Of a stretch of 64,000 nucleotides of DNA, positions 1 to 64,000 are shown one piece after another. Source of the DNA: Salipaludibacillus sp. LMS25. GTDB lineage: Bacteria > Bacillota > Bacilli > Bacillales > Salisediminibacteriaceae. The notes below the pieces were generated by a model that saw only the letters and a program-made list of their open reading frames with translations, made no database searches and had not been told where the DNA came from. The position numbers were made by a program, and so were the translations under genes. Every line of letters starts with the position of its first letter. The first letter of the stretch is position 1. The stretch spans positions 186,001 to 250,000 of the forward strand of contig NZ_CP093299.1 in NCBI RefSeq assembly GCF_024362805.1, written 5' to 3'.

Positions 1-1115
1 TTCTGTGATAAGAAGGGGATAAGCCCGTCAAAAGATAGCCCTCTGTCCAACCCACCAGCAATGAGAACAACCGGCTGTCGAAAAGCTTTCAATGCTGTAA
101 TTGTTGCAGGGACATTCGTTGCTTTTGAGTTATTATAAAATTTCCTTTTGTCAACTTCTCCAATATATTGCAGTCTGTGCTCTACCCCTTCAAATGTTTT
201 AAGAACTTCGCATACCTGCTGGCGATCAGCTCCTGCTAAAAGGGCGGCGGTGGCGGCTGCTAATCCGTTCGATAAGTTATGTTCTCCAGGTAAAGACATC
301 TCCTCTACCGGCAAAAGTTTATCTCCAAAAACCGTTAGCCACCCTTCCTTTATACAAGCACCTTCTGGAAGGTCTTTTCTCGTAGAAAATGGTACAAGAC
401 GAGCCTGTCCTTTTTTTACGACTTCTGAAACTAACCGGTCATCAGCGTTGTAAATAAGATAATCGTCGGACGTTTGCTTTAGAAAGATATTCATTTTAGC
501 AGTGACGTAATCATTCATAGACCCATGATAATCGAGATGAGCCTCTACAAAATTCAATAAAATAGCAATATGGGGCGCAAACCTTTCAACTCCCATTAAT
601 TGAAAGCTTGACAGTTCCACTACCATTTCATGATCAACCGTAGCTTCCTGCGCAACTTTGCAGGCTACTTTTCCAATATTCCCTGCAAGAAGTGGCAGCT
701 TTTTTCCACCTTGAAGCATGCTACCAATGTACGTCGTTGTTGTTGTTTTCCCATTGGACCCTGTAATACCTATCATATCTGATTCAGCAATCCGATACGC
801 CAGTTCCACTTCCGTATAAACTGGTATACCAAGGGCTATTGCCTTAACAACAAGTGGGTGATCATAACGAACTCCTGGGTTTTTAATTAAATAATCTAGA
901 GATTCGGTCACAAGAGATTCAGGATGTGAACCACAGACAACCTCTATTCCTTCATCTTCCAATTGTTTTGCTTCAACATTGCCATCATATGAATTTCGAT
1001 CATTTACAATAACGACAGCACCTAGCCTCTTTAAAAGCTTCGCTGCTTCTGTGCCACTTTTAGCAAGTCCTAGTACAAGCACTTTTTTTCCTTTAAAATC
1101 ATTAATCATTTTCAT
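1..1115 (-). CDS. murD: UDP-N-acetylmuramoylalanine--D-glutamate ligase MurD (3' end outside window)
   Basis: Adds D-glutamate to UDP-MurNAc-L-Ala in the cytoplasm, the second amino-acid step of peptidoglycan precursor synthesis. About 371 residues of a normally ~450-residue enzyme are present. An N-terminal Rossmann-type UDP-binding region ([10 protein letters not shown] near residue 12) is followed by the ATP P-loop GSNGKTTTT (about 119-127), the central [13 protein letters not shown] motif and the C-terminal-domain motif NNSKATN. The start ATG at 1115 overlaps the mraY stop by 4 nt (ATGA), indicating translational coupling, with GAGGTG as the ribosome site. All Mur-ligase catalytic motifs are intact, in contrast to the MurF-like protein upstream. 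Identification is firm; only the C-terminus is missing. Confidence 0.97.
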
Positions 1116-2089
1116 ATCATCCACACCTCTAAGTAAACACCTGCTACGGCAAATAAAATTCCAACAATCCAAAATGTGACGACAACACGCCATTCACTCC
1201 AACCCGAAAGTTCATAATGATGGTGGAGGGGACTCATTTTAAATACTCGTTTGCCCGTGGATTTAAATGAAATTACTTGAACAATAACAGACAACGTTTC
1301 AACAACGAAAACACCACCGATAACCACAAGTAATAATTCCATTTTCGTTAAAATCGCAATCATCGCTAACGCGCCCCCTAAAGCGAGAGAGCCTGTATCC
1401 CCCATAAACACTTTAGCAGGATGAGCATTAAATACAAGAAAGCCGAGTACAGCACCGACGATAGCGACTGAAAATAATGACACAGTCATCATATCAAGTG
1501 AGAATGCAATAATTGAGAAAGCGCCAAATGCCACAGCACTAGTGCCTGCTACTAATCCGTCCAAACCGTCGGTAAGATTAACAGCATTACTCGCCCCTAC
1601 AAGCATGATAATAATTAATGGGAAATAGAACCACCCAATGTCAACTGACCACTCTGTACCTGGCAGATGAATGGCTGTGGAAATATTAGCCTGATGCAAC
1701 ACAACATACACTAACGCGGCTATAGCCACCTGTCCTAAAAATTTCTGTTTAGAGGTTAAGCCAAGATTTCTCTTTTTTACCACTTTAATATAATCATCTA
1801 GAAAACCAAGCAAACCGAAACCAACGGTCACTAGAAGTAAAAGCCAAATCTCCATATCAATAGATTGGAACTGACTTGCCATGACGACGGTTGATAATAC
1901 AATTGACAGTATGATCATCAAGCCACCCATCGTCGGGGTGCCAGTTTTTTTCTGATGGGATTTAGGGCCTTCATTTCTTATACTTTGGCCAAATTTCAAT
2001 CGTCTTAAAAAAGGAATGAAAAATGGCGAGAAAAAAACAGTTAATAAAAATGATAGTAATAACGTAAATAATAATCCTTGTTCCAACAT
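1112..2089 (-). CDS. mraY: Phospho-N-acetylmuramoyl-pentapeptide transferase MraY
   Basis: Integral membrane enzyme that transfers phospho-MurNAc-pentapeptide to undecaprenyl phosphate, giving lipid I. The 325-residue length is normal for the family. About ten hydrophobic segments are visible. The cytoplasmic motifs [10 protein letters not shown] near the N-terminus, [10 protein letters not shown] (acidic Mg/phosphate-binding DD), [10 protein letters not shown] and the C-terminal [12 protein letters not shown] are all intact. It lies 15 nt downstream of the MurF-like gene and overlaps murD by 4 nt, so it is part of the murE-murD transcription unit. Confidence 0.98.
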
Positions 2090-2104
2090 GAAAGGAACTC
2101 CTTT

Positions 2105-3463
2105 CTAGTGCCTATTCAATTCTTTGATGAGTTGTTTTATTAATTCGCGGTTTGCCCCTCTGTACAACACGAGGCTCGTTTTTTCAATGATTTCTTTTAA
2201 AGGAATGATAGCTTCTGAGTGGGTCACATAATGCTTATAATTTAGTTTATCGTTGTCCCTTCTCTTTAATGCCTCTGCAACCCAAAAAGCTTTGTCTCCT
2301 ATTGTCAACACATCTGAAATAGGGGCAGCCACTAAGGAAGCTGCGGTCTCATGAAACATCTTTTCTCCTTTTTCTCCTCGAAAGCCATCGTCAATAATTA
2401 AGACTCGCCGCTGGAAAGCTCCTAGCTGTTTGAGCATCTTAACACCGTATTCGGCGCGAAATTGCCTTTCTCCAAACGTATCACATACGATGAGAGTCCC
2501 ACCAACCGTGCCAATCTCGGCCAATTCTATATCTCTTAAATTCAGTTGTCTAAGAGAAGTTTTAATGTGGTCTGCATCAATACCTAGGTGTACTGACGCT
2601 GCAATTGTAGACGTAATAAGTTTAATATGGTTACTAAATATACTTGGCAGCTGAAATGTTAATCTAATACCTTTAATGCTAAATGTACACGTCTCTCCAT
2701 GACACACACTTTCCTCAATGTGAAACATATTTTCTTGGTTTTCTCCGTAAAAGAACACATCTGTTTTCCATTCTCTTGAACGAAAATAGACGTGATCCCC
2801 TTTAACAATAATAGTGCCACTTGCTTTCATACCGTCTTCAATGAAGGCGGTATGTCGAAGAAGAGCCTCTTCCTCCCCCTCATCATCAACAACAATGAGG
2901 CTAATTGAAGGGGTGAGTAATTCCCCTATTTTTGTTACCTTGCTCTGTGTCCGCGCATCCACATCACATATTAAAGCATCTGTTTCAAGAGGCATCGTCA
3001 AAATCGTTTCCAGCACACTTTTCTCATCAGCTGTCGCACGATCTCTCCCATGAACATTATAGGTGTCCGTTAAGAGCTTCACAAGAACTTTTTTTGCAGC
3101 AATTCGCGTTTCATCTCCCACTACGGCAATTTTAACGGGATCAACCTCAACTAAATAGATTTCTGCCAGTTGTTTAACTGCTACCATTGGATCTTCCACT
3201 ACAAATACCGTTATATCATCAGACAATGAAGGAGATAAAGAGACTGATTTTTTCCAAAAGGTAGCACAAGCACCTGCTTCCACAGCCGCTTCAATTAATT
3301 GATGACTATCAAACCCATGTTCGTCGATTGGCACATAAATGTCCCCTGGTTCAACCTTATTCGCGTCGAATGAGATTCCCTTTGCAGTAAAGGTGATAGG
3401 GAAAGAGCCATGAACTTCTGAACAAACTTGTTTAATAAGGTGATAATCTAGATGACCCATCAT
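2105..3463 (-). CDS. MurF-like Mur-ligase-fold protein lacking catalytic motifs (probable pseudoenzyme)
   Basis: A 452-residue protein that aligns end to end by eye with MurF, the ligase adding D-Ala-D-Ala to the UDP-MurNAc-tripeptide. The N-terminal substrate domain is well kept (SFDANKVEPGD about 31-41, FDSHQLIEAAVEAGA about 51-65). The ATP P-loop, normally GSNGKTTTK, reads GDETRIAAK (116-124). The central EMGMS and NIGE-x-H motifs are replaced by CDVDA and VDDEGEEE. GxHNxxN reads SNHIKLI, DAYNASP reads DTFGERQ, GDMLELG reads DDGFRGE and the KGSR motif reads RGAN. The reading frame is open and of normal length, so this is not simple decay. Start: ATG 3463 with GGAGGAG upstream; longer in-frame extensions would run into murE. 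In B. subtilis murF lies elsewhere with ddl and none sits here. A regulatory or scaffolding role is inference. Confidence 0.85.
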   Translation of the reverse strand: MMGHLDYHLIKQVCSEVHGSFPITFTAKGISFDANKVEPGDIYVPIDEHGFDSHQLIEAAVEAGACATFWKKSVSLSPSLSDDITVFVVEDPMVAVKQLAEIYLVEVDPVKIAVVGDETRIAAKKVLVKLLTDTYNVHGRDRATADEKSVLETILTMPLETDALICDVDARTQSKVTKIGELLTPSISLIVVDDEGEEEALLRHTAFIEDGMKASGTIIVKGDHVYFRSREWKTDVFFYGENQENMFHIEESVCHGETCTFSIKGIRLTFQLPSIFSNHIKLITSTIAASVHLGIDADHIKTSLRQLNLRDIELAEIGTVGGTLIVCDTFGERQFRAEYGVKMLKQLGAFQRRVLIIDDGFRGEKGEKMFHETAASLVAAPISDVLTIGDKAFWVAEALKRRDNDKLNYKHYVTHSEAIIPLKEIIEKTSLVLYRGANRELIKQLIKELNRH

Positions 3464-3464
3464 T

Positions 3465-4931
3465 TTAAAAACGCTCCTCCAATGCCTCTTTAGCAACGAG
3501 TCTGTCGTCAAAATCATACGTCTCATTTCCGATAGTTTGATATGTTTCGTGCCCTTTACCTGCAATAAGAATGACATCATCATTTTCTGCTTGCCGAATG
3601 GCAGTATAAATAGCTTCCTTACGGTTTTCAATGACTGAATAATCGGTTTTTGATAGTCCTTTTTCCATATCCGCTAAAATGGTCTGCGGATTTTCAGATC
3701 GCGGATTGTCAGACGTCAAATAAACATAATCCGCTAGTTCTTCTGCAATACGGGCCATTTCAGGACGCTTTGTTCGATCACGGTCTCCTCCACAACCTAC
3801 AACAACACTTATTTTCCTCTTGGCAAATTCCTTGATCGTTTCTAAGGCATTCTTCAAGCTATCAGGTGTATGAGCATAATCTACAATCACATGCACTGGA
3901 CTATCCACATCAATTTTTTCAAATCTGCCAGACACACCTTGCACATTGCTTATACTTTTAATGATAGAGGTTATAGGAACCCCTGACGCTGCTGTAGCTG
4001 TAATGGCAGCTAACACATTATACACTGAGAACCTGCCCGTTAACTTTAAGCTAATATCAAAAATGTCATTTCCTTTCACAAGTTGAAAATCTGTTCCTGA
4101 TTCATGAATGTGAACATTTATAGCACGATAGTCAGCATATTCACTAAGTCCGTATGTCAAAATAGGAACTGCTGTCATTGTTTCTAATTGTTCGAAATGA
4201 GCATCATCACAATTTAATACAGCGATATTTTGTTTACCATTCCCATAACCATTACCAAGTTGGGCAAATAACAACCCTTTAGCTCTCCCGTAGTTTTCCA
4301 TCGTTTTATGAAAATCTAGATGATCTTGAGTTAAGTTTGTGAAAACACCAATGTTAAAATCTACGCCGTGTACCCGTCCCATTTCAAGAGCATGGGAAGA
4401 GACTTCCATCGTGACAGCTTCAACTCCGGCCTCACACATATCAGCAAAACCATGTTGAAGTGTGAGAGCGTCCGGTGTTGTATTTTTAACCTCTATTTCC
4501 TTATCTTTATATTTCATATACATCGTACCAATAATACCTGTTTCTATTTTATAATCAGTTAAGATTTGCTGGATAAGGTGTGTCGTTGTTGTCTTACCAT
4601 TCGTACCAGTAACGCCAATCGTATGCATACGAGCACTTGGGAAATGGTAGTATCGAGCAGATATAATTGCCATTGCTCGCTTACTGTCTCTTACTTTGAT
4701 GACAGGTACATTAACATTCACATCCTGTTCCGCGATAATAGCGACAGCTCCTGCTTCCTCGGCTTGCTTAGCAAACGTATGCCCGTCAACTGTATAGCCT
4801 TTTATACAGAAGAAGAGACTCCCTTTTTCAACTTGACGATTGTCCATTGCTAAATGAGAGATGAGCGGGTTGCCTTCATTTACAACGCTATAAGCCGGTA
4901 GTACATCTATTAAGTCGTGCAATAATATCAT
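3465..4931 (-). CDS. murE: UDP-MurNAc-tripeptide synthetase MurE (meso-diaminopimelate-adding)
   Basis: Cytoplasmic ligase adding the third stem-peptide residue. The motifs GVTGTNGKTTTT (P-loop), TTPDALTLQ, EVSSHALEMGRV, NLTQDHLDFH (with LDFHKTMENY) and GKGHETYQ are all present. DNPRSENP marks the meso-diaminopimelate-specific branch, so this wall is predicted to be of the A1-gamma type. The start at 4931 (ATG ATA TTA) is preferred over an upstream ATG at 4949 because GAGGG lies 7 nt before it. The stop at 3465-3467 is followed 1 nt later by the MurF-like start, so the two are likely translated in a coupled way. Confidence 0.96.
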   Translation of the reverse strand: MILLHDLIDVLPAYSVVNEGNPLISHLAMDNRQVEKGSLFFCIKGYTVDGHTFAKQAEEAGAVAIIAEQDVNVNVPVIKVRDSKRAMAIISARYYHFPSARMHTIGVTGTNGKTTTTHLIQQILTDYKIETGIIGTMYMKYKDKEIEVKNTTPDALTLQHGFADMCEAGVEAVTMEVSSHALEMGRVHGVDFNIGVFTNLTQDHLDFHKTMENYGRAKGLLFAQLGNGYGNGKQNIAVLNCDDAHFEQLETMTAVPILTYGLSEYADYRAINVHIHESGTDFQLVKGNDIFDISLKLTGRFSVYNVLAAITATAASGVPITSIIKSISNVQGVSGRFEKIDVDSPVHVIVDYAHTPDSLKNALETIKEFAKRKISVVVGCGGDRDRTKRPEMARIAEELADYVYLTSDNPRSENPQTILADMEKGLSKTDYSVIENRKEAIYTAIRQAENDDVILIAGKGHETYQTIGNETYDFDDRLVAKEALEERF

Positions 4932-5026
4932 CCTAATTCCCTCTTCCATTCCTATTCTTTAATAACATATTAATTAGAGTCGTTAAGGTTGTTGTTTACC
5001 TTCCTTTCAGACCGTCTCTGTTTATT

Positions 5027-6964
5027 TTACTGGTCCTTACCTTGTTTGTCACCCATATATATGCGAATTGTTGAACCTTCTTCTACTCTTATACCTGGTT
5101 CAGGTGACTGTAAAATAACTTCTTCCCCTTTCCCATCTACCTCAAGCTTCAATTCATAATAAGATTCATTTATCTCCCTTCTAGTACGTCCAATTAAATC
5201 TGGAACTTCTATTAGTGGAATATCATTCCATGCCTGCTCTTTTTCAACTTGTCCTTTACGTTTAGGCACCCCCATCGCTCTAAGACCATCTTCGATTATC
5301 TTCCCTACAATCGGGGCTGCTACTACACCACCAAATTGCACAGTATCTTTTGGATTATCGATAGCGACATAGACAACAATTTCTGGATCATCCGCTGGGG
5401 CAAATCCAATAAAGGAGACAATATGATTATTTTCTAAATACTTGCCATCTTTCGCTTTTTGAGCGGTCCCTGTTTTCCCTCCAACACGATAACCATCCAC
5501 GAAAGCCCCTCGGCCTGTCCCTTTAGCCACAACGTGTTCCAGTGCCATCCGTATTTCGGCAGAAGTTTCCTCGGAAATCACTTGCCTTTTAACAATTGGG
5601 TCATTCTCTACTAATGTTTCCTCACTTAAAGGATCTAGCCACGCTTTCGCTAAATAAGGTTGATATAAACTCCCACCATTGACGGCAGCAGCCACTGCTG
5701 CTACTTGTTGAATCGGTGTGACAGACACACCTTGACCAAATGACGTGGTGGCTAACTCTAAGGGGCCAACTGCCTCTTCATTAAATAGAATCCCTGCACC
5801 TTCCCCTTGAAGGTCAATGCCAGTCTTCTCGCCAAAACCGAAGTCATGTATATAATTAAATAATGTTTCTGTTCCTAACTTTTCTCCTAGCTTCACAAAA
5901 CCAGGGTTACACGAGTTCTGAACCACTTCTAAAAATGTCTGCATACCATGCCCCCCTTTTTTCCAACAACGGAGTTTATGACCTGATACTTCGATAAATC
6001 CTGGATCATTAAATTGATCATCTTGCAAATTAACTTGCCCTTCTTCTAAAGCAGCGGCTAATGTAATTATTTTAAATGTCGATCCCGGCTCATACTGACT
6101 CCAAATCGGTTTATTCTGGTTATAAATTTCCGGTGCAACTTCTTGAAACTTCTCTGGGTCGAAACCAGGACGAGAAGACATCCCTAGAATTTCGCCAGTA
6201 TTCGGATCCATCGCAATAGCCATTGCCCCATCTGGGTTATAAATAGCTTCTGCTTCATCAAGCTCCCGTTCAATAATTGTTTGAATTTTATCATCCACCG
6301 TTAATTGCAAATGATTCCCATCGTTAGGCGCTGTATAGCGATCAGCAAGATCAGGCATACGCCTCCCCTTCGCATCTGAATAAAACGATACGAAACCTGG
6401 TTCTCCACTTAACATCTCATCATAATACAATTCTAAACCTGTTAAGCCCTGATTATCGATCCCTGCAAAACCTAGCACATGAGATAAGTAATTTCCCTTT
6501 GGATAATGTCTTAAATAATCCTCCGCTACATAAATTCCAGCAATGTTAAGCTGACGAACTTTAGTAGCTAACTTATTTGTAATTTTTCTTCCCTCGGGAT
6601 TTATTCGCACGATTGATTCATTTTGTGTCATTTTTTCGTAAGCTTTTTCTGTAGACATGTTTAACAAAGAGGCTAATTCTTCAGCAGCTAACGCAGGGTC
6701 TTCCAGTTGTCGAGGTACGACTAAAATCGAAGGGGCGGTCACATTCGTAGCAAGCACTTCTCCATGGCGGTCCACTATTTCTCCACGTTTTGCTTCAAAT
6801 GGAATATTACGTCCCCATAAATCTTCCGCTTTGTTTGATATATCATCCCCAAGCACCACTTGCACATACCACAGTCTCCCTATCATCACGGTAAAAATAA
6901 GCACTCCTACAACAAGTGTTAATATTAATCTTTTTCGCACAGTAACATATGATACTCTTTTCAT
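5027..6964 (-). CDS. spoVD: Sporulation-specific penicillin-binding protein SpoVD
   Basis: Class B transpeptidase needed for spore cortex peptidoglycan, anchored in the forespore outer membrane. One N-terminal membrane segment (about 13-33) is followed by the PBP dimerisation domain and the transpeptidase domain with S295-T-F-K, S351-C-N and K497-T-G. A single C-terminal PASTA domain (about 580-640, beginning IEVPDLIG) is the feature that separates SpoVD from PBP2B. The 645-residue length matches. It lies between pbpB and murE as in B. subtilis. A terminator hairpin just upstream (7015-7044) suggests that transcription is partly separate from pbpB; a CATAGAAT element at about 7040-7047 could be a sigma-E -10 box, but this is weak. 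Confidence 0.95.
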   Translation of the reverse strand: MKRVSYVTVRKRLILTLVVGVLIFTVMIGRLWYVQVVLGDDISNKAEDLWGRNIPFEAKRGEIVDRHGEVLATNVTAPSILVVPRQLEDPALAAEELASLLNMSTEKAYEKMTQNESIVRINPEGRKITNKLATKVRQLNIAGIYVAEDYLRHYPKGNYLSHVLGFAGIDNQGLTGLELYYDEMLSGEPGFVSFYSDAKGRRMPDLADRYTAPNDGNHLQLTVDDKIQTIIERELDEAEAIYNPDGAMAIAMDPNTGEILGMSSRPGFDPEKFQEVAPEIYNQNKPIWSQYEPGSTFKIITLAAALEEGQVNLQDDQFNDPGFIEVSGHKLRCWKKGGHGMQTFLEVVQNSCNPGFVKLGEKLGTETLFNYIHDFGFGEKTGIDLQGEGAGILFNEEAVGPLELATTSFGQGVSVTPIQQVAAVAAAVNGGSLYQPYLAKAWLDPLSEETLVENDPIVKRQVISEETSAEIRMALEHVVAKGTGRGAFVDGYRVGGKTGTAQKAKDGKYLENNHIVSFIGFAPADDPEIVVYVAIDNPKDTVQFGGVVAAPIVGKIIEDGLRAMGVPKRKGQVEKEQAWNDIPLIEVPDLIGRTRREINESYYELKLEVDGKGEEVILQSPEPGIRVEEGSTIRIYMGDKQGKDQ

Positions 6965-7014
6965 AAGGAACCTCCTGAATGGCAGACAATTTGGCTTGGT
7001 TCAGACATATGAAA

Positions 7015-7044
7015 AGAATGGACAGGTTAGAACCTATCCATTCT
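7015..7044 (-). terminator. Hairpin between pbpB and spoVD
   Basis: On the minus strand AGAATGGA and AGGTT pair with AACCT and TCCATTCT around a 3-nt loop, with one internal mismatch, followed by TTTTC. It lies 12 nt after the pbpB stop and 50 nt before the spoVD start. The U-tract is short, so it may be a partial terminator that uncouples vegetative pbpB from sporulation-specific spoVD. Confidence 0.6.
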
Positions 7045-7056
7045 ATGAAAACTGTT

Positions 7057-9261
7057 TTAATCCATGAAAAAGTCATCTTCTTCTCCAGTCTCTGTTGCTT
7101 CTTCATCCCCTTCCACACCTGTTTCAGATTGATTATGTTCTTTTTCGGTAGAGAGATCAATCATCATACGATTTAAATCCTCCATACTGCTGCCTGGTGA
7201 TGGCGTTTGTCCGCTAACAAAACCAGATCCTTCTACCTCTATATCAATGCCTGTTACTTTTTCAAATAAGTAAACAGTTCTTAATGACCAGCCTGTCATA
7301 TCTGGTACGAGGGGATCAACATCATCCGTTAGTAAAATAACTTTTTCTCCATTCATTAATTCCGTACCTTCTGCATGGGATTGTTTGATGACCGTTTCTC
7401 CGTCCCCTATTAATATGACATCAAGGCCCTGTTTAGATAAGTCATCATAAGCTTCCTGTGTCACACCTTCTTCATAATCCCCCATTTTAATCGTATCTTG
7501 GACAGAGGATACCTCTTCTTCTTCTGATGGAGCGATATTTAAATACTGAAGACTTTGTTCCATGACTTGTTTAAAAATCATTGACACTGGCTCTGATCCC
7601 GCCTCATCGCCCTCTAGATTAGGGCGGTCAACCGCCACATATACGATGACTTCTGGGTCATCTGCCGGGGCCATTCCGATAAATGAGAAAATATTATTCC
7701 CGTGCCCTCTCAAGTAGCCGCCTGCTTCACTTGGTATTTGCGCTGTCCCTGTTTTACCAGCTACCTCAAAGCCTTCAATTGCAAAAGGTCTTCCAGTACC
7801 TTCATCAGCACTAACAACTGTTTCAAGAATCTCTAAAACTTGCTCTGCTGTTTCTTCAGAGATAGGCTGGTTCTTTACTTCTGGCTCACTTTTATAAACA
7901 ACTTCATGGTTAGTTGGATCTACAATACGATCCACAACATAAGGCGTCATCATCTTACCATCATTGGCAATGGCTGTAGCTGCTTGTACTTGTTGTATCG
8001 GTGTTATTGCTGTCGCTTGCCCGAAAGCCGTTGTAGCGGCATCAACCTTATACTGATCTGCAATTAAGCCAGGACTCTCATTTGGAAGGTCGATACCTGT
8101 TACATCTCGCAAACCAAAAGCATCAATATAGCCATAAAGAGTTTCTGCTCCAAGCTTCTCCAAAGCGAGTTTCGAAAAAGCCACATTGGAAGAGCGCTGA
8201 ACACCCTCTAAATACGAAATTTCTCCCCAGCCTCGCCCTTGGTTGTGATCACGGATTGTTTGGTCTGTCACTTCGTAACTACCGGATTGATAAGTTTCCT
8301 CTGGGTCAAATACCCCTTCCTCAATCGCAGCTGCCAACGAAAAGATTTTCATTGTAGATCCAGGTTCAAAGCTTGATGTTACAGCAAAATTCGTATAGTT
8401 TTCAATATTTTCATACTGGTTAGGGTTAAAACCCGGTCTATTGGACATCCCGAGAATTTCACCTGTAGTTGCATTTGCCACAATTGTAATCATTCGTTCT
8501 GGCTCAAACTCTTCATCGACCTGATTCATCGTCTGTTCGATTGCCATTTGAATACGAGAATCGATTGTTAAATACACATTATGGCCATCTTCTGGCTCTT
8601 CAATTACTTGGTCAGCATTAAATAGCCGTCGGTTCTTACCGTCCTTTTGATAAGTAATATACCCATCAGTTTCTTGTAAGTACTCATCAAGACTGCTTTC
8701 AAGTCCCATTCTCGCAACAGACATATCTCTCTCAGTATACCCTAGTATGTGAGACGCAAAATTTTGTTTAGGGTAATAACGCCGTGGATCCTCCCTAAAT
8801 AAAATACCGTCTAATTTTAGTTCTGCTACTTCTTGTTTCTTTTCATAGCTAATGTTTTTTGCCCGTGCTCCTAGTTCCACTTGAACGGCATCGCGTGTCA
8901 ATTGAGCTTCCAAAGTTTCTTGATTAATATTTAAAACAGAACTCAACTTTTTAGCTGTCGCTTGTGGATCACTCACATAACTATCAAATCGATCATCTAA
9001 TACAGCGATAATAGTGTATGATGGAATTTCCTCAGCAAGAACTTCCCCATTTTTATCAAAGATAGAACCTCTCTTACCCTCAAGTGTTTCAGTTTGTGAC
9101 CACCGTTTCTCCAATAATGCTTTAAGATCGGTTCCCTGCACTTCTTTAGCTGCTTGTATATAAATAAAACGGGAAAATAACACAGCAACCACTACAAGCA
9201 GGATAAATAGAAACCAAAGCGCTCGTTTCGTCAATCGGCTGCTCTTCATTTGTTCCACCAT
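7057..9261 (-). CDS. pbpB: Division transpeptidase PBP2B (FtsI-type class B PBP)
   Basis: Septal peptidoglycan transpeptidase of the divisome, partner of FtsW, FtsL and DivIC. The 734-residue chain has a membrane anchor (about 14-34), a dimerisation domain, and the active-site motifs S302-T-M-K, S357-S-N and K503-T-G. Two PASTA domains follow (about 590-645 and 650-705), then an acidic tail. The start at 9261 has AGGAGGGG close upstream; GTG 9258 or ATG 9249 are possible alternatives. Unlike typical dcw clusters, where it follows ftsL within a few bases, it is separated from ftsL by about 600 nt of terminator and repeat sequence, so it should need its own promoter. Confidence 0.95.
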   Translation of the reverse strand: MVEQMKSSRLTKRALWFLFILLVVVAVLFSRFIYIQAAKEVQGTDLKALLEKRWSQTETLEGKRGSIFDKNGEVLAEEIPSYTIIAVLDDRFDSYVSDPQATAKKLSSVLNINQETLEAQLTRDAVQVELGARAKNISYEKKQEVAELKLDGILFREDPRRYYPKQNFASHILGYTERDMSVARMGLESSLDEYLQETDGYITYQKDGKNRRLFNADQVIEEPEDGHNVYLTIDSRIQMAIEQTMNQVDEEFEPERMITIVANATTGEILGMSNRPGFNPNQYENIENYTNFAVTSSFEPGSTMKIFSLAAAIEEGVFDPEETYQSGSYEVTDQTIRDHNQGRGWGEISYLEGVQRSSNVAFSKLALEKLGAETLYGYIDAFGLRDVTGIDLPNESPGLIADQYKVDAATTAFGQATAITPIQQVQAATAIANDGKMMTPYVVDRIVDPTNHEVVYKSEPEVKNQPISEETAEQVLEILETVVSADEGTGRPFAIEGFEVAGKTGTAQIPSEAGGYLRGHGNNIFSFIGMAPADDPEVIVYVAVDRPNLEGDEAGSEPVSMIFKQVMEQSLQYLNIAPSEEEEVSSVQDTIKMGDYEEGVTQEAYDDLSKQGLDVILIGDGETVIKQSHAEGTELMNGEKVILLTDDVDPLVPDMTGWSLRTVYLFEKVTGIDIEVEGSGFVSGQTPSPGSSMEDLNRMMIDLSTEKEHNQSETGVEGDEEATETGEEDDFFMD

Positions 9262-9337
9262 GTCCCCTCCTCAAGCTGACACTTTTATATTTTCTTTTTA
9301 TTGAACCAATTTTATAATTAAAACACACCTATAAAAA

Positions 9338-9485
9338 ACGAATCCTATATTGATCTTCCGCTACAGATGGACGCTTTCCCGAGGGCTCGCCTTCAGCCAA
9401 ATGATACGATAAACCCTCCCGCATCATGGGATCTTCAGACATGGCTGATCCTCCTGGAGTCACCGCCTTTCACTGTGTCCTTTTT
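9338..9485. repeat. Possible dispersed Bacillaceae-type palindromic repeat (single copy here)
   Basis: Non-coding stretch in the pbpB-ftsL gap containing elements such as CTACAGATGGACGCTTTCC, CTCGCCTTCAGCC and GATCCTCCTGGAGTCACCG. From memory these resemble a dispersed intergenic repeat common in alkaliphilic and marine Bacillaceae (GGACGCTTTCC / CCTGGAG signature). It occurs once in this window and has no relation to class A or B repeats. Its identity as a repeat rests on recollection and needs a genome search. Confidence 0.35.
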
Positions 9486-9564
9486 AAAAAGCGGCTATTT
9501 GCTATCGTTTATTTATCATTGTTCTATTTTTCATGTCGGAATTTCAATTGTAAGTCATTCATTA

Positions 9565-9643
9565 ATAAAATACCCCTTCAATAAGTGGAAGTTTTCGTAT
9601 TTCTCCCACCGACAGGGTTCTACGAACGATTATCTGTGATAAA
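9565..9643 (+). repeat. Class B repeat, degenerate remnant
   Basis: Bounded by ATAAA at 9565-9569 and 9639-9643. It retains the hairpin-1 region in mutated form (CTTCAATAAGTGGAAG ... CTCCCACCGACAG) and the 3' end GAACGATTATCTGTGATAAA. The middle, including hairpin 2, is lost. Its right ATAAA is also the left ATAAA of the following class A copy. Confidence 0.75.
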
Positions 9644-9797
9644 GCTAAGCTTCAATCAGTAGGAGTTTTCCTTCATCCCCCACTGATTGTTCGTTTAACT
9701 TATGGGACCTTTAGGGGCAGTTTATTGCCCACCTAAACGTTTCGACCTTCTTAAGTTTTGAGGTGGGGGCTTTACTGCCCCTTAAGAGTGGGATAAA
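9639..9797 (+). repeat. Class A repeat, near complete
   Basis: Starts ATAAAGCTAAGCTTCAATCAG and ends AAGAGTGGGATAAA. Hairpin 1 pairs CAATCAGT with ACTGATTG. Hairpin 2 pairs TAGGGGCAGT with ACTGCCCCTTA outside and CCACCT with AGGTGG inside. Its right ATAAA lies 1 nt from the T-tract of the ftsL terminator. Confidence 0.9.
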
Positions 9798-9798
9798 G

Positions 9799-9841
9799 AA
9801 AAATCACCGCTTATCTCCTCTCAAAAGAGATGTTAACGGTG
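9799..9841 (-). terminator. Intrinsic terminator downstream of ftsL
   Basis: On the minus strand CACCG and ATCTC pair with GAGAT and CGGTG around a small loop, followed by ATTTTTC. It is 34 nt after the ftsL stop. If efficient it would end the mraZ-rsmH-ftsL transcript before pbpB. Confidence 0.65.
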
Positions 9842-9874
9842 TCGTAAAAAAATAAATTCATCGTATCGAAATAG

Positions 9875-10246
9875 TCAATCATTGTTGTGAATGACTTTGA
9901 CGCTCTCATCATTAAGTTTCATCCCAAGCTCATTTTGTGCAATATCTAAAATCCTCTCAGGATCAGATAGTTCCTTCACTTGGAGTGCAAGACCCGAATT
10001 GACATTTTCTTGATTATTTATTTGGGATTCAACTTGTTGCATCTCATGGTTTAGCGAATAAATCGTGGCATAATTTGACACAATTAAGTATGTGACACAT
10101 ACAACAGCCATTAACGCTAGTGTATAGATGACTTTTTCTCCTTTAGTGATTCCACCTTTGAAAACACGCTCTCTCACTATTTTCGTTTCATACTCACGGT
10201 GTGGCACAGAAGTCTGTTGAACTTTCTTTTCTAATAACGGGCTCAT
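9875..10246 (-). CDS. ftsL: Cell division protein FtsL
   Basis: Small bitopic divisome protein of 123 residues that links DivIC/DivIB to PBP2B-FtsW. It has a basic N-terminal cytoplasmic stretch, one membrane segment (about 37-58, VIYTLALMAVVCVTYLIV) and an extracellular coiled-coil region (about 64-115), typical of FtsL. Start: ATG 10246 is 7 nt from AGGAGG, better placed than TTG 10252. It follows rsmH by 12 nt. Sequence conservation in this family is low; length, topology and position decide the call. Confidence 0.92.
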   Translation of the reverse strand: MSPLLEKKVQQTSVPHREYETKIVRERVFKGGITKGEKVIYTLALMAVVCVTYLIVSNYATIYSLNHEMQQVESQINNQENVNSGLALQVKELSDPERILDIAQNELGMKLNDESVKVIHNND

Positions 10247-10258
10247 ATCCAATCCTCC

Positions 10259-11194
10259 TTATTTGTTTTTTTCGGCAATTCTTAACTTAGCTGAATGAGC
10301 ACGATGATTAACCTCTAACTCTCGGTCATTAGCTAAAATAGGTTTTCTATTAATAAGTTTCATTTCCGGCTTAAATTCATCAGGGAGAACAGGAAGGCCT
10401 TTAGGTAGCTCGGGATAGCTGCTTTTACTTTTAAACACTTGTTTACAAATCCGATCTTCAAGTGAATGAAATGTAATAACAGCTATCCTTCCCCCTGGTT
10501 TTGTCATGGTAATGGCATCTTCAAGCGCTTCTTTAAAGACATTTAATTCGTCATTCACTGCAATACGGATTGCTTGAAATGTCTTTTTAGCAGGATGTCC
10601 ACCTTTTCTTCTTGCAGGTGCGGGAATCCCTTCTTTTATAATGTCGACTAATTGAAAAGTTGTCTCAATAGGAGAAACTTCTCTCTGTTTCTCAATTTTT
10701 CTAGCAATTTGTTTAGCAAACTTTTCTTCACCGTAACGCACAAGTATTTCTACTAAAGATTGGAAGCTCCATTCGTTTACAACATGATAGGCGTTAAGGC
10801 TTTGGTCCTGATTCATTCTCATGTCAAGGGGCGCATCAAATCTGTAACTAAACCCACGCTCTGGTTCATCGAATTGCGGGGAAGAAACGCCAAGATCAAA
10901 GACAAATCCGTCTACTTGCTCAATCTCTCTTTTCGTCAACTCTTCTTTTAAAAACCGAAAGTTTTTATGTACATATTCAACATGAACTGAAGATCCTTTC
11001 AGTCTTTCTTTAGCAAAAGACAATGCGTGTTGATCTTGATCAAAAGCCACCAGTCTTCCTTTCGGCGATAGCTCTTGAATAATTCGTTCGCTATGACCGC
11101 CGCCACCTAATGTGCAGTCCACATAGATGCCACTTGGCTTAACAGCTAAACCTTCCACTGTTTCCTCTTTTAATACTGTTTCGTGTTCAAACAA
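10259..11194 (-). CDS. rsmH: 16S rRNA (cytosine-1402-N4)-methyltransferase RsmH (MraW)
   Basis: SAM-dependent methylation of C1402 N4 in the ribosomal P site. The 311-residue protein has [12 protein letters not shown] (SAM motif I, about 25-36), DQDQHAL, the [11 protein letters not shown] motif (about 99-109), [14 protein letters not shown] and [10 protein letters not shown], all diagnostic. The start is TTG 11194 with GGAGG 9 nt upstream. Spacing to mraZ is 26 nt and to ftsL 12 nt, the classical dcw order. Confidence 0.97.
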
Positions 11195-11220
11195 ATAGGT
11201 GCTCCTCCTTTCAGGCTTGT

Positions 11221-11652
11221 CTACAATTCAAAGTCTACGATGCCTTCCGCAATTTCAGCAAAGGAATCCTCTGACTCTGCAAAGTAGTCCTCCCACACTT
11301 TTTTACTCCATATTTCTACTCGATTAGAGACACCAATCACGACGCACTCTTTTTCAAGCATGGCATATGTACGTAAAGTTGATGCAATATTTACTCTCCC
11401 TTGTTTATCCAATTCACATTCAGTCGCTCCTGAGAAAAAAAATCTTGTAAATGCACGAGCATCTTTTTTAGTGAAGGGAAGGGTTTTTAACTTTTGTTCT
11501 AATTGCTGCCACTCTCTTTCAGGATAAACAAATAAGCATTTATCCATTCCTCTTGTGACTACGAAGGTGGATCCTAGTTCATCACGGAATTTGGCCGGGA
11601 CAATCATGCGTCCTTTGTCATCGATATTATGATGATATTCCCCCATGAACAT
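11221..11652 (-). CDS. mraZ: Transcriptional regulator MraZ
   Basis: AbrB-fold DNA-binding protein of 143 residues, first gene of the dcw cluster. Two MraZ repeats are visible: [20 protein letters not shown] at the N-terminus and the second half with [12 protein letters not shown] (about 77-88). Each carries the DxxGR signature. Start: ATG 11652 with AGGAGGTGG 8 nt upstream; the extra nine residues of the longer frame have no ribosome site. Family members bind repeats upstream of their own gene; three suitable GTGG boxes are present (11691-11714), so autoregulation is likely. Confidence 0.97.
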
Positions 11653-11690
11653 AAGGATCCACCTCCTCCCCACTTTATAACACTAATTTA

Positions 11691-11714
11691 CCACATCCCC
11701 CCACTTTTAACCAC
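11691..11714 (-). promoter_or_regulatory. MraZ-binding direct repeats upstream of mraZ
   Basis: On the minus strand GTGG occurs three times with exact 10-nt spacing (top-strand CCAC at 11691, 11701, 11711). A fourth copy at 11670 and a GTGT at 11680 continue the phase. Such helically phased GTGG repeats are the known operator type of MraZ. They lie 39-62 nt upstream of the mraZ start, where they would overlap the promoter. Confidence 0.7.
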
Positions 11715-11723
11715 TTAGATTTT

Positions 11724-11763
11724 AAAAAAAATAAAAAAAACGTTGTAGCATATGCCACAACGC
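11724..11763 (-). terminator. Intrinsic terminator of bshC
   Basis: Minus-strand stem GTTGTGGCAT / ATGCTACAAC followed by a long T-rich tail (TTTTTTTTATTTTTTTT). It begins immediately after the bshC stop codon and separates bshC from the mraZ promoter. Confidence 0.9.
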
Positions 11764-11764
11764 C

Positions 11765-13399
11765 TTATAAATCAACGGAAATATGAGTTCCTTCATTCAG
11801 ATTCTTTTTTTGTTTTATTAACTTATTAAGTAACCTTCTTACAAGATCTGATCCAAAGGTGTTCAGAAAAGGGTAAATATTCAAGTGACGTTCTTGCCAT
11901 ATTCCATGCGGTCTTATTTCAGCCTCCAACTCATTTAACCTTTTTATATGAGTAGCATTTCGCGCCAATTCCAACTCTTCTAGCTTTCGTTCATATGTGG
12001 ACAATTGCTGAAACAACTTCGTCTCAAACTGCTGATTAATCGTTTTAATATCATAATCAACAGAACCTAAACTCTCTGTCAATTCGTTCATCCATTGTTG
12101 TAATTGTTTTTTGGCTTTCTTCATGGCCTTATCCTTATTTACTCTCTCATTAGACTCGATTATCGTCTTCAACGTATCTGCTACACCTTGGGTTAACACG
12201 TTATCTACTGATAGATCATACTTCTTTAAATTTTTTTGAGAGCGCCGAGATAAAAATGTAAAATGATACCTAGGAAATACGAGGGGCATCTTCCTATCAA
12301 AACAGCGAAAAACATTTTTTAACACTCCCCAATATTTCACTTCTCCTGGTCCTCCTATAAAGGTGTGTACAGGTAAAAGTAACTCTTGCATGACTGGACG
12401 AGTCACGACGTTGTTACTCAATTGCAAAGTCCCTTCTTCCACTTCAAGAAGCAGAGAATCATATGTCCATGTCCTGGAGCCCCCTTTTTCTCTAAATCCC
12501 TCTTCCGTTCTTTCAAGTAGAAAACGTTGACCACCTTCATGAAAAAAGAGATGAGCATTATCTTTGTCTGTGGAAATAGGCTCTCCAAAACCCATCGCTT
12601 TAAAAAGGTCTGCTTGTTCATTAAATCCTTGGCTTATAGCAGCATTATGGGTCACCATTTTCGTAAAAGAAGAACGTTCAATTCGACGAATTTCCGGGTC
12701 AGCAGCGTCTAAAAAAACTAAATCTGTCTGACTAAAAAAACGCTGGGCTATTTTTGCAAACCATTCTGTATAGGTCAAGTCATGAGATAAGTCATCCATT
12801 AATTCTTCATATAAAGGTTTAGTAAAAGGTGTCTCTCTCAGAAAACTGAATGCATCCGTTATTTCTTGACGTGCTATCTCTAAATTAATCACTCGCTCAG
12901 ACACAGATTGCTTTATCGCATTTCGCTCCGGAAGACTAACTCGCCGTATTTCCTTTCCTTCATGAAAAAAAGTACGGTTTACTTCATCAATATCATGATC
13001 TTCTCCAGCAATCCAAAAAATAGGAATAACTGGCACAGATAATTCTTCCTCTAGCTTAGCAGCTTCTACTAAAATGGTTATCATTTTAGTAATAGTATAA
13101 AGTGGGCCTGATAGTAGCCCCGCTTGCTGCCCACCGACCACAACGACACTCTCGTCCCTTTTTAATCTTTCAATTTGTCGTAAAACCGACCCTGAACCAT
13201 TAAGCTTCGTATTGAATTTCATTAGCGCATGAGCAAGCTCTTCACGCGGAAAGGATAACGTCATTAATTCTTGATACCTTTCTGCTCTATCAGCTTTATT
13301 CAAACGGTAATCAAAAAATGGCCTAATCTCTCGGTCATCGTTTATATACTTATGTATGAAAGATGAGTGATCATCTAGTTTGGAAAAATGTAACTCCAT
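11765..13399 (-). CDS. bshC: Putative cysteine ligase BshC (bacillithiol synthesis)
   Basis: Last step of bacillithiol synthesis, adding cysteine to glucosaminyl malate; bacillithiol is the main low-molecular thiol of these bacteria. At 544 residues the length is normal. Recognisable parts include SVVVVGGQQAGLLSGPLYTI and PVIPIFWIAGEDHDIDEVNR (Rossmann-like core, about 80-150), GGPGEVKYWGVL and the long C-terminal coiled coil (about 400-520). Start: ATG 13399 lies 9 nt from GGAAGG and is preferred over TTG 13408. It lies upstream of mraZ as yllA does in B. subtilis. Confidence 0.93.
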   Translation of the reverse strand: MELHFSKLDDHSSFIHKYINDDREIRPFFDYRLNKADRAERYQELMTLSFPREELAHALMKFNTKLNGSGSVLRQIERLKRDESVVVVGGQQAGLLSGPLYTITKMITILVEAAKLEEELSVPVIPIFWIAGEDHDIDEVNRTFFHEGKEIRRVSLPERNAIKQSVSERVINLEIARQEITDAFSFLRETPFTKPLYEELMDDLSHDLTYTEWFAKIAQRFFSQTDLVFLDAADPEIRRIERSSFTKMVTHNAAISQGFNEQADLFKAMGFGEPISTDKDNAHLFFHEGGQRFLLERTEEGFREKGGSRTWTYDSLLLEVEEGTLQLSNNVVTRPVMQELLLPVHTFIGGPGEVKYWGVLKNVFRCFDRKMPLVFPRYHFTFLSRRSQKNLKKYDLSVDNVLTQGVADTLKTIIESNERVNKDKAMKKAKKQLQQWMNELTESLGSVDYDIKTINQQFETKLFQQLSTYERKLEELELARNATHIKRLNELEAEIRPHGIWQERHLNIYPFLNTFGSDLVRRLLNKLIKQKKNLNEGTHISVDL

Positions 13400-13617
13400 T
13401 GCATTCAACCTTCCTTTTAAACATAAAGATGACTAGAACGTTTTAAGATACTGTGAGACAACTTTCAATCATGTTTGTGATATATATCTATTTAGTCTTT
13501 TCATTTCATGAGAAACAAACTTGTAACGTTTCCTGACGCGTATATAGAGTGAAACTCACTTATTAAAATAGCCATTTTTCACCTTCTATTAAAGAAGAAG
13601 ATAACTATTTCGTCAGT

Positions 13618-13647
13618 CTAAAAAATTCTGTTTCAGTATAACAGAAT
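13618..13647 (-). terminator. Intrinsic terminator of the DUF3397 gene
   Basis: Minus-strand stem ATTCTGTT / AACAGAAT with a 7-nt loop, followed by TTTTTAG, 36 nt after the stop codon of the DUF3397 gene. The rest of the 285-nt gap to bshC is AT-rich without an identifiable element. Confidence 0.8.
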
Positions 13648-13683
13648 AACGTGTTCTAACCAATAAAACAGACTTTATTTAAC

Positions 13684-14064
13684 CTATGTCATAATTGACA
13701 TAAACAAGCCATACATTAAAATCATAAAATATAACAGAAAAAAAACGACGAATTGAAATCGCCAAACCCCTTTAAACACTCGCTGTATATCAATTTCCTC
13801 ATAATTTTTCCAGTGTACAAATGTAAATACAATAGCTGTTAGTAAAAAAAACATAGCTATTAGCCATCCCATCCGAATCCCCCATATTTCATACACCATA
13901 AAATACACAGAGGTAATGAACAATAATACTGTCAAATCAACCGCAAGTTTAAATGAACGTTGTTTGTTTCGAGCCGCTTTCATCGTTATTAAATAAATAA
14001 TATATAAGCCTAACAAAGGCATTGTTACAAGTGTCGCTGTTATAACAGCAGTCACTTCAGCCAT
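13684..14064 (-). CDS. DUF3397 family membrane protein
   Basis: A 126-residue hydrophobic protein with four predicted membrane segments (about 4-26, 38-58, 64-82, 99-122) and a short charged loop. The pattern and place next to panE and bshC match the DUF3397 family of Bacilli; no function is known. Start: ATG 14064 follows AAAGGGGGG by 5 nt. It overlaps the 3' end of panE by 8 nt, so the two are likely co-translated. Confidence 0.75.
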   Translation of the reverse strand: MAEVTAVITATLVTMPLLGLYIIYLITMKAARNKQRSFKLAVDLTVLLFITSVYFMVYEIWGIRMGWLIAMFFLLTAIVFTFVHWKNYEEIDIQRVFKGVWRFQFVVFFLLYFMILMYGLFMSIMT

Positions 14065-14956
14065 GATTGCCCCCCTTTTCATAAGATTTAATTTTGTGAT
14101 AAACCCTTTCTAAATGGTCAATCTGTTTTTTTTGCTGACGACCTTTCATTATAAGATAACCGACTATTGCCTCAATCTCTGTTTCGTTCCCTGCCATAAG
14201 GTCAGCTCTCATTGAGGATATGTTCTCTGAGGTCTGGTGAATAACATCTTTCACCAGTGTCCAATCGTTTTCTGATAATTCAAGAACGCCAATCACCTCG
14301 TTAAATAATAACTTTACGTGCTTTTTTATATTGAAATCTTCTAATAATTTGCCATTTTTTACATTATATATAGCAGTGAGAGGATTAATAATAGCATTCA
14401 TTAACAATTTTGTCTTAATCCTGACCTCCACATCATCCTCCCATATTACCGGAAAGCACAAAGGTGCTTCCAGCTGCAATTGACGAATAAGAGGTTTTAA
14501 AGAAAGGAGGCCACCCGTATACAATTCTCCGAAGCCATGATGAATGACATGTGTTTGAGACACTTTTTCTGCACCATGCGTTATAACACCAGCTATGATC
14601 GCATGAGGCACCATTTTAGTTGCTTTTTCCATATGCCCCATACCATTTTGCAAAAATAATAATGGACTCTTTAACACAATTTTTTTTCTTGCCCACGCAA
14701 ACCATCTATCTAGGACTGTTTGTTTTAGAGTTACAATGACTAAATCTGCCTCTAGTTTTTTAATATGATCTTGAGATACTGCTTTAAGTTTAGTCGTTTT
14801 ATTTCCTTTCTCACTCGTATATCGTAATCCTTCTTTTGTTATAGCATCAGCCTGTAGAGACGTTTTCGTTACAAGTGTGAGATGATGTAAGTCATGGTTT
14901 AAACAACTAGCTGTCAGTAATCCTATAGAACCGCCACCTATAATTGCAATATTCAT
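14057..14956 (-). CDS. panE: 2-dehydropantoate 2-reductase (ketopantoate reductase)
   Basis: NADPH-dependent reduction of ketopantoate to pantoate for pantothenate and CoA synthesis. The N-terminus MNIAIIGGGSIGLLTAS is the nucleotide-binding GxGxxG. Further motifs are VTLKQT (about 82-87), the family's LLFLQNGMGH and the C-terminal-domain KLLMNAIINPLTAIYNVKNG with catalytic lysine and asparagine. At 299 residues the length is normal. Start: ATG 14956 with GAGGTG upstream; the extra 36 residues of the longer frame are unsupported. Position corresponds to B. subtilis ylbQ. An orthologous paralogue elsewhere is possible, so the substrate is assigned by family. Confidence 0.88.
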   Translation of the reverse strand: MNIAIIGGGSIGLLTASCLNHDLHHLTLVTKTSLQADAITKEGLRYTSEKGNKTTKLKAVSQDHIKKLEADLVIVTLKQTVLDRWFAWARKKIVLKSPLLFLQNGMGHMEKATKMVPHAIIAGVITHGAEKVSQTHVIHHGFGELYTGGLLSLKPLIRQLQLEAPLCFPVIWEDDVEVRIKTKLLMNAIINPLTAIYNVKNGKLLEDFNIKKHVKLLFNEVIGVLELSENDWTLVKDVIHQTSENISSMRADLMAGNETEIEAIVGYLIMKGRQQKKQIDHLERVYHKIKSYEKGGNHG

Positions 14957-15130
14957 TATTAAACACCTCATCTTTATACACACATGCCAATATTTTAGCA
15001 CATATCGTCTCTTATAATTTATGAAAAATAATAAAGAATGCGTTTTCATTTTATTTTTTTTCAATTATAATAATTATTATAAGAAAGTAATCATTTAAAA
15101 CCTTATGACTTTCATTGCGGAGGGATACCC

Positions 15131-15613
15131 ATGTTTTCATATCAAGTCGTCAAACTGAAAATTAACTTCAAAACGTTAGAAGAGTTTGAAAATTTCCGAG
15201 AATATGGTCAGCAAGAATTATCAATGAAAGAAGATTTAGAAGAAAATATTGTAGAAAATGACAGCGACTCACCCTTTTACGGTGTCTATTACGGTAAAAA
15301 GCTGGTAGGGCGAATGAGCCTTTATCAAATAGACAAAAAGTATGATCGCTATTTTGATCCACCTCAAGATTATTATGAGTTATGGAAATTAGAAGTACTG
15401 CCAGGTTACCAAGGAAGAGGCATCGGTAAAGCACTTGTAGATTTCGCCAAAGACCAGGGGCTCCCTGTTAAAACAAATGCTCGTCAGCGGTCAGATGATT
15501 TCTGGCATAAACAGGGCTTTGAAGCACTTACTTATAAGACAGAGAGAGATAGAGGAGAAAATCCATATGTATGGTTCCCAACAGGTGTCTATGAGAATAA
15601 AGAGTCATCGTAA
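15131..15613 (+). CDS. ylbP: GNAT family N-acetyltransferase (YlbP-like)
   Basis: A 160-residue acetyltransferase of the GNAT fold. Acetyl-CoA motif A is visible as LEVLPGYQGRGIGKALVDFA (about 94-113), with the R/Q-x-x-G-x-G pyrophosphate loop. The flanking FYGVYYGKKLVGRMSLYQID is the preceding beta hairpin. The substrate is unknown. The GCGGAGG ribosome site lies before ATG 15131. It is transcribed against the rest of the ylb cluster, converging on rsfA, as in B. subtilis. Confidence 0.88.
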   Translation: MFSYQVVKLKINFKTLEEFENFREYGQQELSMKEDLEENIVENDSDSPFYGVYYGKKLVGRMSLYQIDKKYDRYFDPPQDYYELWKLEVLPGYQGRGIGKALVDFAKDQGLPVKTNARQRSDDFWHKQGFEALTYKTERDRGENPYVWFPTGVYENKESS

Positions 15614-15624
15614 TTAATTCGTAA

Positions 15625-15666
15625 AACAGGCAGATTGAAAAGCAGCAGCTTCAATGTCTGCCTGTT
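15625..15666. terminator. Bidirectional terminator between ylbP and rsfA
   Basis: Stem AACAGGCAGA / TCTGCCTGTT, extended by TTGAA / TTCAA around a small loop, with T-rich sequence on both sides. It serves the two convergent genes. Confidence 0.85.
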
Positions 15667-15672
15667 TATTGT

Positions 15673-16221
15673 TTATAATGTAGGGCTTCTATTTTCCTTT
15701 TTAGCTGCCCGTTGCATGGCATGAATCATTAGTTGATAGTCTTCTTTTATTTCCAGATACTCTGCTCTCATCTCCGCTAACTGTTTTTTCAATTCAGTGT
15801 TTTCTTCACGCAAATCAGTCAATGCGTTATCCTCTACCCCTTGTTCACAAATCTTTTCTCTTTCCTCTTTCAAAAAGGTAATCAACTCATCATACCAAGC
15901 CGTCTTCTCTTTCACCGTTAAAAAACGTTTCTCTTCTTGGACCGTTACCATCTCATTTTTTTCAGAAGAAGAGGTGTTTCTGTTTAATACGTGGTGTAAT
16001 TTTGCTTCTTTTCGTGCTTTTTTGGCTAATTGTATGGCAGAATCATATTGTTTTCTGACTGTAGAATTCCATCTAAACCCACACGCTGCTGATGTCCGTG
16101 ATAGCTTTTCAGCCACTTCATCAAATGCTGCGAGCTGAGTGCCACCTTCTCTTATATGACGAAGCACTGTCTCTGCCAACAGTAAATCTTCGTCGTGGTT
16201 CCATGCATCTTGTCTAATCAA
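15673..16221 (-). CDS. rsfA: Prespore-specific transcription regulator RsfA
   Basis: Forespore regulator that modulates part of the sigma-F regulon. The N-terminal Myb/SANT-like DNA-binding domain shows the signature [20 protein letters not shown] (about 6-25) and [13 protein letters not shown] (about 47-59). A coiled-coil C-terminus (about 125-175) likely drives oligomerisation. At 182 residues the length is somewhat short but within family range. The start is TTG 16221 with AGGAGG 10 nt upstream; no in-frame ATG fits. Corresponds to ylbO. Confidence 0.92.
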
Positions 16222-16444
16222 TAGTCCTTTGCCTCCTCTCTAAAAACTCTTATTTTCATGTTATATGTATGCAGTTAGTAGAGGAGATAGACGTATAAAA
16301 TTAAAAGAGGGCTACTCTTCATTATTTAGATAGTGGAGTAAGAGTTGAAAAAGTAATGGTGACACCTTAATAGTAGTCGAACGAACCATACGTCGTTCTC
16401 ACAATGGATAACACCTTTTTTCAGTAACCCGTACTCATTAAAAA

Positions 16445-16481
16445 GGGAGTTGTCTCAGCCACATACGGCTAGACAACTCCC
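16445..16481 (-). terminator. Intrinsic terminator of rpmF
   Basis: Perfect 11-bp stem GGGAGTTGTCT / AGACAACTCCC with a nested AGCC / GGCT in the loop, followed on the minus strand by TTTTTAAT. It lies 19 nt after the rpmF stop. Confidence 0.93.
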
Positions 16482-16499
16482 TATCACTAACGCCTTACT

Positions 16500-16670
16500 C
16501 TACTTTGCTACTTCTCGTCCTTTATAAGAACCACACGCTTTACATACACGGTGTGAAAGCTTCATTTCTCCACAATCAGGACATTCTACCATTCCAGGCA
16601 CACGCAATTTAATATGCGTACGACGCTGTCTTTTTTTAGTCTTACTAGTTCGTCTAAATGGTACTGCCAT
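16500..16670 (-). CDS. rpmF: 50S ribosomal protein L32
   Basis: A 56-residue ribosomal protein beginning [19 protein letters not shown], the universal L32 start. Two zinc-ribbon pairs, CPDC (about 30-33) and CKAC (about 43-46), show this is the zinc-binding C+ form. Strong ribosome site GGAGG. It follows ylbN by 50 nt; ylbN-rpmF is the conserved DUF177-L32 pair found across bacteria. Confidence 0.98.
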
Positions 16671-16720
16671 GAGTCCCACCTCCTTGATGATACTTCAAAT
16701 ATACAACCTAGATAAGATTG

Positions 16721-17239
16721 CTATTTTTTTTCGTCAAAAAACTTTTCCAGCTCTTTCAATCGAGGATCTACCTTGTCCTGTGGTGCATTCTGGTCCTCTT
16801 TCGTAGTCAATTCCCAGCCTTCACCTTCTTCAGGGGCAGGGCCTTCTTTTCTTTCACTGAATACACGTAGCGGCTTTTCCAACAAAATACGTTCTCGAAC
16901 ATAAGGCATCAAATCGACCGTATTATCAATCAATTCATGAACATCTTCATCCTCATCGAAGGCGGCCCATTCATCCAACTGAAAGATTTCAGTAGCATGG
17001 ATGGTAAAAGGAAACTCTACATCATTAAGAGTTCGCGCACAAGGCAATGTCATAGAGCCACTAATGTCAAGATTAAAGGTAGCGGCATTATGATTAATAA
17101 GCGCCTCTCCCTTTACATGGACTGGACTAATATTACGAATTTCACGGTCAATTTCTTTCACTTTACTTGCATCGACCGATTCGTCAATTTGCATCCCTTT
17201 CTGTTTAAAAGCGAGCAATTGCTGTACCGACCATTTCAT
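16721..17239 (-). CDS. ylbN: YceD/DUF177 family protein (YlbN)
   Basis: A 172-residue protein of the DUF177 family, whose members are linked with large-subunit rRNA processing and almost always precede rpmF. The core MTLPCARTLNDVEFPFTIHATEIFQL is recognisable (about 64-90). Beyond this the chain is highly acidic (EDEDVHEL; EEGEGWE), ending EKFFDEKK. The start ATG 17239 follows a GAGGTG site. The specific molecular role is not known in Bacilli. Confidence 0.9.
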   Translation of the reverse strand: MKWSVQQLLAFKQKGMQIDESVDASKVKEIDREIRNISPVHVKGEALINHNAATFNLDISGSMTLPCARTLNDVEFPFTIHATEIFQLDEWAAFDEDEDVHELIDNTVDLMPYVRERILLEKPLRVFSERKEGPAPEEGEGWELTTKEDQNAPQDKVDPRLKELEKFFDEKK

Positions 17240-17545
17240 ATCTATTCACCTCAAGACAACAAATGTTATTATATCTTTCAAAAAAACGTTTGTCAAGATA
17301 ATTCCTTTACAATTAAACGCTGAAGCCTATTTTACCTGACTTCTCTTTTTTCTATAAAACCAATCTTAACGACATCAACTATTCGAAATTATTCCCTTCA
17401 GTATGGCATGTCATGATTGCAAAGGTGAAAACAACCAAAAAATATGGTATTTTTCTTATAGAGCGCCTTTGAATCCAGGGGAATAATTCTCCTCGTTCTT
17501 GTTATTGTAACAAATTGAAACATACTTTGAAAGTTGGTGTTAATC

Positions 17546-18775
17546 ATGGCTATTCTTGGGCTTATTGTAGAATATAATCCATTCCATAACGGTCATCTTT
17601 ATCATTTACAGCAATCCGTTAAAAAAACCTCTCCAGAACTCGTTATCGCTATTATGAGCGGGGATTTTTTACAGCGTGGTGAACCTGCATTAGTTAACAA
17701 ATGGTCGAGAACAAAAATGGCCTTACAAGCAGGCATTGATTTAGTCGTTGAGCTCCCTTACCTTCACGCTGTTCAAAAAGCAGACATTTTTGCAGAGGGG
17801 GCTGTCTCACGTTTAGCAGAATTAGGTGTGACAGATATTTGTTTTGGTAGTGAGGAAGGGCGTATCTCTCCATTTTTTGATACAATAAATTGGATGAATA
17901 AGCATCAACCCTTAATTGACGAACGGCTTAAAAGTGAACTGTCTAAAGGGAAAAGTTATCCAAAAGCTTTTTCTGATGCTGTTATGAGTCTAGAGAAACC
18001 TGATACGGTACTTAATTTATCAAAACCTAATAATATTTTAGGTTATCACTATGTTAAGTCTTCACTTAACCAACAAACAGCTATTCGCATGCATACGATC
18101 AAACGTAGCGGATCTCAATATCATGACAGTCATTTAAGTCATACTTCCATCGCTAGTGCCACTGCTTTGCGATCTATGCTTATCACTGATAAACGCCCCA
18201 TCGACTCTCTCAAACCTTACGTTCCCTCTTACACGTTGGAAGAGCTGTCGACCTATTTTTCTAATTTTAATAAGCTTCATACTTGGGAGGACTATTTCCC
18301 TTTTATCCAACACTCCCTTATTTCTCAGGATAACTGCACACTAAAATATATTTACGAATGTGAAGAAGGTCTTGAGAACCGGCTTAATAGAGCGATTATT
18401 ACAAGTGTGCAATTCGATGACTTCCTTTCCACTATTAAGGCTAAACGCTACACACGTACACGGTTACAGCGGCTTCTCGTTCATCTCTATTTAAACACGA
18501 CGAAATCGTTCGTAAAAAAACACTTGGTGGTACAACGTCCGCCATACATTCGGGTACTTGGCATGTCCGAGAAAGGGCAACATCATTTAGCTAAACTTAA
18601 AAAACTAACGACGATGCCAATCTTTACCACAGCAAGCAAATCTCAACACCCTGTTTTTGAAAAAGACATACTCGCTAGTCGTCTCCATGGTCTCCCAAAT
18701 CATGTTGCAGGTATGTCTTTTATGGAAGAATATCAAACAGGGCCAATTCGTTATAATAGTGGCTCATTTATGTAA
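17546..18775 (+). CDS. tmcAL: tRNA(Met) cytidine acetate ligase TmcAL (YlbM)
   Basis: Makes N4-acetylcytidine at the wobble position of elongator tRNA-Met using acetate and ATP. The nucleotidyltransferase signature VEYNPFHNGHLYHL (HxGH) starts at residue 7, followed by MSGDFLQRGEPALVNKW and the adenylation-domain YVKSSL region. The 409-residue length is normal. Start ATG 17546 gives MAILGLIVEYNPF, the conserved N-terminus; the TTG upstream at 17534 is not supported. Divergent from ylbN. Downstream there is only a class B repeat remnant that may act as terminator. Confidence 0.94.
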   Translation: MAILGLIVEYNPFHNGHLYHLQQSVKKTSPELVIAIMSGDFLQRGEPALVNKWSRTKMALQAGIDLVVELPYLHAVQKADIFAEGAVSRLAELGVTDICFGSEEGRISPFFDTINWMNKHQPLIDERLKSELSKGKSYPKAFSDAVMSLEKPDTVLNLSKPNNILGYHYVKSSLNQQTAIRMHTIKRSGSQYHDSHLSHTSIASATALRSMLITDKRPIDSLKPYVPSYTLEELSTYFSNFNKLHTWEDYFPFIQHSLISQDNCTLKYIYECEEGLENRLNRAIITSVQFDDFLSTIKAKRYTRTRLQRLLVHLYLNTTKSFVKKHLVVQRPPYIRVLGMSEKGQHHLAKLKKLTTMPIFTTASKSQHPVFEKDILASRLHGLPNHVAGMSFMEEYQTGPIRYNSGSFM

Positions 18776-18918
18776 ATCACTCCTTGACACATATCACTTC
18801 ATTGCTTAATAGTCATTGTTTTACCTGTCACTAGATGTACTATAGTGTAAGATGACACTTTCTCATTACCTTGTTTTCTTGAACGAGTATCTCATCGATC
18901 CTTCTAGATAAACTTATA

Positions 18919-19014
18919 ATAAAGCGCCCCTATAATCAGTGGGAGTTTTCGTTCTTCTCACACTGATTGATAGGTGAGTGAATCAGGACATGAGCGTCCG
19001 TTATCTGTGATAAA
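18919..19014 (+). repeat. Class B repeat lacking hairpin 2
   Basis: ATAAA at 18919-18923 and 19010-19014. Hairpin 1 (AATCAGTGGGAG ... CTCACACTGATT) is intact and the spacer GTGAATCAGGACATGAG is present. The arms of hairpin 2 are fused (GTCCGTTATCTGTGATAAA), consistent with deletion between CCGTTA-like and CGGTTA-like sequence. It abuts the ylbL terminator. Confidence 0.85.
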
Positions 19015-19016
19015 GA

Positions 19017-19059
19017 TAAAACACCTAAAAGCAACATAGTGAATGCTACTCTTAGGTGT
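19017..19059 (-). terminator. Intrinsic terminator of ylbL
   Basis: Minus-strand stem ACACCTAA / TTAGGTGT with inner AGTAGC / GTTGCT, followed by TTTTATC. It begins 5 nt after the ylbL stop. Confidence 0.82.
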
Positions 19060-19063
19060 AGCT

Positions 19064-20107
19064 TTAGGAGATAGATTCAAGATACTTTAAAGCATCCTCA
19101 AACGTATTAACTGGGACAATTTCCATATCTGTTCCAATCGATTCAGCTGCTTCTAAAGCTATTTCATAGTTTGACCCTTCCTCACTTTGTTCTGCTGGGG
19201 CGAAAAATATCTCGGCTCCCGCTTCATGTGACGCATAAACTTTTTGCTTAACCCCACCAATACGGCCTACATTACCGTGTTCATCAATAGATCCAGTACC
19301 TGCAATCTGGTGCCCCTTCGTAATATCCTCGTCAAGTAGTTGATTGTAAATTTCTAAAGAAAACATTAAGCCAGCTGAAGGCCCTCCAATTTGATCTGTA
19401 TCAATTGTGATTTCTGGTGTGTTAACTAATTCTCTATCCGTCCCTGGATTAATGATGCCAATTCCGCCCCTTTCCCCCTCTGGGTCAATCTCTTCTGGAA
19501 ATGGATCCACTTGCAATTCAACAGTGTATGTATCCCCTTCCCGTTCAAACGTGATTGGGACATTATCACCGATACTATACTGACCAAGCACATCAAACAA
19601 GGTCTCTATTTCTAAAACCTCTTCCCCATCAATAGCCACGATTCTATCTCCTACCTCGAGATTTCCTTCAGCAGCCATACCAGAAATGACGGATGTGACT
19701 AAAACACCATGATTTTCAAAATAGGCTTCTTTTCCTGCGTAATTATAAGCCACTATAACAGCCAATTCTTGAGAGCCTGTCATCATCATTAACTGTCTAT
19801 GGTGATACTCCTCATCCGTTTCTCCTTCAGGACGTACGTGTTCTTCCGGAATAAGTTCTCTTTTATCACTTGCTAATGCCCAAACATAATTAACTATATT
19901 TGCTTTTCCCATCCGGATGGTTGTTAACATAAACGTCCCTTCATAAGGGTTTCCATCTTCTACCTCAATCACTTCAGTCAAGATCTTCGCTTCACCAGGG
20001 ACCGAGAAATAATAAGGCAATTGAACGAAGTTAATAATGAATAAAATTCCGAACAAAACGAGCCATTTAAGCCAAGATTTTTTAGTTGTATAGGTTGTTT
20101 CTCTCAT
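19064..20107 (-). CDS. ylbL: Membrane PDZ-Lon domain serine protease (YlbL, SepM-like)
   Basis: Membrane-anchored extracellular protease. One N-terminal membrane segment (about 13-31), a PDZ domain (about 120-205, with VLVTSVISGMAAEGNLEVGD) and a C-terminal Lon-type protease domain with the catalytic Ser in GGPSAGLMF (about 240-248) and Lys in GGVKQKVYASHEAG. No ATPase domain. At 347 residues it matches YlbL/SepM. YlbL in B. subtilis removes the division inhibitor YneA after DNA damage, so a similar role is likely. In B. subtilis ylbK lies between ylbJ and ylbL; it is missing here. Confidence 0.93.
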   Translation of the reverse strand: MRETTYTTKKSWLKWLVLFGILFIINFVQLPYYFSVPGEAKILTEVIEVEDGNPYEGTFMLTTIRMGKANIVNYVWALASDKRELIPEEHVRPEGETDEEYHHRQLMMMTGSQELAVIVAYNYAGKEAYFENHGVLVTSVISGMAAEGNLEVGDRIVAIDGEEVLEIETLFDVLGQYSIGDNVPITFEREGDTYTVELQVDPFPEEIDPEGERGGIGIINPGTDRELVNTPEITIDTDQIGGPSAGLMFSLEIYNQLLDEDITKGHQIAGTGSIDEHGNVGRIGGVKQKVYASHEAGAEIFFAPAEQSEEGSNYEIALEAAESIGTDMEIVPVNTFEDALKYLESIS

Positions 20108-20447
20108 TGATGAGCCCCCCGTTTAATGTTAGATCTAAATCAAGAAAATTAATGCTCGTCTTCTTAATTTAATGCCTTGTTATTATAACCTCGATTCTTA
20201 CAAACCGCTAATCATAACCCTCTTTATTATGTCACGCTTAGATAAGCGCTATAGCCTTACAAATTCATGTATACGAGCCTTCCTCAAAACTATGCCTATA
20301 ACTAGACTAACTAACAGCCCATCTCACACTTATTTAAGTGTTTTCAGGTCTAAAACTTTTATAATGCGTATAGTTATAGATGGACAAGTATTTTCCACGC
20401 TAGAGATTAACGTCATTAGAATTCCGGCCAGATAAAGGAGGCTTCGC
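20108..20447. other. Divergent intergenic region ylbL / ylbJ
   Basis: 340 nt between divergent genes, expected to hold both promoters. It is AT-rich; a short plus-strand frame here has no family resemblance or ribosome site. No riboswitch or repeat was found. The ylbJ ribosome site AAAGGAGG is at its right end. Confidence 0.5.
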
Positions 20448-21686
20448 ATGGCTCGCCTTCAGTTTATAAGAACCGTCGTTTATGGAATAACTGCCAGCTT
20501 CTTAGCAGTGTGCTTTGTTATTTTTCCAAAAGAAGCATCAGAAGCTTCTGTAAGAGGTATGACAGTTTGGTGGGATATCGTTTTTCCTTCTCTCTTACCT
20601 TTCTTTATTTTATCTGAATTCTTAATTCGCTTTGGGGTAGTAACCTTCATTGGAATCCTACTCGAACCATTTATGCGTCCTCTATTCCGAGTTCCTGGTT
20701 CAGGTGGTTTTGTTTGGGCCATGGGTTTGGCTTCTGGTTTCCCTTCAGGAGCAAAATTGACTGTCCGGCTGTGGGAGGAAGGACACTTAACGAGAGAAGA
20801 AGGCGAACGTCTCGTCTCCTTTAGTAATGCATCTAATCCGTTATTTATTTTCGGTGCTGTAGCCGTAGGTTTCTTTCAAGATGTTGCCTTAGGCTTTCTC
20901 TTAGCTGCCTCCCATTACTTAGGCAATATACTCGTAGGATTTACCATGAGGTTTCACAAGTTAACTCCCTCAACAAAATCACATCAGACCCGATCCACTG
21001 TTTCGTTAAAGCAAGCGATTAAGAATATGCATTATGATCGCTTAAAGGATCAAGAACCCTTAGGAAAAATATTAGGTGACGCCGTTAACTCTTCCATGCA
21101 AACATTGCTTATGATTGGAGGGTTCATGATTTTTTTCTCCGTACTGAATGAAATTCTTGAGATCATCAGACTTACGGACATATTTGCCATAGTAACATCT
21201 TTTATGTTATCACTAGTTAACATGCCAAATGAGTTAAGTCCTGGTGTCATTGCTGGCCTTTTTGAAATTACCCTTGGCAGCCAACGTATCAGTGATGCTT
21301 CACAAGCCACCTTGATGCAACAAGCGATCGTTACTAGTTTTATATTAGCCTTCAATGGCTTTAGTGTGCAGGCCCAGGTCGCAAGTATTCTTTCGCATAC
21401 AGACATACGCTTTTTACCATTCTTTATAGCAAGATGTCTCCATGGGGTAATTTCAGCATTTTTAGCCTTTCTACTTTTTACACCTTTATACGTCGATAGG
21501 TTTTCACAACCCTCTTTATCTTTTTGGCAGAACACAAGTATTGATAAGCTAGCTTGGAGCTATGAAGCAGTTATCGCCTATTTCCAATGGCTCCAGCAAT
21601 ACGGAAGCCTTATGACAGCCCTATGCTTAATTGGCTGGCTTTTATGGTATATAACCCCAGAAATAGCCGACTTAAAGAGAGAGTAA
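20448..21686 (+). CDS. ylbJ: Sporulation integral membrane protein YlbJ
   Basis: Polytopic mother-cell membrane protein required for spore cortex formation in B. subtilis (sigma-E regulon). The 412 residues contain about eight to nine membrane segments and the conserved gate-like motifs WWDIVFPSLLPFFILSE, GLASGFPSGAK and FSNASNPLFIFGAVAVGFF characteristic of YlbJ/SpoVV. Recent work on this family implicates it in dipicolinic acid transport across the outer forespore membrane. The ribosome site AAAGGAGG is strong. It converges on coaD. Confidence 0.94.
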   Translation: MARLQFIRTVVYGITASFLAVCFVIFPKEASEASVRGMTVWWDIVFPSLLPFFILSEFLIRFGVVTFIGILLEPFMRPLFRVPGSGGFVWAMGLASGFPSGAKLTVRLWEEGHLTREEGERLVSFSNASNPLFIFGAVAVGFFQDVALGFLLAASHYLGNILVGFTMRFHKLTPSTKSHQTRSTVSLKQAIKNMHYDRLKDQEPLGKILGDAVNSSMQTLLMIGGFMIFFSVLNEILEIIRLTDIFAIVTSFMLSLVNMPNELSPGVIAGLFEITLGSQRISDASQATLMQQAIVTSFILAFNGFSVQAQVASILSHTDIRFLPFFIARCLHGVISAFLAFLLFTPLYVDRFSQPSLSFWQNTSIDKLAWSYEAVIAYFQWLQQYGSLMTALCLIGWLLWYITPEIADLKRE

Positions 21687-21697
21687 TTTAAACCATT

Positions 21698-22174
21698 TCA
21701 GTTAAATTTCTCCCTTAACGCTCGTTCTACAGGAAGCGACACCATACTCGTTAAATCTGCTTGATATTTAGCCACTTCTTTTACGATACTTGAACTTAAA
21801 TGCGCATAATTAGCAGCTGTCATGATAAAGAAAGTGTCTACATTTTCATTTAATTGACGATTAACAGTCGCCATTTGCAGCTCGTACTCAAAGTCAGCCA
21901 CCGTTCTTAGTCCTTTAATTATCACACTAGCTTTATGCTCACTTGCAAAATCCATTAATAAACCATTGAAACTGGCTACCTCCACATTTTTAAGCGTACT
22001 AGTCGATTCTTCAATTAATTGCATTCGTTCCTTAACAGAAAATAACGGTTTTTTTTGTTGATTATGTAAAACAGCGACAATTACTCGATCAAACATCTTA
22101 GAGCTTCGAGAGATAACATCAAGATGGCCTAATGTCACGGGATCAAAGCTTCCTGGCACTACAGCATTACGCAT
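21698..22174 (-). CDS. coaD: Phosphopantetheine adenylyltransferase CoaD
   Basis: Transfers AMP from ATP to 4'-phosphopantetheine, the penultimate step of CoA synthesis. The 158-residue protein begins MRNAVVPGSFDPVTLGHLDV with the nucleotidyltransferase TxGH motif (about 15-18), followed by KGLRTVADFEYELQM and the terminal SSSIVKEVA signature. The start ATG shares one base with the rsmD stop (TAATG), so translation is coupled. Gene pair rsmD-coaD is widely conserved. Confidence 0.97.
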   Translation of the reverse strand: MRNAVVPGSFDPVTLGHLDVISRSSKMFDRVIVAVLHNQQKKPLFSVKERMQLIEESTSTLKNVEVASFNGLLMDFASEHKASVIIKGLRTVADFEYELQMATVNRQLNENVDTFFIMTAANYAHLSSSIVKEVAKYQADLTSMVSLPVERALREKFN

Positions 22175-22743
22175 TATATCCTCTCCTCAGATGCTAGAGA
22201 TTTAAATATTGAGACACTAGTATCTCCGTAGCGTTCTTCTTTTGTTTTTACAAAGGTTTGATAGCGATTATCTAATACCACTTTCGAACTATGCTCGGCA
22301 ACTATGTAACCACCTTGTAATAAAACATTATATTCATCTATAGATGCTAGTTCGTCTGCCAATGTTTGTTTTGCATAAGGTGGGTCTAGAAAAATCAAAT
22401 CAAACTGTCTTCCCTTTTTTCTAATGGCGTTTAAGGCTCGTTTCGCCTCATTTTTGTATACTTCTGCTTTTTCTAAACACGTAACCGTCTTTAAATTTGC
22501 ATAGATCGTTTCAATCGCTTTTCGATCTTTGTCTACAAATACAGCCTTTGACATACCTCTACTTAAGGCTTCAATCCCCATGGCGCCACTACCAGCATAA
22601 AGATCTAGCATAACACCTCCGTTGAAGTAAGGTCCAACCATATTAAATATAGCCTCTTTAACTTTATCAGTCGTAGGTCTTGTTGAATGTCCTGGAACAC
22701 TTTTTAAAGAGATCCCTTTTTGTTTTCCACTAATGACTCTCAT
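22174..22743 (-). CDS. rsmD: 16S rRNA (guanine-966-N2)-methyltransferase RsmD (YlbH)
   Basis: SAM-dependent methylation of G966 in 16S rRNA. The sequence begins MRVISGKQKG and RPTTDKVKEAIFNM, both family signatures. SAM motif VMLDLYAGSGAMGIEALSRG (about 46-65) and the catalytic DPPY (LIFLDPPYAKQ, about 117-127) are intact. Length 189 residues. Start ATG 22743 with AGGTG upstream; six further residues in frame back to a GTG at 22761 are unlikely. CoaD follows directly. Confidence 0.95.
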   Translation of the reverse strand: MRVISGKQKGISLKSVPGHSTRPTTDKVKEAIFNMVGPYFNGGVMLDLYAGSGAMGIEALSRGMSKAVFVDKDRKAIETIYANLKTVTCLEKAEVYKNEAKRALNAIRKKGRQFDLIFLDPPYAKQTLADELASIDEYNVLLQGGYIVAEHSSKVVLDNRYQTFVKTKEERYGDTSVSIFKSLASEERI

Positions 22744-22824
22744 ATTATTCACCTGTCTCACACAGATTTTTAATCCTATCCTATCATAAATCTAAGCTTT
22801 ATTGAAAATTTTGTATGCCGTTTC

Positions 22825-22853
22825 GTATAAAGCTCACTCTTTCGACCATAATA
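22825..22853 (+). promoter_or_regulatory. Possible sigma-F/sigma-G promoter of the csfG-like RNA
   Basis: GTATA at 22825-22829 and GACCATAATA at 22844-22853 resemble the forespore -35 (G-x-A-T-A/R) and -10 (GGNRANANTW) elements, with two mismatches in the -10 and spacing of 14 nt, which is short. Called mainly because it precedes the RNA candidate by the right distance. Confidence 0.4.
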
Positions 22854-22859
22854 TAACTA

Positions 22860-23010
22860 GCAGCATGTCATATCATGTTGCGGACAACCGCGGAGAAGAC
22901 TTACTTTTCCCCATAAGTTCTTCCTCCGGTTTCTCCTCTCCCATAGCCTTATAGCCAATGAAAATTGGCTAAATAAGGCAGCCTGTAGTTATCTGCTGCA
23001 GGCTTTTTTT
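22860..23010 (+). ncRNA. csfG: Probable CsfG sporulation small RNA
   Basis: In the 590-nt gap between ylbG and rsmD(ylbH) the plus strand carries three consecutive structures. A stem 22887-22930 pairs ACC, GGAG, AAGA and CTTA with TAAG, TCTT, CTCC and GGT, with small bulges. A second stem 22947-22978 is CCTTAT-AGCCAAT / ATTGGCT-ATAAGG with GAAA in the loop. A terminator 22980-23010 has AGCCTGTAG / CTGCAGGCT then eight T. A pyrimidine stretch TCTCCTCTCCC lies unpaired between the first two stems and is complementary to Shine-Dalgarno sequences. CsfG, a forespore RNA conserved in spore formers, occupies exactly the ylbG-ylbH gap in B. subtilis. Assignment rests on position, structure and promoter, not on an alignment. 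Confidence 0.72.
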
Positions 23011-23196
23011 ATTTATAGTGACACCTTTTCTCAAGCGTTTAGTTTGAAGGTCTTTCAAAAGAAGTTAACACGCCCATTACTCATTTTACTGTTTTCTCTG
23101 CACATGTAACAGGACAAGTAAATAAGACTCGCCAAAGGCGAGCCCAAAAAACGTACCAAAAAAACCACAAAAAGCAAGGTCATCATAGTTATAATC

Positions 23197-23306
23197 TTTA
23201 TCCCACTCTTAAGGGTCAGTAAAACCCCCACCTTAAAACTTAAGAAGGGCGAAAAGTTTAGGTGGGGGATGAAGGAACACTCCCACTGATTGAAGTTTAG
23301 CTTTAT
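23197..23306 (-). repeat. Class A repeat, inverted, internally deleted
   Basis: TTTAT at 23197-23201 and 23302-23306. Read on the minus strand: AAAGCTAAAC, CAATCAGTGGGAG, then directly CCCCCACCTAAAC ... AAGGTGGGGG and AAGAGTGGGATAAA. The right arm of hairpin 1 and the outer left arm of hairpin 2 are missing. Confidence 0.85.
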
Positions 23307-23333
23307 TTACTAATATCCAAAGAAAACAGACGG

Positions 23334-23609
23334 TTAAATCCCCATTTTGTAGTCGTCTTTTTTAGCTTTATCCGGGGTAGAGCTTTCGTATTCTGTCTTC
23401 AGCCAAGGCCTCATTGACTTAGAAACATCCTTAACAAAATGTAAAGAATTTAACCGCTGTATCGTTTCATCTGATTTCTCTTCATCGCAGTATAAGATCA
23501 CGTACTTCATTTTTTTGGAAACATAGTGGATATTCCCAAAACGTTTCAGCTGTTTTACTTGTTTTAAGGAATGGATCCATACTGCAAGGCCAACGCGATT
23601 AGCTACCAT
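23334..23609 (-). CDS. ylbG: YlbG family protein (UPF0298)
   Basis: A 91-residue conserved protein of Bacilli without known function. Recognised by GLAVWIHSLKQVKQLKRFGN at the N-terminus, HYVSKKMKYVILYCDEE, and the FVKDVSKSMRPWL motif (about 58-70). It has a ferredoxin-like length and pattern, but no catalytic residues can be identified. It lies 47 nt after ylbF, in the conserved ylbF-ylbG order. Confidence 0.9.
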   Translation of the reverse strand: MVANRVGLAVWIHSLKQVKQLKRFGNIHYVSKKMKYVILYCDEEKSDETIQRLNSLHFVKDVSKSMRPWLKTEYESSTPDKAKKDDYKMGI

Positions 23610-23656
23610 AGAAATATCCCCTTTTCTTCCAGTTAAATGTTACCTTGTAGGTCGTG

Positions 23657-24100
23657 TTAATTACATCCGCAACTTCCACCAGAACCACAGCCACCACTGC
23701 AACTTGAAGCCTGATCAAAAAAAGGATTGCCTGTAGGCACTTTAATAGCCTTTGATACAGAAAAAGCAATTGTCTGGCTTATTTCATTAAGCAAATCTTC
23801 CAGTTCTTTCTCTGCAACCTTATAGGCAGAAATGAGAGGATGCGTGTCCAATTTCCGCTTAAATTCCCTTACATCACGTGAAATTTCATGAAAATTCGGA
23901 TGGTACTTACCAAACCTCTGCACATCCTCATATTTCTCTTTAAGTGCTTGGAAGTCATGAATCATCGCTTGAGCTTCCTTATCGTGTTGCACATCTTGCT
24001 TTATTTGAATATAGTGTTGGAAAACATCCGAAGACACTATCATCTCACTAAATTGCTCTGCTTCTTGGAGAATATTAACGTCTGTTACTACTGTCGCCAT
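23657..24100 (-). CDS. ricF: YlbF / RicF, subunit of the RNase Y accessory (Y-) complex
   Basis: RicF with RicA (YmcA) and RicT (YaaT) forms a complex that binds Fe-S clusters and directs RNase Y cleavage of mRNAs, affecting competence, biofilm and sporulation. The 147 residues are mostly helical (coiled-coil about 10-110). The C-terminus is SCSGGCGSGGSCGCN, a cysteine-rich tail that contributes Fe-S ligands in this family. The start ATG 24100 has GGAGGTGG upstream. Confidence 0.93.
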   Translation of the reverse strand: MATVVTDVNILQEAEQFSEMIVSSDVFQHYIQIKQDVQHDKEAQAMIHDFQALKEKYEDVQRFGKYHPNFHEISRDVREFKRKLDTHPLISAYKVAEKELEDLLNEISQTIAFSVSKAIKVPTGNPFFDQASSCSGGCGSGGSCGCN

Positions 24101-24217
24101 AAGACCACCTCCACTTTGCTATTATAACATAAGAAGCAGAAAGATCATAAGGCGAGGCGATTTACCTTAAGTCCCCTCCAAAAACACCGTCGCTCACGAA
24201 ACATCTAGAAAAACAAA

Positions 24218-24251
24218 ACAGGTTCACTATTACTGATCTTGAACCTGTTTC
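24218..24251 (-). terminator. Terminator overlapping the end of ylbE
   Basis: Minus-strand stem AACAGGTTCA / TGAACCTGTT followed by TTGTTTTT. The left arm lies inside the last codons of ylbE (K-Q-V-Q), so the stop codon is in the loop. Confidence 0.85.
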
Positions 24252-24466
24252 ATCATGTCTATCATCATCATTGCCATTTGCATGTTTTTGTTAATTTGAT
24301 CTACTCTCTGAGGAAATGTTTTACCATAAAAGACTTTTGCCTGTTTTCTCATGTCATGCAAACTTTCTGGCTGGCGCCCAAGTCGTCGATACCAAATTGG
24401 GTTCAACCTCAAATAATGGTGTAACTGGGGATCCAACTTAATTTTATCCAATACGTCTTTTCGCAA
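24230..24466 (-). CDS. ylbE: YlbE-like protein
   Basis: A 78-residue conserved protein of spore formers. Typical features are LHHYLRLNPIWYRRLGRQPE (about 15-34), then FYGKTFPQRVDQINKNMQMA and a methionine-rich helix. Function is unknown. The start is TTG 24466 with AAGGGG upstream. It follows ylbD by 21 nt; both likely form one unit ending at the overlapping terminator. Confidence 0.88.
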   Translation of the reverse strand: MRKDVLDKIKLDPQLHHYLRLNPIWYRRLGRQPESLHDMRKQAKVFYGKTFPQRVDQINKNMQMAMMMIDMMKQVQDQ

Positions 24467-24487
24467 TGATAAGTTCCCCTTCCATTA

Positions 24488-24901
24488 TTAATCTTCTCTA
24501 AAAGAGAAGGGTGATTGCTGTTCTGGCGGTCCTTGTGTCGAATCTGGTGTTTGCTGTTGCCTAAATTGACTGACAAGTTCTTGAACAGATTGGACAACGG
24601 TACTAAATTGACCGAGATGGTGTTGGATATCATTTAAATTCATATTTTTTAACATATCGAGCACATCGATATTCGCGTCCTCTTCATTATCATCATCACC
24701 GGTCTTTTTTCCACTCTTCTCTTTTTCTTCACCGTCATTCAAATAGGATTCCCAAATGTCATCCTCTTCGCCAAAGAGCATCCATTCCTCGAAAATATCT
24801 TGCAACGTCTTTTCTCCTGCTTTCACGTCTCGAAGAACATGAGGGTTTTTTTTCACAAATATCTTAAACTGCTTCACATCTGGATGTAAGGATTGACTCA
24901 C
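24488..24901 (-). CDS. ylbD: YlbD-like putative spore coat protein
   Basis: A 137-residue acidic and glutamine-rich protein. The N-terminal HPDVKQFKIFVKKNPHVLRD and IFEEWMLFGEED (about 38-49) are the YlbD family signature. A low-complexity linker rich in D, E and K follows (about 58-80), and the C-terminus is Q/P rich. YlbD is listed as a coat protein in B. subtilis. The start is GTG 24901 with GGAAG nearby. It is upstream of ylbE in the same unit. Confidence 0.85.
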   Translation of the reverse strand: MSQSLHPDVKQFKIFVKKNPHVLRDVKAGEKTLQDIFEEWMLFGEEDDIWESYLNDGEEKEKSGKKTGDDDNEEDANIDVLDMLKNMNLNDIQHHLGQFSTVVQSVQELVSQFRQQQTPDSTQGPPEQQSPFSFRED

Positions 24902-24984
24902 CTTCCTTCACCTCTCAAACATAAGTCTATACTACATCATAGTAACGAAGAGGCGAGACGTGCGCCTATTTTTACTGGTGTAGA

Positions 24985-25144
24985 ATAAAGCTAAGCTTCA
25001 ATCAGTGGGGGGTTTTTGTTCTTCTCCCCCTGATTGTTGGTGAGTCAACCAGGACATTAGCGACCGTTAGCTCCCCACTCAATAACTATTACCTCTCCTC
25101 TCTTTTTTGAACAGGGGGCTTTACGGACGGTTATCCGTGATAAA
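24985..25144 (+). repeat. Class B repeat, complete, overlapping the 3' end of ylbC
   Basis: Starts ATAAAGCTAAGCTTCAATCAG (24985) and ends TTATCCGTGATAAA (25144). Hairpin 1 AATCAGGGGG-type stem and hairpin 2 (CCGTTAGCTCCCC ... GGGGGCTTTACGGACGG) are present. The last 24 nt encode, in antisense, the final residues and stop codon of ylbC. Confidence 0.9.
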
Positions 25145-26176
25145 ATTTTGTGTATAGTATTGGTTATAAACACCCACTCCTAGATGTGTAAATTCGTCAT
25201 TTAATATATTTAATCGATGCCCTTCACTGTTCATCCAGCCTTCTACTGCTTCAACGCTATCGGAATGGTGGGCAGCAATATTTTCTGCTGCTGATAAATA
25301 AGCAATCTCATCCTGATTTAGTCGATCACCTAAAGATCCTGTCTCAGGAGAAGTGTGCGAAAAGTAATCCTGTTCTGACATATCGTGACTATGTCCGTAC
25401 GCTGTAACTGCAACCTCTTCGTGCCATTCAAGGCGGTTTAAGTCGTGTTTCTTCCTTATCTGATTAGTTAAATCGAAAATTTGTCGTGCCAGCCCTTCTT
25501 CCCATGCCCTATTATCTTCATTAGATAAGTTCTCAACATCAGGTAAATCTCCGCTATACGTAAGTGAGTATGGCCTTTGAACGAGTAACACGTCTTCAGT
25601 GGAGTAGCGTACTGATGAAAGTTTATTGTCTACCACATCGAAGTAAAACTGCCCCCATACATCATTTTCAATATGTGAGATAGGTCGTATAGCGACATCT
25701 CTTTCAGTTAACTCAAACGTATATCTCCCTGTCGCTTCCTTTAATGACGCACTGAGTTCAAAGGAATAATAGTCATCAAGCTGCTCGTAACTATCTCCAA
25801 TTGCCCCCTTACCTAAAGGAGCTCCTTCACTATTACTAAAGGCAGTTACAATTTTATCCTCACTGATGCCAAACTGCACATAGTAGTTTTCAAAATCGTA
25901 AATATACCATTCGTAACCATAAGGCGTCAAATCAATTCGCTTCGGCTCTCCAAAGCTATCTAACACTGTTTCTTTTTCTGCATTTATCCATTCATACAGT
26001 CGTGACTCATCTGTTGGAGGGGGCATGAGAGACTCATGCTCTTGAGGGGAATTAGACATTTCCTTAGTATCGTTAAAAAAAGGAAAATCCCCCACTTGTA
26101 AGGAACCTTCTAATAAGTAAAACGCTAATATAGAAACCATTACAATAGTAATGATCAGCCTTCTTACCGCTTTCAT
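25121..26176 (-). CDS. ylbC: Secreted CAP-domain protein (YlbC)
   Basis: A 351-residue exported protein. An uncleaved or signal-type membrane segment (about 5-24) is followed by a CAP-associated N-terminal domain (about 60-205) and a C-terminal CAP/SCP domain (about 228-345). The latter shows LFDLTNQIRKKHDLNRLEWHE-type spacing, HSHDMSEQDYFSHTSP, AAENIAAH and GWMNSEGHRLNIL. Corresponds to YlbC. The final residues I-T-D-N-R-P and the stop codon derive from the class B repeat, directly after the conserved YYTQNF end of the CAP fold, so function should be unaffected. Molecular role is unknown. Confidence 0.9.
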   Translation of the reverse strand: MKAVRRLIITIVMVSILAFYLLEGSLQVGDFPFFNDTKEMSNSPQEHESLMPPPTDESRLYEWINAEKETVLDSFGEPKRIDLTPYGYEWYIYDFENYYVQFGISEDKIVTAFSNSEGAPLGKGAIGDSYEQLDDYYSFELSASLKEATGRYTFELTERDVAIRPISHIENDVWGQFYFDVVDNKLSSVRYSTEDVLLVQRPYSLTYSGDLPDVENLSNEDNRAWEEGLARQIFDLTNQIRKKHDLNRLEWHEEVAVTAYGHSHDMSEQDYFSHTSPETGSLGDRLNQDEIAYLSAAENIAAHHSDSVEAVEGWMNSEGHRLNILNDEFTHLGVGVYNQYYTQNFITDNRP

Positions 26177-26556
26177 TCACTCACCTCGTTTTTCATTGCA
26201 AAGTAGATTCTGCTACATAACTTTACTATTCCTTCGTCTATAAATGCAACGAATTTGGCCATAACAAAAAAGTGCCCATATTTAACTAAGACACCTTAAT
26301 TCACTGGCATAGCCAATTAGGAAAGCACCCGCCTAGGGAAAGTTTGTCCCCTCTCCCAATAGCGTTCGGTTGTCCTCTTTCTGTTTGAAAGAGTTCCTTT
26401 TTGTTGGTGGATCTGCAAAGACTGTTTTATAAGTTCATTTCATAAAAGAAGAATGAGACATTGCCATTATTCCGTTACTTTCAACCATAGTTTTCAATCT
26501 AACTTATATAACACATCTAGACATCACTTCTAATTATCTTGAAACATGCTTATGAT
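26177..26556. other. Intergenic region upstream of ylbC
   Basis: About 380 nt without a coding frame of recognisable family. It should contain the ylbC promoter on the minus strand. No tRNA, riboswitch or repeat could be recognised. The class A repeat begins at its right end. Confidence 0.5.
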
Positions 26557-26714
26557 ATAAAGCTAAGCTTCAATCAGTGGGCGTTTTCCTTCATCCCCCA
26601 CTGATTGTTAGGTTAACTTATCGGACCTTTAGGGGCAGTTTATCCCCCTCCTAAACGTTTCGATCTTCTTACGTTTTGAGGTGGGGTTTTACTGCCCCTT
26701 AAGAGTGGGATAAA
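26557..26714 (+). repeat. Class A repeat, complete
   Basis: 158 nt from ATAAAGCTAAGC to GAGTGGGATAAA, with both hairpins intact. Its right pentamer (26710-26714) is contiguous with the T-tract of the ylbB terminator. Confidence 0.92.
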
Positions 26715-26741
26715 TAAAAAGGAGGACCTTTAAATCCTCCT
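26715..26741 (-). terminator. Intrinsic terminator of ylbB
   Basis: Minus-strand stem AGGAGGA / TCCTCCT with an 8-nt loop followed by TTTTTATTTATCC; 47 nt after the ylbB stop. The T-tract runs straight into the class A repeat. Confidence 0.87.
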
Positions 26742-26787
26742 AACTGATGGTGATCTTTAATCACTAACTACTCCCTAATAATCGATA

Positions 26788-27216
26788 TTAATGATGGTAT
26801 TGAGGCTGTTCAGATATTTCAGTAAGGGCGATCGCAGCTTGATGCTCTGTAGAAGTGTGGACAGCCAAGTCACCTAATGACACGATACCTATAAGCTTTT
26901 GTCCTTCAACAATCGGTAATCGGCGAATTTGCTTTTCTGCCATTAATTTAGCTGCTTCTTGGACATCCATGTCTGGTGTAGCTGTAAATAAATGATCACT
27001 CATAACTTCTTGAACAGATGTTGAACTAGGGCGTTCTTCAGCTACACCTCTTACAACAATATCTCGATCAGTGATCATACCTACAAGCTTTTCATTTTCA
27101 CATATAGGGATCGCACCTACATGATCTTGTTTCATTTTCATGGCTACCTCATAAACATTATTATTAGGTGTGCACGTATCAACATTGTCTGTCATAATAT
27201 CTCTCAAAATTGTCAC
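26788..27216 (-). CDS. ylbB: CBS-domain pair protein (YlbB)
   Basis: A 142-residue protein consisting of two CBS domains (about 7-60 and 73-127). Each shows the usual pattern (GAIPICENEKLVGMITDRDI; RRLPIVEGQKLIGIVSLGDL). Such pairs bind adenine nucleotides and act as energy or signal sensors. No fused effector domain is present. The start is GTG 27216 with AGGAGG 8 nt upstream. Matches YlbB by position next to the ylbA-like gene. Confidence 0.9.
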   Translation of the reverse strand: MTILRDIMTDNVDTCTPNNNVYEVAMKMKQDHVGAIPICENEKLVGMITDRDIVVRGVAEERPSSTSVQEVMSDHLFTATPDMDVQEAAKLMAEKQIRRLPIVEGQKLIGIVSLGDLAVHTSTEHQAAIALTEISEQPQYHH

Positions 27217-27366
27217 TATACATTCCTCCTTTTTTTAAATTACAGTGTTTATCTTTCCCAATCGAATTTAAAATATGAATTATTCAACATCGTATCGTTG
27301 CAACGAAACGAAATTCGTAATATCATTAAGAAAGAGTTATTTGAAAGATACGAGGAGGTAATCATA

Positions 27367-27720
27367 ATGAAATTTCAAGATACCGGATTAGATGGATTAC
27401 TCGTGGAGTTCCAATTACTTGAAGAAATAATGGAATCGGCAGGATTTGCTTATCAATATGATTATGAACGTGCGACATTTGACTATAAAATCATCGATCA
27501 AGTTCATAACGATGTTTATTATTTTCGGATCCCCTCACACGTAGAAGAGGGAGAAATACCTTCTCCACACTGCATGGTTCGGATAATGACACCATACGTA
27601 GGAAAACATTATTACCCTCATGGTGTAGAGTATGATGAAAACTTCCCTCAATTTGTAACCGATAAATGCCACAAGAAAATTCAGGGGATTTTAGACAAAG
27701 TAAAGACTGAAGCATTGTGA
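27367..27720 (+). CDS. YugN-like family protein (YlbA position)
   Basis: A 117-residue soluble protein. The FDYKIIDQVHNDVYYFRIP and YYPHGVEYDENFP segments suggest the YugN-like family seen in Bacilli. No function is known. Start ATG 27367 has GAGGTAATCATA upstream; the longer frame overlaps ylbB and is rejected. It is divergent from ylbB. The place next to ylbB corresponds to B. subtilis ylbA, but homology to that gene is inferred only from position. Confidence 0.65.
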   Translation: MKFQDTGLDGLLVEFQLLEEIMESAGFAYQYDYERATFDYKIIDQVHNDVYYFRIPSHVEEGEIPSPHCMVRIMTPYVGKHYYPHGVEYDENFPQFVTDKCHKKIQGILDKVKTEAL

Positions 27721-27940
27721 CCCTTTTTCTACATAACCTGATAATCAATCCTTCTTGCTTTCGATCTATTCTGCCTGGAGCTACCCAGCCATTGAATTGT
27801 CGAAAGCAATTTTTTACATATTATGCAGCCCCTTCGGCATCTTATGATAATATCACTTTATCGAACAACCATCGGCCATTACGAATGTACATATACTTCT
27901 TATTGGCGATTTCCGGTAATAGAGAGAAAGGAGTATCAAT

Positions 27941-28999
27941 TTGTCGTCTTCTCATATTAAAAAGTACATTTATATAGCCATTGGCCTCATCGTGGCACTA
28001 TTACTTTTTTACTTTGTTTTACCTGTCTCTTTACCTATTATATTAGCATTAATTACTGCTCTTTTTTTATCACCAGCTGTAAAGTCCTTAATGAAAAGAG
28101 CGAAATTATCACGGAATATCGCGGTTTTTATCGTATTTGTGCTTTTTTTACTTTTCATTGCTATGCTCGGGTATTTTACATTCACTCGCGCTCTCAGTCA
28201 ATTAAATCAGTTTGTGGAAAATTTACCGTCAATCATTAATGAGATAAACATTACATGGATGTCTTTACTAGAAAACTTACGCATGCGATTTGATCATTTA
28301 TCTCAAGATATTGTGAATGAAATTGACGCAGCAGTTACCTCTCAACTACTTACTATGAGAGATACGCTGCAAGAAATAAATATCGTCGGTTATGCAACGA
28401 GTATTTTAGTTAAAATTCCATCCTATATTGTATCTTTTTTAGTTTATTTAATTGCCCTCTACTTATTTCTATTAGATATACCTCGACTAAAGTTAAAAGT
28501 ATTTAGCTACATGTCAGAGAAAACAGCAGAAAAGGTTCGTTTTATGTCTGCCAGATTATCATATGTCATTTTCGGCTTCTTTAAGGCTCAATTTCTCGTA
28601 AGTATTATTATATTTATCGTGACGCTAATCGGTTTGTTATTTATCGCTCCTGAAGTAGCGTTAATAATGTCCATTTTCATTTGGTTGATTGATTTCATTC
28701 CAATCATCGGCTCTATAGCTTTATTAGCCCCTTGGGCCGGTTATCATTTAATTGCCGGTAATACCGTTTTAGCTATCCAATTACTCGTGTTAGCTGCCAT
28801 TCTCCTTACAATCAGACGAACGGTGGAACCTAAGGTAATGGGTCATCATATCGGCCTATCACCACTCGCTACACTCATTTCTCTCTATATAGGTTTAATG
28901 CTATTCGGAGCAGTTGGATTCGTCCTGGGCCCGCTTGTCATCATTTTATTTACGAGCGCCAAAGAAGCTGGTATTATAAAATTCAATTTTAAAGTGTAG
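27941..28999 (+). CDS. AI-2E family permease, YtvI-like (sporulation membrane protein)
   Basis: A 352-residue membrane protein with about eight hydrophobic segments in the AI-2E/UPF0118 arrangement: two N-terminal segments (IALITALFLSPAVKSLMKRA, about 34-53), a long soluble helical stretch (about 90-150), and a C-terminal bundle with FIPIIGS, EPKVMG and ISLYIGLMLFGAVGFVLGP. This is closest in pattern to YtvI. The TTG start at 27941 has AAAGGAG 7 nt upstream. Substrate is unknown. Flanked by a bidirectional terminator. Confidence 0.78.
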   Translation: MSSSHIKKYIYIAIGLIVALLLFYFVLPVSLPIILALITALFLSPAVKSLMKRAKLSRNIAVFIVFVLFLLFIAMLGYFTFTRALSQLNQFVENLPSIINEINITWMSLLENLRMRFDHLSQDIVNEIDAAVTSQLLTMRDTLQEINIVGYATSILVKIPSYIVSFLVYLIALYLFLLDIPRLKLKVFSYMSEKTAEKVRFMSARLSYVIFGFFKAQFLVSIIIFIVTLIGLLFIAPEVALIMSIFIWLIDFIPIIGSIALLAPWAGYHLIAGNTVLAIQLLVLAAILLTIRRTVEPKVMGHHIGLSPLATLISLYIGLMLFGAVGFVLGPLVIILFTSAKEAGIIKFNFKV

Positions 29000-29094
29000 T
29001 GACGGTCTTATGGGATTTTCATGACAAATAAAATGCCAAGATACGTCTCATGCTATGTTATAAGCATATTCTAAACCATTCATTTAAACACCAA

Positions 29095-29136
29095 AAAGAG
29101 CTTTGCTCCTGATTCCAATCAGAAGCAAAGCTCTTT
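29095..29136. terminator. Bidirectional terminator between ytvI-like gene and ctaM
   Basis: Perfect 13-bp stem AAAGAGCTTTGCT / AGCAAAGCTCTTT, with a nested CTGATT / AATCAG in the loop. A- and T-rich flanks serve both convergent genes. Confidence 0.93.
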
Positions 29137-29196
29137 CATTAAAAACACAAACATAGTTCTTTAACCTAACAATTCACACGCCCCATAAGTGAATAA

Positions 29197-29652
29197 TTAA
29201 CCAATGATAGCACGGAATAGGTTGGTTGTTTCACCAGGGTCATAAATGACATATAGGAGTAAATAGACGGCAATACCTGTTGTAGCTGATATAAACCAAA
29301 TAATTGATGTAAGCGGTCCTAATTGACGGTGAGACTTTAATTTATTTTTATAGCCTGTAATAAGTTGAATAATCCCTAAAACTGCTGCAAGAGTTGCCAT
29401 CGTGATATGAAAAACTAAAAAGACCTGATAGTAAAATGCCACATCATCAGGGCCACCAAAGGACGTACTTCCAACAAAGAATGTTTTAGATAAATATGTG
29501 GCAAAAAAGATGACGGCAAGCACAGCTGCCCAGAACATAACTCTTGTATGAGCCTCGACCTTTCTCTTAGCGATAAAATACCAGCCAATCGCTACAAATA
29601 TGGCACTTAAGCCAATAAAGACAGTGCTGATAAACGGCAAAAATTCAGCCAT
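29197..29652 (-). CDS. ctaM: DUF420 membrane protein, CtaM-like oxidase maturation factor
   Basis: A 151-residue protein with four membrane segments (about 5-27, 40-58, 76-98, 118-140). The DUF420 pattern includes EAHTRVMFWAAVLAVIFF, YYQVFLVFHITMATLAAVLGI and HRQLGPLTSIIWFISATTGIAVY. Conserved histidines (H35, H81, H108) are plausible metal or heme ligands. CtaM is needed for heme-copper oxidase activity in Staphylococcus. It lies downstream of ctaF where B. subtilis has ctaG, supporting an assembly role. The gene has its own terminator-separated position. Confidence 0.82.
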   Translation of the reverse strand: MAEFLPFISTVFIGLSAIFVAIGWYFIAKRKVEAHTRVMFWAAVLAVIFFATYLSKTFFVGSTSFGGPDDVAFYYQVFLVFHITMATLAAVLGIIQLITGYKNKLKSHRQLGPLTSIIWFISATTGIAVYLLLYVIYDPGETTNLFRAIIG

Positions 29653-29762
29653 TATTCTCCCCCTCTCTCCCTGTAAACTTAAAAATAGATTTAATACGCA
29701 ATTATTCTACCATACCTCGTTTATAATCACATCTCATCCCATACAGGCCCTCGTTCCCTTAT

Positions 29763-29791
29763 AAAAAGTGCCCCCATAAAGCGGAGGCACT
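29763..29791 (-). terminator. Intrinsic terminator of the ctaB-F operon
   Basis: Minus-strand stem AGTGCC-x-CC / GG-x-GGCACT with a loop CGCTTTAT, followed by TTTTTAT. It begins 11 nt after the ctaF stop. Confidence 0.87.
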
Positions 29792-29801
29792 ATCTATAGG
29801 C

Positions 29802-30149
29802 TTAGTACTTTACAATTCCAAGAAGGAACATTAAAGCTCCTACTGTTAAGGCCGCTACAAACATCCCGGACCAAATCATGATATTTATCCAAGCTGTTCC
29901 TTTTTCATTCATATGCATGAAAAAGTATAGCTGAAGAACGACCTGAATACCAGCCAGCATTAAAATAAAAGGGATGGCAAAGCCATTAGGAATGGCATCA
30001 CTTCCAATTGATACAAATGCCAGTGACGTCATAAAGATCATCAAGACAAACGCAACAAGTTGTGTACGACTTTCCCTTTTTAACTTACGCTCTGTGCTTT
30101 TAGTAGGCCCTCCTTGTAAAGGAGCACTGGGATCACTATGTGAACTCAT
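29802..30149 (-). CDS. ctaF: Cytochrome caa3 oxidase subunit IV CtaF
   Basis: A 115-residue membrane subunit of the bacterial type (COX4/CyoD-like) with three membrane segments: about 29-48, 54-74 and 90-112. FILMLAGIQVVLQLYFFMHMNEKG is the diagnostic core. It is the last gene of the ctaB-C-D-E-F operon, 4 nt after ctaE. It stabilises the CuB site and subunit assembly in related oxidases. Confidence 0.94.
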   Translation of the reverse strand: MSSHSDPSAPLQGGPTKSTERKLKRESRTQLVAFVLMIFMTSLAFVSIGSDAIPNGFAIPFILMLAGIQVVLQLYFFMHMNEKGTAWINIMIWSGMFVAALTVGALMFLLGIVKY

Positions 30150-30153
30150 TCGA

Positions 30154-30774
30154 TCACCCTCCTATTCCTAATAAATAAACAACTGTAAAGATAAACACCC
30201 ACACCACATCAATGAAGTGCCAATAAAGAACAGCTGTATAAAATTTAGGAGCATTTGTTAATGTAAGGCCTGTTTTTCGATAGCGAATTAAAAGAGTTGA
30301 AATCCAGCATATACCGAATGCCACATGAGCCCCATGAGTGCCCACAAGTGTGTAAAACGATGATGCAAACGCACTTGTACTAAAGCCTAGTCCCTGATGA
30401 TAATACTCATAAAACTCATAAATTTCAAATCCCAAAAAGCCAAGGCCGAGCAAAACAGTTAACCACATCCACATTAATAATTTTTTGTAGTTGCCTCGCT
30501 TCATATTAATAATCGCAAAGACACTTGTCAAACTACTTGTTAGTAGAATCATTGTCATGATAAATACGAGGTTAAGATGAAATAATTCGGCTGGACCAGG
30601 ACCATCTAATGTCCCGCCCCTTAACCCGAGATAAGTCCCAAACAAACTGGCGAATAAAACCGTTTCTCCTCCTAGGAAAAACCAGAAACCGAGATATTTG
30701 TTACGTCCCTCTAATGTCGCCTTCTCCGGATTCGGAGGAAGGGTTTGGTTTTGTATTGTATGTTGTTCAGCCAT
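30154..30774 (-). CDS. ctaE: Cytochrome caa3 oxidase subunit III CtaE
   Basis: A 206-residue COX3-family protein with five membrane segments, as usual for bacterial SoxM-type oxidases. Motifs include KATLEGRNKYLGFWFFLGGETVLFAS-like N-terminus (acidic residue at E34), TLVGTHGAHVAFGICW and LYWHFIDVVWVFIFTVVYL. It overlaps ctaD by 8 nt. Subunit III maintains proton uptake and stability of the catalytic core. Confidence 0.97.
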   Translation of the reverse strand: MAEQHTIQNQTLPPNPEKATLEGRNKYLGFWFFLGGETVLFASLFGTYLGLRGGTLDGPGPAELFHLNLVFIMTMILLTSSLTSVFAIINMKRGNYKKLLMWMWLTVLLGLGFLGFEIYEFYEYYHQGLGFSTSAFASSFYTLVGTHGAHVAFGICWISTLLIRYRKTGLTLTNAPKFYTAVLYWHFIDVVWVFIFTVVYLLGIGG

Positions 30775-32608
30775 TTTTTCCTCCCCCCAAATCTCGTTTA
30801 ATCTCCTCGACGGGAATGTGATGCCCGTGATCTTCTTTAACAGATCTTACAAACATAGCACCGAATGTAATGGCCAATCCTGAAATTGTCAATGGATGAA
30901 TATGATAAATAAAGCCGAAGCTTGCGACAGTCAAGCCCGCAGCCATAATTATCGGCAGAATGGTGCCATTAGGCATGTGTATATCGCCAAGTGGCTCTGC
31001 CGCTTTCATCTTCCCATCACCTTCATATTTTTCATGCCAGAAAGGATCTAATTCTCGCACGAGCGGTGTCTGAGCAAAGTTATACTCAGGGACAGGTGTC
31101 GGCGTCGTCCATTCAAGTGTTCGACCATCCCATGGATCAGCTACATTTTCCCGATTTTTAGTTGACGTAAATATATTTACTAACAAGAGGATAAACGCAA
31201 TGGTCATGAGAAACGCACCAATTGTACTAATAAAATTCATTTCATCCAATCCTTGACCACCTAAATAAGATGCAACTCTTCGTGGCATGCCAATCAAGCC
31301 TAGGAAGTGCTGGACGAAAAATGTTAAATGGAAACCGATAAGGAATAACCAGAAGAACCACTTACCAAGCATTTCATTTAACCGATAGCCGAACATTTTC
31401 GGCCACCAATAGAAGGCACCTGAGAATAAGCCAAACACGACCCCACCGATGATAACATAATGAAAGTGAGCTACGACGAAATACGTGTCGTGAAATTGAT
31501 AATTGGCTGCACTCGTTGCCAACATCACCCCAGTGACCCCCCCCATAACGAATGATGGAATGAAGCCTAATGCAAATAAGTTAGCTGTCGTAAATTGAAT
31601 TCGACCACCCCACAAGGTTAGGAGCCAATTAAAGATTTTAATTCCCGTCGGTACGGCAATAGCCATCGTTGCTACAGCAAAGATGGCATTTGCTACTGGT
31701 CCCATCCCCACTGTAAACATATGGTGGGCCCATACCATAAAGCCAAGAAAACCTATGATTAATGTAGCAAAAACCATCGCTGAATAACCGAATAGCCTTT
31801 TTTTAGAAAACGTTGCAAGTACTTCTGAGAAAATACCGAACGCCGGCAATATTAAAATATATACTTCCGGGTGCCCAAAAATCCAAAATAGATGCTGCCA
31901 GATAATAACGTTACCGCCAAAATCTACGGCGAAATAGGTTGCCCCAAACAACCTTTCAAGCATTAATAGTAATAAACCTATCGTCAATGCAGGAAAAGCG
32001 AATAAAATTAGCATCGAAGCGACGAACGAGCTCCATGTAAATAACGGCATTCTCATCATACTCATACCTGGAGCACGCATATTAATAATCGTTACAAGGA
32101 AATTAATCCCCGCAATCAATGTCCCTAAACCGCTTACTTGAAGGCCAAGTACATAGTAGTCAAGGCCTTGGCCTGGTGACATACTAGACAATGGCACATA
32201 GGCCGTCCATCCTGCATCAGGCGCACCTGTGGCGAACCAACTGACGTTCAACAACAATCCACCAAATAAAAATAGCCAAAAACCTAACGCATTTAAAAAC
32301 GGAAATGCCACATCCCTTGCACCGATTTGCAACGGTATAACAAAGTTCATAAATCCGAATAAGAGAGGCATAGCTGCTAAAAAAATCATCGTTGTACCAT
32401 GCATCGTCAATAATTCATTAAATGTCTGAGCCTGCACAAACGTAAATTCAGGAAACATGAGCTGAATACGCATAAGAATGGCTTCCAAGCCACCTAGAGC
32501 GAAGAAAAATGCCCCACCGGCCAAATATAAAATACCGATTTTCTTATGGTCGACCGTTGTCAGCCAGTCCCAGATTACATTTTTAGACTGCGCATTTGCA
32601 TAAGACAC
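30767..32608 (-). CDS. ctaD: Cytochrome caa3 oxidase subunit I CtaD
   Basis: Catalytic heme-copper subunit that reduces oxygen to water and pumps protons across the membrane. The 613-residue chain has the low-spin heme histidine in MHGTTMIFL, the CuB site HPEVYILILP (His cross-linked to Tyr) and HHMFTVG, and VVAHFHYVI carrying the high- and low-spin heme histidines. D- and K-channel residues are consistent with the SoxM A-type. The C-terminal extension is typical of Bacillus caa3. It sits between ctaC (24 nt) and ctaE (overlap). Confidence 0.98.
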   Translation of the reverse strand: MSYANAQSKNVIWDWLTTVDHKKIGILYLAGGAFFFALGGLEAILMRIQLMFPEFTFVQAQTFNELLTMHGTTMIFLAAMPLLFGFMNFVIPLQIGARDVAFPFLNALGFWLFLFGGLLLNVSWFATGAPDAGWTAYVPLSSMSPGQGLDYYVLGLQVSGLGTLIAGINFLVTIINMRAPGMSMMRMPLFTWSSFVASMLILFAFPALTIGLLLLMLERLFGATYFAVDFGGNVIIWQHLFWIFGHPEVYILILPAFGIFSEVLATFSKKRLFGYSAMVFATLIIGFLGFMVWAHHMFTVGMGPVANAIFAVATMAIAVPTGIKIFNWLLTLWGGRIQFTTANLFALGFIPSFVMGGVTGVMLATSAANYQFHDTYFVVAHFHYVIIGGVVFGLFSGAFYWWPKMFGYRLNEMLGKWFFWLFLIGFHLTFFVQHFLGLIGMPRRVASYLGGQGLDEMNFISTIGAFLMTIAFILLLVNIFTSTKNRENVADPWDGRTLEWTTPTPVPEYNFAQTPLVRELDPFWHEKYEGDGKMKAAEPLGDIHMPNGTILPIIMAAGLTVASFGFIYHIHPLTISGLAITFGAMFVRSVKEDHGHHIPVEEIKRDLGGGKNG

Positions 32609-32631
32609 GTTTAGTTACCCCCTTTTGCACC

Positions 32632-33681
32632 CTATTCTTCCAGTACTTTTAAGCTGTCTAAATAATCGAGAAGTGCTTCCATTTCTTCATCGTTTATTGC
32701 TTCTGCATTAAAACTAGGCATTTCATTACCTGGTTTATATTCTTGCGTATCCCGCAACCATGCTTCTAAATTATCCATATCATACTCAAGATAACCTGCG
32801 ATAACTTCTCTTTCACCGAAGTTCGTTAAGTCAGGGCCGATATTACCACCCTCTGCTCCAACCGCGTGGCAACTTATACAGGATTGTTCGAACACGGTTC
32901 TACCATCAGCAGCAACTGTTTCTTGTGGTTCAGTTACATGTGATGGCGGTTCTGCCATGTTAGTAGCCCAAGTGTCAAAAGTGTCAGGGTCGACTGCAAT
33001 AACTTTAAAATCCATCAACCAATGCGATGGTCCGCAAAGTTCCGTACACTTACCCATATAAACCCCTTCATTAGGCGCTTCAAACCACATATCATTTTGA
33101 ATACCCGGGACGTTATCTTGTTTCCCTGCTAAAGCTGGAACCCAGAAAGAATGCTGAACGTCAGATGCTAGCAGTTCAATAATAATTCGTGTATCGGTAG
33201 GAATATACATATCTTGCCCTGCTGTGATCTCATAATCTGGGTAGTCAAATTCCCACCAGAATTGATGAGCTGTCACTTGCACCCGCACATAATCAATGCC
33301 TTCTTCCCCTTCTTCAGTCGCTTCCATCTGTTCAACTTCCACGTTCGCAAGCGTGAACGTATCCATCACGTTAGGAATAGCAAGCATAAGCAGCAGTAAA
33401 ATTGGAATCGTTGTCCATATAAATTCTAATGTTCGATTTCCATGGACTTGTTTCGGGATATGTGTATCCCCGGGACGCTCCCGGAATTTAAAAATGACAA
33501 AAATGTAAATAGCAAACACGACAACAAGTACGAAAATCATAATATACAAGCTGAGCTGGATTAAGGAAAATTGCATCTCAGCAACAGGTCCCTGAGGATC
33601 AAGAGCTGACAAGTTTTCCACTCCGCAACCACTCAGCAGTATGATGAAAGATATAGGAAGCAGTCGCCACAAATACTTCAT
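32632..33681 (-). CDS. ctaC: Cytochrome caa3 oxidase subunit II with fused cytochrome c, CtaC
   Basis: Electron-entry subunit. A lipoprotein signal with lipobox LLSGC (about 14-18), two membrane helices, the CuA domain (WWEFDYPDY; VQHSFWVPALAGKQD; CTELCGPSHWLM with the Cys, Glu, Cys, His and Met ligands) and a C-terminal cytochrome c domain (CISCH heme motif, Met ligand in NEMPSF). This fusion defines a caa3 oxidase. Start ATG 33681 (MKYLWRLLP) with GAGGGG upstream; the longer frame overlaps ctaB and is not supported. 349 residues. Confidence 0.97.
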   Translation of the reverse strand: MKYLWRLLPISFIILLSGCGVENLSALDPQGPVAEMQFSLIQLSLYIMIFVLVVVFAIYIFVIFKFRERPGDTHIPKQVHGNRTLEFIWTTIPILLLLMLAIPNVMDTFTLANVEVEQMEATEEGEEGIDYVRVQVTAHQFWWEFDYPDYEITAGQDMYIPTDTRIIIELLASDVQHSFWVPALAGKQDNVPGIQNDMWFEAPNEGVYMGKCTELCGPSHWLMDFKVIAVDPDTFDTWATNMAEPPSHVTEPQETVAADGRTVFEQSCISCHAVGAEGGNIGPDLTNFGEREVIAGYLEYDMDNLEAWLRDTQEYKPGNEMPSFNAEAINDEEMEALLDYLDSLKVLEE

Positions 33682-33716
33682 CTCGTCACAAACCCCTCTT
33701 TCTTTGTCTTGAATTT

Positions 33717-34655
33717 TTAGAACATGTGAACGATTACCATGAGGGCAAACAAAATTGTTAAATAATTTAGTGAAAATACAAACATTTGCCTCGCCCACTT
33801 TAAATCATCCTTCATTCTAAATCCAGCTAGCCCTAATATGAGCCAGCCACCCCCTAACACACATGCTGCAATCGTATAAATTACCCCGAAATCTGATACT
33901 AATAATGACACTGGAAGCAATGACGCTACATACCATACAATTTGCCTCTTAGTTACGGCGAACCCTGCCACTACTGGCAGCATCGGTATACCAGCTGCCT
34001 TATACTCATCAGCTCGCTTCATGGCGAGTGCTAAGAAATGAGGTGGCTGCCAAATGAACATAATTAAGAACATTGACCAAGCGTATGGATGTAAACCCGG
34101 ATCAATCGCCGCCCATCCAATGAGTGGTGGCACTGCTCCTGCAAAGCTTCCTACGATCGTATTCAACGTTGTGGTACGTTTCGTCCACATCGAATATAAC
34201 ACGACATAAATAAGTAAACCTGCCACACCAATCACCGCAGACATTAGGGTCGTCATAGCCAAAAATGCTGTTCCAATTAATGATACTGAGAGGCCATAAG
34301 TTAATGTCTGACGTCCTGTTAGTTGACCATTAACACTCGGGCGTTCTCTCGTACGCGCCATTTTATAATCAATATCACGATCGATATAATTATTAAGTGC
34401 ACAACCGCCTGCCATAACCATAGCAGCACCGACTAACGTTAACAATGCCGTTAATGGATCATTCCCTAAAGAGGCTCCCGTATAATAAGCGGCCAAATAT
34501 AATCCTGCGAACGTGGTTATGAGGTTTGACATCACAATACCAGTTTTTGATATTGCCAAATACTCACGGACACTTGCCTTAGAACTTTGCTCAGTTTCAA
34601 CTGACTGCACACCATCTAATGATTCTGCCGAAGCCAATGTACTTGATTTTCCCAA
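33717..34655 (-). CDS. ctaB: Protoheme IX farnesyltransferase (heme O synthase) CtaB
   Basis: UbiA-family prenyltransferase that farnesylates heme B to heme O for the oxidase. About nine membrane segments. Polyprenyl-diphosphate binding motifs: [19 protein letters not shown] (about 93-111) and the second loop with [12 protein letters not shown]. Start TTG 34655 (M-G-K-S-S) has GGGAGG 8 nt upstream; an ATG at 34679 would give eight more residues but its ribosome site is too close. It precedes ctaC by 35 nt and is divergent from ctaA. Confidence 0.93.
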
Positions 34656-34820
34656 TCGAATCACCTCCCGATTCGTCATCTTCCCAATTTCAAACAGAAC
34701 TTAAATAATTTGTACTAGCCACATCAAAACGAATAGCTGCTGACAAATTATTATTCTTTGAAAATTTAGGTGAAAATGGCATTGTAAATGACATGTTAGA
34801 AAATTTGATTATCCATACAC

Positions 34821-34853
34821 ATTATAAAGGAACATTCAGTGATTTTCATCACA
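34821..34853 (-). promoter_or_regulatory. Putative ctaB operon promoter with FNR-type box
   Basis: A TATAAT -10 element on the minus strand lies at 34826-34821. Directly upstream, 34838-34853 reads TGTGA-TGAAAA-TCACT on the minus strand, matching the Bacillus Fnr consensus TGTGA-N6-TCACx. The box centre is about 31 nt before the inferred start site, so it overlaps the -35 region. That position would favour repression of the oxygen-dependent oxidase when oxygen is low. The -35 hexamer is poor. CRP/FNR-family binding is inferred from sequence alone. Confidence 0.55.
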
Positions 34854-34995
34854 TTTTTTCTATCTGCTATTTTATGGTTAACAACCCCTCTTATAATAAT
34901 AAAGCTAATAACATATACACTATGATAATATTATATATTATAAAGTTCCTTGAATGAAAGAGCTTTTTTTGGAAATTAATTCAGTGTGTGTTTCA

Positions 34996-35024
34996 TTGAC
35001 TTTTCCAGCTACAATACATAAAAT
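34996..35024 (+). promoter_or_regulatory. Sigma-A promoter of ctaA
   Basis: TTGACT at 34996-35001, a 17-nt spacer, and TAAAAT at 35019-35024. The predicted start near 35031 leaves a leader of about 100 nt before ctaA. Confidence 0.75.
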
Positions 35025-35132
35025 GAATTTCGAGCTTATTTTTATTTATTCTTAAAAGTTCGTTTTTTCAAAATAACTTTCTATACGTTTATGTTTAGAA
35101 AGTAGAATGACAGAGGGAAAGTCGGTGGATAC

Positions 35133-36032
35133 ATGCATCGCTTATTAAAAATATTTGGTACACTTACGAGTTTTGGAATGCTCATTGTGATCATTCAAGG
35201 AGCGTTAGTCACTCAGACCGGATCGGGGGATGCCTGTGGTGCAGAATGGCCGCTTTGCCATGGGCGATTAATACCCGAAAACCCCACAATTGAAACATTA
35301 ATTGAATACACTCATCGACTTGTATCAGGTATTTTAGGAATAATGGTACTAATTCATTCAGCTTGGAGTTGGTTTATCCTTAAACATCTAAGGGAAACGA
35401 AATTTTTTGCTATCTTGGCTGTCCTTTTTATTATCTTTCAAGGGTTACTGGGGGCTGCAGCTGTCGTATGGGGTCAGTCTGATGCGGTGATGGCACTCCA
35501 TTTTGGTTTCTCTTTAGCTTCTTTTGCCAGTGTCCTTTTGTTAACAATTCTTGCTTTTGAAGACGGTAAACATATTCGTGCACTCGTTCCTCCAGTGAGC
35601 CGTAAAGTAAGAAATTATTATTACTTTCTAGTTATATTTGTTTATATCGTTGTTTATACAGGAGCTTATGTAAAGCATACCGAGGCTGGTGTAGGGTGTA
35701 ATGGATGGCCATTATGTAACGGTCAACTTATTCCAATCCTTGAAGGACGTACAGGCATTCAATTCGGCCACCGTTTAGCCGCAGGTCTCTTATTTTTCGC
35801 TATTTTCGCTGCCTTTGTTATCGTCTATAAGCATTATAGAACGGAAAAAGCTTTCTTTCATACAACTGTTATCAGCTTTATTCTTATAACGTTACAAGTC
35901 ATTAGCGGTGCCATCGTTGTCTTTTCAGGACTATCGCTATACGCCACAATGGTTCATGCTGTATTAGTAAGTTTATTGTTTGGCGCTGTCAGTTATACAA
36001 CACTGCTCGTTGATAGATCTCGAGTTCATTAG
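35133..36032 (+). CDS. ctaA: Heme A synthase CtaA
   Basis: Oxidises the C8 methyl of heme O to give heme A. A 299-residue protein with eight membrane helices in two pseudo-symmetric halves. Each half has a conserved cysteine pair in an extracellular loop (GDACGAEWPLCHGR, about 31-44; GVGCNGWPLCNG, about 187-198) and histidine heme ligands (YTHRLVSG; FGHRLAAG). The Cys-pair form is typical of Gram-positive type. Divergent from ctaB, as in B. subtilis. Confidence 0.97.
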   Translation: MHRLLKIFGTLTSFGMLIVIIQGALVTQTGSGDACGAEWPLCHGRLIPENPTIETLIEYTHRLVSGILGIMVLIHSAWSWFILKHLRETKFFAILAVLFIIFQGLLGAAAVVWGQSDAVMALHFGFSLASFASVLLLTILAFEDGKHIRALVPPVSRKVRNYYYFLVIFVYIVVYTGAYVKHTEAGVGCNGWPLCNGQLIPILEGRTGIQFGHRLAAGLLFFAIFAAFVIVYKHYRTEKAFFHTTVISFILITLQVISGAIVVFSGLSLYATMVHAVLVSLLFGAVSYTTLLVDRSRVH

Positions 36033-36067
36033 GATTAAACAGACTCATATTGTAAATGTTTAAAAAC

Positions 36068-36102
36068 AAAAAGGAGTGCCCCTATATCGGAACACTCCTT
36101 TT
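36068..36102 (+). terminator. Intrinsic terminator of ctaA
   Basis: Stem AAAAGGAGTG / CACTCCTTTT with a 14-nt loop, 36 nt after the ctaA stop. Confidence 0.87.
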
Positions 36103-36287
36103 GATTAACCGGAAACACCTTTCTTCGTCAAAGACATTATCTAGGAATAACACCTGGAGAACCGTTAACACGTCTCATATTAACCGCCTACATGTGTCTA
36201 TCTCTCTCACACACTATTAAAAGGCTAGGAACACACTAGCTCCTAGCTCACTTTTATAGTACACATTAACTCTTTAGAATAACTTCA

Positions 36288-36731
36288 TTATTTCCCAAGA
36301 AATGAACGGAACATCCAATTATGTTTTTCGACAGATTGACGTATGCCAATGAGCATATCAGCAGTCGTCTCATCGTCTTCATCCTCAATGGCTTCGATAT
36401 CCTGTTCTAACTCTTTAGCGATTTTCTCAAAGTCGCTGGATAACGTTTGAATCATGTCTTCAGACGCGGTTTCCCCCATTGCTTCTTTAATAGTCGCAAG
36501 CTCTAAATACTCTTTCATTGTAGCTACAGGCGATCCTTTTAAAGTCAGTAGGCGCTCAGCAATTTCATCAATGTGCTCAGCAGCTTCATTATAAAGTTCC
36601 TCAAACTTCTCATGAAGCATAAAGAAATGTGGCCCTTTCACAAACCAGTGATAGTTGTGTAACTTCACAAACAATATATTCCAGTTTGCGATGTGACGAT
36701 TCAAAATTTTTGCTGTTTTTTCATTTGCCAA
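36288..36731 (-). CDS. dps: Dps family ferroxidase / DNA-binding ferritin-like protein
   Basis: A 147-residue four-helix ferritin-like protein that oxidises and stores iron and protects DNA from peroxide. The inter-subunit ferroxidase residues are present in HNYHWFVKGPHFFMLHEKFEELY (His and acidic residues, about 25-47) and EHIDEIAERLL. Start TTG 36731 (M-A-N-E-K-T) has GGGAG 9 nt upstream; the TTG at 36740 is too close to it. A sigma-A promoter and a perfect palindrome lie upstream. In B. subtilis ftsW and pycA occupy this place between ctaA and ylaN. Confidence 0.93.
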   Translation of the reverse strand: MANEKTAKILNRHIANWNILFVKLHNYHWFVKGPHFFMLHEKFEELYNEAAEHIDEIAERLLTLKGSPVATMKEYLELATIKEAMGETASEDMIQTLSSDFEKIAKELEQDIEAIEDEDDETTADMLIGIRQSVEKHNWMFRSFLGK

Positions 36732-36765
36732 CTCGATCAACTCCCTAATACTTAGTTAATAGCTT

Positions 36766-36788
36766 ATGTACTTAATCATTAAGTACAT
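36766..36788. promoter_or_regulatory. Perfect palindrome in the dps leader (putative operator)
   Basis: ATGTACTTAAT C ATTAAGTACAT: 11-bp arms around one base. It lies about 23-45 nt after the inferred start site of dps and 35 nt before its start codon. The centre TAATNATTA resembles the middle of a PerR/Fur box, but the outer bases differ, so a MarR- or other winged-helix repressor is equally possible. Confidence 0.6.
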
Positions 36789-36817
36789 GAAGGACTCCCC
36801 ACTTCCTTCCTTATCAA

Positions 36818-36846
36818 ATTATACAGAATTATAGTGCTAGAGCCAA
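36818..36846 (-). promoter_or_regulatory. Sigma-A promoter of dps
   Basis: Minus strand TTGGCT (36846-36841), a 17-nt spacer and TATAAT (36823-36818). Predicted start near 36811, giving a leader of about 80 nt. Confidence 0.72.
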
Positions 36847-37022
36847 GAGATGATAACAAATTAACTGATTATAGCTTCATAACGGGTAAGTAAATGTTGT
36901 CTAAGTTAACGTAAAAGCCCCCATTATTTGAAACCTCAGAGATGTAATCAGTATCAGGCCATATGGCAAGTCAGGCATAACCACATCCTTAATTCAGTAA
37001 CTGTCGACGACATTTAACGCAC

Positions 37023-37058
37023 AAAAAAACCCGGTGTAGCATACTATACACAGGGTTA
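37023..37058 (-). terminator. Intrinsic terminator of ylaN
   Basis: Minus-strand stem AACCC-x-GTGTA / TACAC-x-GGGTT followed by TTTTTTTG; 12 nt after the ylaN stop. Confidence 0.9.
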
Positions 37059-37069
37059 AATTCCTCAAT

Positions 37070-37354
37070 TTATTTCCTATTCATTGACGCTTCATGGAGC
37101 GACGTCAGCTGTTTTTCTAACTGATCTAATAGTGCTTTGCCTTCTTCTTCGTTCACTAAATTCAAACGAATAGCAAAGTCAATTTCTCGTGACAACCCAA
37201 ACATCTGTGTGTCTAATACCTCTTCATACAAAGGGCACTGAGGCATCGTTAAGTTTGTCATTTGCACTTCAATTAGTTTCAGTATCTTATCTGCGTCTTC
37301 TTTTAGAAGGGCATATGCTTTTTCACTCTGGCCCGATAGGGTTTCAATGGACAT
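37070..37354 (-). CDS. ylaN: YlaN family protein (UPF0358)
   Basis: A 94-residue helical protein beginning [20 protein letters not shown]. The [30 protein letters not shown] region (about 35-64) is invariant across the family. YlaN is needed for growth in low iron and has been reported to bind the Fur repressor in Firmicutes. Start ATG 37354 with GGAGG upstream; the nine extra residues of the longer frame lack a ribosome site. The neighbouring dps gene also deals with iron. Confidence 0.93.
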
Positions 37355-37493
37355 CCGAATCCCTCCTGTTTTTCTGAACATCGCTCAATAAAATATATGA
37401 GAATAATCGGTTTTATACGAACGAATTCCATTCTTCCTCTTATATTATCGGTTATCAAACAAAATTGCAACAGAAGGGGCTCTAAACTTTTTG

Positions 37494-38426
37494 TCAAAAG
37501 ATGCTTAACCCATATCTTTGTGATAAAGCTTCCAACAGCTTCATACCCGCTAAGCTATTTCCTCTTTCATCAAGAGAGGGCCCATAAATACCGATACCAG
37601 CCCCATGGGGAATTGCAGCCATAATAGCTCCTGAAACACCACTTTTAGCTGGAATACCGACTTTAATTGCAAATTCTCCTGATGCATTATACATGCCACA
37701 TGTAACCATGAAAGTTTTAATAATTCTAGCAATATGCAATGGTATAACAGGTCGTGATGATTCAGTGTGCTTTCCTTCATTAGCAATAATGTATCCGATC
37801 TTGGCTAAGGCTGTGGCATCAACTTCTATTGCGCACTGCTTCGTATAAAGTTCCAACAAATCTTCTACCTTATCATTTAACACGTGATGCTGCTTTAAAA
37901 AATACGCTAAAGAGCGGTTTAAATGCGCCGTATCGTATTCAGATTGAGCAACCTTCTCATTATATGAAATGGAAACATCTCCTGTCAGGTCATGAATAAA
38001 TGAAAGAAGCCGGCCTAACTTTTCGTCAACTGAGTGACCACTAATCATGGAGGTAACTGCTAGAGCTCCAGCGTTTATCATCGGGTTAAGCGGTTTAGAT
38101 GGGCTGTGCGTTTCAAGCTTAATAATTGAATTAAACGGGTCACCAGTCGGTTCCATACCTACTTTATCAAATACACCCCCTTCCCCATTATCCATTAAAG
38201 CTAAAGCTAATGAAATCACTTTCGACACACTTTGAAGTGTGAACATTTCTGACGTATCCCCCGCTGTAGCGCATGGACCGTCACCTTCAAAGACAGCCAG
38301 TGATAACGTATGAGGATCTTTATCACTCAAAGCCGGAATATAATCTGCTACTTTTCCTTTTGGAGCTATTTGAACAGCCTCCTGTACCATAACACGTAAA
38401 GCCTCACAATCCTCGCAAATTTTCAT
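37494..38426 (-). CDS. glsA: Glutaminase
   Basis: Hydrolyses glutamine to glutamate and ammonia. A 310-residue beta-lactamase-fold enzyme with the active-site S-x-x-K in TLQSVSKVISLAL (about 61-73), NPMINAGALAVTSMI, CAIEVDATALAKIGYIIANEG, TCGMYNASGEFA and GIPAKSGVSGAIMAAIP. Start ATG 38426 with GGAGG upstream. Placed between ylaN and ylaL as ylaM (glnA-type glutaminase) in B. subtilis. Confidence 0.96.
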   Translation of the reverse strand: MKICEDCEALRVMVQEAVQIAPKGKVADYIPALSDKDPHTLSLAVFEGDGPCATAGDTSEMFTLQSVSKVISLALALMDNGEGGVFDKVGMEPTGDPFNSIIKLETHSPSKPLNPMINAGALAVTSMISGHSVDEKLGRLLSFIHDLTGDVSISYNEKVAQSEYDTAHLNRSLAYFLKQHHVLNDKVEDLLELYTKQCAIEVDATALAKIGYIIANEGKHTESSRPVIPLHIARIIKTFMVTCGMYNASGEFAIKVGIPAKSGVSGAIMAAIPHGAGIGIYGPSLDERGNSLAGMKLLEALSQRYGLSIF

Positions 38427-38515
38427 TGAAACGACCTCCATTAGTAGTTTTACTTATTTAATGACAAACTCGTTTATCAGTTTTATACTGTAGGGGAAAG
38501 GATGGTGGAAAATAA

Positions 38516-39013
38516 ATGTCTTCTATGATTGTTTCCATAAAAGGTGCGGTTAAACATACCATTATTATTGATCCTGGCGTATGGATTTTTGACGAGAGAA
38601 AAGTTAACTTAAATACTTATTTTACTGAGGATCATCTTGATGCATCCACAGCTTATTTTGAGCAATTAGGTCGCTCGTGGGATGACCAACGCTTAAAAGG
38701 AACAAGGCCGCAGTCGAATGATAATAAACTATCAGTTGATAAAAAAGCATTAACAACCAGCTCTTACGGCATGCCGCTCAGCCCTTTTATAACACATGCA
38801 CAACCTTCCTCTAAAGCTAGTAAGGTCACATTTTCGAGTACGACGGGAAGTACATACTATATCTGTTCACTAAACGAAGCAGAAAACGGAATTTTAGGCT
38901 TCTCTCATAAAGGACAACCTTTGGAAGAAACAGGACCAGTCCACTTTTACTTAAATGATGGCTCCAATTTCTTAACTCCTGTAAGAGGAATCGATACGAT
39001 TACTATCTCTTAA
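38516..39013 (+). CDS. ylaL: Conserved hypothetical protein, YlaL-like by position
   Basis: A 165-residue soluble protein without a signal peptide. Beginning SMIVSIKGAVKHTIIIDPGVWIFDERKVNL, it has a beta-rich N-terminal part, a polar middle (about 60-105, rich in S, T, K and N) and a beta-rich end (FYLNDGSNFLTPVRGIDTI). Position between glsA (ylaM) and ylaK and similar length suggest YlaL. No function or motif is known. ATG 38516 follows GGTGGA; ATG 38525 is an alternative. Confidence 0.6.
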   Translation: MSSMIVSIKGAVKHTIIIDPGVWIFDERKVNLNTYFTEDHLDASTAYFEQLGRSWDDQRLKGTRPQSNDNKLSVDKKALTTSSYGMPLSPFITHAQPSSKASKVTFSSTTGSTYYICSLNEAENGILGFSHKGQPLEETGPVHFYLNDGSNFLTPVRGIDTITIS

Positions 39014-39085
39014 AATAAGCCATCGTCTAAATAAACCAGATTGAACTCGGGAATTCATTAAGAGCAAATTATTTTATCTGTCCGC

Positions 39086-39237
39086 TTTATCACAGATAAT
39101 CGTCCGCAAAACTCCCGCCTCAAAATAGAGAGGAGAAATAATCTATATAAGCGGGAGCTAACGGACGCTAATACCTTGATTCACTCATCTACCAATGTGT
39201 GGGGGAATCACGAAAACTCCCATTGAAGGGGCGTTAT
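39086..39237 (-). repeat. Class B repeat, inverted, near complete
   Basis: TTTATCACAGATAA at the left and a decayed TTAT pentamer at 39234-39237. Hairpin 2 is well kept (ACTCCCGCCTCAAAATAGAG ... CTATATAAGCGGGAG). Hairpin 1 is partly degenerate. Confidence 0.85.
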
Positions 39238-39346
39238 ATTCTTTTAGTAGTAACACCCCATTTCTGCCATTCATTATTAGGAGTAATAGCCTGATTCCTC
39301 ACACATGCGCATCGCTAACAAAGGTGATCAAGCGTTTACTTGAGGT

Positions 39347-40675
39347 TTATAATAAATCTGCTGATAACTGTGCCAAACCTGAGCGTTCACCTTTTTCAAG
39401 TTTAATGTGGCCAGCTTCTGACCGATGTTTTAATCGTTCTGTTACGTAGGTAAGACCGTTAGTATATTCATCTAAATAGGGATGATCTATTTGTTTAGGA
39501 TCCCCCATTAAAACGATCTTACTTCCTTCACCAACACGGGTGAGAATCGTTTTCACTTCATGTTTCGTTAAATTTTGGGCTTCGTCAATTACTATAAATT
39601 GCTCAGGAATACTTCTCCCTCTAATATATGTTAAAGCTTCTACTTGAATGGACGACATACCTGCTAATATTTGCTCCAATTCACCCTTTTTGTTTGTATT
39701 AAACAAGTAATCTAAATTATCATAAATAGGTTGCATCCACGGTCTAAGTTTTTCTTCCTTTTCGCCAGGTAAATATCCGATGTCCTTCCCCATTGGCACT
39801 ACTGGACGAGCTACAAGCAATTTTTTATATAAGTGTAAATCTTCTGTTTGGTATAAGCCTGCCGCTAGTGATAAAAGTGTCTTACCTGTTCCTGCTTTCC
39901 CTACAAGTGTCACGAGTGGAATATCCTTTCGAGTAAGAAGTTCTAATGCCATTTTTTGTTGAACATTCCTCGCCTTTATCCCCCATACTGCCTCGTGTCT
40001 GTTATAAAACAATTGGATATTATCTTTATTAGAGCAGCTCATACCTAACGCTGAGCGGGTACCGTTAGATGTATCCTTAAAAATATAAAAATGATTAGCA
40101 AACGTTTGTGTCACCTGACATTTGCTTATAGGTAACTCCTTTTCCTCAAAAAATGTATCCATTACTTCCGGTTCCATCCAGCTCTCTTCATAACCTTTAT
40201 AAATTCTGTCAAATTGAACCACCCTGTCTGTTAAAAAATCTTCTGCCTTTAACCCTAACGCATCAGCTTTAACTCTTAACAGCGCATCTTTACTAACCAA
40301 TATGACTTCTAGGAACATATTTTGCTTCTTTTTCTCTTCTGCTAGATTTAATGCTACAGCTAAGATTCTATTGTCATTTGTCATGTCAAAGAAATGTTTT
40401 TTTAATTGGTCAAAACAGCGATGGTTCAATTCAACTGTTAATGTTCCTCCGTTTTCCAGCTTCACTCCTTCATGAAGTTTTCCAGTCTCTCTCAATTCAT
40501 CAAGTAAACGAGCCACTTCACGAGCATTCCTCCCAATTTCATCCATATATCGTTTTTTTGAATCTATTTCTTCCAATACAACCGCTGGAATAATAACATT
40601 GTTTTCCTCAAATGAAAAGATAGCCAACGGATCTTGCAGTAACACATTTGTGTCCAGAATGTATAGTTTAGTCAA
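39347..40675 (-). CDS. ylaK: PIN-PhoH fusion ATPase (PhoH2 family, YlaK)
   Basis: A 442-residue protein with an N-terminal PIN nuclease domain (about 3-135; YILDTNVLLQDP, VLEEIDSKK, TNDNRILAVA supply the acidic triad) and a C-terminal PhoH ATPase domain (about 235-440; GKAGTGKTLLSLA Walker A, FIVIDEAQNLT Walker B, GSKIVLMGDPKQID). PhoH2 proteins act as sequence-specific RNA helicase-nucleases in the studied cases. Start ATG 40675. It corresponds to B. subtilis ylaK. Confidence 0.93.
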   Translation of the reverse strand: MTKLYILDTNVLLQDPLAIFSFEENNVIIPAVVLEEIDSKKRYMDEIGRNAREVARLLDELRETGKLHEGVKLENGGTLTVELNHRCFDQLKKHFFDMTNDNRILAVALNLAEEKKKQNMFLEVILVSKDALLRVKADALGLKAEDFLTDRVVQFDRIYKGYEESWMEPEVMDTFFEEKELPISKCQVTQTFANHFYIFKDTSNGTRSALGMSCSNKDNIQLFYNRHEAVWGIKARNVQQKMALELLTRKDIPLVTLVGKAGTGKTLLSLAAGLYQTEDLHLYKKLLVARPVVPMGKDIGYLPGEKEEKLRPWMQPIYDNLDYLFNTNKKGELEQILAGMSSIQVEALTYIRGRSIPEQFIVIDEAQNLTKHEVKTILTRVGEGSKIVLMGDPKQIDHPYLDEYTNGLTYVTERLKHRSEAGHIKLEKGERSGLAQLSADLL

Positions 40676-40768
40676 TCGATTCCCTCCCTAACCTGATCCT
40701 GACGTTTAAACTGTCGCTGTCCTGCTCAAAAATAGTATATTCATCTAGCCCTTTACAAAGACTACAAC

Positions 40769-40926
40769 ATAAAGCTAAGCTTCAATCAGTGGGAGTTTTC
40801 CTTCATCCCCACTGATTGTTCGTTTAACTTATGGGACCTTTAGGGGGAGTTTATCCCCCACCTAAACTTGTCGACCTTCTTAAGTTATGAGGTGGGGGTT
40901 TTACTGACCCTTAAGAGTGGGATAAA
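40769..40926 (+). repeat. Class A repeat, complete, directly upstream of ylaJ
   Basis: 158 nt, ATAAAGCTAAGC to GAGTGGGATAAA, both hairpins intact. It ends 21 nt before the ylaJ start codon, so it occupies the position where the ylaJ promoter is expected. Confidence 0.93.
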
Positions 40927-40947
40927 TATCCTTAGAGAGGTGATAGG

Positions 40948-41523
40948 ATGAAACAGGTGATAAGGGGGCTTATTCTCGGTTTAATACTCTTAACAGTTGG
41001 TTGTCAAATGGATGGAGATAATACCAATAATGACACTATAGAAGGTCAACAATTTCAAGCAACGGAATCAGAGATGACAACTTTCAATGAAGCTGCAGAT
41101 CATTTAGCAGAGCTTGCAGTGCAAGTTCCTGAAGTGAATAGATCAGCTGCTATTGTTTTCGGTCCTTATGCCATCGTAGCATTAGACGTAGAAGCTGGAT
41201 TAGATCAATCTCACGTTGGAACGGTTAAGTATCAAGTAGCCGAAACATTAGCTGATGACCCTTATGGAGCTAATGCGGCTATAACGGCTGATCCGGATAT
41301 TCTTCAACGATTAGAAGATATGCGTAAGGAAATGGGTGATGGTCGACCATTTGATGCGATCGGAGATGAAATTGCCGGTATTTTTGGTCGACTTGTTCCT
41401 GTTGTCCCAACAGAAGAACATCGAGAGGAACCATTAGAAGAACCTAAAGACCAAACTCATAACGAAAATGAGCTTGAAAATATCCAAGAAAAACAAAGTA
41501 AAGGACGGATAGACTCCCATTAA
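40948..41523 (+). CDS. ylaJ: YhcN/YlaJ family sporulation lipoprotein
   Basis: A 191-residue exported lipoprotein. Signal with lipobox LTVGC (about 15-19), a polar stretch, then the YhcN/YlaJ domain (about 45-150) with AAIVFGPYAIVALDVEAGLD, GTVKYQVAETLADDPYGANAAITADPD and the C-terminal IGDEIAGIFGRLVPVVP. The tail is E/Q/K rich. Homologues are forespore lipoproteins of the inner spore membrane. Ribosome site GAGAGGTGATAGG before ATG 40948. Confidence 0.9.
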   Translation: MKQVIRGLILGLILLTVGCQMDGDNTNNDTIEGQQFQATESEMTTFNEAADHLAELAVQVPEVNRSAAIVFGPYAIVALDVEAGLDQSHVGTVKYQVAETLADDPYGANAAITADPDILQRLEDMRKEMGDGRPFDAIGDEIAGIFGRLVPVVPTEEHREEPLEEPKDQTHNENELENIQEKQSKGRIDSH

Positions 41524-41550
41524 GTTTTTTTCACCTACACTGAAAGGAGT

Positions 41551-41672
41551 CATCCCCACTGATTGTTAGTTTAACTTATGGGACTTTAGAGGCAGTTTAT
41601 CCCCCACCTAAACGTTTCGATCTTGTTAAATTTTGAGGTGGGGGTTTTACTGACCCTTAAGAGTGGGATAAA
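41551..41672 (+). repeat. Class A repeat, 5'-truncated
   Basis: Begins within hairpin 1 (CATCCCCACTGATTG) and continues through a complete hairpin 2 to GAGTGGGATAAA (41668-41672). It is contiguous with the ylaJ/flavin-reductase-like terminator. Confidence 0.88.
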
Positions 41673-41673
41673 A

Positions 41674-41711
41674 AACGATGCCAGTCATGACGTTAAACCG
41701 GCATCGTTTTT
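41674..41711. terminator. Bidirectional terminator between ylaJ and the convergent gene
   Basis: Stem AACGATGCC / GGCATCGTT, followed on the plus strand by TTTTTATTT and on the minus strand by TTTTTTATCC. A class A copy touches its left side and a class B copy its right side. Confidence 0.9.
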
Positions 41712-41712
41712 A

Positions 41713-41808
41713 TTTATCACAGATAACGGACACTAAAATCCTGATTCACTCACCTACCAATCAGTGGGAGAAGAACGAAAGCTCCCACTGATTAAAGGGG
41801 GTTTTTAT
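41713..41808 (-). repeat. Class B repeat, inverted, lacking hairpin 2
   Basis: TTTAT at 41713-41717 and 41804-41808. Hairpin 1 (AATCAGTGGGAG ... CTCCCACTGATT) is perfect; the hairpin 2 region is deleted. The outer pentamer at 41804-41808 contains the stop codon of the neighbouring gene. Confidence 0.88.
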
Positions 41809-42257
41809 GCCTTCATTGCTGCCATGACTTGATGATCTAACTTATCAGCAGCTTCTTTATCGTACGTTTTTTCAAATTTAGGCTCTGAAGTAATTCGTGA
41901 GCCATAAAACATAACATCTCTTACTTCTTTCACCGTTATTTCAATAAGAGCTAATTTTAGCGGAACATCCTCAACTTCTTCTTGAATGACTTTAGCTTCA
42001 CCTGCAATAGCATGAGTGGAACCATTACCAATGACTGTTAATGTGACTAAAGGCTGTTTCTTCACATTATCTACAATCCTAGAACGGTTATCTACCGAAA
42101 ATCTAATGTGGTGCTCATCAATCGCATAAACCCACGACATAGCATTCACATTAGTACCTCCTGTTTCACAATCAACAGTTGCTAAAGTAACATAACGTTC
42201 TTCTCTTAACAGTGGCAATAACTCTTCTGTTAGTACTGTCTCAACTTGATTAGCCAT
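41805..42257 (-). CDS. Pyridoxamine 5'-phosphate oxidase-like FMN-binding split-barrel protein
   Basis: A 150-residue protein of the split beta-barrel (PNPOx-like) fold: YVTLATVDCETGGTNVNAMSWVYAIDEHHIRFSVDNRSRIVDNVKKQPLVTLT is the typical FMN-binding strand order (about 21-72). Substrate is unknown; general PNPOx activity should not be assumed. Start ATG 42257 is 7 nt from AGGAGG; ATG 42260 is also possible. The stop codon TAA lies in the flanking pentamer of the class B repeat. Confidence 0.8.
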   Translation of the reverse strand: MANQVETVLTEELLPLLREERYVTLATVDCETGGTNVNAMSWVYAIDEHHIRFSVDNRSRIVDNVKKQPLVTLTVIGNGSTHAIAGEAKVIQEEVEDVPLKLALIEITVKEVRDVMFYGSRITSEPKFEKTYDKEAADKLDHQVMAAMKA

Positions 42258-42453
42258 CATTCCGCCTCCTTTGTCTTCTTACACTAATACTATACCTATA
42301 TTTAATTATGATTAAAACCACTCTCTGCAAAAAAGAACAATTCTATACCACATTGTAGGTCGTTGTTAAGTTCCTTTATCCAGATTCACTACATTAGTAT
42401 GATGCCTAGAAGACCTTTTCATTCCCCATCTGTTCTGTAACTCATTTTACCCG

Positions 42454-42597
42454 TTATACTAAGACCTTGAACCCACGTTGAACTTCTGTTCTTAATGTCG
42501 AACCATAGAGTAAATACTCGAATTCGTTACTGGTGGAGCCTAAGACGTGCTCAAACATATCAATACCTTGTATTACAGTTTCAGGGTGAGGCTTCAT
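42454..42597 (-). pseudogene. Possible HAD-phosphatase-like remnant (47 codons)
   Basis: In a 550-nt gap the minus strand has an open stretch of 47 codons from ATG 42597. Its sequence KPHPETVIQGIDMFEHVLG followed by LYGSTLRTEVQRGFKV resembles the C-terminal part of a HAD-family hydrolase (KP-x-P, then a G-D-x-L-x-T-D-I-x-G motif), with the metal aspartate replaced by Ser. Stop codons occur directly upstream. The rest of the gap (42261-42453 and 42598-42810) shows no recognisable feature. Weak call from motif resemblance only. Confidence 0.25.
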
Positions 42598-42810
42598 AAC
42601 CTCTTATTAAGAGTGTTTTTCACCGGATCGGGGCAAGACGAGCGCCTATTGAAATACAAGACGTTAGTCCTCGACCTATATTTTTAAGATCTTGTTCCCT
42701 TTTCAGAAATGAGTAGCAACCGCCATTTCACAGCTTCATCATGTCTTAATTATTACTGACATGTTATACTAATTGTTAGAACATAACACTTATAGTCAGA
42801 GAGGTGCCTT

Positions 42811-43014
42811 ATGAGAGTAAAGTGCGTCATATGCGATGTTGTGGAAACAATAGACAGCCAGCTGCCTCTGGCAAAAAAACTCAGAAATAGACCCATTCAT
42901 ACCTATATGTGCAAGCCCTGCTATAATCGCATTGAATTAAAAACAATTGAACGTAAAAACACCGGACTGTTTCAAGAATTTACACCTCTAGAAGAAAAGG
43001 ACGACTACATTTAA
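42811..43014 (+). CDS. ylaI: YlaI family small zinc-ribbon protein (DUF2197)
   Basis: A 67-residue protein with two cysteine pairs, CVIC (about 5-8) and CKPC (about 35-38), forming a probable zinc ribbon. VVETIDSQLPLAKKLRNRPIH between them is typical of YlaI. Function unknown. Ribosome site GAGAGGTG before ATG 42811. Confidence 0.88.
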   Translation: MRVKCVICDVVETIDSQLPLAKKLRNRPIHTYMCKPCYNRIELKTIERKNTGLFQEFTPLEEKDDYI

Positions 43015-43061
43015 AATCCCTCTCCACGTGTTCCAAAAGGTTGCATTTAATCATTTTCACA

Positions 43062-43093
43062 CTAAAACACACCTGAGCTCAGGTGTGTTTTAG
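43062..43093. terminator. Perfect 16-bp palindrome, bidirectional terminator of ylaI and ylaH
   Basis: CTAAAACACACCTGAG / CTCAGGTGTGTTTTAG with no unpaired centre. It lies between convergent genes; the T-runs are inside the arms. Confidence 0.75.
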
Positions 43094-43160
43094 TAAACTT
43101 ATTTTTTAAAATGACCAATTATCCTCTACAAAAAACTGTTTTCATAATAATACATTTAGA

Positions 43161-43508
43161 TTATTCACTTTGCTCCGTCGTGTCAGTGCGTTGATGTCTA
43201 CGAAGTTGTAGTTTATAAATTCCAAGTACAAGTGCTGCAATAAACAATGATTCGATAATAGGAAGCGCAAATGCTAGAAACGTCATAAACATATTACCGA
43301 AAAACATAAGTCCGTAGATAATGACATTTTTTAAAAGAGGTAGTTTACGAGCAAATCCTAGATTAAACACAATCACACTTAATACATTCACAATAATATA
43401 CATAATCCAAAAAGCGAAAACAGCATTGTCTGTATCCTGTGCACCTAACCACTCAGCAATTGGTGTTAGCTTCGGTGATACTGTGTTCGCTACTAGTACA
43501 GTTAACAT
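43161..43508 (-). CDS. ylaH: YlaH-like membrane protein
   Basis: A 115-residue protein with three membrane segments (about 28-47, 56-76, 78-98). WIMYIIVNVLSVIVFNLGFARKLPLLKN is the YlaH signature. The C-terminus is basic and then polar (LRRHQRTDTTEQSE). Function unknown. Start ATG 43508 with AGGGAG 8 nt upstream; GTG 43517 is less well placed. In B. subtilis typA separates ylaH and ylaF; it is not here. Confidence 0.85.
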   Translation of the reverse strand: MLTVLVANTVSPKLTPIAEWLGAQDTDNAVFAFWIMYIIVNVLSVIVFNLGFARKLPLLKNVIIYGLMFFGNMFMTFLAFALPIIESLFIAALVLGIYKLQLRRHQRTDTTEQSE

Positions 43509-43577
43509 GAAGGTCACTCCCTATCTTTAACAACACAATCATGTAGCAAACCGATTATAGCATAGAAGACGAAAGAT

Positions 43578-43666
43578 ATAAAACGAACCTCCACTCAGGA
43601 CATGAGCAGCCGTTATCTCTCCTCTCTTTTAACCCGGGAGTTTTTCGAACGGTTATCTGTGTTAAA
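43578..43666 (+). repeat. Class B repeat lacking hairpin 1
   Basis: ATAAAACGAACC at 43578, then directly CTCAGGACATGAG; hairpin 1 is gone, consistent with deletion between two AATCAG copies. Hairpin 2 is retained (CCGTTATCTC ... GGGAGTTTTTCGAACGG), ending CTGTGTTAAA. Confidence 0.82.
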
Positions 43667-43740
43667 AGGTGAATGAGAAGCTCGTTCCTTTTTTTATAAA
43701 GCGTTTTCCGTTACACTTATTATAAAAGGAGGATGATTGC

Positions 43741-43926
43741 ATGTTCAAGAAATTTGATCTCTATCATTTCATATGTGCTATTTTGGCGACGATTGGCTTA
43801 ATCGGCATCGGTATTTCATTCGCTCAATTAAGTCTTTCTATGTTTCTCAGCTTTCTCGCTCTTACACTTGGGTCCATTTATGTTGGTTTTAAGCGTAAAA
43901 GACAGTTACAGTCAACTACCGACTAG
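43741..43926 (+). CDS. ylaF: YlaF family membrane protein (DUF5325)
   Basis: A 61-residue protein with two membrane segments (about 9-28 and 32-51) and a basic end (GFKRKRQ). Short length and position between ylaH and yktC match YlaF. Function unknown. Ribosome site AAAGGAGG before ATG 43741. Confidence 0.8.
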   Translation: MFKKFDLYHFICAILATIGLIGIGISFAQLSLSMFLSFLALTLGSIYVGFKRKRQLQSTTD

Positions 43927-43952
43927 TACTAAGTGCATCATCCTATCACCTT

Positions 43953-43993
43953 AAAAAGGGGCACTCCGCAGCAAATAGCGTTACCCCTTTTTA
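43953..43993 (+). terminator. Intrinsic terminator of ylaF
   Basis: Stem AAAAAGGGG / CCCCTTTTT with a 22-nt loop, 26 nt after the ylaF stop. Confidence 0.82.
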
Positions 43994-43995
43994 AA

Positions 43996-44262
43996 TCAAA
44001 CGCCCCTGCAATCAGTGGGAGGTGAGTGAATGAGGAAGCGGCCGTTATCTCCCGCCTATATAAAGCTAAGCTTCAATCAGTGGGAGTTTTCCTTCATCCC
44101 TCACTGATTGTTCGTTTAACTTATCGAACCTTTAGGGGCAGTTTATCCCCCACCTAAACGTTTCGATCTTCTTAAGTTTTAAGGTGAGGGTTTTGCTGCC
44201 CCTTAAGAGTGGGATAAAGTTATCCTTGCTTTCTATTTTGAAGCGGGAGTTTTACGGACGGT
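43996..44262 (+). repeat. Class B repeat split by an inserted class A repeat
   Basis: The left part (43996-44059) holds GCAATCAGTGGGAG, the spacer and the left arm of hairpin 2 (GCGGCCGTTATCTCCCGCC). The right part (44219-44262) resumes with GTTATCC ... CTATTTTGAAGCGGGAG and TTACGGACGG. The insertion point is in the hairpin 2 loop. The 3' terminal ATCTGTGATAAA of this copy is lost. Confidence 0.9.
44060..44218 (+). mobile_element. Class A repeat inserted in a class B repeat
   Basis: Complete class A element with ATAAA at 44060-44064 and 44214-44218, flanked by TAT and GTTATCC of the class B loop. Removing the element plus one ATAAA restores a normal class B loop (compare TAAATAGAGTTATCTC in other copies). 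This shows a precise insertion with a duplicated 5-bp target. Confidence 0.93.
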
Positions 44263-44327
44263 TACGACTCTCTGACAGTTATTTCTCAACTGAACTGTCC
44301 TTCATTTTTAAAAAGAACATAGGTTAC

Positions 44328-45116
44328 TCATTTAGTGATTTTTTCAAAAATAGCGCTGTGGACAGAAGGGCTCGCTGCTATTAATGTATCTTTCGTAAGA
44401 AGATTTAGTGGTTTCCCTTCATAATTTGTGGCTTTACCTCCTACTTCATTAAGAATGGCGTATCCGCCGGCAATATCCCACGGAGCTAAATTAAAGCTAA
44501 TGTATGCATCTAGCTTCCCAACTGCTACATACGCTATTTCTAAAGCGGCTACCCCATATGATCGGACGCCCCTTACTTCTTTGACTAGCCGTTCAAGCCG
44601 CCGATCTTGTAACATCCATCCCGAATTAAAACTAATAATCGATTCGTTAAGTGGGTTATTGATAATTGGCGATATTTTTTCCCCATTAAAAGTGGCACCT
44701 TCTCCTTTCAAGGAACTATACATATCACCATTCATAACATCATACACGATTCCTACAACTGGATGACCATCCTCATATATACCAATAGAAATAGCAAAAT
44801 GACTAGACTGATGGACAAAATTTATCGTACCGTCAATGGGGTCTAAAATCCAAACGATCCCGTTAAGATCTTTTATCTTTTCAAAGGATCCTTCTTCTCC
44901 CATAAGTCGATGTTCTGGGTATTTCTCCCTTATCTTATCAAAAAAGAAAGCTTCGACATTTTTATCTACATCTGTTACTAAATCATGCTGATTTGCCTTC
45001 GTACTTATCGCAAATGAAGAAGAAGCCATTTGATCTTTAATATACTCTCCAGCTTCTCTCGTCCAACTCTCGGCCGTATGCTTTACTTTTAAATAATCTG
45101 GAACACTCTCCTTCAT
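44328..45116 (-). CDS. suhB: Inositol monophosphatase family protein (YktC/SuhB)
   Basis: A 262-residue Mg-dependent phosphatase. Metal and catalytic motifs are complete: GEEGS (about 73-77), WILDPIDGTINFVH (about 89-102) and the C-terminal PWDIAGG (about 213-219). B. subtilis YktC hydrolyses inositol-1-phosphate and related substrates. Start ATG 45116 with GGAG about 10 nt upstream; TTG 45134 is less likely. Follows ykzI as in B. subtilis; no clear terminator lies downstream. Confidence 0.93.
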   Translation of the reverse strand: MKESVPDYLKVKHTAESWTREAGEYIKDQMASSSFAISTKANQHDLVTDVDKNVEAFFFDKIREKYPEHRLMGEEGSFEKIKDLNGIVWILDPIDGTINFVHQSSHFAISIGIYEDGHPVVGIVYDVMNGDMYSSLKGEGATFNGEKISPIINNPLNESIISFNSGWMLQDRRLERLVKEVRGVRSYGVAALEIAYVAVGKLDAYISFNLAPWDIAGGYAILNEVGGKATNYEGKPLNLLTKDTLIAASPSVHSAIFEKITK

Positions 45117-45260
45117 TATCAACCATCTCCTCAATCACTTTAATATGTATTTTCTTACATATATCATATTTCACTTAATTCGTGCAAATATATACTCATT
45201 ATTCCAATAGGTATGGCACCGACTTTGAAATTTTTAGTTTTTTCAGCCCTTTTATTGTGC

Positions 45261-45288
45261 AAAAAAAGTGAACCTAAGTTAGGTCCAC
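45261..45288 (-). terminator. Intrinsic terminator of ykzI
   Basis: Minus-strand stem GTG-x-ACCTAA / TTAGGT-x-CAC followed by TTTTTTTG; 15 nt after the ykzI stop. Confidence 0.92.
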
Positions 45289-45302
45289 ATAATCGTTTAT
45301 TA

Positions 45303-45491
45303 TTATGCCTCAAGACGCAGCCACTCACTACGGAGCTTCTCTAATTTTTGTTTACTTTTTGTAATTTGGTCGTGTTCGTTGCTTTGAATCGCGTCGAATA
45401 ACGTTAGGAGTTCGTAGTCAATCTCCAATTTAAGGACCGGGATACGTTTTTCCCCATCTCGTCTTTTTAATGTTTGAATGACCTTCTCCAT
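45303..45491 (-). CDS. ykzI: YkzI-like small protein
   Basis: A 62-residue highly charged helical protein starting MEKVIQTLKRRDGEKRIPVL, with coiled-coil character at the end (about 38-60). Length and position between yktC and yktB fit YkzI. Function unknown. Start ATG 45491 with AAGGGGTG upstream. Confidence 0.72.
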   Translation of the reverse strand: MEKVIQTLKRRDGEKRIPVLKLEIDYELLTLFDAIQSNEHDQITKSKQKLEKLRSEWLRLEA

Positions 45492-45802
45492 AATTCGCAC
45501 CCCTTTTCTTCAATTCTCTTTTTTGAATGAACAGACCAACCATGTTAATTGAAAAAATATAGTTACCACTACACTATGTCATTTATCGAAATTTTGCAAC
45601 TATTTTTTTATTGGTACTTATTTTCTTCCCTCATTCTCACATTTTAAAACGTAATTGAGAAAAATGAAGCAACTTTCTTTTGTTACAGAACGTGCTTTGG
45701 TAAAATACTCTTATGACGTTAAGGGAACCTTAGAAAGTCACTAGAGTTTAGAGAAGTATAAAACATTTGAATTGTTTTTGATAAGAAAAAGGAGTTGACC
45801 CT

Positions 45803-46447
45803 ATGACATTTGATGGATTTAATCACGAAGATTTTAATGTTTTTGATATTGAGGGGCTCGATGAAAGAATGTCAGCCATTAAAACAACGATACGTCCTAA
45901 GCTTGAAGAACTTGGAGAACATTTTTCTACCTATTTAGCAGCAAAGACAAATGAAGAGATTTACTATCATGTGGCAAAGCATGCGAGAAGAAAAGTGAAT
46001 CCCCCCGCTGATACTTGGGTTGCTTTTGCAAATAGTAAACGCGGCTATAAGAAGTTACCTCATTTTCAAATAGGATTATTTGGCACTCACGTATTCGTTT
46101 GGTTTGCTGTCATTTATGAATCACCTGTTAAAGACAAGTTAGGAAAAACATTTAAAGCAGAGATTGACGCTATTCACACTAAAATACCAGGTTCGTTCCA
46201 TTGGTCAGTTGATCATACTAAACCAGAGACACTACAACATAATAATCTCTCTAAAGAAGATCTCAAAAAGGTGTTCGATCGCTTATCTAATGTTAAAAAA
46301 GCTGAACTGTTATGTGGGGTGTGCTTATCACCTGATGATAAGACTGTCCAAAGTGGACCAGCGTTTATTAATAAAGTGGAAGAAACATTTGCCACTTTAC
46401 TCCCTTTATATGAAACGGCTCAGAAAATTTATTTACAAGAAGTTTAA
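45803..46447 (+). CDS. yktB: YktB family protein (UPF0637 / DUF1054)
   Basis: A 214-residue conserved protein beginning MTFDGFNHEDFNVFDIEGLDERM. HARRKVNPPADTWVAFANSKRGYKKLPHFQIGLF and FVWFAVIYESPVKDKLGK are family hallmarks. No catalytic assignment exists. Ribosome site AAAAAGGAG before ATG 45803. Transcribed opposite to its neighbours; the A+B repeat pair follows 28 nt after the stop, in the orientation that could act as terminator. Confidence 0.93.
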   Translation: MTFDGFNHEDFNVFDIEGLDERMSAIKTTIRPKLEELGEHFSTYLAAKTNEEIYYHVAKHARRKVNPPADTWVAFANSKRGYKKLPHFQIGLFGTHVFVWFAVIYESPVKDKLGKTFKAEIDAIHTKIPGSFHWSVDHTKPETLQHNNLSKEDLKKVFDRLSNVKKAELLCGVCLSPDDKTVQSGPAFINKVEETFATLLPLYETAQKIYLQEV

Positions 46448-46475
46448 CCATGTTTAGTCCATTACAAAACATCAT

Positions 46476-46634
46476 ATAATGCTAAGCTTCAATCAGTGGG
46501 CGTTTTCCTTCATCCCCCACTGATTGTTCGTTTGACTTATGGGACCTTTAGGGGCAGTTTATCCCCCACCTAAACGTTTCGATCTTCTTAAGTTTTGAGG
46601 TGAGGGTTTTACTGCCCCTTAAGAGTGGGAGAAA
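46476..46634 (+). repeat. Class A repeat, left half of a composite A+B unit
   Basis: ATAATGCTAAGCTTCAATCAG to GAGTGGGAGAAA with both hairpins intact. The right pentamer reads AGAAA and is shared with the following class B copy. Pentamers here are ATAAT and AGAAA, single-base variants of ATAAA. Confidence 0.9.
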
Positions 46635-46787
46635 ACGACCCTTCAATCAGTGAGAGTTTTCGTTTTTCTCGCACTGATTGGGAGGTAATTGAATCAGGAC
46701 ATGAACGGCCGTTAGCTCCCACTTATATAGAGTTAACTATCCTCTCTATTTCTGGCCGGAGTTTTTCGGACGGTTATCTGTGATAAA
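46630..46787 (+). repeat. Class B repeat, complete, right half of a composite A+B unit
   Basis: AGAAAACGACCCTTCAATCAG to CTGTGATAAA (46783-46787). Hairpin 1 and hairpin 2 (CGGCCGTTAGCTCC ... GGAGTTTTTCGGACGG) are both present. Confidence 0.9.
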
Positions 46788-46885
46788 TTCACACAAAAAG
46801 CAGACTCAACCTCGGATATCCGCTGATTTGACTTTACAAGATATCTTTTCAGGGAAATCCAACTGAAACTGCTTTTTGCTACATA

Positions 46886-47164
46886 TTATTTCATCACGAT
46901 CATATCTCCGCTCTCATATTCTTTTGCTTTCTTAACGACATGATAAGCGGATTGACCAGACTGTTTTTCGTAGTCCTTAAAATGCTGTTTTTCCTCTGAT
47001 TTTGAAGGGATAATCTGCTTAAACTGATTGTAGATTGCTAATAATCGATCCCGGTTGATCCCTTTCCCATATGCTTGATCAACAGCCTCATAAAAATTAA
47101 CGACATGAACCACTTCATCTTTCGACCAGTTCATTGATATTGGAATATTAATTTCGCTAGCCAC
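46886..47164 (-). CDS. yktA: YktA family protein (UPF0223)
   Basis: A 92-residue helical protein: NIPISMNWSKDEVVHVVNFYEAVDQAYGKGI near the N-terminus and FKQIIPSKSEEKQHFKDYEKQSGQSAYHVVKKAKE are invariant family sequence. Function unknown. Start is GTG 47164, preceded by GGGTGAAG. Divergent from speA. A weak hairpin (AAAAAGCAG / CTGCTTTTT, large loop) downstream may be its terminator. Confidence 0.9.
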   Translation of the reverse strand: MASEINIPISMNWSKDEVVHVVNFYEAVDQAYGKGINRDRLLAIYNQFKQIIPSKSEEKQHFKDYEKQSGQSAYHVVKKAKEYESGDMIVMK

Positions 47165-47291
47165 TCACTTCACCCTTTCCGCTCGTCTTTCAAAGTAGAG
47201 TCCTTTCTGTTATACTACATTTTGTTTATGATTAAAAGTAGTTGCAGTCGTCAATGTGACAACTTGCCACAATACAAGAGGTGAAGAGAGC

Positions 47292-48779
47292 GTGTCATTT
47301 AAGTTACGTCAACAAAAAACCCCATTATTTGATGGGTTGCGCAAACATATAGAAAGTAATCCCATTCAATTCCATATTCCAGGACACAAACATGGAAATG
47401 GTATGGATCCAGAATTTAAACAGTTTATCGGCCCTAATGCATTAGCGATAGATTTAATTAACATTGAACCGTTAGACGACCTCCATCATCCCGATGGTAT
47501 TATCAAGGAAGCGCAAGAACTAGCTGCTGAAGCGTTTGGAGCAGAGCATACTTTTTTTTCTATTCAAGGGACAAGTGGCGCTATTATGACGATGATTATG
47601 ACTGTTTGTGGTCCAGGTGAGAAAATTTTAGTACCTCGGAATGTACATAAATCAATTATGTCCGCTATTATTTTTTCAGGAGCCACACCTATTTTTATTC
47701 ATCCTGAATTGGATGAGCAACTAGGAATTTCTCATGGCATTACAGTCACATCTGTTAAAAGAGCCCTGGCATCACATCCTGAAGCAAAAGGATTATTAGT
47801 AATTAATCCTACGTATTTTGGCATCTCAGCCAATTTAAAAGAGATCGTGCAGTTAGCTCACAGTTATGATATGCCAGTTTTAGTCGATGAAGCTCACGGC
47901 GTCCACATTCATTTTAATGATAACTTACCATTATCCGCCATGCAGGCAGGAGCTGATATGGCTGCCACAAGTGTGCATAAGTTAGGAGGCTCACTTACAC
48001 AAAGCTCGGTATTAAATATTCAAGGTTCACGCATCTCTCCGTTACGTGTGCAAAGTATTATCAGCATGTTAACGACGACGTCTACGTCTTATATACTCCT
48101 AGCCTCCCTTGATACTGCAAGACGGCACCTTGTATTAGAAGGCAAACAGCTCATTGATCAAACGATTGAACTTGCCATGACAGCACGTAAAGAGATCAAT
48201 CACATTGTAGGCCTCTCTTGCCCAGGTAAAGAAATTCTTGATGATAATGCCATCTATGATTATGATCCTACAAAGCTTATCATTTCAGTGAAAGAACTTA
48301 ATATTAGCGGATATGAAGTGGAAAAATGGTTAAGAGAGCATGCTAATATTGAAGTAGAGTTGTCTGATTTGTACAACATTCTTTGTATCTTGACAAGCGG
48401 AGATAGTCGTGCAGAAGTATGTCATTTAGTAAAGGCATTAAAACAGTTATCCGATACCTTTTATGCAGGAGAATTGTCACTATCCAATCACGTCCATGCT
48501 CAAGTACCTCATATGCCTACCTTGGCTTTATCACCAAGAGACGCTTTCTACTCCGAAACAGAAGTTGTTCGTCTAAGTGATGCAGCAGGTAGAATTAGTG
48601 CTGAATTCTTAATGATATACCCGCCAGGCATTCCAATCTTTATCCCTGGTGAGATTATCGAACAAGAGAATCTTAATTATATTCATAAAAACTTAGAAGC
48701 AGGCTTACCTGTACAAGGTCCTGAAGACCCGACATTACAACATATTCGTGTTATAAAAGAACGGAAAGCCATCCTTTAG
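47292..48779 (+). CDS. speA: Orn/Lys/Arg decarboxylase family, arginine decarboxylase SpeA
   Basis: PLP-dependent fold-type-I decarboxylase; in B. subtilis SpeA makes agmatine for spermidine synthesis. The 495-residue chain has FHIPGHKHGNG (about 28-38), the PLP region FFSIQGTSGAI, VDEAHGVHIHF (with the PLP-ring aspartate and histidine) and TSVHKLGGSLTQSS carrying the Schiff-base lysine (about K233). The C-terminal domain is of the small Bacillus type. Start GTG 47292 has AAGAGGTG 8 nt upstream; twelve residues upstream are unsupported. Substrate is assigned by family and synteny. Confidence 0.9.
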   Translation: MSFKLRQQKTPLFDGLRKHIESNPIQFHIPGHKHGNGMDPEFKQFIGPNALAIDLINIEPLDDLHHPDGIIKEAQELAAEAFGAEHTFFSIQGTSGAIMTMIMTVCGPGEKILVPRNVHKSIMSAIIFSGATPIFIHPELDEQLGISHGITVTSVKRALASHPEAKGLLVINPTYFGISANLKEIVQLAHSYDMPVLVDEAHGVHIHFNDNLPLSAMQAGADMAATSVHKLGGSLTQSSVLNIQGSRISPLRVQSIISMLTTTSTSYILLASLDTARRHLVLEGKQLIDQTIELAMTARKEINHIVGLSCPGKEILDDNAIYDYDPTKLIISVKELNISGYEVEKWLREHANIEVELSDLYNILCILTSGDSRAEVCHLVKALKQLSDTFYAGELSLSNHVHAQVPHMPTLALSPRDAFYSETEVVRLSDAAGRISAEFLMIYPPGIPIFIPGEIIEQENLNYIHKNLEAGLPVQGPEDPTLQHIRVIKERKAIL

Positions 48780-48798
48780 CTACGTGACAAAACATATT

Positions 48799-48842
48799 AA
48801 AAAGAGAGAAAACTGTCTAGATCCAGGTTTTCTCTCTTTTTA
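48799..48842. terminator. Bidirectional terminator between speA and the DUF3055 gene
   Basis: Perfect stem AAAAAGAGAGAAAAC / GTTTTCTCTCTTTTT with a 13-nt loop; T-runs result on either strand. Confidence 0.93.
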
Positions 48843-48916
48843 ATATAACAACGGCTTTTCGGTTACTAGAGACGTTCGTGTTATCACATTTTCAAAGACG
48901 GACGTGATGAGTTGCT

Positions 48917-49213
48917 TTAATACTGTGCTTCCATTCCTAACGGAGGTAATACGGCCTTTAAAAACTCTGAAAGGGCTACGGCTTCAATATCGTCTCTAAC
49001 TTGAAAGCTTCTTTTAATCATATCTAGATCCTCTACATCTTCTCTCCCTAAAAGAAGACATTTTCCCGATTGTAAACAGTTAATTAATGGTTTTCCAAAA
49101 AACAGGCTCGTGTAAACAATACCAAAATCGTAGCGGTTTTGTTCTGTTGTCATACCAACAAATGTGACATTCACCTTTTCCGATTCATCATACAACCGTT
49201 CGAAAAGCGTCAT
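48917..49213 (-). CDS. DUF3055 family protein
   Basis: A 98-residue soluble protein. LYDESEKVNVTFVGMTTEQNRYDFGIVYTSLFFGKPLI (about 7-44) is characteristic of DUF3055, found in Bacilli and Staphylococci without known role. No catalytic motif is visible. Ribosome site GGGAGG 7 nt before ATG 49213. A class B repeat lies 26 nt upstream of its start, in its likely promoter region. Confidence 0.82.
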   Translation of the reverse strand: MTLFERLYDESEKVNVTFVGMTTEQNRYDFGIVYTSLFFGKPLINCLQSGKCLLLGREDVEDLDMIKRSFQVRDDIEAVALSEFLKAVLPPLGMEAQY

Positions 49214-49239
49214 AACAATCGCCTCCCTTTTTAAAAATT

Positions 49240-49403
49240 ATATGAAACGATCCTTCATTCAATCAGTGGAAGTTTTCGTTCTTCTCCCACTGAGTGGTAG
49301 GTAAGTGAATCAGTCATAAGCGCCCGTTAGCTCCCGCCTAAATAGAGTTATCTCTCCTCTCTATTTTCAGGCGGGCATTTTTCGAACGGTTATCTGTGAT
49401 AAA
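49240..49403 (+). repeat. Class B repeat, complete
   Basis: From ATATGAAACGATCC with a slightly expanded lead to CTGTGATAAA (49399-49403). Hairpin 1 is CAGTGGAAG / CTCCCACTG with mismatches; hairpin 2 is strong (CCCGTTAGCTCCCGCC ... GGCGGG ... CGAACGG). Confidence 0.88.
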
Positions 49404-49506
49404 AAAACAGTATTTTAGGCACTCCTATAATCGCTGGCATGAGCATACCTTTGACAAACCAGTGAACTACCAACTTTGGGATATGGTAAGTCGGTATGAC
49501 ATACTA

Positions 49507-49941
49507 TTAAAATGCTGAACGTTTGGCCTCTATAAAATGGATGAGTTCTTCGGAGAAAATCATGTCCTGCTTCGTTACTTCGTAGTTGCTGTTAAACAAT
49601 CGGATTGTGATAATGTATACAAGCTTTCCCTTTTCATGAATCGGTAAAAACATGGCATGGTCCTGATATTTCCTCACATAAGTAAGAGCATGAATACGAT
49701 CAACCAATAAAAACCCATGACCAAAATTCTCTTCAAATTGTGTTAGTCCCTTCATGCCAAGGGCATATGTGAGCCTGAAGTACCCGTTGTCATAGGTATG
49801 TACCGTCAACGTTAATTTCTTTTTCTTATGAGCGTGAATCGTTTTTAATACACGTACGATAAAGTCATCTTGATTATTAGCATAATCATAGGCCAATCCT
49901 ACTTCTAATCTCAGCTCGTCTAGAAAGTCAGACTTTTTCAC
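49507..49941 (-). CDS. Hypothetical protein, possibly GAF-like
   Basis: A 144-residue soluble protein I do not recognise. An N-terminal helix (about 1-20) is followed by alternating strands. The stretch GHGFLLVDRIHALTYVRKYQDHAMFLPIHEKGKLVYIITIRL has the pattern of a GAF-type sensor core (x-P-I-x-x-x-G-K-x-x-Y-I-I-x-I). The end is a helix FSEELIHFIEAKRSA. The start GTG 49941 is close behind GAGGAG. Flanked by class B repeats. The GAF suggestion is inference from pattern only. Confidence 0.6.
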   Translation of the reverse strand: MKKSDFLDELRLEVGLAYDYANNQDDFIVRVLKTIHAHKKKKLTLTVHTYDNGYFRLTYALGMKGLTQFEENFGHGFLLVDRIHALTYVRKYQDHAMFLPIHEKGKLVYIITIRLFNSNYEVTKQDMIFSEELIHFIEAKRSAF

Positions 49942-50157
49942 AACTCCTCACCACCATATCCTTGATGTAAATCTATCTTCTTTTCTTACAAGAGTACCGT
50001 CATTTTATCATAAAGTTATCAAAAAAAATGTCAGCATTTGTCTAAAGGAAAAAGAAAAATGAATGACTAGAATGATGATTCTCTCACTCCTTTTTGACCA
50101 TTTATTTGCTCAGAGAATGGGATAATTGGGGATTTAATACCATATTAAGATTTGACG

Positions 50158-50315
50158 ATAAAGCTAAGCTTCAATCAGTGGGAGTTTTCGCTCTTCTCCC
50201 ACTGATTGTTAGTTGAGTGAATCAGGACATGAGCGGCCGTTAGCTCCTGCCTATTTAGGGTTATCTCTCCACTTTATTTTGACGCGGTGTTTTTCGGTCG
50301 GTTTATCTGGATAAA
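50158..50315 (+). repeat. Class B repeat, complete
   Basis: ATAAAGCTAAGCTTCAATCAG to TTATCTGGATAAA, 158 nt. Perfect hairpin 1 (AATCAGTGGGAG / CTCCCACTGATT). Hairpin 2 has several mismatches. Confidence 0.92.
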
Positions 50316-50427
50316 CTCAAATGGTCAACTGTTGCCCTAATAGACTGCCATGCTCAGTGTGAAAGTTACTGCCCCTATCTGTTGAATGAACTTATATGAT
50401 TATTAAAATCGTTTGGCCGATTTTTTT

Positions 50428-50469
50428 TAAAAAAAATACGAGACATAGCGTGTAAAAACGCCTGTCTCG
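50428..50469 (-). terminator. Intrinsic terminator of the M23 lipoprotein gene
   Basis: Minus-strand stem ACGAGACA / TGTCTCGT with inner CGT pairing, followed by ATTTTTTTT; 35 nt after the gene's stop codon. Confidence 0.9.
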
Positions 50470-50503
50470 TTTGCAAAAAATGCTAGTCACCTATGGTTTC
50501 CAC

Positions 50504-51655
50504 TTATGGCCATAATTCTTGTAAAATTTCTGTTGTTTCTTCTAATGTAAAGGGTTCCCAGAAAAGTTCGCCATAAATAAGTAAATCCTGATGCAAATGA
50601 AGGTCACCATCTCCATCTTCTAGCGCACTGCTAGTCCCTGAGTTTCCGACATAACCTATTATCGTCTCTTCATCAATGGATTGACCAACTTCCAAATCAT
50701 TTGCTACCGCACTAAGATGAGCAAAACGATTCAACACCCCATTGTCGTACTGGACCCACACCTGCTTTCCGCGTAACCGATCTAAAATGTATTCAGGAGT
50801 GTGTCCAATATCAGCAGCGTAATCTAAATCTTCATTCCGAACATCAGCTGAGGAATAATCTTCAAAGTTACTGTCAACTCTTACAACTGTTCCTTCAGCC
50901 ATACCATATACTGGCGTGTCAGTTGTTATTTCTGCTCCAGTAGAATAATCATACCAGTCGATGCCTTCATGAAAGCCGTTTCGATATTCCCGAGGAGCTC
51001 CAGGTAAATGGTTTTCAATCGTACTTACAGATGCCCCTTCAATTGGACGTTCAAGAAAGGAAAGATAATCAACCATCTCTTCTGTAGAAAAAGAATGGAT
51101 ATCTAGTTTTTCCTCATCTGCAGGATGCCATGCTTCCACTACTTTTTCGTCCCAAGAAACGACGGCCATGTCACGTGAGTCTTCCACTGTATACTCCGTT
51201 TCTAAGCCTTTTTCAATAAATGCAGTCGTAACATATGGTTGTCCTTCTTCTTCAACAATCAACACATCTTCAGTGGCGAGGTATTCACCATTCACTTCCA
51301 CTACTGGAACCCCATAAACAAAATAAAACTCCCGATCAGCAATCGTTAATGTTAAGGTTTTATCTACCTCGTCATAGTCATAGCTGCCTTCCAAAGCCTC
51401 TGCTAATTCCTCTATGGCAAGATAACGCCCATCATACTCTTGAAACGTATGAAGGGTGAATTCTTCTTTATTTTCTTCATCCGCCTGTTCAACTCGGTCA
51501 TTTTCAGCGTTATTAATCCCCTCAGTGTTATTGACCGTATTTGTCGGTATTCCATTGCCATCTCTGAGTTGGTCATTTTCAGCGTTGTTTTGTTGTATAC
51601 CTTGGCAAGCTGTCATCATTAAACTTAAACACCCAAGTAATATATATCTTCTCAT
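50504..51655 (-). CDS. M23 family metallopeptidase lipoprotein
   Basis: A 383-residue exported lipoprotein. Signal with lipobox MTAC (about 13-16), an N- and E-rich linker (about 18-65), a copper-amine-oxidase-N-like domain (about 68-170; YLAIEELAEALEGSYDYDEVDKTL) and a C-terminal LytM-type peptidase (about 215-370). The latter has HEGID for zinc ligands, GMAEGTVVRV and LHLHQD for the HxH motif, so it should be active on peptidoglycan cross-bridges. It follows the deacetylase gene by 22 nt, forming a two-gene wall-modifying unit. Confidence 0.88.
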   Translation of the reverse strand: MRRYILLGCLSLMMTACQGIQQNNAENDQLRDGNGIPTNTVNNTEGINNAENDRVEQADEENKEEFTLHTFQEYDGRYLAIEELAEALEGSYDYDEVDKTLTLTIADREFYFVYGVPVVEVNGEYLATEDVLIVEEEGQPYVTTAFIEKGLETEYTVEDSRDMAVVSWDEKVVEAWHPADEEKLDIHSFSTEEMVDYLSFLERPIEGASVSTIENHLPGAPREYRNGFHEGIDWYDYSTGAEITTDTPVYGMAEGTVVRVDSNFEDYSSADVRNEDLDYAADIGHTPEYILDRLRGKQVWVQYDNGVLNRFAHLSAVANDLEVGQSIDEETIIGYVGNSGTSSALEDGDGDLHLHQDLLIYGELFWEPFTLEETTEILQELWP

Positions 51656-51677
51656 TTTACATACCTACCAATCTTTA

Positions 51678-52523
51678 TCATTCAATCGTCTCAGGAGCTA
51701 CTATCTCATAGCCCTTTTCTCGCAAACCTATCACAATATTATCTAAAGCATCTTTTGTAAATTCTCGATCATGCATTAATAAGTTGGCACCAGCCCGTAA
51801 TTCTGGAGCATCTATCATCACATCTGTTAACGCCTCTTCTTCCATGTATTCCTCAACAAAATCATAGCCGTATGTCCAGTTCATCCATTGCATATTTTCT
51901 TCTTTCACTAACTGTTTTGAGTAATCCGTATTTTTTCCAAATGGCGCTCGAAAAAAACGAGGTCGTTCACCAAGCACCTCTTCAATAAGGTCATTTAACT
52001 GAACGATTTCTTCATATTGCTCATCTTCGCTTAAAGTGGTCAGATCTTGATGCGTCATAGTATGGTTACCTATTTCAAAGCCTAGATCATAGATGTGTTG
52101 TAAGTCTTCTCTTCCTTTCTCTGACTCCAAAAAATGACCATTAACGAAAAAAATAGCTCCGGCATCCAGCTCCTTCAAATTCCCAGCCATTTCTACACTA
52201 TAATGATCAGGAGCATCATCAATTGTTAATAATACCACCTGTTCATCAGCATCATCTATAGGACGAACCTCACTATTATCCAGCTTATAAAGAGATTCAA
52301 CCTCTTCCTTTTCTTTTTCCTTATTATTTGAAGTATCTTCTTCGTCATGGCCATTGGCATCTATCACTTCCTCTTGATTGTTAACACCATGGTCATTTTG
52401 CTCATATCCATTGTTCATATTATTATTTATTGTCGTTTGTTGATGGGGACCTTCTTCATTCTCACATGCTGTTAGAATCATTGCACTCCAGAATAATACA
52501 CTTAGAGACAATGTTTTATACAT
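51678..52523 (-). CDS. Polysaccharide deacetylase lipoprotein (NodB domain)
   Basis: A 281-residue lipoprotein: lipobox LTAC (about 17-20), an N/D/E-rich spacer (about 22-78) and a NodB domain (about 95-275). The catalytic and metal motifs TIDDAPD, HTMTH, RAPFG and LMHD are all intact, so it should be an active metal-dependent deacetylase of wall or exopolysaccharide N-acetylglucosamine. It is the first gene of a pair with the M23 lipoprotein. Both share an unusually Asn-rich linker after the lipid anchor. Confidence 0.9.
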   Translation of the reverse strand: MYKTLSLSVLFWSAMILTACENEEGPHQQTTINNNMNNGYEQNDHGVNNQEEVIDANGHDEEDTSNNKEKEKEEVESLYKLDNSEVRPIDDADEQVVLLTIDDAPDHYSVEMAGNLKELDAGAIFFVNGHFLESEKGREDLQHIYDLGFEIGNHTMTHQDLTTLSEDEQYEEIVQLNDLIEEVLGERPRFFRAPFGKNTDYSKQLVKEENMQWMNWTYGYDFVEEYMEEEALTDVMIDAPELRAGANLLMHDREFTKDALDNIVIGLREKGYEIVAPETIE

Positions 52524-52578
52524 CTAACCCCTTCTTTCCGTGACAGTCTTTTTTACACATATCATATCTTATCATATT

Positions 52579-52733
52579 ATAAAACGAACCTTCAATCAGC
52601 GGGAGTGTTCGTTCTTTTCCCACTGATTGGTAGTTAAGTGAATCAGGACATGAGCGGCCGCTATCTCCCACCTTAATAGATTTAGCTCTCCTCGCTATTT
52701 TGAGGAGAGCGTTTTTCGGACGGGTGTGATAAA
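52579..52733 (+). repeat. Class B repeat, near complete
   Basis: ATAAAACGAACCTTCAATCAG to GTGTGATAAA. Hairpin 1 AATCAGCGGGAG / TTCCCACTGATT. Hairpin 2 arms are altered (CTCCCACC ... GAGGAGAGCG) and the 3' arm is shortened. Confidence 0.88.
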
Positions 52734-52853
52734 AAGCTTGTATATCATTCTTATTTTAACGTACTTCCGCAAGAAGTCTCCCTCTTCAAGCATACACTTA
52801 TGGACATATAGACTTTTACTAAAAGCGTTTACCTTCGTTAAGTTAGGGGAATT

Positions 52854-53000
52854 ATAAAGCTAAGCTTTAATCAGTGGGAGTTTTTCCTTCATCCCCCACT
52901 GATTGTTCGTTTAACTTATCGGACCTTTAGGGGCAGTTTAACTTTTCGACCTTCTTAAGTTTTGAGGTGGGGTTTTGCTGCCCCTTAAGAGTGGGAGAAA
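52854..53000 (+). repeat. Class A repeat, left half of a second composite A+B unit
   Basis: ATAAAGCTAAGCTTTAATCAG to GAGTGGGAGAAA. A short deletion removes CCCCCACCTAAAC of hairpin 2. It ends with the same AGAAA junction as the composite at 46476-46787. Confidence 0.88.
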
Positions 53001-53105
53001 ACGACCCTTCAATCAGGACATGAGCGGCCGTTATCTCCCGCCTAGAAAGATTTATCCGTGCTCCCTATTTTGAGGCGTGTTTTTCGGACGGGTATCTGCA
53101 ATAAC
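52996..53105 (+). repeat. Class B repeat lacking hairpin 1, right half of a composite A+B unit
   Basis: AGAAAACGACCCTTCAATCAGGACATGAG: hairpin 1 is deleted between its AATCAG and the downstream AATCAG. Hairpin 2 is present with mutations; the end reads ATCTGCAATAA. Confidence 0.86.
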
Positions 53106-53220
53106 TTTGTTATGACATGATAAGTATTGACCTATTGTTGTAATACGATAAAATGGAAGATGTTGCGTCTTATTATGACGGCATTTTTCTTTTTTTAAAT
53201 ATAGAAAGGCAGTTGATAAG

Positions 53221-54741
53221 GTGAAAAAACTCACACCAGTATTTACGATTTCATTAGTCATTGCAGTTGCTTTTATCATTTGGGGGGTATTTGCCCCAAA
53301 CAACCTTGAGTCCATCACCGGATCAATACAAGGCTTCATAACAAATCAGTTCGGATGGTTTTATTTGTTAGCCGCTACAGGTTTTCTGGGCTTTGCCATC
53401 TTTTTAATTTTCAGTCCTTATGGACGCATTAAACTTGGAAAAGATGAAGACAAACCTGATTATAACTATTTAACATGGTTTTCTTTTTTATTTACCGCCG
53501 GAATGGGAATAGGGTTAGTCTTTTGGGGTGTCGCTGAACCTATTTACCATTTATACGACCCTTCTCCTGCTGCCAACGTTGAAGGCGGGACGATCGGTGC
53601 GGCTGGTGCAGCTCTAAGATATTCCTTTTTCCATTGGGGACTCCATCCCTGGGCTATCTATTCTATCGTGGGCTTGGCACTGGCTTACTTTAAATTTAGA
53701 AAAGGAGCCCCTGGTGTACTCAGTGCTACTTTTCAACCGTTAATTGGTGACAAAATTAATGGTGGTATTGGGACAACCATTAATGTGATCGTTGTTTTCG
53801 CTACTATTTTCGGAGTCGCTACCTCATTAGGGTTTGGAACCGCTCAAATCGGTGGTGGCTTATCTAACATTTTTGGATTTGAGAACACGTTTTTCCTACA
53901 GTTAAGTATTATTGTCGTGGTCACTTTTCTTTATATGTTGTCCTCACAAACGGGTTTAAATAAAGGAATACGTATTTTAAGTAAAACGAACATTTATTTG
54001 GCCGTGGCTTTAATGTTATTTCTTCTATTCTCAGGGCCAACAAACTTTATTATGAATTCTTTTACACAAACATTAGGCAGTTACATGCAAAATCTCGTAT
54101 CGATGAGCTTCCAATTGGATACATTTAATGTAGACTCCACTTGGGTAGAGGGGTGGACGATTTTTTATTGGGCATGGTGGATTGCTTGGGCGCCATTCGT
54201 CGGAACCTTTATTGCCCGCGTCTCTCGTGGTCGTACTATTCGGGAGTTTATCTTAGGGGTCATTGCCATCCCGACTATTTTCGGTGCTCTTTGGTTCTCT
54301 GTATTTGGTGGTACAGCGATTAACTTGGAAACTTTACAAGGCATTAGTGTTATGGAAATTATGGGTGACGCGGGCGAAGAATCCGCTTTGTTCTTTGTTT
54401 TACAGCAATTTAACTTCGGCTGGCTTTTATCTATTATTGCTGTTTTTCTTATCGCTTCATTCTTTATAACTTCCGCAGATTCTGCCACCTTTGTTTTAGG
54501 GATGCAGACAACGAATGGGAGTTTAAATCCCCCTAACAATGTTAAATTAGTGTGGGGCATTGTTCAGTCGTCTACTGCTGCAATTCTTCTTTATTCTGGT
54601 GGTCTTGATGCCCTGCAAACTGCGTCAATTATTGCCGCATTTCCTTTTGCTATCATTATGATCTTCATGATTATTAGTTTAGTGAAAGCATTGAAGCAAG
54701 AAGCATTGCCACATCGCCGCAAATTAAAAAAAGAACATTAA
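53221..54741 (+). CDS. BCCT family betaine/carnitine/choline-type transporter
   Basis: A 506-residue secondary transporter with twelve membrane segments. BCCT hallmarks: FTAGMGIGLVFWGVAEPIYH (about 93-112; the GMGIG motif is typical of betaine carriers), SFFHWGLHPWAIY, and the WAWWIAWAPFVGTFIARVSRGRTIREF helix (about 316-342) with the aromatic substrate box. It is likely Na-coupled uptake of glycine betaine or a related osmolyte (OpuD-like); exact substrate is not decided by sequence. Start GTG 53221. Not in this position in B. subtilis. Confidence 0.92.
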   Translation: MKKLTPVFTISLVIAVAFIIWGVFAPNNLESITGSIQGFITNQFGWFYLLAATGFLGFAIFLIFSPYGRIKLGKDEDKPDYNYLTWFSFLFTAGMGIGLVFWGVAEPIYHLYDPSPAANVEGGTIGAAGAALRYSFFHWGLHPWAIYSIVGLALAYFKFRKGAPGVLSATFQPLIGDKINGGIGTTINVIVVFATIFGVATSLGFGTAQIGGGLSNIFGFENTFFLQLSIIVVVTFLYMLSSQTGLNKGIRILSKTNIYLAVALMLFLLFSGPTNFIMNSFTQTLGSYMQNLVSMSFQLDTFNVDSTWVEGWTIFYWAWWIAWAPFVGTFIARVSRGRTIREFILGVIAIPTIFGALWFSVFGGTAINLETLQGISVMEIMGDAGEESALFFVLQQFNFGWLLSIIAVFLIASFFITSADSATFVLGMQTTNGSLNPPNNVKLVWGIVQSSTAAILLYSGGLDALQTASIIAAFPFAIIMIFMIISLVKALKQEALPHRRKLKKEH

Positions 54742-54750
54742 GAACCAATG

Positions 54751-54795
54751 AGTAGTTCTAGTTTGGAAGTCGTGCCAAACAGGACTACTTTTTTA
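54751..54795 (+). terminator. Intrinsic terminator of the BCCT gene
   Basis: Stem AGTAGT-x-CT-x-GTTTGG / CCAAAC-x-GGACTACT with an 8-nt loop, followed by TTTTTTAATT; 10 nt after the stop. Confidence 0.92.
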
Positions 54796-55290
54796 ATTGT
54801 GTCATTTTCAGAGGTGGGCACCTTATCTAAGTAAATCACTTTTTTTAACAACGCTTATTACACATTTTTCAACTAGCCTCCATAAAACATTTACTTTAAC
54901 GTATGCTTAAACCGGTTTGCCGTTTTAAAAGGCTTTTGTCAGTTAAACTATTTTAGAACTTTAAAAAGTTTGATGCTAATTAGTTGGCTAAATGCAGGCA
55001 ATCTGAAACAAATACTTCTTCCTATTCGTCTAAATTATGACTTCTTTTTCAGGCAAATGATAAGACAAAATAGCAAACAACCATTTATGTTGTGGATTAT
55101 TCACACTATTTTTCATTTTCGTTTCATTTCTATTACGCTCTCCTTTAACGCACAGAAAACATGATAGTATGAAAGCAATAGGTTAACCACATAACTCTCA
55201 TTTTAAAAGTACTTCCTTTAATTAGGATATAATAGCTTATTTTCACCTCATTTAGTTTTTTGAACTTTACTGTCATAGGAGGGTTGCTTA
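54796..55290. other. Intergenic region upstream of the small lipoprotein gene
   Basis: About 495 nt, AT-rich. It should hold the promoter of the lipoprotein gene. A 64-codon plus-strand frame (54970-55164) lacks a ribosome site and any family resemblance. No structured RNA or repeat recognised. Confidence 0.5.
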
Positions 55291-55710
55291 ATGTCAGGAA
55301 AATTTAATCGATGGGTGATGATTCTATCACTACTTTCATCATTTTGCATATTATCAAGCTGTTCAAACACAAAAAATATTAATGACTATTATCCTTTTTT
55401 AAAAAGCAATGACAATAAAGCACCTCTCACACTTTTATTTTCAAATGAGGCCGATTTGGCTGAGGAACATATCTATTATGATGCTATAATTGGTGTTCAA
55501 CAGACTTATCCTGACAAGCTATCAAATGTGGTCGTCATATCACAACAGGAAACCGAGCTCATAGATTATTATAATATTGAGACGTATCCTACTCTACTCA
55601 TATTAGATGGCGTTGATATAAAATTAAGAATTGAAGGGCCACAAGGTCTAGCTAATATCTATGAGGAATTAGAATTCATCTTACAAAATTCGTCAGAAAA
55701 AGCGTCCTAG
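55291..55710 (+). CDS. Small lipoprotein with thioredoxin-like pattern, possibly Slp
   Basis: A 139-residue exported lipoprotein with lipobox ILSSC (about 20-24). The mature part has strand-helix order like a thioredoxin fold, LTLLFSNEADL, NVVVISQQETELIDYYNIETYPTLLILDG, but no CxxC, so redox activity is not expected. In B. subtilis the small peptidoglycan-associated lipoprotein gene slp lies next to pdhD; similar size and place suggest equivalence, which is inference. Ribosome site GGAGGG before ATG 55291. Convergent to pdhD. Confidence 0.7.
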   Translation: MSGKFNRWVMILSLLSSFCILSSCSNTKNINDYYPFLKSNDNKAPLTLLFSNEADLAEEHIYYDAIIGVQQTYPDKLSNVVVISQQETELIDYYNIETYPTLLILDGVDIKLRIEGPQGLANIYEELEFILQNSSEKAS

Positions 55711-55759
55711 TAGAAACGAAATGATGATTATCACGAGATTTCTTTATCGCTCAAAATAG

Positions 55760-55870
55760 TTTATCACAGATAACCGTCCGTAAAATTCCCGCCTTAAATA
55801 GAGAGAAGGAATAACTCTATTTAGGCGGGAGATTACAGTCGCTAATGGTCTGATTGGAGGTTCATTTTAT
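55760..55870 (-). repeat. Class B repeat, inverted, lacking hairpin 1
   Basis: TTTAT at 55760-55764 and 55866-55870. Minus-strand reading: ATAAAATGAACCTCCAATCAG then directly the hairpin 2 part (CTCCCGCCTAAATAGAG ... GGCGGGAATTTTACGGACGG) and TTATCTGTGATAAA. Same AATCAG-to-AATCAG deletion as two other copies. Confidence 0.88.
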
Positions 55871-55885
55871 AACCATATTCAAAGT

Positions 55886-55926
55886 AAAAACCACTGTACA
55901 ACTTAACTGATTGTACAGTGGTTTTA
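55886..55926. terminator. Intrinsic terminator of pdhABCD
   Basis: Perfect stem AACCACTGTACAA / TTGTACAGTGGTT with a 9-nt loop and T-tracts on both strands; on the minus strand TTTTTAC follows. It lies 8 nt after the pdhD stop. Confidence 0.93.
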
Positions 55927-55933
55927 ATTACCT

Positions 55934-57343
55934 TTACTTAACGATATGAATAGGCATACCTAACGCTACTTCAGCTGTTTCCATCGTAATTTCACCTAAG
56001 GATGGGTGAGCATGGATTGTAAGAGCTAGATCTTCTGCAGTCATCCCTGCTTCAATCGCCACACACGCTTCAGAAATCATATCTGAGGCATTGTGTCCTG
56101 CAATTTGAACACCTAACACGAGGCCGTCTTCTTTACGAGTCACCATTTTCAAGAAACCTTCAGACTCATTTAAAGAAAGGGCACGCCCATTTGCTTGGAA
56201 TGGGAATTTAGCTGCTACAACATCATAGCCTTGATCCTTCGCTTCTTTCTCAGTTAATCCAACGCTAGCTAGTTCTGGACCTGAGAACACAACTTCTGGG
56301 ATGGCAGTGTAATCAATTTCCGCCGGTTCTCCTGAGATAGCTTCAGCAGCTACTTTTCCTTCATAAGAAGCTTTATGAGCTAAAGCAGGGCCAGCAACAA
56401 TGTCACCAATGGCAAATATCTTACTTGATGATGTGCGACATTGTTTGTCGATTTTGACGAGTCCTTTGTCATCAAGCTCCACACCTGCTTGTTCAAGGCC
56501 AAGCTCATCAGTATTAGCACGACGTCCTACAGTTACAAGAAGAACGTTTCCTTCGAACTCTTCTTCTTTCCCTTTAACTTCTGCTTTTACTTTAATACCA
56601 TTATCTGTTTCTTCCATTCCTTGAGCAAAAGTTTCTGTTTTAATCGTAACGCCAGCTTTTTTCAAACGACGGGCAACCAGTTGGCTCATTTGTTTTTCGA
56701 ATCCAGGAAGGATTTGCTTCGTACCTTCAAGAATTGTCACTTCTGAACCTAGGTTCGCATATGCTGAACCTAGTTCTACACCGATATATCCGCCACCGAT
56801 CACAACGAGCTTTTCTGGCACTTCTTTAAGAGAAAGAGCGCCTGTGGAAGAAACGACTTTGTCACTCCATTTAAACTTAGGCAATTCAATCGGCGTTGAT
56901 CCTGTTGCCACAATACAATTATTAAATTTATATGTTTGGGATGATTTCTCATCCATGATTTTAACCGTTGAATCATCTACAAAATAAGCTTCCCCTTTAA
57001 CGATATTCACGTTATTGCCTTTTAGTAGACCTTCCACGCCACCTGTCAATTTCTCAACGACAGATTGTTTCCAAGCTTGAACTTTTGAGAAATCTAGTTT
57101 TACTTCCCCAACAGAAATCCCCATGTCTTCAGAGTTTCCTGCATTATGGAAACGATGTCCTGCTTCAATAAGCGCTTTAGAAGGAATACAACCAACGTTC
57201 AAACATACGCCACCCATATTTCCTTTTTCAACAATCGTGACTTTCTGTCCTAATTGAGCGGCACGAATAGCTGCCACATAGCCTCCAGGACCAGAACCAA
57301 TGACGAGCGTATCTACTTCTTCTGGAAAATCTCCTACAACCAT
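55934..57343 (-). CDS. pdhD: Dihydrolipoamide dehydrogenase (E3) PdhD
   Basis: FAD-dependent E3 of the pyruvate dehydrogenase complex; reoxidises dihydrolipoamide with NAD. The 469 residues show the FAD motif [19 protein letters not shown] (about 15-33), the redox-active disulfide [13 protein letters not shown] (about 43-55), the NAD motif [36 protein letters not shown] and the C-terminal catalytic HAHPSLGE. It follows pdhC by 3 nt and ends the operon. Confidence 0.98.
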
Positions 57344-57346
57344 AAT

Positions 57347-58636
57347 TTATCCCTCCATTACTAATAATTGTGGGTCATTTAACAGACGCTTAATATGGTT
57401 AAGCGCATGCTGTGCTGTCGCTCCATCAATCATACGATGATCAAAGCTTAATGACAAGGCTAATACAGGTGCTACTACGACTTCCCCATCTTTCACAACC
57501 GCTTTCTCTTGGATACGGCCGAGACCAAGGATCGCTACTTCAGGGTGGTTAATAACTGGGGTAAACCATTGACCACCAGCAGAACCGATGTTTGTAATTG
57601 TCGTAGATGCTCCTTTCATTTCCTCAGAGGAGAGTGAACCTTCACGTGCCTTTGTAGCAAGTTGGTTAATCTCATCAGAAATACGGAAGATCGATTTACG
57701 GTCTGTATCTTTCACGACTGGGACAAGAAGCCCTTTTTCAGTGTCAGCGGCAATTCCGATATTATAGTAATGCTTGTGCACGATTTCTTCAGTTGAATCG
57801 TCAAGAGACGTATTAAGCATAGGGTACTCACGAATAGCGGATGTTAGAGCTTTTACAACATAAGGTAAGTAAGTTAGCTTAACACCTTTTTCTGCTGCAA
57901 CTGGCTTAAATTGCTTACGGTGTGCAACAAGATTTGTTACTTCCACCTCATCCATTAATGTAACGTGAGGAGCTGTGTGCTTAGAGTTCACCATTGCTTT
58001 TGAAATAGCTTTACGGATACCTGACATTTTTTCTCTTGTTTCTAACTCTTCATTAGCAGGCTGATAAGCTGCAACAGGTTTTTTCTCTTGTGCTTGTTCT
58101 GAACCTGTAGAAGCGGCTGGCGCACTACTTTCTTCAGCTTGGCTGTCACCTGAAAGATAAGCATCAATATCTTCTTTTAGAATACGACTGTTTTTGCCTG
58201 TTCCTTTTACTTTACGGATATTAACATTTTTTTCACGAGCATATTTGCGTACGGATGGCATTGCAATAATACGTGACTTTTCATCCACTTCCTCGTCAGC
58301 TTCAGGAGCAGAAGTTGCTGGAGCGGTTTCTTTCTGTTCAGTTTTGTCTTCTTCCGCTTCTTCCTCTCCGCCTCCGTGTGCCTCTGCAGGTTGTTCAGCA
58401 TCGGTATCAAACGTAATGATAACCGTTCCGACCTCTGTTACAACCCCTTCTTCAACAAGGATTTCTTTAACGGTCCCATCTACAGGGGAAGGAATTTCTA
58501 CGACAGCTTTATCGTTCTGAACTTCACACAAAACGTCGTCTTCTTTAATTTCATCGCCTTCTTTAACTTCCCATTTTACGATTTCACCTTCATGGATTCC
58601 CTCACCGATATCAGGGAGTTTAAATTCATATGCCAT
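57347..58636 (-). CDS. pdhC: Dihydrolipoamide acetyltransferase (E2) PdhC
   Basis: Core of the pyruvate dehydrogenase complex. 429 residues: one lipoyl domain (about 1-78, lipoylated Lys in [13 protein letters not shown]), an A/E-rich linker, the peripheral subunit-binding domain (about 125-162; [20 protein letters not shown]), a second linker and the catalytic acetyltransferase domain (about 200-427) with [12 protein letters not shown] containing the active-site His and Asp. A single lipoyl domain is usual for Bacilli. There is a 172-nt gap to pdhB without features. Confidence 0.98.
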
Positions 58637-58808
58637 GATATTGCCTCCAATTCTTTGTCTTTTTTAATACAGAAGACACTTCCGAATACCTTTCAAAGTA
58701 AGCAACAGAGAATAAAGGGTCTACAACCCACTCCCCCTCTAAAACTTGCTCAGACAACCCTAATCATCACACCGATCCGACTGAACATTATCATTTGAAA
58801 GAAATTAA

Positions 58809-59786
58809 TTAGAAGTTCATTACTTCTTTAGCCTTTGCTACTACGTCTTTAGAGCTTGGGAGCCAGAGATCTTCAGCCGTTGCAAATGGGAAAATGGTAT
58901 CTGGAGCGGTCACACGTAAAACGGGAGCTTCCAGACTTAAAATGGCACGGTCATTTATTTCTGCCACAACATTCGCTGCAATACCAGCTTGTTTCTGAGC
59001 TTCTTGTACAACAATAGCTCGATTTGTTTTCTCTACTGAGGAAATAATTGTATCAATATCTAGTGGACTAATCGTACGCAAATCAATGACTTCTGCCGAA
59101 ATACCTTCTTTCTCTAATGCTTCAGCGGCTTTTAACGATGTATGAACCATCGCACCGTAAGTCACAATCGTAATATCTGTCCCTTCCCGCTTAATATCTG
59201 CTTCCCCTAATGGAAGCGTGTACTCTTCTTCAGGTACTTCTTCTCGGAATGATCGATATAGTTTCATATGTTCCAAAAAGACAACTGGATCATTATCACG
59301 GATCGCAGAAATTAACAGTCCTTTTGCATCATACGGCGTGGATGGAATAACGACTTTTACACCAGGCGTTTGTGCCATAAGCCCTTCAAGGCTATCAGCA
59401 TGAAGTTCAGGTGTTTTCACGCCACCACCGAAAGGAGAACGAATCGTCACTGGCGAATGATAAACACCGCCCGACCGATAGCGCATACGGGCCATTTGCG
59501 CAGCAATAGCATCGAAAGTTTCAAAAACGAAACCGAAAAACTGAATTTCCATAACAGATCGATATCCTGTCACACTTAAACCTGCTGATAGCCCGCCGAT
59601 CCCAGATTCGGCAAGAGGTGTGTCGAATACACGATCTTCTCCAAATTCTTTTTGAAGGCCTTCAGTAGCCCGGAATACTCCGCCATTTTGACCTACATCT
59701 TCACCGAACACAAGTACTTTTTCATCATTTTTTAACTCTGTTCGCATCGCATCAGTAATTGCCTGAATCATTGTCATTTGTGCCAT
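58809..59786 (-). CDS. pdhB: Pyruvate dehydrogenase E1 component subunit beta PdhB
   Basis: Pairs with PdhA to form the thiamine-diphosphate-dependent E1 that decarboxylates pyruvate and acetylates lipoamide. 325 residues: [22 protein letters not shown] with the catalytic Glu, [35 protein letters not shown], and the transketolase C-terminal domain (about 200-320) with [11 protein letters not shown]. It follows pdhA by 3 nt. Confidence 0.98.
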
Positions 59787-59789
59787 AGC

Positions 59790-60911
<1,122 letters not shown>

Positions 60912-61116
60912 TTATTGTTGTTTTATTTTCGTCAAAATCACTATTTAGTTAAAATACCCAAGTAAACGGTTTCCCATGTGATTCGAGACGTTTATTTCAG
61001 TTCATAGTGGTTGTATTCCCTTATGATTGTTTGATAACCATTTTATAATGACTATCCCCCTAAACTGTAATACCTTCTATCTTATTCGACTAATACAACC
61101 CCTATTTACGATTATA

Positions 61117-61146
61117 AGTTTACATGATCTAATAATTATTAGTCAA
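61117..61146 (-). promoter_or_regulatory. Putative sigma-A promoter of pdhABCD
   Basis: Minus strand TTGACT (61146-61141), an 18-nt spacer and TAAACT (61122-61117). Predicted start near 61110 gives a leader of about 230 nt, within the 460-nt gap between pdhA and ykyA. No riboswitch or other structure recognised in the leader. Confidence 0.6.
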
Positions 61147-61316
61147 CGTTTTTGCTCTTGATTTAATCGTTTTTTTATCCTTTTTCGTTGTTAATACTTT
61201 CACAAAGGAAAACAAAACTGTTATACAGTTATTTTTTGTCTGTTATAATTTTCGTCATTTTTATGAACAATAGTGAACGAACACGGTTTTGCTCACTGAT
61301 CCTTGACATCGTGCAG

Positions 61317-61346
61317 AAAAAGAGGAGCCATATCTACCCCTCTATT
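61317..61346 (-). terminator. Intrinsic terminator of ykyA
   Basis: Minus-strand stem AGAGG-x-G / C-x-CCTCT followed by TTTTCTG; 7 nt after the ykyA stop. Confidence 0.75.
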
Positions 61347-61352
61347 ACGCAC

Positions 61353-62000
61353 TTATTTTATCGTCACATTAAAACCAGCCGATTCGTAAAAGGCAACCTT
61401 AGCTTCGTTATAATCATTTAATAACGTATTGAATTGATCTGAAAGTTCTGTAATACGAGCATAGTTCTCGTTCACTTTTTCTTGCTGTTTTTCTTGCTCA
61501 TCGCTAACAGTCTCCTCAATCGCGATCATTTCAAAACGTTTAATATCTTTATCAATTGAACTCACATATTCAGAGTACAACTCTTCATATACACTTTCGC
61601 GGTCATGCTGAATATCAATTAAGGTACGTGCTGCCTTTTTGGCCTCATCCTCTTCAAGTTCTTCGGCGTACTGTTCAGCTTCTTGAAAAATTTGAAAGGC
61701 TTCATCAAAAAGAGCTTTTTCTTCTTCCATCATCGTTCTTCTAGATTCTGCAGATTCAATCGCTTCCTGTGACAACGGTTCAATCTCTTCTAAAGCTGAC
61801 AAACCAACCATGTCATCGTACAGCTGTAATTCTTTCTCCTCCGCTTCAACTAGAGGGCCTTGAAGACTGGCCATCTCATTTTCTATTTGAACTGCCTTTT
61901 CTAACTTTTCATACATTAACTCGGAAGGGGTATCACCAAAACACCCACTTAGAATCGTTGATAGTAGTATGAGCCCGAAGCCTATAACACTGTTTTTCAA
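61353..62000 (-). CDS. ykyA: YkyA family cell-wall-associated lipoprotein
   Basis: A 215-residue lipoprotein with lipobox STILSGC (about 15-21) and an almost entirely helical, Glu-rich coiled-coil mature chain (about 30-200), the YkyA pattern. The family is described as putative cell-wall binding lipoprotein; no enzymatic motif. Start TTG 62000 with GGGGG 7 nt upstream. It lies between def and pdhA as in B. subtilis. Confidence 0.88.
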   Translation of the reverse strand: MKNSVIGFGLILLSTILSGCFGDTPSELMYEKLEKAVQIENEMASLQGPLVEAEEKELQLYDDMVGLSALEEIEPLSQEAIESAESRRTMMEEEKALFDEAFQIFQEAEQYAEELEEDEAKKAARTLIDIQHDRESVYEELYSEYVSSIDKDIKRFEMIAIEETVSDEQEKQQEKVNENYARITELSDQFNTLLNDYNEAKVAFYESAGFNVTIK

Positions 62001-62215
62001 GCAAAAACCCCCTTGTATAAGCATAATTTGTCCACAATTAACAAACTACCTTATTTTTTTTATGAATACAAGAATCTTGTCATTTAAAATGGATTTACAG
62101 CTTTTTTAGAAATTTAGGTATTCATCCATTCCATGTAAAAGCATTTGCATAGCATGTTAGTACGCCGCACATTGATGTGTGGTATTAAAGAATTTACAAA
62201 GGAGGCATTCATATT

Positions 62216-62395
62216 ATGTACGGACACGGTGGAGGATTTTGTTGCGACCCTTGTGGATTCGGCCAACCATACCCTAGTTATGGTTATCCAACACAAGTAG
62301 CCGGTGTAGGAACCGGAGCAGGGAAAGGGTTTGCGTTAATCGTGGTACTTTTCATATTGCTCATTATTGTAGGAGCTTCGAAATTCCACGGATAA
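62216..62395 (+). CDS. YjcZ-like small sporulation membrane protein
   Basis: A 59-residue protein: Gly/Tyr/Pro/Cys-rich N-terminus ([20 protein letters not shown]), a [11 protein letters not shown] hinge and one membrane segment (about 39-53, [15 protein letters not shown]). The [16 protein letters not shown] end is the hallmark of the YjcZ family of tiny spore-former proteins. Strong ribosome site AAAGGAGG. Not in this place in B. subtilis. The function of the family is unclear. Confidence 0.85.
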
Positions 62396-62409
62396 TCACT
62401 TTTTTTCGT

Positions 62410-62447
62410 CGGAAGTATCCAACTACGGATACTTCCTCTTTTCTTCG
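62410..62447 (+). terminator. Intrinsic terminator of the YjcZ-like gene
   Basis: Stem GGAAGTATCC / GGATACTTCC with a 6-nt loop followed by TCTTTTCTTC; 16 nt after the stop. Confidence 0.9.
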
Positions 62448-62524
62448 GCTAAAAAAGTGTATATGATAGACTAAGTAAGACAAACTGGCGAATTAACCAA
62501 AATTGCCAGTGAAAGGAGCATACT

Positions 62525-63103
62525 ATGTTGACAATGAACGATATTATTCGGGAAGGACATCCTACCCTTAGAAAGAAAGCAAAGCCCGTCCCATTACCAC
62601 CAACCCCTGAAGATAAAGAAACATTAAAAGAAATGTCGGATTTTCTCGTACATAGCCAAGACCCGGAAATGGCTGAGAAACATGGGCTTCGTCCTGGTGT
62701 TGGCCTAGCAGCCCCTCAAATTGATGTTAGTAAACAAATGATGGCTATACGTTCTACAGATCACAATGATAATATCGTTGAATATACCTTATTCAACCCA
62801 AAAATTATTAGTCATTCTGCTGAAACAACCTACTTAGAAAACGGCGAAGGGTGCCTTTCAGTTGATCGAGAAGTTAACGGCATTGTGCCGAGGTATGCAA
62901 GAATAAAAATTGAAGGGTACAACCTAGAAGGTAAGAAGGTAACGGAACGATTACGCGGTTTCTTAGCTATCGTATTTCAACATGAATTAGATCATTTAAA
63001 TGGGATTATGTTTTATGATAGAATTGACCAAGATGACCCTTATAAACAACCCCTGCCCCCTGGGGAAATAATCATTCGCAATGATACAGACACTCCCCTC
63101 TGA
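62525..63103 (+). CDS. def: Peptide deformylase (type 2)
   Basis: Removes the formyl group from nascent proteins. A 192-residue metalloenzyme with motif 1 GVGLAAPQID (about 59-68), motif 2 EGCLSVDRE (Cys metal ligand, about 115-123) and motif 3 QHELDHLNG (HExxH, about 158-166). The long N-terminus and insertion (about 30-60) mark the Gram-positive type 2 class, like B. subtilis YkrB. Ribosome site AAAGGAG before ATG 62525. Confidence 0.97.
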   Translation: MLTMNDIIREGHPTLRKKAKPVPLPPTPEDKETLKEMSDFLVHSQDPEMAEKHGLRPGVGLAAPQIDVSKQMMAIRSTDHNDNIVEYTLFNPKIISHSAETTYLENGEGCLSVDREVNGIVPRYARIKIEGYNLEGKKVTERLRGFLAIVFQHELDHLNGIMFYDRIDQDDPYKQPLPPGEIIIRNDTDTPL

Positions 63104-63127
63104 ATCAATCGATACAGAGGGATTTTT
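63096..63127 (+). terminator. Intrinsic terminator of def
   Basis: Stem CCCTCTG / CAGAGGG with a 12-nt loop then ATTTTT. Its left arm overlaps the last codons of def. Confidence 0.85.
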
Positions 63128-63572
63128 CAATATTAAGCCTTTTGTAATAGGTGGGAACTGTTTATGCCATACTACTATATAACTTATCCGTTATGTGATT
63201 TAAACTACTTACTAAACGCACTTTTTGTAAGTAGTCATGTCACTGTTTTGGTTAAAATAGCTTCATTCGTAAACATGAGCCTTGAATTGAGCGGATAGAG
63301 GGTTTAAAATGTTGAAAAGGTGGATAGAACGTTTACTGAAAGATACCCGGCAATAATTATAGTCTCACTTAATGATGATAACCCATTCTTCCATCCTTCC
63401 TTCTACGTGAGGACTGAAAATAGGGATGATCTTTTGTGTTACCATGTTAACAGGACTATATGAATGTTTTTCACATTTGTTACATAGGCACTTGCTCTTT
63501 AGGTGAACGATCCGGAACGCCAAAAGAGCCCTATATATTAACTTGTTTTATACAGATAAAGGAGAGGATTAC
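63128..63572. other. Intergenic region upstream of rpoY
   Basis: About 445 nt expected to contain the rpoY-rnjA promoter. No reading frame of family resemblance, repeat or clear riboswitch was recognised. Confidence 0.5.
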
Positions 63573-63785
63573 ATGATTTTTAAAGTGTTTTATCAAGACA
63601 CTCTAGAGGAAACACCTGTAAGGGAACGTACTAACGCTTTGTACATGGAAGCATCAACTGAGGAAGAAATACGCAAGAAACTGGCTGAACGCCGCTATAA
63701 TATTGAATTTGTGACCCCATTATCAGAAGAAGCACTTCAATATGAGAAAGAAAATAACGAAGACTTTCACGTGGAGAGTCTGTAA
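63573..63785 (+). CDS. rpoY: RNA polymerase epsilon subunit RpoY
   Basis: A 70-residue small subunit of Firmicutes RNA polymerase that binds near the beta' jaw. [20 protein letters not shown] at the N-terminus and [20 protein letters not shown] are diagnostic (formerly DUF1447/YkzG). Start ATG 63573 with AAAGGAGAGG upstream; ten residues further up are out of family. It precedes rnjA by 3 nt, the conserved rpoY-rnjA operon. Confidence 0.95.
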
Positions 63786-63788
63786 TAG

Positions 63789-64000
63789 ATGAAAGCTAAA
63801 AATCATCAAGTTGCGATCTTTGCCCTCGGGGGTCTGGGCGAAATTGGGAAAAACATGTACGCTGTCCAATTTCAAGATGAGATTATCATTATTGATGCAG
63901 GTATTAAATTCCCAGAGGATGAACTGTTAGGGATTGATTACGTTATTCCGGATTATACGTATTTAGTCAAAAATGTAGACAAGATTAAAGGCCTTTTCAT
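63789..64000 (+). CDS. rnjA: Ribonuclease J1 (N-terminal part)
   Basis: First 70 residues of RNase J1, a 5'-exonuclease/endonuclease central to mRNA decay in Bacilli. The beginning [19 protein letters not shown] followed by [20 protein letters not shown] is almost invariant in RNase J1. The HxHxDH metallo-beta-lactamase motif would follow just beyond the edge. Start ATG 63789, 3 nt after the rpoY stop. Confidence 0.96.

Follow-up and report, generated by a model that had tools for sequence, protein, structure and literature searches.

The window, the 64,000-nt stretch of the Salipaludibacillus sp. LMS25 genome analyzed here, contains an open reading frame (ORF) of 452 amino acids between murE (3465–4949, minus strand) and mraY (1112–2089, minus strand). 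The ORF (2105–3463, minus strand) runs from an ATG at 3463 to a stop codon at 2105. A single base separates its start from the murE stop codon, its ribosome-binding site, GGAGGAG (3474–3480, minus strand), lies within the end of murE, and 15 nt separate its own stop from the mraY start; positions 243–1106 of the window score as murD. The product matches the murF model TIGR01143 over model positions 1–414 of 418, but at 115 bits it misses the curated cut-off for MurF ligase (288.6 bits), and a Pfam scan returned no family at E ≤ 10. Its closest relatives in named genomes come from Salipaludibacillus (five), followed by Salisediminibacterium and Alkalicoccus; the S. agaradhaerens protein is 79% identical, and close relatives are annotated as UDP-N-acetylmuramoyl-tripeptide ligase, Mur ligase family protein, or hypothetical protein. 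The genome itself (G000) is a single contig of 4.5 Mb and is 99.98% complete. Because a homologue occupies the equivalent place in all 35 genomes analyzed from the halophilic and alkaliphilic family Salisediminibacteriaceae, the locus is not a product of chance, and the open frame in every one of them rules out an assembly or frame error.

The initial annotation had read this protein as a MurF-derived pseudoenzyme in which all catalytic motifs are replaced, with GDETRIAAK at the P-loop position. Alignment reproduced that string exactly (3092–3118, minus strand), where most motif-bearing MurFs carry GSNGKTTTK and most relatives of the same type (type I, defined below) carry GDY. The protein is divided, at approximate boundaries, into an N-terminal domain placed by alignment (residues 1–95; 3179–3463, minus strand), a middle domain without catalytic motifs (residues 96–310; 2534–3178, minus strand), and a C-terminal domain that holds newly conserved type I residues (residues 311–452; 2108–2533, minus strand). 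The EMG, NIGExH, HNxxN, and DAYN(A/S) motifs are each replaced. By alignment, the MurF GDMLELG position reads DDGFR (2378–2392, minus strand) compared with DEGFQ in most type I relatives, and the KASR/KGSR position reads YRGANR (2147–2164, minus strand). In the N-terminal domain, the DSR position lacks its arginine, and D-S-H stands where most relatives have D-G-H. The three-domain Mur ligase fold is nevertheless predicted to be retained: the AlphaFold2 model has a MurF fold (pLDDT 82), and the nine top-ranked entries when it was compared with the PDB using VIA-align were all MurF. The protein therefore differs from characterized MurF, the UDP-MurNAc-tripeptide:D-Ala-D-Ala ligase (PDB: 4cvm, 2am1, and 1gg4), in lacking the P-loop lysine and threonine and the other motifs and in its low family score. 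A ligase with a shifted ATP site was ruled out, because the frame contains no G-x-x-G-K-T, which a MurF ligase P-loop requires, and the C-terminal domain motifs are also changed. Homology to an active enzyme combined with loss of its catalytic residues makes the reading as a MurF-derived pseudoenzyme well supported at the level of sequence.

A true MurF was expected elsewhere in the genome, beside ddl as in B. subtilis, and a search there did recover a second MurF-type ligase. Five proteins in this genome contain a Mur ligase middle domain: MurE, MurD, MurC, FolC, and a 532-amino-acid protein encoded next to ddl (G000:C1:830598–832196, minus strand; L006:1465–3063). The last of these has a GSFGKT P-loop and an EMG motif, and matches the murF model from position 70 onward at 240 bits (curated cut-off, 288.6). 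The expected location was correct, but the kind of protein was not: before residue 180 it has hydrophobic stretches (judged by eye) and no MurF N-terminal domain. We refer to such proteins as membrane-type. From sequence, the 532-amino-acid protein is the sole remaining MurF candidate in this genome and is presumably active.

All 35 family genomes encode an open MurF-like ORF of at least 220 amino acids between murE and mraY. The alignment across MurF homologues that had been proposed showed that this dcw copy bears the motifs in only three of them (G009, G022, and G025; 397–427 bits), and no second MurF, canonical or membrane-type, was found in these three among the matches listed, although G009 and G025 encode an extra, shorter Mur ligase relative (382–397 amino acids). 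The motifs are lost in the other 32, and another MurF-type gene is present in each of these 32 genomes among the matches listed (20 canonical and 13 membrane-type, with both in G028). Measured from the first start codon, the inactive dcw forms comprise full-length type I (445–453 amino acids, 11 genomes, including the one that contains the window), type I with a shrunken middle domain (383–404 amino acids, 9 genomes), type II without a C-terminal domain (302–351 amino acids, 10 genomes, with G014 of independent origin), and the middle domain alone (220–223 amino acids, G019 and G026). Among the 13 membrane-type proteins, six sequences were read and the other seven were assigned by frame length (522–540 amino acids) and match range; ddl adjoins all 20 canonical loci and all six membrane-type loci read.

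A tree of murE and mraY from the 35 family genomes and seven outgroups has the topology (G009, ((G014,(G022,G025)), (type II, type I))), on which the most parsimonious history has two losses of the motifs, in the ancestor of 31 genomes and, separately, in G014. In the MurF tree (75 rows; G019 and G026 were excluded because they retain the middle domain alone, and the G033 ddl-MurF was excluded here and from the column comparison because its ORF was miscalled at a contig end), type I forms one clade (support 100/99) and the ddl MurFs form another (100/100); the dcw copies of the family, active and inactive, lie outside the ddl clade. The branching order of type II is unsure because of its long branches. 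Type I was not found beyond the family: scores in a type I profile search drop from 510 to 99 bits beyond the last protein of the family, and the outside matches read (the best at 288 bits among the matches listed) carry a P-loop. All 23 dcw-type MurFs taken from genomes of the order likewise have the P-loop, and three of them miss the strict HN..N pattern. A 313-amino-acid dcw MurF without a P-loop occurs in G284 and G241 (L242:2625–3566 and L243:2568–3509) and represents another loss of activity, because their genus mate G069 has a dcw MurF with a P-loop.

The inactive gene could be a displaced dcw murF that is decaying slowly and has no function. The many lengths of the inactive forms would fit such a relic, as would the murF family match that extends slightly past the stop codon in G008 and G010, a sign of a cut C terminus, and the outright loss of the gene in many other families. 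Four type II pairs also diverge rapidly, with protein identities of 34–47% compared with 69–77% for murE; in the 19-pair set to which they belong, pairs with saturated dS are uninformative, and dN/dS could be measured for two of the type II pairs, at 0.25 and 0.53. Against decay, the frame is open at 220 amino acids or more in 35 of 35 genomes, and type I has a single origin and has persisted through four genera. The selection analysis called for by the initial annotation also points to a maintained gene: pairwise NG86 estimates with a codon bootstrap gave dN/dS of 0.04–0.28 in all eight pairs, with every upper bound at 0.38 or less, for pairs that are not independent, since they share genomes, and with codon use uncorrected. 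Values this far below 1 make a dead relic unlikely, and we regard slow decay as very improbable.

Individual pairs differ in the strength of this constraint. The window's own pair (G000/G001) gave 0.278 (0.200–0.380) compared with 0.094 for murE, and G000/G005 gave 0.265, with 0.350 (0.207–0.621) for the C-terminal domain alone; bounds for single domains are wider than for whole genes. Values were 0.121 (0.068–0.193) for G002/G003, 0.110 for G006/G007, where dS is near saturation, and 0.165 (0.101–0.258) for G019/G026, whose ORFs consist of the middle domain alone. Pairwise comparisons of G027, G031, and G033 gave 0.047, 0.043, and 0.069, all lower than murE of the same pairs; for G027/G031 the value was 0.047 (0.025–0.074), with murE at 0.088 and mraY at 0.022. 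Across the eight pairs, murE ranged from 0.057 to 0.136 and mraY from 0.013 to 0.056. Branch lengths judged by eye showed no consistent trend toward faster pseudoenzyme evolution where a membrane-type MurF stands alone.

The P-loop, the GDMLELG loop, and the KGSR motif of MurF line the cleft for ATP and D-Ala-D-Ala. To see what became of these positions, 20 type I proteins were compared with 44 motif-bearing MurFs at 123 MurF-conserved columns, with the G028 ddl-MurF, G019, and G026 left out of the counts. In type I, 13 columns are kept, 98 are relaxed, and 12 have switched to another conserved residue (85–100%). Seven of the 12 fall in the P-loop (S to D and N to Y), GDMLELG (D to E, M to G, and E to Q), and KASR (S to A and R to N) motifs; together with the newly conserved D358, F361, Y434, and G436, these switches produce the type I strings GDY, DEGFQ, and Y(R/K)GAN. 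The window protein departs from the type I consensus at three switched sites (E118, D359, and R362). The string GEKAFW is not an innovation, as the motif-bearing G025 copy carries it too. Because new conserved residues stand at the old active-site motifs, we infer that the type I cleft was rebuilt and not merely abandoned.

The DSR and DGH motifs of the N-terminal domain are the uridine contact residues of MurF. Five residues are invariant in the 44 motif-bearing MurFs: the DSR aspartate and arginine, G48, F51, and H54 (the DGH histidine). The DSR arginine is absent from every inactive form in which the column was counted (20/20 type I, 10/10 type II, and 30/30 of the proteins outside the family that consist of the N-terminal domain only, described below), and the DGH histidine is kept in 20/20 type I but in only 1/10 type II and 1/30 N-domain-only proteins. 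The latter have deleted G48 in 28/30 and F51 in 25/30, while they keep G64 and P85 (30/30 each), A60 (28/30), and W70 (26/30), with G19, L42, P77, P81, F84, F87, and Y103 kept at 93% or more. In MurE, by the extract of PMC3829189 consulted, domain 1 holds the uridine site and ATP lies between domains 2 and 3. The initial annotation proposed that the conserved N-terminal domain still binds a UDP-MurNAc-peptide; the fold is kept, but loss of the DSR arginine weakens the case for binding. The same loss bears on a sensor role, in which the domain would bind UDP-MurNAc-tripeptide or -pentapeptide and regulate MurE, MurF, or MraY according to pool size. Such a sensor would account for the presence of the domain in 30 of 32 inactive forms (it is absent from G019 and G026), for the histidine retained throughout type I, and for the newly conserved C-terminal residues at motif positions; it sits poorly with an arginine missing from all three groups counted and a histidine missing from nearly all type II and N-domain-only proteins, and we consider it unlikely. 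Since the conserved part of the N-terminal domain lies mainly outside the uridine residues, its pattern argues for protein contact over UDP-sugar sensing, and, of the sensor, scaffold, or allosteric partner roles first suggested, the sensor agrees less well with the data than an adaptor does.

Retention of MurF fragments extends beyond the family. We selected 30 genomes from other families whose best MurF match was of the ddl kind; three (G036, G047, and G069) have a dcw MurF match directly 3′ of murE, which left 27. In 12 of the 27, an ORF of 138–161 amino acids lies between murE and mraY and matches the MurF N-terminal domain (best E 5e-19, L186; 11 were compared and L190 was assigned by alignment only). 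The MurF match lies far from murE in all 12, as assigned by match and frame length (at least 455 amino acids). The other 15 have no such ORF, with murE–mraY gaps of 125 nt or less in ten and about 145–356 nt in five, and none of the nine gaps compared gave a MurF match better than E 0.7. Four loci have gaps of approximately 290–360 nt without an N-domain ORF or clear MurF match (L182:1211–1498, L183:1139–1495, L199:2973–3298, and L211:2982–3285).

A profile built from the 12 proteins found an N-domain-only frame (109–178 amino acids) in at least 79 of 397 genomes of the order, from 13 families, and the gene lies between murE and mraY in all 34 loci checked (for example, L196:2958–3413 and L186:1034–1492). 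The count omits G088, where a 190-amino-acid MurF is cut by contig ends, and includes G038, which has one stop within the profile match yet an open ORF of 146 amino acids; in G256, the N-domain frame of 109 amino acids is open and the six stops of the match lie in the tail. The hosts of 56 such proteins include Geobacillus, Parageobacillus, Anoxybacillus or Anoxybacteroides, Neobacillus, Bacillus smithii, and Fredinandcohnia, and most of the proteins are annotated as hypothetical or are unnamed, some as UDP-N-acetylmuramyl pentapeptide synthase. Pfam and NCBIfam hardly detect them (NCBIfam murF in 1 of 12, E 0.0015), and the N-domain profile had no match among PDB sequences at 0.01. One protein was modeled, with confident prediction over residues 1–100 (block-mean pLDDT 86–95), and its top Foldseek matches in the PDB were mostly Mur ligases, with weak E values (best 7.8e-4). 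The N-terminal domain is the smallest widespread form, and the model predicts that it can fold independently. For the N-domain-only ORFs, dN/dS was 0.15–0.35, with upper bounds of 0.54 or less, in 14 of 16 pairs; synonymous change was too scarce in the remaining two.

The tight spacing at these loci raises the question of whether the ORF is kept solely for translational coupling of murE and mraY, the protein itself being idle. As a spacer would, the ORF fits closely between its neighbors in the window and in 30/30 N-domain-only loci measured: its start is no more than 5 nt from the murE stop, and its end is no more than 17 nt from the mraY start. Such a spacer would not call for purifying selection on the amino acid sequence, however, and in the N-domain-only proteins the domain is under tighter constraint than the tail in 11 of the 13 pairs for which both could be computed. 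In addition, mraY has its own ribosome-binding site, and in the family forms without a C-terminal domain, about 50–275 nt (from first start codons) precede mraY and the protein is still kept. We therefore judge a pure coupling role to be quite unlikely. Where the C-terminal domain was lost, the gap between a type II ORF and mraY, approximately 178–275 nt at L092, L094, L099, L100, L107, and L114, may hold a new promoter or leader.

The membrane-type ligases suggest a further possibility, that a MurF lacking its own UDP-binding domain borrows one from the pseudoenzyme. In the window's genome, the pseudoenzyme is indeed the only MurF-like protein with a MurF-type N-terminal domain. Among the matches listed, 12 of the 35 family genomes have no MurF candidate other than the membrane type, as do 9 of 10 additional genomes that were searched; all 15 membrane-type sequences read have a GS(F/Y)GKT P-loop. 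Those nine genomes, outside the family, have no gene between murE and mraY, which are at most about 64 nt apart, and within the family pseudoenzymes are equally retained alongside canonical MurFs. On the strength of the nine counter-examples, domain donation was rejected as extremely improbable.

The reading that we favor, by a modest degree of confidence, is that the dcw murF lost catalysis and was kept as a non-catalytic adaptor in a MurE/MurF/MraY assembly, a role that is inferred. The pseudoenzyme gene descends from the murF of the dcw cluster. MurF activity would have moved to another gene, canonical or membrane-anchored and beside ddl where looked at, after which the dcw copy would have lost ATP binding and catalysis yet stayed as a protein, the catalysis-free remainder of MurF's contact function. 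It could bring together MurE, the relocated MurF, and/or MraY (perhaps also MurG) and ease the hand-over of UDP-MurNAc-peptide; in type I, the old active-site cleft may have been remodeled to form a new conserved site for a contact or ligand. Contacts of this kind have precedents in the extract of PMC6420597 consulted: a MurF–MraY contact by two-hybrid assay in Caulobacter, a MurE–MurF fusion in Bordetella, and binding of MurF by MurG, a scaffold for Mur ligases. Several observations count against an adaptor. No single part is common to all inactive forms, since G019 and G026 lack the N- and C-terminal domains, type II lacks the C-terminal domain, and the middle domain is reduced in short type I; selection on the window's own pair is also weaker than that on its murE, and the dN/dS values of 0.25 and 0.53 in type II point the same way. 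Outright loss elsewhere, in the 15 of 27 genomes and in 9 of 9 membrane-type-only genomes, counts against every functional reading. More tentatively, the MurF N-terminal domain, with a rebuilt cleft in one clade, may have a second, non-catalytic role in MurE–MraY assembly, which would be why Bacillales with relocated catalysis keep a "MurF adaptor," either as a full-length pseudoenzyme or as a protein of approximately 110–180 amino acids in relatives of Geobacillus, Parageobacillus, Anoxybacillus, and Neobacillus.

Pseudoenzymes, and a structural relative of the Mur ligases, are already known kinds. In Foldseek, the N-domain-only model matched best to chain Q of a plastid RNA polymerase. This chain is the MurE-like subunit of the plastid-encoded enzyme (PDB: 8r6s_Q and 8xzv_J), known as PAP11; it too has a Mur ligase fold within a larger complex, but, going by PDB titles, it belongs to the MurE lineage and to the transcription machinery of plant plastids. 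MurT has an intact ATP-binding P-loop, uses ATP, and lacks a MurF-type N-terminal domain, and gatD adjoins murT. Conversely, the window protein has the N-terminal domain and no P-loop, and its gene neighbors are murE and mraY, not gatD. MurT of GatD/MurT (PDB: 6gs2 and 9sqj) is likewise related to the Mur ligases and has acquired a new partner (PMC3266927, in extract). In the MurE–MurF fusion and MurG scaffold (PMC6420597, in extract; PDB: 8f5d, by title), MurF is similarly coupled to MurE and the membrane steps, but the fusion is described there as a bifunctional enzyme. No inactive MurF or MurF pseudoenzyme was found in searches that covered open-access PMC papers.

Whether the Mur ligases operate as a physical assembly is difficult to address experimentally, since the loss of any ligase abolishes an essential activity as well. 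With catalysis in another gene and the old protein retained, nature seems to have split structure from catalysis, and deleting the pseudoenzyme would probe the structural role alone. The result also corrects existing annotation, under which metabolic models could count a false MurF from pseudoenzyme entries. The membrane-anchored MurF type is a further lead. Several family genomes also encode Mur ligase relatives of 374–397 amino acids (for example, G004:C1:2369013, G026:C1:746695, and G009:C13:88251), which match the murF model from approximately position 66 at 242–287 bits.
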